Part shown: piece after piece, positions 1 through 36,920 of the stretch | How positions within the stretch are numbered: the first letter of the stretch is position 1 | How the letters are laid out: every line of letters starts with the position of its first letter | Assembly: GCA_003218915.1 (NCBI GenBank) | Contig: QHPC01000239.1 | Span: 1 to 36,920, forward strand | Direction: 5' to 3' | DNA from: Verrucomicrobiota bacterium | GTDB lineage: Bacteria > Verrucomicrobiota > Verrucomicrobiia > Chthoniobacterales > UBA10450 | Length of the DNA: 36,920 nt | Translations under genes and position numbers: made by a program | The notes under the pieces: model-generated | Databases searched by the model: none | What the model was told of the DNA's origin: nothing | The model's input: only the letters and a program-made list of their open reading frames with translations

Positions 1-525
1 CGCCATTTTTTTGAGGTAGGTTTTACGGCGTTTTCGCGGGTCTCCATCTTTGCTCCCGCGCGGTCGCCCACCTTTGCCTTTGCGCCACGGCAACAAAAGC
101 TCGCGGAACGCTCTCTTGAATGTTTCGTCATCCTTCGGCAATTTCGCCGTCGGTGGCAGTTTATCCGGCCTTTTCCGTGTGAACAGTTCCTCGAATTCCC
201 TTTTCACTTCATCGAGCGTCGGCCCTTCCATCAGTTTCGAAACATCGAGACCGCGTTTGCAGCGCGCATGGCGGTGGCTCGCGGCGGAATACGACTCGAT
301 GATTCTCCGGCGACAAGCCGTTGGTTGAAACTTCGACGATCCGTCCCACGCATCGGCAACCAGCCGTAGGAACCGTGCCCGGCTGCGGGAATCGCCAGCG
401 GGCATAATGAAGCCAATACACGTCGGATGAAGCGCCGCCATGTAAGCCAGCCAACGCTCGGAGTTGCCTTCGAGTGCAACCATGTCGTCGGCAGAAATCC
501 TCCACTTCTTTGGTTTCGGCTTCAT
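1..525 (-). CDS. hypothetical protein, runs off left edge (MKPKPKKWRISADDMVALEGNSERWLAYMAALHP...GKGGRPRGSKDGDPRKRRKTYLKKMA...)
   Basis: Reverse-strand frame open from ATG at 525 to the window edge (175 codons, no stop). Missing from the ORF track because it is truncated. Start overlaps the upstream stop as ATGA. Basic GRPRGS tail resembles an AT-hook. Confidence 0.7.
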   Translation of the reverse strand, partial: MKPKPKKWRISADDMVALEGNSERWLAYMAALHPTCIGFIMPAGDSRSRARFLRLVADAWDGSSKFQPTACRRRIIESYSAASHRHARCKRGLDVSKLMEGPTLDEVKREFEELFTRKRPDKLPPTAKLPKDDETFKRAFRELLLPWRKGKGGRPRGSKDGDPRKRRKTYLKKMA

Positions 526-1142
526 GTGCTCACCTCGGCGTGCAACGCCTGCACGTGCTCCGGTTGCATCCACAGCCACCCGAGGAACCGAATCCCGATC
601 ACGTCGTCTCCGTCATACAGGAATTGGAACACTCGCACCGCGATGTCTTTCGGCCCGGCTGCTGGTCGTTGCGACGGTTTGAACTGGAAGAACTGCGACG
701 CGTACGCCTCTTCCTCCGGTGCCAATTCAACCGCGTCTTCGTCCATGTCGGCGTTCGGCACAAAAGCCCAGTCGCCCGGTTCCACTGTTTCCGTGGCCTG
801 TTCAAGTTGCGCCGCCGCCAACGCCAAGTCCGCTCGGTCAACTCCGGCGTCCGCCGTGGCCGCGGCCAACACCGCAAGAGCGAAGATGAGGCTCGTGGCC
901 TTCATCGCCCGCAAGTAAGGGTGAAAATAACGCCGCCAAAGATTGCGCACGAATCGCTCCGGTTCTTTTTCCGGGTCGATATATTTTCCGCTCCAATCCA
1001 GTTCAATCGGAATGCTCGCAATTGCTCGCATCAAGTCCGAGTCGTTGCTGGCTGTGATCTTTTCGCCGTCGAAGATTATTTCGCCAGCCTTCACGTCTTC
1101 GGCGTCGCGGTTCAAAATGTAAATGTCCACCTTCAGTTTCAT
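522..1142 (-). CDS. hypothetical protein, integrase-associated
   Basis: 206-aa ORF coupled by ATGA overlaps both to the integrase remnant upstream (1139-1142) and to the next ORF downstream (522-525). Confidence 0.65.
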   Translation of the reverse strand: MKLKVDIYILNRDAEDVKAGEIIFDGEKITASNDSDLMRAIASIPIELDWSGKYIDPEKEPERFVRNLWRRYFHPYLRAMKATSLIFALAVLAAATADAGVDRADLALAAAQLEQATETVEPGDWAFVPNADMDEDAVELAPEEEAYASQFFQFKPSQRPAAGPKDIAVRVFQFLYDGDDVIGIRFLGWLWMQPEHVQALHAEVST

Positions 1143-2173
1143 TTCGCAGTTATGCGCGGCAGCACCGCCACGGCATCGCGCAACGCCCCAAGATCATGGT
1201 GCGAATACCGCTGATGAATCGCCCTCGTCGTGTGGCCGGTAAGGAGCATCCGAACTTCTTCGGCGACGCCACAGTTCGCCAGAATCGACGTAAACGAATG
1301 ACGCAAGCTGTGAAACGAAAGCGCGTTCACGCTCTGTCCGGCCCCCGATTTGGCTCGGATCACGCGCTGCTCGATGTGCGCCCGGCCCATGATCTTGCCG
1401 AAATGCTTGGACAGGGCGCTCGCGTCGCGCTGCGCCAGTGATGGGAACACAAATGCCTCGTCGCTTTTCGGTGTCGGCAGGGAAAGCAGATAATCTTCCA
1501 GCGCCGGGTGAATGACTGTGAGGACAAAATTAAACCTGTCCAGTCGCCCGTGGCGGCCTTCACAAGTGCGCTGACCTGTTCGGGTGTGAAAACGTGCTTG
1601 CGGTGCGCTTTGTCCTTCAACTTCTCAATCGGGGCGCATGGATTGACGGAGATGTGGCCTTGCTTCCATGCGGAGTTGAACGCAGCCGATAAGATTTTGA
1701 TGTCCACATCGAGGGTTGCCGGGGCCAGTCCGAGCGAATGCCGATAATCGCGGAAGTCTGCGATGTCTTTGCTGGTGATCGCAGCGACGTTGAGTTTGGC
1801 GCGATGCCCAAGCAACTCGATGAATTCTCGCATCGTCTGCTCGTGTCGCCGGGCCGTCTTATCCGCACGCGTCTTGCGCTTGCCCTTCACGAAATGATCG
1901 AGCCATTCCGCGACGCTGAACACGCGCAGACCTTCGCCGTTCACGCTCTCCAACACTTCGCTCAGTAGCTCCCGCGTCCGCGCTTCGGTCAGCACTCCGC
2001 GCCGCGCTTCGTCCGCTGCACGCTGCAACTGCATGCACATCTGCATGGCCTTGCTCTTAGCGGTCAGCCCCGTCGATTTCTTGACTCTTCGACCGGTCGC
2101 ATCCGTGAAACACGCATACCAAAAAGGCGACCGCCGCTTTCCGTTTCGCTCCGCTTTGTCTCTGACCACACAT
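1139..2173 (-). pseudogene. tyrosine recombinase/phage integrase, internally deleted and frameshifted
   Basis: N-terminal SAM-like and core-binding part ends at ...SALVKAATGDWTGLIL. The C-terminal part (HPALEDYLLSLPTPKSDEAFVFPSLAQ...HSLRHSFTSILANCGVAEEVRMLLTGHTTRAIHQRYSHH) continues in another frame. Box-I Arg segment is absent. Confidence 0.85.
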
Positions 2174-2360
2174 GCCATAACTCCGAACGATAGTCGTAAC
2201 AAAACATGAAGTCAATGACGTTTCCGAAAGTTCTTTCACGAGGGAGAGATGGCTTTTGCCTCGTGATGGCGCGATCCGAAAGTTCGCGGCCTTTTGATTT
2301 GTCTCCGAATCTTTTCTGCTTGGCGAATCGGCGAGCGCATCGTAGTTACAGTCTCTTGAT

Positions 2361-3398
2361 ATGGCGGCGAAAACCGAGCAAAAAACCAGCGAAGATAAGG
2401 TCACTGCGGCGCGGAATAAGAATCTTGATCTGGCGATTCAACAGATCGCAAAAGACTACGGTGAAGGGGCGATCATGCGCCTGGGTGACGAGAAAATTGT
2501 CGATATCGACGTCATTCCCACCGGCAATATCTTAATTGATCGTGCGCTCGGCGTCGGCGGATTCCCAAGAGGCCGAGTCGTCGAGGTGTTCGGCCCTGAG
2601 TCTTCCGGGAAAACGACTCTGACTTTGACGGTGATTGCGCAAGCGCAAAGGCGTGGTGGACTCGCGGCGTTTATTGACGTCGAACATGCGCTTGATCCTG
2701 CTTATGCAAAGCGGCTCGGCGTCGACCTGGATGATCTCCTGGTTTCTCAACCGAGTTCTGGCGAGGAAGCGCTGCGAATTTGTGAGACGCTGATACGCTC
2801 CAACGCGCTGGATGTGATTGTGGTGGATTCCGTGGCAGCGCTCGTTACCAGAGCCGAGCTCGAGGGCGAGATTGGCGACGCGACAGTTGGCGCACAAGCC
2901 CGCTTGATGAGCGCAGCACTGCGCAAACTCACCTCGCTCATTTCAAAAGCGCGAACCTGCTGCGTTTTCACCAACCAAATTCGCGAAAAGATTGGGGTCA
3001 TGTTCGGAAACCCGGAAACCACGCCTGGCGGCAAGGCGCTGAAATTCTATGCCAGCGTGCGCGTCGATATTCGGCGCATCGGCGCGATCAAACAGACCGA
3101 TGGCGTTGTTACAGGAAATCGGACTCGCATCAAAATTGTTAAGAACAAGGTTGCGCCGCCCTTCACGGAAGCGGAGTTCGATATCATGTACAACGAGGGA
3201 ATTTCATCGACTGGCGCGCTGCTCGATCTGGCATTGGAAAAACAAGTCATCGAAAAACGCGGATCCTGGATGAACTACAAAGGTACCCAATTGGCCCAGG
3301 GTCGAGACGCCGCTAAGGAAGTTTTGAAGAACGACAAGCAGCTCTACGAAGAAATTGAGTCGGCGGTCAAAGCCAGGCTCAACGAAGAAAAAGACTAG
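2361..3398 (+). CDS. recA: recombinase RecA
   Basis: Walker [51 protein letters not shown]; full length. Confidence 0.98.
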
Positions 3399-3546
3399 TT
3401 GGCACGGTTCCCTTGTTGCTGACGCGTGCCGGCATCTCATGCCAGTTAAGATGCGCTGGAAGTTGTCTGCATTTGCCCGTTTCTTGAGTCGCGGTTTCAG
3501 GTTTCCTGAAATTCGTGTTTATTCGTGCTGATTGGTAGTTAGAAGG

Positions 3547-6492
3547 ATGACCTCGGCACAAATCAGGCAATCATTTCTCGATTTCTTTCGCGAGAAGAAG
3601 CACACCATCGTGCCGTCGTCGTCACTGTTGCCGGACGCGCCGAATCTTCTTTTTACCAATGCGGGGATGAACCAGTTCGTGCCGATATTTCTTGGACAGC
3701 AGAAACCTTTATGGAAACCGGCGCGGGTGGCAGATACGCAAAAGTGCATTCGCGCCGGCGGTAAGCATAACGATCTCGAAGATGTCGGACTCGACACTTA
3801 TCACCACACGTTTTTCGAAATGCTGGGCAATTGGAGCTTTGGCGATTATTTCAAAAAGGAAGCGATCGAATGGGCTTGGGAATTACTGGTCGACCGCTGG
3901 AAATTTCCCGCCCAACGGCTTTATGCGACAGTTTACAAGCCCGGCCCGGGCGAGCCGAGTGAGTTTGACCGCGAAGCGTACGATCACTGGACGCATCTGT
4001 TTCGCGAAGCCGATCTCGATCCAAAGGTTCATGTTCTTAGTAGTGGCAAGGCCGACAATTTTTGGATGATGGGCGACACGGGCCCATGCGGCCCGTGCTC
4101 CGAAGTCCATGTCGATCTTACGCTGGACGGCGACACGCGCGGCGCGCTCGTGAACAAAAATGATCCGCGTTGTATCGAAATCTGGAACCTCGTTTTCATC
4201 CAGTTCAACGCGCAACCTGTAGCCGGGGGCGGTGATCCCGGCCGCATCGAGTATGTCCCCCTCGCTGCGCGTCACGTTGATACTGGAATGGGCTTCGAGC
4301 GCGTCACCGCCATTATTCAAGGCACAAAAAACCTCACGGATTTCTCAGGTACGATTTCGAGCTACGAGACGGACATTTTCCGCCCGATCTTCGACGAGCT
4401 GGAAAAACTGAGCGGAAAAAAATACGCGAGCACGCTGCCACTTGTAGGGCAAGCGCATCGCTTGCCGGGCGGGGGGGCGGCCAGCCGGAGCGGCCGCCCT
4501 ACAAGCGATCTCGATCAGGAGAAGATTGATATCGCCTTCCGCGTTATTGCCGATCACATCCGCGCGCTTTCGTTTGCAATCGCGGACGGAATCATTCCGT
4601 CGAATGAGGGACGCGGTTACGTTTTGCGTCGTATCCTTCGTCGTGCTGTTCGCTACGGCCGTATGCTCGATTTTCACGAGCCATTCTTCTTCAAACTTGT
4701 CGATGTCGTCGCAAAAACGATGGGCGACGTCTTTCCTGAACTCCGTACCAGACAAGAAACAATTAAGGATGTAATCCGGCGCGAAGAAGAAGCCTTTAAC
4801 AAAACGCTCGACCGCGGGATCGACGAGTTTGCGAACGCGATGGTCAATGCGATCAAAGATTACTCAACCACTGCTGGCTTGGGAGAGAAGATGGTGCTGA
4901 ACCTGCATCCTTTTCGCGTCCGACTGGAGAGTGGCCGAGTTGTGAAGACTGAGTCGACGAACGTCCATTCACTCGAAGGACCTTTGCCCTCGGTAGATAT
5001 AAACGTGGAGACCATTTCCGCCCTCGAATTGCAGGAGAAACTGGGTGGTAAACCAAAGTTACGGGATCAAGACGTCTTTGATTTATACGACACGTACGGT
5101 TTTCCGCTAGATCTAACGGAGCTGATGGCGCGCGAACGTGGATTCACTGTCGACATTCGCGGATTTGAACGATTGATGGAAGAACAGCGTGAGCGCGCCC
5201 GCAAGGGGCAGAAAAAAGAAAAGATCAGTGTTGAAGCAGGGGAACTCAAAGCCGAGCCAACGAAATTTCTTGGCTACGATTTTCTGGAGACCGAATCACT
5301 TGTCGAAACAGTTTTGCCTGGAACAAAACCGGAAGAACTTAACGTCGTCCTCGATCGAACGCCTTTTTACGCGGAGATGGGCGGACAAGTGGGAGATCGC
5401 GGGCTACTCCATGTGCCTGGGCATGACCGCACGGAAGTCGGCCAGTTGCGCGTTATTGATACGCAGAAGCGCGGCGACGTTTTTGTTCATCGGGCTGCAC
5501 TTGTGGAAGGCCGCGCGCCGGAACCGGGCGAAGCAGTGCGCGTTTCAGTAGACGTTGATCGCCGCCGCGCGATTCAAGGGCACCATACCGTGACGCATCT
5601 GCTTCACTGGGCATTGCACGAGGTGGTCTCGCGTGACGCGTCGCAAAAGGGAAGTTACGTCGGACCTGACAAACTGACGTTTGATTTTTCGGGCGCGCCA
5701 TTGACGAAACAACAAGTCCGAGATGTCGAAAAATTGGTGAACGAAAAGGTCACCGAGAATGCACCGGTCTCATGGACTGAAATTCCGTACGCGGACGCGA
5801 GGAAGCGAACCGACATCATCCAATTCTTCGGAGAGAAATACGGCGACGTCGTCCGGGTTTTGCAGATTGGCGGAGCGCCCCGTGCGCTGAACGGTTACTC
5901 GATGGAACTTTGTGGTGGGACGCACGTGAGATCGACGGGCGATATTGGGCCATTTCGAATCGTGAAGGAAGAGGCGATTGCAGCTGGCATTCGGCGGATT
6001 GAAGCCGTTGCAGGCGACGCTGCACGCAACTGGGCGAATCAGGAAGCAGCGCGTCAACAGGAGAAATTTGAAGCTTTGGCGCGCAAGAAATCTGATATCG
6101 CGCCACTGCCTGCTTTTAAGAACGACGCGGCTACTTCTGAAGTGCTGCAACAAATCGATGCGCGGACTTCGCATCTTGAAAAAGTCGAAATCGAAGTTCG
6201 CGAATGGGAAAAGCAAAGTGCTAAGACGGCCGAAGCGGAATTGAGAAGCCGGGCCGCTCAAATAGCGAGTCAACTGGTGGCATCGCATGCAGGAGAAAAT
6301 TTTTGCGTCGCCGAAGTGCAAGACGGGGACGGGAAACTGCTGCAGGCCGTTGCTGATACATTGAAGTCGAAATTCAACGGTCCGATTGTAGACGGCAAAG
6401 GCGGCGGGCGGCCTGAAAATGCTCAGGGCGCCGGCAAGGATTCGAGCAAGATCGCGGAGGCGCTGGCAAAAGCGCGAGAGCTTTTGAGTTAA
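3547..6492 (+). CDS. alaS: alanyl-tRNA synthetase, with extra in-frame segments
   Basis: DTYHHTFFEMLGNWSFGDYFKKEAI, GDTGPCGPCSE, HHTVTHLLHWALHEV, MELCGGTHVRSTGDIG. ATG at 3547 preferred to the upstream TTG at 3532. Confidence 0.97.
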   Translation: MTSAQIRQSFLDFFREKKHTIVPSSSLLPDAPNLLFTNAGMNQFVPIFLGQQKPLWKPARVADTQKCIRAGGKHNDLEDVGLDTYHHTFFEMLGNWSFGDYFKKEAIEWAWELLVDRWKFPAQRLYATVYKPGPGEPSEFDREAYDHWTHLFREADLDPKVHVLSSGKADNFWMMGDTGPCGPCSEVHVDLTLDGDTRGALVNKNDPRCIEIWNLVFIQFNAQPVAGGGDPGRIEYVPLAARHVDTGMGFERVTAIIQGTKNLTDFSGTISSYETDIFRPIFDELEKLSGKKYASTLPLVGQAHRLPGGGAASRSGRPTSDLDQEKIDIAFRVIADHIRALSFAIADGIIPSNEGRGYVLRRILRRAVRYGRMLDFHEPFFFKLVDVVAKTMGDVFPELRTRQETIKDVIRREEEAFNKTLDRGIDEFANAMVNAIKDYSTTAGLGEKMVLNLHPFRVRLESGRVVKTESTNVHSLEGPLPSVDINVETISALELQEKLGGKPKLRDQDVFDLYDTYGFPLDLTELMARERGFTVDIRGFERLMEEQRERARKGQKKEKISVEAGELKAEPTKFLGYDFLETESLVETVLPGTKPEELNVVLDRTPFYAEMGGQVGDRGLLHVPGHDRTEVGQLRVIDTQKRGDVFVHRAALVEGRAPEPGEAVRVSVDVDRRRAIQGHHTVTHLLHWALHEVVSRDASQKGSYVGPDKLTFDFSGAPLTKQQVRDVEKLVNEKVTENAPVSWTEIPYADARKRTDIIQFFGEKYGDVVRVLQIGGAPRALNGYSMELCGGTHVRSTGDIGPFRIVKEEAIAAGIRRIEAVAGDAARNWANQEAARQQEKFEALARKKSDIAPLPAFKNDAATSEVLQQIDARTSHLEKVEIEVREWEKQSAKTAEAELRSRAAQIASQLVASHAGENFCVAEVQDGDGKLLQAVADTLKSKFNGPIVDGKGGGRPENAQGAGKDSSKIAEALAKARELLS
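4218..4242. repeat. REP-like half element inside alaS (TGTAGCCGGGGGCGGTGATCCCGGC)
   Basis: GCCGGG...CCCGGC stem; resembles TGTAGCCGCGATCTGTGATCGCGGC at 15611. Confidence 0.5.
4442..4504. repeat. REP/MITE-like two-hairpin palindromic element inside alaS
   Basis: TTGTAGGGC...GCCCTACAA termini; internal hairpins GGCAAGCG-CAT-CGCTTGCC and GGGCGGCC...GGCCGCCC; 63 nt. Same architecture as 24327-24384. Confidence 0.85.
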
Positions 6493-6542
6493 ACAATAAA
6501 CGAACGGCTAGAACTCGTCGGCCCACCTCGTGCATGACGTTC

Positions 6543-6635
6543 TGTCATGTCGAGTGAAGCGAAACATCTCTGGTTCGTTTCCGTTGCGGCCAGCCAAAAA
6601 TTGATCCGAGATTCTTCGCTTCGCTCAGAATGACA
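6543..6635. repeat. palindromic element, TGTCATTCCGAGCGAAG family
   Basis: TGTCATGTCGAGTGAAGCGAAACATCTCT...GAGATTCTTCGCTTCGCTCAGAATGACA. Confidence 0.85.
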
Positions 6636-6649
6636 TTGCGACACGACTT

Positions 6650-7546
6650 CTAAGGTGCACTCGCACTTGGCGTTCGCGCGTGTTTCACGAGCAGCTTCAT
6701 GGACTTTCCATCCAACGACATTCGGTAAATCGACGGCTCGTTTTCGTTCTCCTTTTGCATGATGCAAAGAAATTCGTCGTTGCCCAGCCAAAACGGGTCC
6801 CAAACGAAATCATTCTTGCCCGTAACACGAACTGCTTTTTCGCTCGCGACATCGAATTTTTCTATCGCCGGCTGCGGACCGTCCCAATTTTTGCGCTCGT
6901 GCTCGGCGCCGCAATCGACATCCATTAGCAACACCTTGCCGTCGGGCGAAATGCTCAGTCGATCACCGCCGTTCATACTCGCGTCAGTCAGAATCTTCGA
7001 TAGCTCCCATTTCTTCAGAATGTTTCCGTCCAAATCGATCTGGTAAATGTTGTCGAGATCGTGACAGAAAATTGATTTGCCGTCGCGAGCCCATTCCGGC
7101 GCGCCGAACGCTTCACTTTTCAGCCCGGCATTTTTTACCAAACGGAAACCGGACCCGTCGGCGTTCACCAGACCGAGATGCCATTCCTTCTCCGCCATGA
7201 TAGAGAAGGCGAGTTTTGATCCATCCGGCGACCAAACAGGGCCAAAGCAGTTGTCGCTCGGGATATCCTTTAGAATCGTGACTTTGCCGCTGGCGACATC
7301 GGCAACCGCGATGTGGCGTTCTGGGCCAGGACGCGTTTTCGAATCTTCACTGGTGTTAAACGCGACACGGGTGCCGTCCGGTGAAATTTCGGGCGAGGCG
7401 CCGGCGGCGATTTTCTTCTGGTGCGTGCCATCAGCGTCGGCAACGAAGATGTCGTCGCGGCGTTCATACGCAATTTTGCGCGGCGCCGCATGGCTGAGCG
7501 CGGAAAATGCAACGCAAAGGAAGATAACGATTGTGAGCGGTCTCAC
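6650..7546 (-). CDS. secreted PD40/TolB-like beta-propeller protein
   Basis: Signal peptide; repeated ISPDGTRVAF / WSPDGSKLAF / ISPDGKVLL motifs. Confidence 0.8.
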   Translation of the reverse strand: MRPLTIVIFLCVAFSALSHAAPRKIAYERRDDIFVADADGTHQKKIAAGASPEISPDGTRVAFNTSEDSKTRPGPERHIAVADVASGKVTILKDIPSDNCFGPVWSPDGSKLAFSIMAEKEWHLGLVNADGSGFRLVKNAGLKSEAFGAPEWARDGKSIFCHDLDNIYQIDLDGNILKKWELSKILTDASMNGGDRLSISPDGKVLLMDVDCGAEHERKNWDGPQPAIEKFDVASEKAVRVTGKNDFVWDPFWLGNDEFLCIMQKENENEPSIYRMSLDGKSMKLLVKHARTPSASAP

Positions 7547-7555
7547 AGTTGCAGG

Positions 7556-8449
7556 CTAAGGCGCGCTGACAGACGGGAAGCGCGCATTCTTGATCAGGCG
7601 CTTCAAATTTTTTCCGTCAGCAGACATTCGATAAATCGAATCATCCTTTTCGCCAGGCTCCCGGCTGAGAAAGAGAACATTGTCATTGTCGATCCAAACG
7701 CCGTCCCAGCCGAAAAGTTTTTTTGGTGTTAGCCTGGTGGCCTTTTGAGATTGGAGTTCAAACGCCCAGAGCGCCGGCAACGGCCCGTCCCAATCTTTGC
7801 GGCCGGATTCTTCGCCCATGTCGATGCTCAAAAGCAATCGCTTGCCGTCCGGTGAGACGTCAATCCGGCCGTCGCCGCTCATATCGCCTTTCGGCACGAT
7901 GTTACTGATCCTCCATTGCGCGCGAACCGCTCCGTCAAGTCCGATTTGGTAGATGTTCGTCATGTCCTGGCAAAAAACACTTTGGCCGTCGTGTGCCCAG
8001 ACCGGCGAGTAGCAGCTCACTTCATTTTGAACACCGGGTTTCATTACATGAAAATTCGTGCCGTCCGAATTAATAGCGACGAGATCCCAGACTTCGTGCG
8101 GACGCGTAGTGAAAAGGATTTGTTTACCGTCAGCCGTCCAGGTCGGGTAATACGAATTCTCGCTGGGGACATCCTTAAACACGGTCACATTGCCAGTCGC
8201 AACGTCTGCCACCGCCATGTGCCGCGTGTAAGTTGTTTCGCTCGTTTTTTCGACAGTGTTAAACGCGACGCGACTTCCATCAGGCGAGATCGCTGGGAAA
8301 ATTCCATCCGCGATCTTTTTCTCGTTCGTTCCGTCAAGATTGGCGATGTAAACAGCATTATTGCGTTCGAAAGCGATGTGTCGATCAGCAGAAAATGAAG
8401 TGGCAGAAAGGCTGACTAAAGCGAAAGCGAAGGAGATTAGTTTTCTCAT
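7556..8449 (-). CDS. secreted PD40/TolB-like beta-propeller protein, paralogue of the neighbouring gene
   Basis: MRKLISFAFALVSLSATSFSADRHIAFERN signal peptide; ISPDGSRVAFNT, VSPDGKRLLLS, DDSIYRMSADGKNLKRLIKNAR. Start at 8449 overlaps the upstream stop as ATGA. Confidence 0.8.
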   Translation of the reverse strand: MRKLISFAFALVSLSATSFSADRHIAFERNNAVYIANLDGTNEKKIADGIFPAISPDGSRVAFNTVEKTSETTYTRHMAVADVATGNVTVFKDVPSENSYYPTWTADGKQILFTTRPHEVWDLVAINSDGTNFHVMKPGVQNEVSCYSPVWAHDGQSVFCQDMTNIYQIGLDGAVRAQWRISNIVPKGDMSGDGRIDVSPDGKRLLLSIDMGEESGRKDWDGPLPALWAFELQSQKATRLTPKKLFGWDGVWIDNDNVLFLSREPGEKDDSIYRMSADGKNLKRLIKNARFPSVSAP

Positions 8450-9747
8450 GGTAAGGCGACTGTGATGAAAAACGTCACGGCGAGCGCAGATACCAGGACG
8501 ATCAGATATGCAAATCCGCCAAAAAAGAATTTGAAAATGCTGATGAACCAGCCCTGGCGATAAACGCGACGGATTGACAAGAAAATCTGGACTACGAACG
8601 CGATCCAAAGGAGCGCGATGATCCAGCCCGCTATCGGACCTGGGATCACGCGGTTGAGTCCGATTGTCGCGAGCACGATGAGCATGCCTCCGGTATAAGC
8701 GAATGTGTGGATGTGAAGCGCATAAACCAGGTGGTCGATGTAGAAAATGTGGCGACGGATGTAGAGGATTTTCAAAACAAAAGCAAAGAGCGGGATACAG
8801 CAAAGCATCATGTAAGGCAGATTGCTAAAGAGCGTCGCGATAAACAGCCCCATCTTTGTTCCATGCTCACCCATCTTTTCCTTTGCTCGCGTTTCGATCC
8901 ATTTTTCGAAAGGCGTTGATGCGTTCTTATCTGAAGCAGACTCGAGACTTGGCTTATTGTTCTCTCTCGGCTTTGGCGTCGTTTGCCCCGGCCGCTGAGG
9001 TTCCTCAGCCGGCGTTGGAGAAGCACCCTTCAATGCGTCCTGAATTCTGGCGCGTACTTCCGGCGACAAATCCTTCACCGCGTCTTCTATTTTGGTGCGC
9101 GCGTTCGGCACAGGATCGCCGTGCTGCAAACGTTCTTGGATTTCGCGGCGCGCCTCAGCCGGTAGGTCTTCGCGCTTCAATTCTTCTTCAAGCCGTGCGC
9201 GCTTGTTAGGCGGAACTTCGACGCCGCCGAGCGCAGCTTCGATTTTCGCCCGGACTTCCGGGGCGAGATTTTCTCGCTGCAATTCATCCCGAATCTCGGC
9301 GCGATTTTCCGGAGAAAGATTTATCGGATCGAAGTGGGCCGACTTGATCGCGTAGTTGACTGCAAAGAAAAAGAGAATGCTTGCGAGAAGATAAAGTCGC
9401 AGCGGATGCACATAGCGCACGCGATGCCCGGCGAGAAACTGGTTCGTCAATATCCACGGGCGAGCCAGGAGGAGAACGATGGTTGCGAAAAACTTCGAGT
9501 CCCAATTCAGGAATTCGTTGAGTAAATCGGCAATGACATGCCGGAAAGAGCGCCGATAATCGATTGCAGGCTGGCCGCATTTGGCACACCAATGTCCCTC
9601 CAATTGCGCTCCACAATTCTCACAATGCGTAATCACCGGGCGCTGCGTTTTTCGCCGGCCAAAAAGTCCCCTCCGAGTCGATGACGCCTGTTCGATTGCG
9701 GAGATCGCCGTATCGCCCAGGACAAATTTTTCCAGGTCATCGGGCAT
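8446..9747 (-). CDS. DUF3667-type zinc-ribbon membrane protein with internal degenerate repeats
   Basis: HCENCGAQLEGHWCAKCGQPAIDYRRSFRHVIADLLNEFLNWDSKFFATIVLLLARPWILTNQFLAGHRVRYVHPLRLYLL; C-terminal TM segments. Confidence 0.8.
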   Translation of the reverse strand: MPDDLEKFVLGDTAISAIEQASSTRRGLFGRRKTQRPVITHCENCGAQLEGHWCAKCGQPAIDYRRSFRHVIADLLNEFLNWDSKFFATIVLLLARPWILTNQFLAGHRVRYVHPLRLYLLASILFFFAVNYAIKSAHFDPINLSPENRAEIRDELQRENLAPEVRAKIEAALGGVEVPPNKRARLEEELKREDLPAEARREIQERLQHGDPVPNARTKIEDAVKDLSPEVRARIQDALKGASPTPAEEPQRPGQTTPKPRENNKPSLESASDKNASTPFEKWIETRAKEKMGEHGTKMGLFIATLFSNLPYMMLCCIPLFAFVLKILYIRRHIFYIDHLVYALHIHTFAYTGGMLIVLATIGLNRVIPGPIAGWIIALLWIAFVVQIFLSIRRVYRQGWFISIFKFFFGGFAYLIVLVSALAVTFFITVALP

Positions 9748-9847
9748 ACCAGCGCCAGATTACAAAAACCTTTGTGCGGAGTCTACGCCTTGATTCAAGG
9801 CGTCAATGAGCAAGGGCCCACAAAATGTGCATTAGCAGCGGTGTGGT

Positions 9848-11445
9848 TTGTCTCATCGCAAAGTTTGCATTGACCAGGCAAAGCAATTGATGACACGATT
9901 TCGCTCAGTGGCGCTTCAACTTTTCAAGACTAAAAGTCCGGACCATTTGCTGGCTGAAGCGGCCGCGCCCGATCGCCAGTTGAAGCGCGCGCTCGGTGCG
10001 TTCGACCTGACCTGCGTTGGCATCGGGGCCGTCATCGGTGCCGGAATTTTCGCGCTGGCGGGAACGGCCGCAGCCGGTGAACAACTGGAGGCGTCCTTAT
10101 GGAAAACGCCGGTGCTGAATTTCATCATATCGCATCTTACACACGCCGAGCTGGTATATGGACGGCCGGGCGCGGGTCCGGCGGTCATGGCTTCTTTCGT
10201 GGTGGCAGCGATCGCGTGCGGTTTCGCTGCACTTTGTTACGCCGAGCTCGCCTCGATGATTCCTGTGTCAGGCTCGGCCTACACGTACTCGTATGCAACG
10301 CTCGGCGAGATCATCGCGTGGGTCATCGGTTGGGACCTAATTCTTGAATACGCGGTCGGGAACATGGCCGTGGCAGTCGGCTGGTCCGGTTATTTCGTGC
10401 AATTGTGTGGGAGCCTGTTCCATCTGAAATTTCCGCTTTGGTTGGTGAGTGATTACCGAACCGCTAGCAGCCTGTTGTCCACAGGAGGCGAAGCGCTCAA
10501 TAACTATTCGTCCACCACTTTGCCGGTTATTTTAGGTCACGCTGTCGCCTTAAACCTGCCTGCAGTTCTGATTGTTGCGGCAGTGACCATCCTTTTAATC
10601 TACGGGATTCGAGAGAGCGCGCGCACCAATACCGCCATTGTCGTTACCAAGGTGGCGGTCGTTGTCTTCGTGATCGCGTTTGGCGCGTTCATGGTGCAGC
10701 CCACTAATTGGCACCCGTTTCTACCCAACGGCGTAGGCGGCATGATGAGCGGTGCTGCTATCGTTTTTTTCGCGTTCATCGGATTCGACGCCGTCTCGAC
10801 ACACTGCTTTACGTGCTGATGGCGGCCGTCATCACGGGAATGAGAACATATACGACGTATTTCGGTGATTCTGCCGCGGTCGCGACCGCATTCGCTGGCC
10901 GGCCTTGGGCGCAAGCACTCATCAGCGCCGGCGCGCTTGCTGGTCTTACGTCGGTAATATTGGTTTTCCAGCTCGGGCAGCCGCGCATTTTCATGGCCAT
11001 GGCGCGCGACGGTTTGCTGCCACAATATTTTGCGCGGGTTCACCCCCGATTCCGCACGCCGTACATCACGACGATTTGGACCGGCGTTGCCGTTGGCGGT
11101 GTCGCAATGCTCACTGACATCGGTTCCCTGGCCGATCTCACGAACATTGGAACGTTGTTCGCCTTCATTCTCGTTTGCCTGGGTGTGATTATTTTACGTC
11201 GCAAAGACGCCAGCCGTCGCCGGCCATTTCGAGTTCCGATGGTTCCGTTGTTCCCGCTCCTCGGCGTCTTTTTTTGCTTCGTGTTGATGCTAAGTCTGCC
11301 GCTGGAGACGTGGGGGCGCTTTGTTGTGTGGCTTGCCATCGGGTTGTGCATTTATTTTCTCTACAGCTTGCGCCACAGCAAACTCCGTCGCGGATTGGAC
11401 GCTGGCATAACCGAAGACGAACCGCCGCCGCTGATCAAGACGTAG
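9848..11445 (+). pseudogene. APC-family amino acid permease, frameshifted and internally deleted
   Basis: First frame ends ...IVFFAFIGFDAVSTHCFTC*; second frame resumes LLYVLMAAVITGMRTYTTYFGDSAAVATAF...GQPRIFMAMARDGLLPQYFARVHPRFRTPY. The segment expected between them is missing. Confidence 0.85.
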
Positions 11446-11447
11446 CC

Positions 11448-11488
11448 GTGCTGTAGCGTGCGCTGTCCTCAGCGCACTTACAGAGCAC
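11448..11488. repeat. REP-like palindrome in a convergent intergenic region, possible bidirectional terminator
   Basis: GTGCTGTAGCGTGCGCTGTCCTCAGCGCACTTACAGAGCAC nested inverted repeats. Confidence 0.6.
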
Positions 11489-11530
11489 GATGGCTGCGTA
11501 ACCTTCCTTCTGGCTGCTACGGATAGCGAC

Positions 11531-11986
11531 CTATGCAGCTTGCTGTGCGTGGGAAACTCTATCGTCCACTTCCAGCCACTCGAACGTTGTCGTTTTCGCC
11601 GGGTCGAGTCCGAGTTTCTTGACCTCTTCGCTGAAGAACTCCTGCTTTTCCGGATGATTGTAGAGGCTGCTTGCCTCGACCTCGTCAGCCCAGCGTTCGA
11701 TTTCCTCCGGCGTTTTCTCTTCGCCCGCCTCGTTGAGCCATTCGACTATTTCCTGATCGCTTGCGCCCTGTTCGATTTGCGCCTTGAAATCTTCGCCTTT
11801 CACACCTTTGAAACCGAAGAGCATGTTATCGAGCGGACAATCGAAGTGATATTCGCCAATATTTCCCGCCGCCAAGGCGCGGCATTTATCGATCGTGCGG
11901 CCAAGAATCGCATAATCGCCAACGCGAATGCGCGGACTGCGCGGCGCCTCTTTCGTTAGATCTTTCCCAGTAACTTTCCTTTTCAT
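11531..11986 (-). CDS. DUF5069 domain protein
   Basis: LGRTIDKCRALAAGNIGEYHFDCPLDNMLFGFKGVKGEDFKAQIEQGASDQEIVEWLN; start MKRKVTGKDLTKEAPRSPR at 11986. Confidence 0.75.
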   Translation of the reverse strand: MKRKVTGKDLTKEAPRSPRIRVGDYAILGRTIDKCRALAAGNIGEYHFDCPLDNMLFGFKGVKGEDFKAQIEQGASDQEIVEWLNEAGEEKTPEEIERWADEVEASSLYNHPEKQEFFSEEVKKLGLDPAKTTTFEWLEVDDRVSHAQQAA

Positions 11987-12060
11987 CCTAGGTGTTTCGG
12001 ATAAAGCAGGGGATCCGGTTGCCAGTTTGGCAGGCCAAGCGCGCGCCTTACAGTTGTGCG

Positions 12061-13055
12061 GTGAAAGCAATTCACCTGCTGCTCGTGACTTGTGCCGCGA
12101 CGTTGAACGCACAAGACGTTCGTGTTGCGGCTCCGCCTGCGGGAAACCTTTATCACGGCCTTTATTGGGGCGGCGTTGGAACTGACGAGCACGACCCAAC
12201 TGAGCATGATGTTACTCCGAATGATGTCGCGCGGTATGAACAGGCCGTTGGCAAACAAACCGCGTGGATCTATTTCGCGAACAACTGGTTTGAGTCCCGG
12301 AAATTTCCGGCCGCGATGTGCAACTGGATCCGTGATCTTCAAAAAATTCCGTACATCCGACTGATGCTTCGGTCCGATGTTGATCAGAGACATGGGCGCG
12401 CGACGCCAAGGGGTTTGGCTCACCGATTTTGATCGAGTGGGGGACGGAGCCCAACGGAGAATGGTTCAGCTGGAACGGCAAGTGGAACGGCGGCGCCGGA
12501 GAAGGCCCAGCACGGTACGTCGCAGCATACAGGCATATTGTCGACCTGATGCGTGCCGAGGAGGCGGATAATTTGCAATGGGTTTGGCACGTCAACTGGC
12601 TCGATGAGCCGGAGAAAGATTGGAATCGTTTCGAGAATTATTTTCCAGGTGGAGACTATTGCGACTGGGTCGCTCTCAGTGCCTATGGACCGACCACGCC
12701 AACGACGCACGATGGGACGGAGAGTTTGGCGTTTAAAATGCGCGAGGCCTATCCGCGCCTCGTGAAAATCGCACCTGGCAAGCCGATCATTATTGCCGAG
12801 TTCGGTTGCGATCTGCACAACCGGCACGTTGACGCAGCAGAATGGGCGAAAGTGGCGCTCGAAGATCTGCTCGCAAATCGATGGCCCGGCGTAATCGGTT
12901 TCTGCTGGTGGAACGAAGGGTGGCAAAACGACGATAATAAAAAGCACGACACCGATATGATCATTCTGCACGATGCCGATCTCGCGCGGGTGTTTCGCGA
13001 TGAGCTTGCAAAACACGCAGACAAAATTCAGGAAACTGCTGTCATTTCTCAGTAA
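12061..13055 (+). pseudogene. secreted GH26-like glycoside hydrolase, frameshifted and internally deleted
   Basis: GTG start MKAIHLLLVTCAATLNAQ signal peptide...IPYIRLMLRSD; second frame WARDAKGFGSPILIEWGTEPNGEWFSWNGKWNG...PIIIAEFGCDLHN. Both candidate catalytic Glu motifs lie after the break. Confidence 0.75.
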
Positions 13056-13063
13056 GACTTTGC

Positions 13064-13138
13064 TGTCATTCCGAGCGAAGCCGAGGAATCTCTGGTTATT
13101 CAATAATTAGAGATGTCTCGACTTCGCTCGACATGACA
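13064..13138. repeat. palindromic element, TGTCATTCCGAGCGAAG family, left of osmC
   Basis: TGTCATTCCGAGCGAAGCCGAGGAATCTCTGGTTATTCAATAATTAGAGATGTCTCGACTTCGCTCGACATGACA; 75 bp. Confidence 0.92.
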
Positions 13139-13166
13139 AAAGAGAGGACGCAGCACATAGTTTAAC

Positions 13167-13577
13167 ATGGTCAAAGTTTCCGTCACTTACACCGGGGAAT
13201 TGCATTGCGACGCTGAGCATGGTCCCTCGCAGTCAAAGATTTCCACTGACGCGCCGACCGATAATAAGGGCAAAGGTGAAGCGTTTTCGCCGACTGATCT
13301 CGTCGCTACGGCTCTGGCTACGTGCATGAGCACGACCATGGGAATCAAAGCGCTGGAACTCGGTGTCGACCTGCGCGGAATGACCGTATCAGTGCAAAAG
13401 GAAATGTCCAACGACGCGCCGCGCCGCATCGTTGCGCTTCCGTCGGAAGTTCACATTCCACTTCCACCCAATTCGCCGCACCGCGAAGTGCTGGAGCAGA
13501 CGGCCCTCAATTGCCCGGTGCACAAAAGTCTGCCCCAGGAAATCGATCGGCCGACGAAATTTTTCTGGGAAGGTTAG
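13167..13577 (+). CDS. OsmC family protein
   Basis: GEAFSPTDLVATALATCMSTTMGIKALELGVDLRGMTVSVQKEM...CPVHKSLPQEI. Confidence 0.85.
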   Translation: MVKVSVTYTGELHCDAEHGPSQSKISTDAPTDNKGKGEAFSPTDLVATALATCMSTTMGIKALELGVDLRGMTVSVQKEMSNDAPRRIVALPSEVHIPLPPNSPHREVLEQTALNCPVHKSLPQEIDRPTKFFWEG

Positions 13578-13581
13578 TGTC

Positions 13582-13656
13582 TGTCATGTCGAGCGAAGTC
13601 GAGACATCTCTAATTGTTAAATACTCAGAGATTCCTCGACTCCGCTCGGAATGACA
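13582..13656. repeat. palindromic element, same family, inverted relative to 13064-13138
   Basis: TGTCATGTCGAGCGAAGTCGAGACATCTCTAATTGTTAAATACTCAGAGATTCCTCGACTCCGCTCGGAATGACA; 75 bp, near-exact reverse complement of the left copy. Confidence 0.92.
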
Positions 13657-13661
13657 GAAGG

Positions 13662-14501
13662 CTACGTTCCTGCCGGATACAGCCACTGCATGTAATCCCC
13701 TACACCGTCTTCCAGGGGAAACCGCGGCTCGTACCCAAGTGCGCTGCGTGCGTTCATAAGATCGGCCTGTGTGAAGTTTTGGTAATGCGCGTGCGGATTG
13801 TCGATGTAATCAGGCTGAAAATTTGTCCCCAGGCATTTGTTTAGGACGTCGACCAGCTCGTTGAACGACCGCGCCTGGCCCGAGCCGAGATTGTAAATTC
13901 CGCTTCCTCGCGCATCGAGCGCGCGAATGCTGCCTTCGACAATGTCCTTCACGTAAACAAAATCGCGTTTCTGCTCGCCGTGCTTGAAAATTCGCGGCCG
14001 CTGACCGGCCTTCATCTGTCGCGACAGGTGATACACCATACTGGCAGGCACACCCTTGTGTGCTTCGCGCGGTCCATAAACATTAAAATAACGTAGCCCA
14101 ACGATGACCCAATCGGCTGACTCTGCCGCAGCACGCCTGGCAATATTGTCCATGATTACCTTGGAGAAGGCGTAAACGTTTGCCGGCGCGGCGCCAGTTG
14201 ATTCCACACTGGCCTCTGTCGCCGGACCGTACGTTGCCGCCGAGGAAGCATAGACGATTCGCGTTTTGGTCGGCCGTGCAAAATTTAGGATTCGTCCGAA
14301 CTGCTCGCGCCAGTCGAGCCTCGCCAGATTCTGTGCAACGAAATCGCCACGGCAACCGGCGAGATTCTGAAAATTACCAGAGCGGAAATCGTCAATTACC
14401 GTAATACCCGCGTCCGGGAATCTCTCCTGCAACGCCAGGGTGAGATTCGAGCCGATGAAACCGGCGCCGCCAGTGATGATGAAATTGGAAGAAGAGTGCA
14501 A
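13662..14501 (-). CDS. NAD-dependent sugar epimerase, ADP-glycero-manno-heptose 6-epimerase-like; apparently missing an internal Rossmann segment
   Basis: IITGGAGFIGSNLTLALQ, IVYASSAATYG, VGLRYFNVYGPREAHKGVPASMVYHL, RDFVYVKDIV, FTQADLMNARSALGYEPRFPLEDGVGDYMQWL. Jumps from NLARLDWREQF straight to GRILNFARPTKTRIVYASSAATYG. Confidence 0.85.
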   Translation of the reverse strand: MHSSSNFIITGGAGFIGSNLTLALQERFPDAGITVIDDFRSGNFQNLAGCRGDFVAQNLARLDWREQFGRILNFARPTKTRIVYASSAATYGPATEASVESTGAAPANVYAFSKVIMDNIARRAAAESADWVIVGLRYFNVYGPREAHKGVPASMVYHLSRQMKAGQRPRIFKHGEQKRDFVYVKDIVEGSIRALDARGSGIYNLGSGQARSFNELVDVLNKCLGTNFQPDYIDNPHAHYQNFTQADLMNARSALGYEPRFPLEDGVGDYMQWLYPAGT

Positions 14502-14578
14502 TTTTTAGGAACTTGAATTGGCGAGAGATAGATAAATCTTGAGCTAGGAAGCGCAAGCAGCGAGTTAAAGTTTGCAAA

Positions 14579-15301
14579 ATGCGATTTGAAACGCGCTACA
14601 CCTACGATTTCATCAGACTATTCCTTTCCTCCGAATGCCGGCGCATCCTCGAGATCGGCTGCGGAGCAGGCGAACTGGCAGCGCGTTTGTCAAAGGACGG
14701 ATTCACAGTCGTGGCGATTGATTCAGACCCTGATTCCATCGCTGCTGCGCGGGAACTAGGCGTGGATGCACGAGTGGCGACATGGCCAGATTTTGCGGAT
14801 GATCTGTTCGATGCGGTCCTCTTCACTCGATCGCTGCATCACATTCATCCGCTCGATCGATCGGTTAGACACGCTGCGGATAGCCTGACCGACAGCGGAC
14901 GTATCATCGTCGAAGATTTCGCCTACGATTCCGCCGATGAAAAAACGTTACGATGGTTCAGGAGCGCCATCGGACTTATTCGGGCAGCCGGCCTACTCGT
15001 CGAGGGCGACGAGTTTGTGGGCAAGACGCTGTCAAAAGCGCAAACGTTGGAGGCGTGGCAACAAAACCACGATCATGATTTACACACAGGCGCTGAGATT
15101 GAGGCGGAACTTGAGAAACCATTCAGCCGTATCATCAGCGAGAATGCGGCGTACTATTTTCGGTACATGGCCAACGCAATGATTGCTACAGAGAGGCGCA
15201 ACGCGATCGTTCAAGCTGTTGCCGAGCAGGAGGAAACACTCGCAGCCGATGGATCAATTGTTGCACTCGGTCGCAGGTTTGTGGCCGCACGGGTAAGATA
15301 A
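14579..15301 (+). CDS. class I SAM-dependent methyltransferase
   Basis: ILEIGCGAGELAARLSKDGFTVVAIDSDPDSI...LFTRSLHHIHPL. Confidence 0.85.
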   Translation: MRFETRYTYDFIRLFLSSECRRILEIGCGAGELAARLSKDGFTVVAIDSDPDSIAAARELGVDARVATWPDFADDLFDAVLFTRSLHHIHPLDRSVRHAADSLTDSGRIIVEDFAYDSADEKTLRWFRSAIGLIRAAGLLVEGDEFVGKTLSKAQTLEAWQQNHDHDLHTGAEIEAELEKPFSRIISENAAYYFRYMANAMIATERRNAIVQAVAEQEETLAADGSIVALGRRFVAARVR

Positions 15302-15369
15302 ATCTGAAATAAATCTTGCAGCGGCAACTGCAAGCCGCTACTTCTCGATCCAGTTCTTTGCGAGTTTGA

Positions 15370-15600
15370 AAAAGTGGGTCGGCGCAAGAAATCCCGTGAG
15401 AACCGGGAGCAGTTGCGCTGCTGTAACTGGATACAACTTCCCATTGGGCCAATCGTTGTAGTGGCAGGCGTGCCGCCTGCGACTCTTTGGTTGTGCAGCC
15501 GACACGGTTGCCGCCACAGAAGAACGGTGAAGGCGGGGAGAAGGTGATTCCGACGGAGATCGGAACATAGGCCAGGAGCCAGAATATTTGTCCGGTCCAC
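15370..15600 (+). ncRNA. probable cobalamin riboswitch, interrupted by a REP-like element
   Basis: AATCCCGTGAGAACCGGGAGCAGTTGCGCTGCTGTAACTGG (core/B12-box-like) and distal GAAGGCGGGGAGAAGGTGATTCC...GGCCAGGAGCC; sits upstream of a TonB-dependent receptor. Boundaries approximate. Confidence 0.7.
15456..15519. repeat. REP-like element inside the riboswitch
   Basis: TTGTAGTGGCAGGCGTGCCGCCTGC...GCAGCCGACACGGTTGCCGCCACAG; hairpins GCAGGCG-TGC-CGCCTGC and GCAGCCG-ACA-CGGTTGC. Confidence 0.7.
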
Positions 15601-15610
15601 CTCATTCGGC

Positions 15611-15661
15611 TGTAGCCGCGATCTGTGATCGCGGCGGCCGGGATCAACGATCCGGGCTACA
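15611..15661. repeat. REP-like two-hairpin element
   Basis: TGTAGCCGCGATCTGTGATCGCGGCGGCCGGGATCAACGATCCGGGCTACA. Confidence 0.8.
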
Positions 15662-15759
15662 ACGCAGACCGAAAAAACTTCTTCGCAAAAAGAAGAATGA
15701 GAGCTGGGCAATCCGGCCTGTTGTAGCGGTGGTCTGCGACTGCTGAAACGATCTCGGCC

Positions 15760-15802
15760 TAACAAGTCCAACTCTCGGAGTTGAGTTGGAGGTAACTTGT
15801 TA
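15760..15802. repeat. palindrome upstream of the TonB receptor gene
   Basis: TAACAAGTCCAACTC...GAGTTGGAGGTAACTTGTTA, pairing with a 4-nt bulge. Confidence 0.6.
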
Positions 15803-15830
15803 TGCAAAATTGTCCAGTTTGGTTCGTTCC

Positions 15831-15995
15831 GGGTAGCGCACGCGTTCCGTGTGCAGGCGCCAGTCCGGCTCGGACTTTCGGCGTCGCGCCGAAACAGTCT
15901 TGTCCCAACGCGAGAATCTCGCGCCGTGCCGTCGCACAAGAAAAGTTCGCGAGCGCGGGACGCGGCCGCCAGCACCCGAGACGGATGCGCTACCC
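15831..15995. mobile_element. MITE-like multi-hairpin element with GGGTAGCGCA/TGCGCTACCC termini
   Basis: 10-bp perfect terminal inverted repeats, extendable imperfectly to about 29 bp; internal hairpins such as GCACGCG-TTC-CGTGTGC, GTCCG-GCT-CGGAC and TTTCGGCGTCGCGCCGAAA; 165 bp. Confidence 0.75.
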
Positions 15996-17871
15996 AATCC
16001 GATTTGCTGCGCTTCTCGCCTTTGCGCCGCTTGTTTGCTTTGGCCAGCAGGCGTCGCCGACTCCTACTCCTTCACCGAGCGAAACGGAAGCTGAGCCGAT
16101 TGTCGTTACAGCAACCCGTTTCGACATTCCGCTCGATCTGTCGCCGGCCAGCGCGAGCGTGATTACCTCGGAAGACTTCGAGCAAAAACAAATCGAGCGC
16201 GTTAGCGATGCCCTTCGCGAAGTACCGGGGCTCTCGGTTGTTCAAACCGGAACAGCCGGCCAGTTGACGTCAGTTTTCACTCGCGGATTGCGCAGCGAGC
16301 ACACACAGGTCTTGCTCGATGGCATCCCGATCAATCAGGGTTTGCAAGGGGCTTTTAATTTCGCCGATCTGACGATCGACGATATCGACCGGATCGAGGT
16401 CGTGCGAGGCCCGCAGAGCACCTTGTACGGACCGCGAGCGCTCGCTGGCGTTATTCAAATTTTTACCAAACAAGGCACAGGAACTCCCGGGGCGATGGTC
16501 GCCGCCGAAGGTGGATCGTACGACACTTTCCGCGAATGGGGCCAGAGCGACGGCAAGATTGGCGACTTCGATTATTCAGTCGGTGCCAGCCGCTTCGACA
16601 CCGACAACGCGCGTCCAAACAATAATTACCGCAACACTGCTGCAATTACCGATGTGGGCTGGTCGCCTGACGAACAACTGCGGATCGGCAGCTTGTTCAC
16701 TTACTCGGTAAGCGACACTGGAAATCCAAACACCATCTTCGATCCGCGTCCCATTGATCACTTTCTCACGGAGCGTTGGTTAATCGGCCCCCACATCGAT
16801 TGGAAGCCGACCGAGTGGTGGCAACACAAATTGATTGTCAGTTACGATCACGAGCGACAAATAAACGATCCAAATGAGGACGGGTTCGTGGGGCCGACAC
16901 GCGCGCTCTTTGAACGGACACAAGTTGATTATCAAAATGATTTGCGTCCTGCCTCGTGGCTCACGCTCACGTCCGGCTTTTTCTACAGCCGCGTCAACGC
17001 AGGCCAAGAGCGTCCGTTTGTTCTGCAAATCTTTGGACCGCAACCAACGTTCGTGAGCGATCACACTGAAGAGATCGCGGGATTCTTGCAGGCGACGGTG
17101 ACGCCGATCGAGAACTTGATCTTCGTCGCTGGCGGGCGTTTTGATCATTTCAATCAATTCGGCGGTGTCTGGACTTATCGGGTCGCCGGCAGTTACAAGA
17201 TCGACAGGACAAACACGATCTTACACTCCAGTGTGGCAACCGGATTCAGTCCGCCAAGCAGTCAGGATAAGATTTTCGGAAATAATTTCGGATTAAGGCC
17301 GGAGCACGATTTTGGCTGGGACATCGGAGTCAGACAGGAACTCTGGGAGAGCCGGGTTGCCGCCGGCCTGACTTATTTTCACAATGACCTGTCGAACGCG
17401 ATCGGATCGAACGGACTTTTTCAGACGCTCAACCTCGGCGCAGCCGAGACTCAGGGCTTGGAAGCCGAATTACGCGCGCAACCGATCACCAACCTTTTGT
17501 TCACGGCGAGCTACACTTATCTGGAGGCAGAAAAGACTTCCTCGAAAGACATTTCACAACTACAAGGTGCGCGTTTGCCCCGACGGCCGCGCAACGAACT
17601 TTACGTTTCAGCTTCGTATCTTTGGTGGAAAAAACTGCGAACTGTGGTCGAGGCCAAGTTCGTAAACGCACGCGAGGAACTTAACTTCGGCGGCCCAAAC
17701 TTCGACATCGAGGATTACAGTTTCGTGAACATTGCAGCGGAGTATGAAGTGAATCCGCACCTGTCGATCTTCGGCCGGATTGATAATATGGCGAACGAAC
17801 ATTACTCGGAAGTGTTCGGCTTTCCCGCCCTTGGCCGCGCGGCGTATGGGGGGGTGAAAGTGCGATTTTAG
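15985..17871 (+). CDS. TonB-dependent outer membrane receptor, BtuB-like
   Basis: Signal peptide MRYPIRFAALLAFAPLVCFGQ; plug IVVTATRFDIPLDLSPASASVITSEDFE, VVRGPQSTLYGPRALAGVIQIFTKQG; C-terminal YGGVKVRF. Alternative start at 15802. Confidence 0.88.
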   Translation: MRYPIRFAALLAFAPLVCFGQQASPTPTPSPSETEAEPIVVTATRFDIPLDLSPASASVITSEDFEQKQIERVSDALREVPGLSVVQTGTAGQLTSVFTRGLRSEHTQVLLDGIPINQGLQGAFNFADLTIDDIDRIEVVRGPQSTLYGPRALAGVIQIFTKQGTGTPGAMVAAEGGSYDTFREWGQSDGKIGDFDYSVGASRFDTDNARPNNNYRNTAAITDVGWSPDEQLRIGSLFTYSVSDTGNPNTIFDPRPIDHFLTERWLIGPHIDWKPTEWWQHKLIVSYDHERQINDPNEDGFVGPTRALFERTQVDYQNDLRPASWLTLTSGFFYSRVNAGQERPFVLQIFGPQPTFVSDHTEEIAGFLQATVTPIENLIFVAGGRFDHFNQFGGVWTYRVAGSYKIDRTNTILHSSVATGFSPPSSQDKIFGNNFGLRPEHDFGWDIGVRQELWESRVAAGLTYFHNDLSNAIGSNGLFQTLNLGAAETQGLEAELRAQPITNLLFTASYTYLEAEKTSSKDISQLQGARLPRRPRNELYVSASYLWWKKLRTVVEAKFVNAREELNFGGPNFDIEDYSFVNIAAEYEVNPHLSIFGRIDNMANEHYSEVFGFPALGRAAYGGVKVRF

Positions 17872-17905
17872 ACCGGCGCAAGCCTCTCGCTTGCGAGTTT
17901 TACTT

Positions 17906-18967
17906 TCATCTCAACACATAACGGCCCGTCTTCTTTGTTCCAATCCGGCGCACCAAACCGGCTTTGATCAATGGTCGCAATAGATCGAGCGCGCCTTGTT
18001 TCGATATGCCTATTCCATCCCAGATTTCACGCGGTGTCAGCGCCTTGCGTTCACGCAAAAGATGCAGCAGTTGCTCCTGTTTCGGACGAAGGACCAGCTT
18101 GGCCTTGCCTGAGCGTGCCGTCAGTTTTTGAAGCCGGCTCCAGACTCGCTCCAGCGTCAGGCGCAATCCGGCCGCGCTGTACTCGATCCAGTTCGTCAGG
18201 TCGCCGTTTTGCTGCTGTACCCTTTCCAAAGCGGAGTAATAGCGTGGACGATCTTCCCAATAAAATTCGTCGATCGAAAAAATGTGGTGATTGTCGAAAC
18301 CCCGCCGATAAAGCTCCCATAGACTGAGCATGCGCCCGGCCCTTCCGTTGCCGTCGGCAAACGGGTGAATGGTTTCAAACCGGTGGTGCACGATGGCCGA
18401 GCTGAGGATCGGGGAAAATTTTGGCGCGTCTTTGTTCCACCACTCAAGCAGGTCTGACATCATCAGGCGCACTCGGTCCGGGGGCGGCGCCACATAACTG
18501 CCTACGCGCACGCGAATCGTTCGGTACTGCCCGGCCATTCCCTGATCCATCACTTCACCGGCCATGATGCGGTGCAACTTCAATACCTCCGCGTGCGTAA
18601 TAACGTTACGTTGAGCGTTCTTTTCCACGAAGCGCAATCCAGCGAAATAATTTGCCACCTCCCGGCGGGCACGCCGCGCTGTCGCCGGAATCTCCCGACC
18701 TTCTTCGATTGCGCGCACCTGCTCCAACGTCAGGGGATTGCCCTCAATTGCCGTTGAAGAATGCGCGTTGCGGATGCGGGTGTCTTTCTGCAACGCTGGA
18801 ATCCACGCCACCTGTATTGCCGCGGCCAGGATGCGTTCGCGCAACGCGGCGATCTGCTCGACCTCCGTGAGTAGTACTGGTGTTATCTCGTAAACTGGCT
18901 TGTAAGCCACCCGATTAGTCAAGCATAAGTCAAGTTGCTTTGGGCCGGCCATCCAGGAATGTGTCAA
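17906..18967 (-). CDS. Fic family protein with C-terminal winged-helix-like region
   Basis: HPFADGNGRAGR Fic motif; N-terminal inhibitory-type motif SSTAIEGN; C-terminal LTPREIWDGIGISKQGALDLLRPLIKAGLVRRIGTKKTGRYVL. Confidence 0.93.
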   Translation of the reverse strand: MTHSWMAGPKQLDLCLTNRVAYKPVYEITPVLLTEVEQIAALRERILAAAIQVAWIPALQKDTRIRNAHSSTAIEGNPLTLEQVRAIEEGREIPATARRARREVANYFAGLRFVEKNAQRNVITHAEVLKLHRIMAGEVMDQGMAGQYRTIRVRVGSYVAPPPDRVRLMMSDLLEWWNKDAPKFSPILSSAIVHHRFETIHPFADGNGRAGRMLSLWELYRRGFDNHHIFSIDEFYWEDRPRYYSALERVQQQNGDLTNWIEYSAAGLRLTLERVWSRLQKLTARSGKAKLVLRPKQEQLLHLLRERKALTPREIWDGIGISKQGALDLLRPLIKAGLVRRIGTKKTGRYVLR

Positions 18968-18981
18968 GTATAAGTCAAGTT
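18917..18981 (-). promoter_or_regulatory. two 20-bp TTGAC-type direct repeats at the fic start, candidate operators
   Basis: Minus strand: AACTTGACTTATACTTGACA and AACTTGACTTATGCTTGACT, 45 bp apart, each with two TTGAC half-sites 11 bp apart. Confidence 0.6.
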
Positions 18982-19123
18982 TTTAGTCCTCTATCCCGGC
19001 ACCATGAGATATTTAGCCATTACTGGGAAATCATCCGTGGGGTATGTCGGTCTCGTCTAACGGCACGATTTGCCCTTGCCCGCGCCGTAAATGGCGGCGT
19101 GCAGTTACAGTTCCAGTCGCTCT

Positions 19124-19162
19124 TGTCATTCCGAGCGAAGTCGAGGAATCTCTTGATTGTTA
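19124..19162. repeat. half copy of the TGTCATTCCGAGCGAAG element upstream of rmuC
   Basis: TGTCATTCCGAGCGAAGTCGAGGAATCTCTTGATTGTTA. Confidence 0.8.
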
Positions 19163-19187
19163 AAAGGAGGGAATTTCATCGAGGAAA

Positions 19188-20327
19188 ATGAACGTTCTTT
19201 ATCTAGTCATCGGCGTGCTTGGAGCGGGCCTGCTTGTCGCAATTATCTTGCTGCTGACACGGCGCGCCGGATCTGGCGATGTGGCGCTTGCCGGAAAACT
19301 TGAGTTACTCGAACGCGCGCAAGAGCGAAGCGAGCGGATGCTTCGCGAAGAGATGGCACGTAGCCGCGAAGAAGGTGCGAATGCCGCGAAAACGCAACGC
19401 GAAGAACTGACGAAGTCCCTCGAAGGGGTGCGATCAATTGTCGATCTACGCTTGACGCAATTGCAGGAGGACAACTCCAAGCAAATCGACAAAATGCGGG
19501 CCACTGTTGATGAAAAATTGCAGGGCACACTGGAAAAACGCCTCGGCGAATCGTTCAAATTAGTGAGCGATCGCCCGAACGTGAAAACGCGCGGCGGCTG
19601 GAGTGAATGGCAGCTCGGCGTCTTGTTGGAAGAAATGCTGACGCCCGGGCAGTTTGCTAAAAACATGAAGACTCGCGATGACACTGATGAGCGTGTTGAG
19701 TTTGCAATCAAGTTGCCCGGTGACGAGAACGGCGCGCCGGTCTGGTTACCAGTTGACGCGAAATTTCCGATGGAACATTACGAGCGCTTGACGGTAGCGC
19801 AGGAAAGTGGCGATTCCACAGCGGTGGAAGCGGCGATGAAAATCCTGGAGACGCAGTTGAAGCGCTGCGCGAAAGATATTTGCGAGAAATACATTAATCC
19901 GCCAAAAACGACCGACTTTGCTCTCTTGTTTTTGCCAAGCGAAGGACTCTACGCGGAAGCGATTCGCCGTGTGGGTCTGGTTCAAAACGTGCAGCGCGAT
20001 TGCCGGGTGACCTTCGTTGGACCGACTACGCTGGCCGCATTGCTCAACAGTCTGCAAATGGGTTTTCGCACGCTTACGATTCAAAAACGCTCAAGCGAGG
20101 TCTGGAATCTGCTGGCGGCAGTGAAAACTGAGTTCGGAAAATTCGGTGACGCATTATCGGCGGTGAAAGAGAAAATCGATCAAGCCTCACGCAAGATGGA
20201 GGATGTCGATGTTCGATCTCGCGTTATCACGAAAAAACTACGCGACGTGGAAGAGTTGCCATCGAATCCGCAACCAATGCTGAGGAACCTGTTGCCAGGA
20301 GAGAACGACGACGGCCTCGCCGATTAA
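19188..20327 (+). CDS. rmuC: DNA recombination protein RmuC, apparently internally deleted
   Basis: NVKTRGGWSEWQLGVLLEEMLTPGQF, KYINPPKTTDFALLFLPSEGLYAEAIR, VTFVGPTTLAALLNSLQMGFRTLTIQKRSSEVW; GESFKLVSDR fused directly to PNVKTRG. Confidence 0.9.
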   Translation: MNVLYLVIGVLGAGLLVAIILLLTRRAGSGDVALAGKLELLERAQERSERMLREEMARSREEGANAAKTQREELTKSLEGVRSIVDLRLTQLQEDNSKQIDKMRATVDEKLQGTLEKRLGESFKLVSDRPNVKTRGGWSEWQLGVLLEEMLTPGQFAKNMKTRDDTDERVEFAIKLPGDENGAPVWLPVDAKFPMEHYERLTVAQESGDSTAVEAAMKILETQLKRCAKDICEKYINPPKTTDFALLFLPSEGLYAEAIRRVGLVQNVQRDCRVTFVGPTTLAALLNSLQMGFRTLTIQKRSSEVWNLLAAVKTEFGKFGDALSAVKEKIDQASRKMEDVDVRSRVITKKLRDVEELPSNPQPMLRNLLPGENDDGLAD

Positions 20328-20347
20328 GCGATGTCGCATCGTCACAC

Positions 20348-21040
20348 ATGAAGACGGCATTGGTTACGGGCGCGAATAAAGGGATTGGCTACGAGGTCGC
20401 GCGTCAGCTCACGGGAAAGGGATTTAAGGTCTTCGTCGGTGCCCGGAACCGGGACGCCGGTCGCAAGGCGGCGACTGAGATTGCGGGGAAAGACGGGAAG
20501 GCAATCTTTCTGGAGATCGACGTCGCGAATAATGCAAGTGTCACCGCCGCTGCGCGCGAGTTTGCCAAAGCTGCCGATCATCTGGATGTGCTCGTGAATA
20601 ATGCTGGGATCATTGTTGACGGCGACAATGCAATTCTGGAGATCAGCGACGAACTATTGCGCAAGACGCTTGAGACAAATACGCTCGGCGCGCTGCGCGT
20701 GACACACGCATTCGCGCCCTTGCTCAGGAAAAGCAAAGCGCCGCGCGTAATCAATGTCTCCAGTGGCGGCGGTCAGTTGACCGGCGGCGCTGATGGTTGG
20801 TCGCCGGCCTACTGCATTTCGAAAACTGCGCTCAACGGTGTGACCTCGCAGCTGGCCACCGCGTTGCCGAAGTTTGCGGTGAATTCCGTTTGCCCCGGCT
20901 GGGTACGCACGGATATGGGTGGTCAAGGCGCTGCCCGCTCCGTGGAGGAAGGTGCGGACACGATTGTGTGGCTCGCTGCTGATGCGCCGCAAAAGCTGAC
21001 GGGAAAATTTTTGCGCGATCGGAAGGAAATACCCTGGTAG
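20348..21040 (+). CDS. short-chain dehydrogenase/reductase
   Basis: ALVTGANKGIGYEVARQL, LVNNAGI, INVSSGGG, YCISKTALNGVT, VNSVCPGWVRTDMGG. Confidence 0.92.
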   Translation: MKTALVTGANKGIGYEVARQLTGKGFKVFVGARNRDAGRKAATEIAGKDGKAIFLEIDVANNASVTAAAREFAKAADHLDVLVNNAGIIVDGDNAILEISDELLRKTLETNTLGALRVTHAFAPLLRKSKAPRVINVSSGGGQLTGGADGWSPAYCISKTALNGVTSQLATALPKFAVNSVCPGWVRTDMGGQGAARSVEEGADTIVWLAADAPQKLTGKFLRDRKEIPW

Positions 21041-21043
21041 AGA

Positions 21044-21141
21044 GTTAAAAGACTCAAGTGGTTAAAAAGTCACAAGGGAAGCCTACTGCTCAGCGCACCT
21101 AAACTTTGTAACTTTGCAACCCTTCAACCTTTTAACTTTTA
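21044..21141. repeat. element with inverted octamer arrays (GTTRMAAR-type, period 8)
   Basis: Right part, reverse complement: GTTAAAAG|GTTGAAGG|GTTGCAAA|GTTACAAA|GTTTAGG. Left part: GTTAAAAG...GTTAAAAA|GTCACAAG. Confidence 0.6.
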
Positions 21142-21142
21142 C

Positions 21143-22921
21143 TTAGAGCACCTGATCCCATTTGCTCTGGTCTTTGAGCATGATTTCGCGAAGGAAACGA
21201 ATGGGCGGCATGCCGTGATTGAGCAGCTCGTTGTGGAATTTCTGCAGTGAGAAATCGTCGCCCTGCTGTGCTTTGTAATCGTCGCGTAATTTCAAAATCT
21301 GCAGTTTGCCCAGGGTATAATTGAGATAACCGGGATCGAAGGTGCCGCGAATTGCTTCCTGGCGTGCCGGCTTTTCCTCGTAATAACAGTTTTCCCGAAA
21401 GAATTTTGTTGCCTCGTCGAGCGACATCTTCTGCGTGTGCATCTTGATCGACACACATAATCTGCATAGACGAAGCAACGCTTCGTCGGCCTGCGCCATG
21501 CGATATTTGGCCGCGCGTTTCACCTCGTCTTCGCTGGGGGTCGAGTTGGTGGAACTGCCGTAGCCTTCGTCGAGCATCATTTTTTCGCAGTAATGCGCCC
21601 ATCCTTCGACGAACGCGTAGCTGCCGAAGATTTTTTCCACCTTGCTCGCCGGCGATGCGTTCAGGTGCAGGAACTGCACATAATGACCAGGGTAAGCTTC
21701 GTGAATTGAGACGACGTCGGAAGTGTAATAATTAAAGGCGGTGAGCCATTCCTCTTTTTGTTTCTCCGGCCAGTCGTTCTCTGTAGGCGTGACGTAGTAA
21801 TAGGCCTCATTGGCGCGTTTCTCGAACGGACCCGGCGTATCCATCGACGCGAAAGAGGTGGCGCGCAGGTATTGCGGGGTCTCTTTGACCTTCGTCCGGA
21901 CCTCAGATGGGATGCCCACCAAGCGACGGCTCAAGACGTATTTGCGAATTTTGTCCAGATCTTTGGCCACATCCGGGATGAGATTTTGCGGCGTGGGATG
22001 TTCGCTTTGAATTTGCTTAAAAACGTCGATTGGAGACTTGTTCGGATCGATTTTTTTTGCCGCTTCGGCGAACGCTGTTTGTTCCGCTTTCAATTGCTCC
22101 ACGCCGATCTCAAGGACTTTTTGCGGAGGAAGATCGACGAACTCCGTCTGGGCCAGGAAGCGCCTGAATTTTTCTTCGCCCAACGCGAAATCCATGGAGG
22201 CTTTCGGAAGTTTCTCTCGCTGCAGCCACGCGGCATAATCGTTGAGCGCATTTGCGGCTTTGCGGTTGGCCTCATGAAAGGCGACGCGAAGCTGTTCGTC
22301 TTTGAGGCTGCCGATAGCGGCAACGAGATCTTTTTTCAGGAAATCTGCGGAACCTTTCGCGATCTGAATGGCGAGCTCAACGTACGGTTTTGGAAGGACG
22401 TCATTGAGGTTTGTCCTCGCGGCGATGAGGATATTTGGGATTTGCGATTCGATCGCAGCCAAGCTGCGAACGCGATCCTCGAGCGGCGCGAAATTCCTCT
22501 TGATATAGACATTCATGTCCGCTGCACGGGCATAAACCATGGGATTTCGCTCGAAGACTGACATGTCCTGCATTTCAAAGAGGTCTTTCTTCACGGCAGC
22601 CTGGAGGATTCGCAGATCGATGGATTGGCGGGGACTCAGCTTGCCCGAGTCGAACTTGCTCAGCCGATCATCGAAGCGCCGTAACCGGGAAAGCTCGGCG
22701 TCGAGCGCGAGGCGACTGTAATCGGTGATTTTGCCGTCGTACTCGTGAAGACCGAGAGCGGTCCCCTCGAGGGGGTGAGCGCTCAAATAACCTTTAATGA
22801 ATTCCTCGGCAACGGCCTCATACTCGCCGTCTTCGGCTTCCGCAGCGAAACCTCGAAAAAGACAGAGCGCGGAGAGGAAAAGGACGAAGGAGAAAGTTTT
22901 AACGCTAAAGACCGTTTTCAT
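21143..22921 (-). CDS. secreted DUF885 family protein, putative metallopeptidase
   Basis: Signal peptide; VVSIHEAYPGHYVQFLH and FVEGWAHYCEKMML. Confidence 0.85.
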   Translation of the reverse strand: MKTVFSVKTFSFVLFLSALCLFRGFAAEAEDGEYEAVAEEFIKGYLSAHPLEGTALGLHEYDGKITDYSRLALDAELSRLRRFDDRLSKFDSGKLSPRQSIDLRILQAAVKKDLFEMQDMSVFERNPMVYARAADMNVYIKRNFAPLEDRVRSLAAIESQIPNILIAARTNLNDVLPKPYVELAIQIAKGSADFLKKDLVAAIGSLKDEQLRVAFHEANRKAANALNDYAAWLQREKLPKASMDFALGEEKFRRFLAQTEFVDLPPQKVLEIGVEQLKAEQTAFAEAAKKIDPNKSPIDVFKQIQSEHPTPQNLIPDVAKDLDKIRKYVLSRRLVGIPSEVRTKVKETPQYLRATSFASMDTPGPFEKRANEAYYYVTPTENDWPEKQKEEWLTAFNYYTSDVVSIHEAYPGHYVQFLHLNASPASKVEKIFGSYAFVEGWAHYCEKMMLDEGYGSSTNSTPSEDEVKRAAKYRMAQADEALLRLCRLCVSIKMHTQKMSLDEATKFFRENCYYEEKPARQEAIRGTFDPGYLNYTLGKLQILKLRDDYKAQQGDDFSLQKFHNELLNHGMPPIRFLREIMLKDQSKWDQVL

Positions 22922-23014
22922 TGGCGCGCAAGTTAAGACAACAGTTTGCGTTGGGTGTTGCCAAAAATTTCCCGTGAGCGATGGTGAGCCTGTTTTTCAA
23001 GTTGGGGTCCAAGT

Positions 23015-24310
23015 ATGAGACGCTTCATGATTCTGCCGACGTTGGCTTGTCTCTTGCTGGGTGTTTTTTCTGCCTTCGCACAGGAGGCGCCACCGGCAAA
23101 GAGTGAAGAGGATAACGGCTATGCGCAAATTTCAATTTTCGCAAAAGCGCTCGAATTGATTCGTCAGGATTACGTGGATGAGAACAAGACCAGCTATCAC
23201 GATCTCATCAACGCGGCAATGAAGGGGATGCTTTCCTCGCTGGACCCGCATAGCCAGTTCATGGATCCCGATGATTTCCGGGATATGCAGGACGACACGC
23301 GCAGTCGTTTTAACGGTCTTGGGATCGAAGTTTCGATGAAAAACGGCCTGCCTACCGTGATTACAGCGATGGAGGACACGCCTGCGGCCAAGGCTGGGAT
23401 CCTCTCTGGTGACCAGATCTTGCGGATCAACGGCATCTCAACGGAAAGAATGGATCTCCAGGACGCCATCAATGTTTTGCGCGGACCTTCTGGGGCAAAA
23501 ATAACGCTGACGCTGCTGCGGCCCTCGACCAAGGAAATTAAGGAATACACGCTGCAACGCGCAGAGATCAAAATCCAGAGCGTCAAAGGAGTGCGATTGC
23601 TTGACCCGGATCTGACCGGCCCATTCAAGATCGGTTATGTCCGCTTGGTGCAGTTCAACGAGCCTACCGCCGACGAACTGTCGAAAGCGCTCGATGAACT
23701 GCAGAAGCAGGGGATGCAGTCGCTCATTCTCGATTTGCGGAACAATCCGGGTGGGCTGTTAAATAGCGCGGTTGATGTCTGCGCGCAGTTCCTGCCGCCC
23801 AACACAAAAGTCGTCTCAACGCAGGGCCGCGTCGCTTCGCAACAGCATGATTATTCAACTTCCGGCGCGAAAAAGGAACGCGCGAACTTTCCAATGGTGG
23901 TGTTGATCAACGAAGGCAGCGCAAGCGGAGCAGAAATCGTTGCCGGGGCGCTGAAGGATTTGCATCGAGCGGTGCTTGTCGGCGAAACAACTTTTGGAAA
24001 AGGTTCTGTGCAGAATGTCATGCAGTTGCCGGACGGCTCCGCAGTGCGGTTTACGACCGCGAAATACTACACGCCGAGCAAACAGGTCATCCAGGGTAAT
24101 GGCGTGACGCCGAATATTCGTGTTGCGGTGACCCCTGAGCAGGAGCGTTCCTTTTTTGCTCTGCGCAATGCGGGAAATATGAAACCCGAGGACGAGAAAA
24201 GCATTATCAAGGCCAGAGACCCGCAGATGTTACGAGCGATTGATGCGCTCAAGGGCGTTATGATTTACGCGCAAGAAAACGCGCCGAAAGCCCAAGCGGT
24301 AAAGAAATAA
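23015..24310 (+). CDS. S41 family C-terminal processing peptidase
   Basis: PDZ GLGIEVSMKNGLPTVITAMEDTPAAKAGILSGDQILRING; LRNNPGGLLNSAVDV; LINEGSASGAEIVAGALKD; GETTFGKGSVQ. Confidence 0.93.
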   Translation: MRRFMILPTLACLLLGVFSAFAQEAPPAKSEEDNGYAQISIFAKALELIRQDYVDENKTSYHDLINAAMKGMLSSLDPHSQFMDPDDFRDMQDDTRSRFNGLGIEVSMKNGLPTVITAMEDTPAAKAGILSGDQILRINGISTERMDLQDAINVLRGPSGAKITLTLLRPSTKEIKEYTLQRAEIKIQSVKGVRLLDPDLTGPFKIGYVRLVQFNEPTADELSKALDELQKQGMQSLILDLRNNPGGLLNSAVDVCAQFLPPNTKVVSTQGRVASQQHDYSTSGAKKERANFPMVVLINEGSASGAEIVAGALKDLHRAVLVGETTFGKGSVQNVMQLPDGSAVRFTTAKYYTPSKQVIQGNGVTPNIRVAVTPEQERSFFALRNAGNMKPEDEKSIIKARDPQMLRAIDALKGVMIYAQENAPKAQAVKK

Positions 24311-24326
24311 AGCGCTGTCGTGTTGG

Positions 24327-24384
24327 ATTGTAGGGCAACCGCGTCGGTTGCCCCGTTTGGCAGGCGAAGCGCCTGCCCTACAAT
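24327..24384. repeat. REP/MITE-like two-hairpin element immediately upstream of tsaD
   Basis: ATTGTAGGGCAACCGCGTCGGTTGCCCCGTTTGGCAGGCGAAGCGCCTGCCCTACAAT. Confidence 0.88.
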
Positions 24385-24390
24385 TATCTT

Positions 24391-25485
24391 GTGACAGTAT
24401 TGGCATTAGAAACCTCGTGTGACGAAACCGGCGTTGCGATCTTACGTGGACGTAACGGCGACTCACGGTCGGAGTTGCTTGCCAGTGACGTGGCATCGCA
24501 AATCGCCGCGCATGAAAAGTATGGCGGGATCGTGCCGGAGATCGCGTCCCGGAACCACCTTATCTGCGCCCCGCGGCTGCTCGATCGCGCTGCGAGTTCC
24601 GCAAACATTGGCTTGTCAGAAGTCGACGCATTTGCCGCGACCAGCGGACCGGGTCTGGCGAGTTCACTCATGATCGGCGCGTCGATTGCCAAAGGATTGG
24701 CGATCGGTTTTGCCAAACCTTACCTCGCCATCAATCATCTCGAGGGACATTTGCTCTCGCCTTTCTTTGGAGACGTAGAGAACGGAAACCAAATCCGCCA
24801 GAATGTTTCCCTTATCGTTAGCGGCGGACACACGATGTTGATCTTCGTGCGTGACCTCGGCGATTATCAATTAATCGGCCGAACCGTCGATGATGCCGCC
24901 GGCGAAGCATTAGATAAAGTCGCCAAGATGCTGGGATTGCGATATCCCGGCGGACCGGAGATTGAAAAGCACGCGTGCGGCGGCGATCCAACTCGTTTTG
25001 ACTTGCCGCGCAGCATGCTCGACTCGGAGAACTTCAGTTTTAGCGGGTTGAAAACAGCCGTGCGCTATTTGCTGCCGAAGATTGTCATTTCGAGCGAGGT
25101 GAAGCGAAGTCGAGAAACCGCGATGAAGAACTCTGTGGGTAACGCCACGGGATCCCTCGACTCCGCTCGGGACGACGTGATTAGCGACCTCTGTGCTTCC
25201 TTCCAAGAGGCGGTTATTGATGTACTCGTGCGAAAGACAATTGCGGCAGCGCAGAAATACCGCGTCAGTCTTGTGACAGTAAGCGGTGGTGTTAGTTGCA
25301 ATCAGGAATTGCGAAAACAATTGGGGGAAGCATGTGTGCGCGAAGGATTTGAATTCAAAAATGCAGAGCCGTGGTTGTGCACGGACAATGCGGCGATGAT
25401 TGCATTTGCCGCGTTGTTACGATCACGGACGAGATTTGAATCCAAAGTGACCGAAGAGGTCGATCCAAACCTCGCGCTGGTGTAA
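24391..25485 (+). CDS. tsaD: tRNA N6-threonylcarbamoyladenosine biosynthesis protein TsaD, with in-frame repeat insertion
   Basis: GTG start; LALETSCDETGVAIL, SGGHTMLI, GRTVDDAAGEALDKVAKMLGL, FSFSGLKTAVRY, VSGGVSCNQELR, LCTDNAAMIA. Confidence 0.95.
   Translation: MTVLALETSCDETGVAILRGRNGDSRSELLASDVASQIAAHEKYGGIVPEIASRNHLICAPRLLDRAASSANIGLSEVDAFAATSGPGLASSLMIGASIAKGLAIGFAKPYLAINHLEGHLLSPFFGDVENGNQIRQNVSLIVSGGHTMLIFVRDLGDYQLIGRTVDDAAGEALDKVAKMLGLRYPGGPEIEKHACGGDPTRFDLPRSMLDSENFSFSGLKTAVRYLLPKIVISSEVKRSRETAMKNSVGNATGSLDSARDDVISDLCASFQEAVIDVLVRKTIAAAQKYRVSLVTVSGGVSCNQELRKQLGEACVREGFEFKNAEPWLCTDNAAMIAFAALLRSRTRFESKVTEEVDPNLALV
25083..25176. repeat. TGTCATTCCGAGCGAAG-family element inside tsaD
   Basis: TGTCATTTCGAGCGAGGTGAAGCGAAGTCGAGAAACC...GGGATCCCTCGACTCCGCTCGGGACGACG, encodes VISSEVKRSRETA...SLDSARDDV. 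Confidence 0.85.
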
Positions 25486-25504
25486 TTCTCCACGCGGCTG
25501 GTTT

Positions 25505-25637
25505 TGGGGAGCAGGCTGCTCGCCTGCAGGTCTCGGTAACTTGTCGAGGCCGGGAATGGCGTCACTTCATCTTGCGTGTGCAAAAGATGTTGTCGGCAGG
25601 GGTGCCGACAACTACAGGCTGGCAGCCTGTGCTCCCA
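25505..25637. repeat. multi-hairpin palindromic element in the tsaD/prenyl synthase convergent intergenic region
   Basis: GCAGGC-TGCTC-GCCTGC, GTTGTCGGCA-GGGG-TGCCGACAAC (perfect 10-bp stem), ACAGGCT-GGC-AGCCTGT. Confidence 0.75.
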
Positions 25638-25642
25638 GATTC

Positions 25643-26464
25643 TTAATACTCGCGTTCGAGAAGGTAGTTTGCGAGCGCGTGAAGCGCTTCAGCGTCGCTC
25701 CCGCGGAATACAGACAGAGCATCGTGCGCCTGACGCGTGAGCCGCCTCGCTTCAGCTCGTGATTTCTCCAGACCAATCACCGCAGGATAAGTCGCTTTTT
25801 TTGCCGCGACATCTTTGCCGGCGCTTTTCCCTAATATTTCCGAAGTTTGGGTTACATCGAGGATATCGTCGATGACTTGGAAAGCGAGACCAAGTCGCTC
25901 CCCGAACTGTGTGATAGCGGAAAGTTTCCTGGTGTCTGCGTTGGCGCTCATCGCGCCCAGCCGGACCGAGCTTTTCAACATGGCTGCCGTTTTGTTCTCA
26001 TGGATAAATCGCAGCTGATCGCGTTTGACTCTCTTGCCTTCCGCTTCGAGATCGGCCACTTGACCAGCGATCAGTCTTCGGCTCCCGGCTGCGACCGCAA
26101 CCTCACGCAACAAAACTGAGATATCGTAACGCGGCGCGGGCTTGGCAGTTGACACAATTTGGCACGTGGGGCGGCCGCGCCGGAAATCGTCATTATCCAT
26201 GCTGGGAAGATCGTCGTGCACCAATGAATAGGTGTGGATACATTCGACGGCGCAGGCGAGGGGAAGCGCGTTATCGATGTTGCCGCGACAAGCTTGAGTC
26301 GCAGCGAGACAAAGAATTGGTCGCAATCGTTTGCCTCCGGCAAAAAGACTGTAGCGCATCGCCTTATGGAGCGTAGCAGGTTTGGTACTCGCTTTGGGCA
26401 AATAGCGATCCAGTGCACGGTCGATCTCTTTCTGGCGGGTCCGTAGGTATTTCTTGAGATTCAC
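25643..26464 (-). CDS. polyprenyl (farnesyl/geranylgeranyl) diphosphate synthase, apparently internally deleted
   Basis: GGKRLRPILCLAA, VHDDLPSMDNDDFRRGRPTC, GLAFQVIDDILDVT, GKSAGKDVAAKKATYPAVIG; GTG start. PTC is joined directly to QIVSTAKPAPRYD. Confidence 0.9.
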   Translation of the reverse strand: MNLKKYLRTRQKEIDRALDRYLPKASTKPATLHKAMRYSLFAGGKRLRPILCLAATQACRGNIDNALPLACAVECIHTYSLVHDDLPSMDNDDFRRGRPTCQIVSTAKPAPRYDISVLLREVAVAAGSRRLIAGQVADLEAEGKRVKRDQLRFIHENKTAAMLKSSVRLGAMSANADTRKLSAITQFGERLGLAFQVIDDILDVTQTSEILGKSAGKDVAAKKATYPAVIGLEKSRAEARRLTRQAHDALSVFRGSDAEALHALANYLLEREY

Positions 26465-26476
26465 AGGATGGAAGCA

Positions 26477-26511
26477 GATGTTGGATACTCGATTCTGGAT
26501 ACTGGATAATC
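26477..26511. repeat. five tandem degenerate heptamers GATNCTG
   Basis: GATGTTG|GATACTC|GATTCTG|GATACTG|GATAATC. Confidence 0.7.
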
Positions 26512-26536
26512 CAAGTCTGCGCGCAGTGTCTAGCGC

Positions 26537-27508
26537 TCAAATATTCTCCGCAGTTTCGGTCGTGGCGACCGGTTTCACGCGCATGGCCAAGAACGCACCC
26601 AGGAGCAGAATGGCGGCGCTCCAAAGCTGAGCTTGAGTCAGTCGTTCACCATAAATCCAAGCCGAGAGGCCCAGAGCGAGTGCCGGGCAAAGGAGTTGAA
26701 GTGTTTGCGCGAGCGCCACGCCGATTTCGCGAATGGCGATGTAGTACAAGACGTGCGCCAGCGTAATGCAGGTCACAGCCGAGACGATCAAAACCAAGTT
26801 TACCTGCGCTCCGGCATGAAGTGGTGCGGTAATTTTCCCAAACGCGAATGTAAGCGGAAGTAACAGGATCGACGTAATCAAGCTGACCAGCCCAAAGCTG
26901 CGTGTCGGGCCAAGCTGCATGGAAGGGCGCTTAATCAGGACACCATAGAGCGCCCAACAAAATGTGGCCGTGAAAGCGATGAATAATCCGGGCAGTTTCA
27001 TGTGTTCTGTTTCTCGACCTGGTTGAAACCAGATTACGCCAAAGGCTCCAATTAAGCCGAGGAGCGTGCCCACCTGGAACTGCCATTGGCGAATCACCCG
27101 CCGTTCCTCAGGAAAAAATGCGAGGGCGAGTAAAGCAGTGAAGATTACCGAGGCCCGGGCGAAAATCGTGTAAACGCCCGGGCCCATATAGAACAGGGCA
27201 ACGACCTGCGTGACTTGATGAACTACGTTGGGGAGACATGGGACCAGACACATCGTTACAGCCCGCCAGTCGAGCGGGGGCGCACCGCGACCAGCTCGGT
27301 AAATCAGGAGCGGTGCAATGGCGAGACAGGCGACAAGATAACGATAAAAATTTTGTGCCCACGGATCGTAATAGCGATTCAAATAATACATGAACAGTGA
27401 TGGCGTGGACCAAATAAGGACCGTGGCAAAGACTGCGGCGTAGCCTTCCGACAGGCTGGTGCGATGGCGTCGATGAACAAATCCCGCCGTCGAATTTGTT
27501 TGGTTCAT
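26537..27508 (-). CDS. EamA/DMT family transporter
   Basis: About ten hydrophobic helices; two EamA-like halves; ALAQTLQLLCPALALGLSAWIYGERLTQAQLWSAAILLLGAFL. Confidence 0.85.
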   Translation of the reverse strand: MNQTNSTAGFVHRRHRTSLSEGYAAVFATVLIWSTPSLFMYYLNRYYDPWAQNFYRYLVACLAIAPLLIYRAGRGAPPLDWRAVTMCLVPCLPNVVHQVTQVVALFYMGPGVYTIFARASVIFTALLALAFFPEERRVIRQWQFQVGTLLGLIGAFGVIWFQPGRETEHMKLPGLFIAFTATFCWALYGVLIKRPSMQLGPTRSFGLVSLITSILLLPLTFAFGKITAPLHAGAQVNLVLIVSAVTCITLAHVLYYIAIREIGVALAQTLQLLCPALALGLSAWIYGERLTQAQLWSAAILLLGAFLAMRVKPVATTETAENI

Positions 27509-27570
27509 TTAGGCTTTCGGCACGTTAATTTGCTCGCGTACAACCATAAATCGCTCAAAAGTTAGCTGAA

Positions 27571-28515
27571 ATGAGAATGCACATCTTGAACAAGCAAACA
27601 ATTACCATTGCCACTGCGTCACTTCTCTGTTTTGCAGCGAGTCACGTCGGGTTGGGGAAACCGGCGAAACCGGCAGGGGGTGGCGCAAACCATATGCAGC
27701 GTGGGATCGAGCTGGCTCAACAAAAGAATTTCGACGGCGCCGTTGCCGAGTTCACCAAAGCGATTGAAGCGAATCCGAAAGATCCGCGTGGCTACACTAA
27801 TCGTGGTACTGCGTATCGTGCCGGCAACCCTCCCCGTCTCGCCGAGGCTTTTGCTGATTTCTCAAAGGCAATCGAAGTCGCTCCAAAGGATGAAGTCGCC
27901 TATCGCGAGCGCGGGATGACTGCGGTAATGCAAAATCAATTCGATGCAGCATTGCCAGATTTTGATAAAGCAATCGAACTCAAGCCCGACGACGCGTACG
28001 CCTACAAGTTCCGCGGTTTTGCCGAGATCGGTCTCAACCAATGGGACAAGGCGGTCGTGGACTTCACCACGGCAATTCAGAAGCAACCGGATGATCCGCA
28101 AAATTATGACCGGCGCGCCTGGGCGAACCGAAACCTGAAAAACTACGATGCGGCCTTGGCAGACTACACAGTGTTGGTCGAAAAAAACCCGAACGATGCC
28201 GAGCACTTGGTGAAGCGAGGCGCGACTTACACTTCCTTGCAGCAGTATGAGAAGGCCATCGCCGATTACCAGGCGGCGTTAAAGCTAAACCCAAACGACT
28301 ATGACACTGTGCAGCGTTTGCAATACGTGCAGGGAATGTTGGCAGCGAAAAACGCACCGCCTCCTCCCTCGGCTACTCCCACTCCAACGCCCGGGCCGGG
28401 TTTGATCACGCCGTTGAATGTGGGCATTGCCATCGTGGCGCTCATCATCATTGCCATCATCGTGCGTCTGGTCACACGAGGAAAACCCGAAGAGACAAAC
28501 AGCAGAATCCGTTGA
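27571..28515 (+). CDS. secreted or membrane-anchored TPR repeat protein
   Basis: Signal peptide; repeated (A/D)F(T/D)KAIE.NP.D..Y..RG TPR units; Pro-rich linker and C-terminal TM helix. Confidence 0.88.
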   Translation: MRMHILNKQTITIATASLLCFAASHVGLGKPAKPAGGGANHMQRGIELAQQKNFDGAVAEFTKAIEANPKDPRGYTNRGTAYRAGNPPRLAEAFADFSKAIEVAPKDEVAYRERGMTAVMQNQFDAALPDFDKAIELKPDDAYAYKFRGFAEIGLNQWDKAVVDFTTAIQKQPDDPQNYDRRAWANRNLKNYDAALADYTVLVEKNPNDAEHLVKRGATYTSLQQYEKAIADYQAALKLNPNDYDTVQRLQYVQGMLAAKNAPPPPSATPTPTPGPGLITPLNVGIAIVALIIIAIIVRLVTRGKPEETNSRIR

Positions 28516-28583
28516 GTCTAGGGACATCGCCGCGCGACCTTTCGCTGGGGCCACCGCGGCGCGCCGTCATACCGAGAAATTTC

Positions 28584-28612
28584 TTTGACACGACGGTGCG
28601 CGCTGTTAGTTT
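28584..28612 (+). promoter_or_regulatory. candidate sigma70-like promoter for the trnT-tuf cluster
   Basis: TTGACA followed by about 16-17 nt and TAGTTT upstream of tRNA-Thr. Confidence 0.35.
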
Positions 28613-28758
28613 GCGGACGCTTTTTGCTGGAACGAGGCGGTCCCATGGTCGTTCAAATTGCAAATTTGACGCGGCTTTGGGACTTTTGAATCTCTGGCAG
28701 AAGGCAAAACCGGTTTGCCGCTCGGGTTGCCGCAGAGGCGCTGGGCTGGCGACGAGCA

Positions 28759-28834
<76 letters not shown>

Positions 28835-28901
28835 GATAAGCTCAAGACCGGCAGCGGATGATTAGAAAAAATAGAGAGTTTAGTTAAACAGGAGAATTGA
28901 A

Positions 28902-30086
<1,185 letters not shown>

Positions 30087-30168
30087 CACTCTTTCTCTGA
30101 TTCTGTCCACTTGTGGGATGTGGAAGGAAGAGGAGATTAAGAGGGAGCGGAAGAGGAAGAGTAAACTT

Positions 30169-30241
30169 ACGCCAGTAGCTCAATTGGTAGAGTAGCGGTC
30201 TCCAAAACCGTCGGTTGGGGGTTCGAGTCCCTCCTGGCGTG
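30169..30241 (+). tRNA. tRNA-Trp(CCA)
   Basis: ACGCCAG...CTGGCGT acceptor; anticodon loop TCTCCAAAA; GGTTCGAGTCC T-arm; CCA tail not encoded. Confidence 0.95.
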
Positions 30242-30254
30242 TGGCTAACGCCGC

Positions 30255-30347
30255 GTTAAAGGGGTGAAGCGTTGAAACGTGAATCGGAAGAAAAGAAATT
30301 GCATTGTAATCGGCCGCTTTAACCCTTCAACATTTCAACGAAACACG
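30255..30347. repeat. element with inverted octamer arrays (period 8)
   Basis: GTTAAAGG|GGTGAAGC|GTTGAAAC|GTGAATCG and, reverse complement of the right end, GTTGAAAT|GTTGAAGG|GTTAAAGC. Confidence 0.65.
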
Positions 30348-30360
30348 ATTTAGATTTGAG

Positions 30361-30579
30361 ATGATTACCAAAATCAAAAACTTCTTCAGCGAAGTTAAGG
30401 TCGAGCTTCAGAAATGTTCGTGGCCGTGGGACCCGAAAGAAAAAGGTTTCCGCCGTTACAAGGAACTGAGTGACTCGACGGTGGTCGTCGCTATCGCGAT
30501 GTTATTGCTAGGCGGATACGTTGCGCTTTTCGATCTGGTTCTGGTGAATGTTGTCCATTTTTTTACCCGGTTGCACTGA
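30361..30579 (+). CDS. secE: preprotein translocase subunit SecE
   Basis: FFSEVKVELQKCSWP...KELSDSTVVVAIAMLLLGGYVALFDLVL; position before nusG. Confidence 0.93.
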   Translation: MITKIKNFFSEVKVELQKCSWPWDPKEKGFRRYKELSDSTVVVAIAMLLLGGYVALFDLVLVNVVHFFTRLH

Positions 30580-30582
30580 TTT

Positions 30583-31152
30583 ATGGCACAGACACTCGCA
30601 GGCAAAGATCAATGGTACGTCGTGCATGTACTTTCCGGTCAGGAAAACAAGGTGCGCGAGAACATCCTGAAACGTGTCAAAACGGAGGAGATGGGCGATC
30701 TGATTTATGATGTGCTCGTTCCGACTGAGCGCGTCTCGGAAATCAAGAAAGGGAAGAAGAGCGAGACGACCCGGAAGTTTTTCCCCGGCTATCTGATCGT
30801 TAACATGCACCTGCTCGACGAAAACAATCAGTTGGTCGGGCGCACATGGTATTTCATCCGCGATACCCCTGGCGTGATCGGGTTTGCCGGCACCAAGGAC
30901 AAACCGATCCCGATGCGGCAATCAGAGGTGGACAGCATGCTGGCGCAAATGAAAGAGCGCGAAGAAAAGGTGAAACCGAAGGTCAGCTTCGAAGTGGGCG
31001 AATCGGTAAAAGTCGCCGACGGCCCGTTCCAAAACCAGACCGGAATCGTAGAAGAAATCGATCCGGAACGCGGCAAACTGCGCGTCTCAGTTACCATTTT
31101 CGGCCGCGCTACTCCAGTGGAACTCGAATATTGGCAGGTAGAACGCGGTTAA
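30583..31152 (+). CDS. nusG: transcription termination/antitermination protein NusG
   Basis: QWYVVHVLSGQENKVRENI, FFPGYLIVNM, GESVKVADGPFQNQTGIVEEID KOW domain. Confidence 0.97.
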   Translation: MAQTLAGKDQWYVVHVLSGQENKVRENILKRVKTEEMGDLIYDVLVPTERVSEIKKGKKSETTRKFFPGYLIVNMHLLDENNQLVGRTWYFIRDTPGVIGFAGTKDKPIPMRQSEVDSMLAQMKEREEKVKPKVSFEVGESVKVADGPFQNQTGIVEEIDPERGKLRVSVTIFGRATPVELEYWQVERG

Positions 31153-31192
31153 GATCTATCAACAATCGACTCTCAACTAATAACTCTCCGAC

Positions 31193-31618
31193 ATGGCAAA
31201 AGAAAAAGTAGCTGAGATTAAACTTCAAATTCCTGCAGGACAGGCAAACCCGGCGCCGCCGGTTGGAACAGCGCTTGGTCCACGCGGCGTCAACATTATG
31301 GCGTTTTGCAAGGAATTTAACGCAGCGACCCAGAAGCAAGCTGGCGACATTCTTCCGGTCGTGATCACGGTTTTCAAAGACAAGTCCTTTACATTCATCA
31401 CAAAAAGTCCGCCCGCGGCGATTCTGTTAAAGAAGGCGGCCAACATCGCCGCCGGTTCTAAAGAGCCTAACAAGACCAAGGTTGGAAAAGTCACGCGCAA
31501 ACAGGTGATGGACATTGTGAACACCAAGCGCAAAGACCTGAATGCGCGCAATGACGAAGCCGCTTTCCGCGTCATCGCTGGCACGGCCCGCCAGATGGGC
31601 CTGGAAATCGTCGATTAG
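31193..31618 (+). CDS. rplK: 50S ribosomal protein L11
   Basis: [63 protein letters not shown]. Confidence 0.98.
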
Positions 31619-31664
31619 GATCGGAGTCAGGGAGCTTGCTGACTTGGACTGGCAGGCTGCCAGC

Positions 31665-33317
31665 CTATCTTCCGTCCAGATATTCCCACTGCTGCAACGC
31701 AATTGGGACGTTGCCGTTTTTCCAAACGAAATCGTGGAATGCGCGGAGGTTGAACTTGTCGCCTTGTTGCATTCGCGCCTCAGCCAGAAATTTCATTATC
31801 TGTAGTTTGCCGATCTGATAGGTGATGGCTTGGCCGGGACCGGTAGAGAATGCAGTTGCTTCCTGACGGGCGGTATCTGAGTCCATGGGCACTTTTTCCT
31901 GAAGATATTTCGCGGCCTGATCAAGGGTGAATTCGCCCAGCGCAAGTTTGACGTCCACTTCCACGCGCAGCGCGCGGAGCCGCATGAAATTGTAAATGAT
32001 CTCGCGCGTGTGCGGACTGTCATCGAATAGCCCGGCCTGTAACATCATCTCTTCTGCGTAAAAGCCGATTCCTTCATTCGCTCCCGAGTCATAGTAATGC
32101 CGCCGGATCGGGTCCTCATGCTTCCACGAAAGGCAAAGCTGGAAGTAATGACCCGGAATTCCTTCATGAACAGTTATTGGTCGCGGGTCCTCCGCCGTCG
32201 CCTGCCAGAAGTAACCGAGCTTTCCTGAAGGCTCGGTTAGGTAACGGATGCAATTCTCTTTCAACCGCGATGGCGAAGTGAAATCGTCCATTTCACCGAA
32301 TCCCTGCAGCGCACGCAAATATTCCGGCATCGCTCGAAGTGTGTAGTGCTGAACCCAATCAGGAACCGTAAGAATGCCGCGATCCTCAAGAAACTTCCGG
32401 ATCTGCGATTCTTTCTCCGCTGCTTCTTTGATCCAATTGACGATGTTGTCCGCAGTCTTCAGTGCGGGCACATCCTTGTCGCGGTTTTTCTCGAACGTTT
32501 CGAACGCGACGGCACGGTTCCATTCCTGCCTGCCCATCGTCAAAAGGTCTTCCGGCGAATACGGCATTAGTGCGACGTTCTTGAGAAAGAACACGTACGC
32601 GTCACGCCCAGGGGCGGTTTCGTTCGGCAGCGACGGCAACATTTCCCGAAGCTTCTCGCGAAAACGTTCCAGCGCGTCCGCTGCGCGGTCAGTTGCGCCG
32701 TTCAGTTCCTCTTCTTTGAGAGTTGTGGATTTTACCAATGCTGCGGCCATTTGATGCAGGTGCGGTCGAATATTTTCCAACGCTTGAATTGCGACGGTCG
32801 CGAATGGCGCCGGAGGCTTGTCCAGATTCTCAGCGCCCTGCTGCAAGATCGACGGGATGTTTTCGATTCGGGTGAGAATTTCCCGGCTATGGGCTGCGTC
32901 GTACGGTCCCGGCACAGTGAGCGCTTCAACAACTGCCGTGAGCGTTTGAGCGATGTAGAAATTGGGGTCGCGTTTCCAGCCTGGATTGATGTCCAATTCC
33001 CAGCGCACCCGCGCCAAAGCGGAACCGATCAGATGGTAGTCCACCTGCTGCCGAACCGCCCATTGTGCCGGGTCGAGCTTCTTCCAGCGCGCCTCAAATT
33101 CGGCCAGGTCCTTTTGTTGTTTGTCTATGCTGGCGCGCGACCAGTCGCGAGTCCCGCCGGGCCGCTCGATACGATTCACGTCGTCCCCGGTAAATGGCGC
33201 GTACTTCGCGCGCCACGCCCAGAAATCGTTCGCCAATTTTCCCAGTGATTCGGTTGCAGCCGAAGCATTGACTAACAGTACGCTAACAAGCAGAATCCCC
33301 GCCCAACGTTTCTTCAT
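31665..33317 (-). CDS. secreted DUF885 family protein, putative metallopeptidase (second paralogue)
   Basis: Signal peptide; PITVHEGIPGHYFQLCLSWKH; EGIGFYAEEMML. Confidence 0.85.
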   Translation of the reverse strand: MKKRWAGILLVSVLLVNASAATESLGKLANDFWAWRAKYAPFTGDDVNRIERPGGTRDWSRASIDKQQKDLAEFEARWKKLDPAQWAVRQQVDYHLIGSALARVRWELDINPGWKRDPNFYIAQTLTAVVEALTVPGPYDAAHSREILTRIENIPSILQQGAENLDKPPAPFATVAIQALENIRPHLHQMAAALVKSTTLKEEELNGATDRAADALERFREKLREMLPSLPNETAPGRDAYVFFLKNVALMPYSPEDLLTMGRQEWNRAVAFETFEKNRDKDVPALKTADNIVNWIKEAAEKESQIRKFLEDRGILTVPDWVQHYTLRAMPEYLRALQGFGEMDDFTSPSRLKENCIRYLTEPSGKLGYFWQATAEDPRPITVHEGIPGHYFQLCLSWKHEDPIRRHYYDSGANEGIGFYAEEMMLQAGLFDDSPHTREIIYNFMRLRALRVEVDVKLALGEFTLDQAAKYLQEKVPMDSDTARQEATAFSTGPGQAITYQIGKLQIMKFLAEARMQQGDKFNLRAFHDFVWKNGNVPIALQQWEYLDGR

Positions 33318-33323
33318 CGTGAG

Positions 33324-34373
33324 TTAGTCGGTTGTGCGCCGCAGCGTGATAACACTGGGGTTTTTGCCGGGCCGATACATCGACGCGCCGTAACAGAGCG
33401 CCGCGGATTTTTCGCGCGCGTAGCGAATCTCGCTCAGCTTTTCGTCCCAGTGTTCCATATAGGAACAATTCGCTGTTTTCTTGCTGCCTGGGATGGGCAC
33501 GTAGCGATTCTCTGTAAATGTGAGAAACGCTGCTTCGCCAGGCAGCGGAATCGGAGCAGCCCAATTCGGCGATAACCTGACCAGGCGCGGGCCGGCGAGA
33601 TCGAGCGCGAAAACCGTGTCGCCGTCGGTGCTGTTTAAATGCAAATCGAAAAATGCAACGTGCAGCGTCCCTTCGAAGAGAAAATGCTGATCCTTATCCT
33701 GGTTCTCGTGAAGCAATCCGAACACGCCATAAAATCCGGGTAACTTTCCAAATTCCGTTTCCTGTGCTGTTTTCAGATCGCGGAGCAGGTAATGTTTTCC
33801 ATGACCTGGCCCGTCGATCTGATCATCTTCATCGTTTGGATCTTCGCGTAAGATCAATTCGACAGAACCATCAGGTGATTTGTAAGTGGGTATCGCCGTC
33901 GCGCTGGGAGATGCCGATTCCTCAGGTGATACTGACCGGTTGGGAGATGCGGGTTCTTCGGGCTCGACGTTTGTGAAATACGGCGAGCTTTTAGCTGAGG
34001 AGTACCAATCAGGGGCAGCCTCCAGTTTTTTCAATGCTTTGCCAAGTGGATCAACGCTCCAAAATTCGCGAGCGTTATTGGTTTCTTCGCGCGTGAAGAC
34101 AATCACGTTTCCATCAGGCGCAAAAATCGGAGCGGAATCCTGTCCAGAGTCATCATTCGTTAATTGCCGCAGCAGTTTTCCATCTTCGCCATACAAATAG
34201 AGGTGGGAGTGGCTCGTTCCCCCCGCTTGCAGATAACGGATTGCGATCACGATTTCCGAAGCGTCTCCGCCGGCTTCCCAAGCAGCAAAGACGCGCCCGT
34301 GAGGAGCAAAATTCCAAGAGTGCAGCGGATCATCGCAGCGGAAGTTGAATCGTGCTGGGATGGGTTGCGTCAT
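33324..34373 (-). CDS. PD40/beta-propeller-like hypothetical protein
   Basis: IFAPDGNVIVFTREETN, YKSPDGSVELIL. Start MTQPIPARFNFR at 34373 preferred; overlaps the end of the upstream gene. Confidence 0.55.
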   Translation of the reverse strand: MTQPIPARFNFRCDDPLHSWNFAPHGRVFAAWEAGGDASEIVIAIRYLQAGGTSHSHLYLYGEDGKLLRQLTNDDSGQDSAPIFAPDGNVIVFTREETNNAREFWSVDPLGKALKKLEAAPDWYSSAKSSPYFTNVEPEEPASPNRSVSPEESASPSATAIPTYKSPDGSVELILREDPNDEDDQIDGPGHGKHYLLRDLKTAQETEFGKLPGFYGVFGLLHENQDKDQHFLFEGTLHVAFFDLHLNSTDGDTVFALDLAGPRLVRLSPNWAAPIPLPGEAAFLTFTENRYVPIPGSKKTANCSYMEHWDEKLSEIRYAREKSAALCYGASMYRPGKNPSVITLRRTTD

Positions 34374-36216
34374 GATACACCTGCACGTGGCAACTGCGCG
34401 CGTCCTTTGCCGTTTCTTCGGCGACAACTCCGCCCGAGCAATAATTCTTTTGCCACTGCGTCGAATTTGGGGACGACACGACCAGGCGAAGCCGGCTGCC
34501 TTTCATCAGGCGGCGAGCGACGAAGAGACCGGGATTGAAATCGCAGCGCACTAATTCGCCTGGCTTCACTAGTTTGGCTTCGCGCAGTGAATCGCGGTAG
34601 CGCAAACGGCGAGTATCGCTCCAGAGCAGGATGCTGGTGCCATCCGGCTGGATTTCATACAGGTTGGCGGAGAGATCGACATCAGGTGTGTCGATCGATA
34701 CCCACAACGTTACCGCCGGACAGCCGATGAACGGTGTTTCGTTGAGAAGCGCGTCCGTGTGGTACACCAAACCATCATTGCCAATACTCAAAGGATACGT
34801 TTGATCGATACCTGCCGTTTTCTCTTTCGGATCGATCCCATCAACTGTTTCGCCACGCGTGGTATCCAGCGGATCGTAGGTGAAAGTGTCCGAACCGTCA
34901 TTGGGCCGCTTTTCGACAAGCGAGCCGGAACGAAACAATCCATTCGCGTCGCCGTTTTTCGAATCGAGGTAAAAGATTTTCGGGTTCGCGACCAGTGTTT
35001 CGAAATTATCGGCGTACTTCCACTCGCCATTGGCGCCGCTGTTGCCGGCTGCGAGCAAATAGTAAGCAACCTGGTTCTTGAGAAATTCCGGCCGCGGGCC
35101 GCTTTTCATTGTCCAGTCATACCATTGCCGATGCAGATCATTCAGATCGATAACGGCTCCGGGTCCGAACTTTACGCCGGCGACTTCATCCGTAGGTGTA
35201 CGCGTGCCCGCGTGATCCCACGGGCCGATGACCAGAAAATGTTTCGCGCGGACTTCTGGAGAGCTGTTTGCCAGATGATCTCGGTAATAGCTAAGTGCGC
35301 CAAGCTCATCCCCATCGTATTGCGCCGTGATTGTCAGGACGGGGACAGTGATTTTTTGGAACTGCTCGCGCGTTGGTACCATCGCGTCGTAGTACGCATC
35401 GAGTGTGGGATGTTTGAGGATGCGTTGAAAATTGACGGACGGATTTCCGACAAACGAGTCCAACGATTTGAAGGGGATATGTTTCTTGTAGGCATCGAGG
35501 AACTTCGTTCGCCAAAATTTTTGATCACCGAAAAGGTTTTGCTGTCCGGTCCGGCCACTGGTGAAAGTGTACCATTGCATGTCGTACGATATGCCGACAT
35601 TCTGGGAAAACGGATAATCGAGACCCGGATGAGCGGCCGCTGCGGGAACAATCGTCGCCAAGTGTGGCGGGAATTCTTTCGCCGTTGCCCATTGATCAAA
35701 CCCCGCGTACGAACCGCCCCACATCGCAACTTTTCCGTCGCAAAATGGTTGTTTAGCGAACCACTCGACCAAGTCGTGCCCGTCCCGAGGATCATTTGCA
35801 AACGGCTCGAATTCGCCGCCGGAATTTCCGCGACCGCGAACGTCGACGAGCGCGAATGCGTAGCCATGCGATGCGAAGTAAGCGCCGCGCGCGTGATAGC
35901 TATCAGAGATGTAAGGCGTCAGGGTGAAGATGACCGGCGTCTTCGGTGACGAGCCATCGGGAGTTTTCGGCAAATATAACGTTGCGTTCAGCTCCACCTT
36001 GTCACGCATGGGAATCTTTACGCCCCAGCGGAGATCGTAATCGGTCGGTGCCGGCGAGGCGGATGGCGTGGCAGTTAGGGTTTGTGCAATGACGTTTGTG
36101 GCGAAGGCCGTGCAATGCGCGGCAGCTAAGATCGACAACCCCGAAATAATCGGGGACCGCGAAAAATCTCGGAGTTTCATCATGCGCGATTCAAGCGAAG
36201 AAAGTGCAGGACACAA
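34330..36216 (-). CDS. CocE/NonD family (X-Pro dipeptidyl-peptidase-like) hydrolase
   Basis: DVRGRGNSGGEFEPF, VAMWGGSYAGFDQWATA, ITAQYDGDELGALSYYRDHL, VIGPWDHAGT. Confidence 0.9.
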   Translation of the reverse strand: MCPALSSLESRMMKLRDFSRSPIISGLSILAAAHCTAFATNVIAQTLTATPSASPAPTDYDLRWGVKIPMRDKVELNATLYLPKTPDGSSPKTPVIFTLTPYISDSYHARGAYFASHGYAFALVDVRGRGNSGGEFEPFANDPRDGHDLVEWFAKQPFCDGKVAMWGGSYAGFDQWATAKEFPPHLATIVPAAAAHPGLDYPFSQNVGISYDMQWYTFTSGRTGQQNLFGDQKFWRTKFLDAYKKHIPFKSLDSFVGNPSVNFQRILKHPTLDAYYDAMVPTREQFQKITVPVLTITAQYDGDELGALSYYRDHLANSSPEVRAKHFLVIGPWDHAGTRTPTDEVAGVKFGPGAVIDLNDLHRQWYDWTMKSGPRPEFLKNQVAYYLLAAGNSGANGEWKYADNFETLVANPKIFYLDSKNGDANGLFRSGSLVEKRPNDGSDTFTYDPLDTTRGETVDGIDPKEKTAGIDQTYPLSIGNDGLVYHTDALLNETPFIGCPAVTLWVSIDTPDVDLSANLYEIQPDGTSILLWSDTRRLRYRDSLREAKLVKPGELVRCDFNPGLFVARRLMKGSRLRLVVSSPNSTQWQKNYCSGGVVAEETAKDARSCHVQVYHDATHPSTIQLPLR

Positions 36217-36361
36217 GAAACTTGATTTAAGGACTGAGTTTCTCGTTTGACTGATGGCTCGTCAAAAGCGATGCGAGGACGGTTTGAGACAGACATGTGG
36301 TTCTATGAACTCGGCCTTGGTCCCTGATTTGCAGGACAGCGAGTTTGCGAGACGATAGGCA

Positions 36362-36920
36362 ATGGCGCGCGAGCTTTCGAAGGACACGAAAGATCTTAGA
36401 GGTACGACTCAGCAGAGCGTGCCGACGTCCGAGTCGAAATCAAAGTCTGCCCAGCCGGCGAATTCTCGAATCACTTCTTTGACTGCGGTACAGTTACTCT
36501 GCGCCGGGACCGTGTTTCTTGTCGCGCTCCTTCTTTATAGCCGGACGCTCGCGCCGACGGTCACTCCGACTGACAGCGGCGAGCTAATCGTAGTTGCCCG
36601 GGGCCTGGGGATCGCGCATCCACCGGGCGTTCCGTTATGGATTATTCTCGCTCATCTCGCGTCGCTAGTGCCCTTTGGAAACGTCGCGCAGCGGATCAAT
36701 CTTTCGTCCGCGCTTTTCGCGGCGCTTGCTTGCGCAATGCTCACGTTAGTCGTGGCGGAGCTGATCATTACAGCGTCATATCTAGCTGCGGCGAAGCGAC
36801 GAAAGAGAGGCACCAAGAAGCCCGAGGAATTGGGTGTTACGCATCTTATGGTGGCTGCGCCCGCGCTGGGCGCGGGATTGCTCATGGCGTTTTCCCGCAC
36901 GCTTTGGTCGTATGCGACGA
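36362..36920 (+). CDS. DUF2723 family membrane protein, runs off right edge
   Basis: Open frame from ATG at 36362: LLYSRTLAPTVTPTDSGELIVVARGLGIAHPPGVPLWIILAHLASLVPFGNVAQRINLSSALFAAL. Missing from the ORF track because it is truncated. Confidence 0.85.
   Translation, partial: MARELSKDTKDLRGTTQQSVPTSESKSKSAQPANSRITSLTAVQLLCAGTVFLVALLLYSRTLAPTVTPTDSGELIVVARGLGIAHPPGVPLWIILAHLASLVPFGNVAQRINLSSALFAALACAMLTLVVAELIITASYLAAAKRRKRGTKKPEELGVTHLMVAAPALGAGLLMAFSRTLWSYAT

Follow-up and report, generated by a model that had tools for sequence, protein, structure and literature searches.

Intragenic REPs, the palindromic elements of Rickettsia (RPEs), as reviews summarise them, and one element-derived signal peptide are already known (PMC3733652, PMC10969869, PMC2229807, PMC2759123). 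GTAG-tagged REPs are mostly intergenic with some copies in ORFs, the intragenic ones being most numerous in Opitutus terrae, a member of the Verrucomicrobiota, and most REPs at ORF 5' ends in P. putida, C. koseri and S. maltophilia were held to be probably untranslated (PMC3733652). The RPEs (Ogata et al. 2000, 2002) are described in reviews (PMC10969869, PMC2229807) as palindromic coding elements of about 100–150 bp which lie in frame in protein genes. For YPAL/RU-2 in Yersinia YPO1552, a single locus with an element-derived signal peptide, a new protein has been proposed (Delihas 2007, PMC2759123). The RAYT / TnpA-REP genes, which code for REP-associated tyrosine transposases, are treated as stand-alone genes (PMC8266576, PMC6006769), and unexpectedly long RAYT proteins were excluded as fusions or annotation errors (PMC6006769).

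The element and its setting at the receptor gene

We analysed a stretch of 36,920 nucleotides (the window) from a Verrucomicrobiota bacterium, positions 1–36,920 of the forward strand of contig QHPC01000239.1 in the draft genome GCA_003218915.1, which is 85% complete. Its genus, placed via named relatives, is Ca. Udaeobacter, a common soil bacterium that is among the most abundant bacterial groups in soil. The features around the start of the receptor gene are as follows.

15363–15610, + strand: cobalamin riboswitch aptamer, 5' of the receptor gene (Rfam RF00174, 39.1 bits, gathering threshold 31.5)
15761–15801, + strand: hairpin (AACAAGTCCAACTC...ACTTGTT) containing the Shine-Dalgarno (SD) GGAGG (15788–15792), directly 5' of ATG 15802 (fold of 15672–15825)
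15802–15830, + strand: putative native start of the receptor and its first codons (MQNCPVWFVP), which read MQNRPVWF or MRNRPVWF in relatives whether or not they have the element
15831–15995, + strand: GTAG-REP doublet (REPIN/MITE-like), 165 bp, in-frame translation GSARVPCAGASPARTFGVAPKQSCPNARISRRAVAQEKFASAGRGRQHPRRMRYP (from repeats, fold, copies and orthologues)
15831–15857, + strand: left REP, GTAG tag and GCACGCG-TTC-CGTGTGC hairpin
15860–15875, + strand: nested accessory palindrome CCAGTCCGGCTCGGAC, which only some btuB copies have
15876–15894, + strand: inner hairpin TTTCGGCGTCGCGCCGAAA, also at RAYT transposon ends
15969–15995, - strand: right REP, inverted, holding the non-conserved ATG 15985 and encoding an RRxRYP stretch beside the hydrophobic core
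16003–16044, + strand: signal-peptide hydrophobic core and predicted cleavage region (FAALLAFAPLVCFG; hydropathy scan, 37 orthologues)
16045–17871, + strand: predicted mature BtuB-type TonB-dependent receptor with Plug and barrel domains (Pfam PF07715, PF00593)

The Plug and barrel domains bear out the first-pass annotation, which had named a TonB receptor. The best NCBIfam model is that of the B12 receptor (TIGR01779), although its 213.8 bits lie under the cut-off of 599.7, and we call the receptor BtuB-type solely on this match together with the cobalamin riboswitch, which had been missed before. The hairpin around the SD, with a close match in about 26 of the 28 orthologues listed, is the probable expression platform of the riboswitch. 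Between riboswitch and start the leader carries two more GTAG-type palindromes (15612–15660 and 15723–15745); as the orthologues vary at these positions, the leader too appears to be a landing zone.

The element starts with GGGTAGCGCA 29 bases past the first base of ATG 15802 and finishes with TGCGCTACCC. Its terminal inverted repeats of 29 nt are 79% complementary and it folds at -90.1 kcal/mol compared with -70.5 +/- 4.1 for shuffled sequences (z -4.8), and so the multi-hairpin element of 165 bp proposed in the first-pass annotation is real. A blastn search of its own genome gave 45 match segments in about 15 places besides btuB, which supplies the further copies the annotation had asked for. 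The consensus REP is GGGTAGC-GCACGCG-TCT-CGCGTGC, a GTAG tag with a short palindrome behind it; of the 35 genomes of the genus, 34 contain it at about 1–95 sites each, while the reversed pattern, used as a control, had zero sites in the same 35 genomes. Most of the sampled copies appear to be intergenic or beside genes. Judged by its sequence, 15831–15995 consists of two GTAG-tagged REPs in inverted orientation, with a limited spacing range and a hairpin fold as in GTAG REPs and REPINs. The earlier term "MITE-like" was correct; more precisely, the element is a GTAG-REP doublet that looks as if it had arisen from a RAYT transposon by internal deletion. Flanks are frequently T...A, and the empty btuB sites are too diverged to show a target-site duplication. 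The element peptide had no match when searched against plasmids, and its spread by plasmids was dropped.

Start codon, reading frame and turnover at btuB

The first-pass annotation had left it undecided whether the element donated a new start codon at 15985 or was inserted in frame between the original start and the signal peptide. Both of its premises hold: ATG 15802 follows a good SD (GGAGGTAACTTGTT; -10.7 kcal/mol vs -3.0 kcal/mol at ATG 15985), and ATG 15985 sits within the right terminal repeat. We compared 37 orthologues with a recognisable SD and start, 22 of them element-bearing. SD and start (ATG; GTG in another genus) are common to both kinds, and where the element is absent, the comparison that had been suggested, the native start reads straight into a normal signal peptide such as MQNRSVWFFLVAILVFVPVVCHAQ (L057). 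All 22 element-bearing orthologues have an open frame from the conserved start through the element to the hydrophobic core.

For btuB the better supported reading is therefore that the element went in between original start and signal-peptide core without shifting the frame, because the start at 15802 is conserved, ATG 15985 is rare (kept in 3 of the 22, most relatives having GCG, GTG or another codon), the upstream SD is stronger and several element-bearing orthologues (e.g. L039 and L060) have zero ATG, GTG or TTG from the element interior to the core. Start capture, in which the element supplied ATG 15985 as the real start of today and left the upstream ATG as a relic, could draw on the signal peptide of normal length behind this codon (MRYPIRFAALLAFAPLVCFGQ) and on a comparable right-repeat ATG before a signal peptide in locus L144, but it is contradicted by the points just named as well as by the SD hairpin and the kept frame; we regard it as very unlikely and reject it for btuB. 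Somewhat less improbable, yet still unlikely, is that the element regulates at the RNA level in the btuB leader, its hairpin acting on translation or mRNA stability and its open frame being incidental. The hairpin is strong and near a riboswitch, and many REPs located at the 5' ends of ORFs have been proposed to act in this way (Di Nocera 2013, PMC3733652). Against it, the element lies downstream of the conserved SD and start, element-free orthologues are common, and length and frame are constrained while content, orientation and presence of the element vary.

This constraint can be put into numbers. The stretch between the start and codon 41 of the 628-aa frame has about 21 different lengths among the orthologues, between 36 and 111 codons, and in 37 of 37 it is stop-free and a multiple of three. 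In the window the frame runs open from 15802 to 17871 (689 aa), and the element's divisibility by three, claimed earlier along with the open frame, is a property of all 22 btuB elements, which share one phase and measure 129, 132, 138, 147, 150, 165 or 171 bp. As a control we took 39 element copies from five genomes, picked regardless of genes and with good REP matches at both ends: six have a length that is a multiple of three, 27 lack stops in the btuB frame (vs 22 of 22 at btuB) and five combine both. For the lengths Fisher's test gives 1.7e-11, or 9.5e-6 with only 8 btuB elements counted as independent, values which overstate independence because the orthologues are related. The dN/dS of the element is 0.5–1.5, mostly 0.7–1, so its peptide appears little constrained, and purifying selection on it was discarded. 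The argument rests on frame conservation and not on the peptide; a tolerated spacer would be expected to look like this, its frame kept and its peptide unconserved.

On the receptor tree we scored whether the element is present, absent or a remnant, whether other palindromes take its place and which way its interior points, and at least 18 changes of state are required; for absence by itself nine are needed, at least six of them forced by supported branches. Recombination of the btuB 5' end could contribute to this apparent turnover. Other genera of the family have in-frame elements in the same btuB segment (L052, L108–L110, L113, L114, L117, L119). Udaeobacter orthologues that bear the element generally have a higher charge ahead of the hydrophobic core. 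Different palindromic elements, likewise in frame, were observed in this segment in L035 and L044.

RAYT transposons and short elements in other genes

A parent for the element was reached through Y1_Tnp matches in long ORFs. Among 33 Y1_Tnp loci examined first for adjacent free REPs such REPs were rare and there was one flanked case, L269, a tyrosine transposase with inverted REP ends lying in frame inside recG. In the recG sample of the genus 14 genes carry a whole RAYT element (insert 627–858 nt), one (L291) carries an apparent RAYT-deletion derivative in frame at the recG site and the rest have short gaps, every gap length being a multiple of three. The 614/617-bp RAYT element and the btuB element have a common end architecture (REP, inner hairpin, GAACTTT / TTTCGGCGCGACGCCGAAA, REP) and their ends are 78–96% identical over 41–62 nt; the 614-bp element of the relatives agrees with the btuB element in REP consensus and architecture. 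From these ends, the btuB element is most likely a non-autonomous internal-deletion derivative of the 614-bp RAYT transposon. In its own draft genome, where recG ends at a contig end within a RAYT insert of a related REP subfamily, the search yielded no RAYT whose REP ends match exactly. The RAYT in RecG has kept its HUH and tyrosine motifs and its median dN/dS is 0.10 vs 0.09 for RecG, many pairs being saturated; the low value may stem from selection before insertion.

In order to cover the order Chthoniobacterales, 197 genomes were surveyed. Most of the about 80 strong RAYT matches are stop-free in ORFs of 700–1600 aa and roughly nine are stand-alone genes. By models or motifs the host proteins are RecG, MetH (two linkers), AlaS and ThrS. 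With NF047646 (cut-off 80) two RecG fusions score 87.2 and 80.5, and the MetH and ThrS fusions 79.8; the match covers the whole model, and HUH and YIxxNP-type motifs are present. For AlaS, L334 does not reach the 1e-20 listing limit for NF047646 but has a tblastn match, and L282 passes Pfam Y1_Tnp. The RAYT tree clusters partially by host gene and requires ten host changes (minimum six), which makes moves between host genes likely on this tree.

Several further observations belong here. In-frame RAYT domains in these four proteins were noted in L269, L273–L276, L278, L279, L282–L284, L286–L289 and L325–L344. An ORF containing MetH (L283) has apparently two of them in frame, and in L273 MetH has a RAYT insert and also a short REP-like in-frame insert at a second linker. 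The CarB of the genome under study (G000:C71, L270:536-4654) contains, in frame, a Y1 transposase domain that belongs to a second family and lacks these REP ends, as does CarB in six further genomes of the genus.

Among the sampled copies, short elements were also found in frame in the signal peptides of seven HtrA/DegP orthologues (L172, L178, L180, L183, L185, L189, L204), about two dozen others being without one, at an identical site of an error-prone DNA polymerase in two species, in UvrA and at the N-terminus of PBP1C. In a serine-hydrolase-like gene (L144:1098-2357) the start ATG and the first signal-peptide residues (MRYPVSFALAFVLTSG) come from the right repeat; with the gene identity being our reading, this is a possible case of genuine start capture, by a different copy of the family.

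Two further explanations were weighed. The inserts in btuB, recG, metH, alaS, thrS and carB might be removed by RNA or protein splicing in the manner of IStrons or inteins, and IStrons, self-splicing IS-type elements in genes, give a precedent (PMC4227781). An Rfam scan of six fusion loci found no intron, a Pfam scan of five fusion proteins no intein domain, and the Rfam scan of the window listed no intron; furthermore the frames are continuous, and recG gaps that are all multiples of three would be needless under splicing. We consider splicing highly improbable and reject it. Nearly all genomes used are drafts and repeats are prone to misassembly, so that assembly or binning artefacts of metagenome-assembled genomes also come to mind. 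However, identical sites recur in many species whose genomes were assembled independently and whose sequences are divergent, insertions are also present in assemblies with few contigs (G038 about 20, G059 about 10), and as genomes of only 10–30 contigs show the same pattern, misassembly is unlikely; artefact as the general explanation is hardly credible at all.

Proposed course and comparison with known systems

Building on family membership, the ends shared with the RAYT element, the upstream start, the kept frame and the recurrent turnover, all read from the sequences, we consider it very likely that a RAYT-derived GTAG-REP doublet was inserted between the btuB start and the signal-peptide core and is translated in frame, giving a spacer removed with the signal peptide. 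The doublet, presumably mobilised in trans by a RAYT, would have landed in a riboswitch-controlled btuB, in the part that codes for the signal peptide, between start codon and hydrophobic core. Translation would initiate at ATG 15802 and pass through the element in frame, giving an arginine-rich spacer of ~55 aa in the n-region, with the right REP providing arginines beside the hydrophobic core. An n-region of ~65 residues is unusual. On export the spacer should leave with the signal peptide at the predicted cleavage site, so that the mature receptor would be unchanged. RAYT transposons and their deletion derivatives would be filtered after insertion, and in-frame, stop-free copies in permissive places would persist; as only such versions survive, the locus would gain, lose, shrink and invert elements in multiples of three.

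For the order as a whole we think it rather likely, with less confidence than for btuB, that the normal habitat of REP-ended HUH transposons in Chthoniobacterales is in frame inside recG, metH, alaS and thrS, where the transposase would be an unspliced domain of the host enzyme at few permissive loops or linkers, and that short derivatives reside in btuB and htrA signal peptides, the extra peptide being discarded on export. In this way mobile DNA could maintain itself in compact genomes, by using absorbable coding sites, keeping the frame and having the extra peptide cut off exported proteins. The old doubt whether REPs at ORF starts are translated thereby gets a testable case, and transposase-enzyme chimaeras in core genes, easily taken for annotation errors, may be real in an abundant soil group. 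In the open-licence literature we found no account of recurrent residence of elements in signal peptides and no RAYT lineage reported in frame in core genes, an absence which is weak evidence.

The btuB element is like the GTAG REPs of Di Nocera 2013 (PMC3733652) in its tag, hairpin and inverted dimers, and uvrA and dnaE2-type genes are targets there as well as here (L169, L162, L240). It differs from those cases in that the frame kept over 37 orthologues argues for translation and that the sites are signal-peptide segments. With REPINs (Bertels and Rainey 2011, PMC3116915) it shares the inverted REP doublet, the hairpin and the RAYT link; REPINs were defined from extragenic copies, whereas the elements here have about 130–170 bp, two extra inner hairpins and lie in frame within genes. 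Unlike YPAL/RU-2 (PMC2759123), a conserved export gene is concerned, in which elements are repeatedly gained and lost. IStrons (PMC4227781) are similar as IS-type mobile DNA tolerated in genes but are self-splicing, while no intron or intein was found at the fusion loci scanned. In contrast to known RAYTs, one clade here has most of its members embedded in long host ORFs. In behaviour the btuB element resembles the RPEs as the reviews present them, being in frame and stop-free in a protein gene; it belongs to another phylum, and a transposase-bearing parent, itself in frame, has been identified here.
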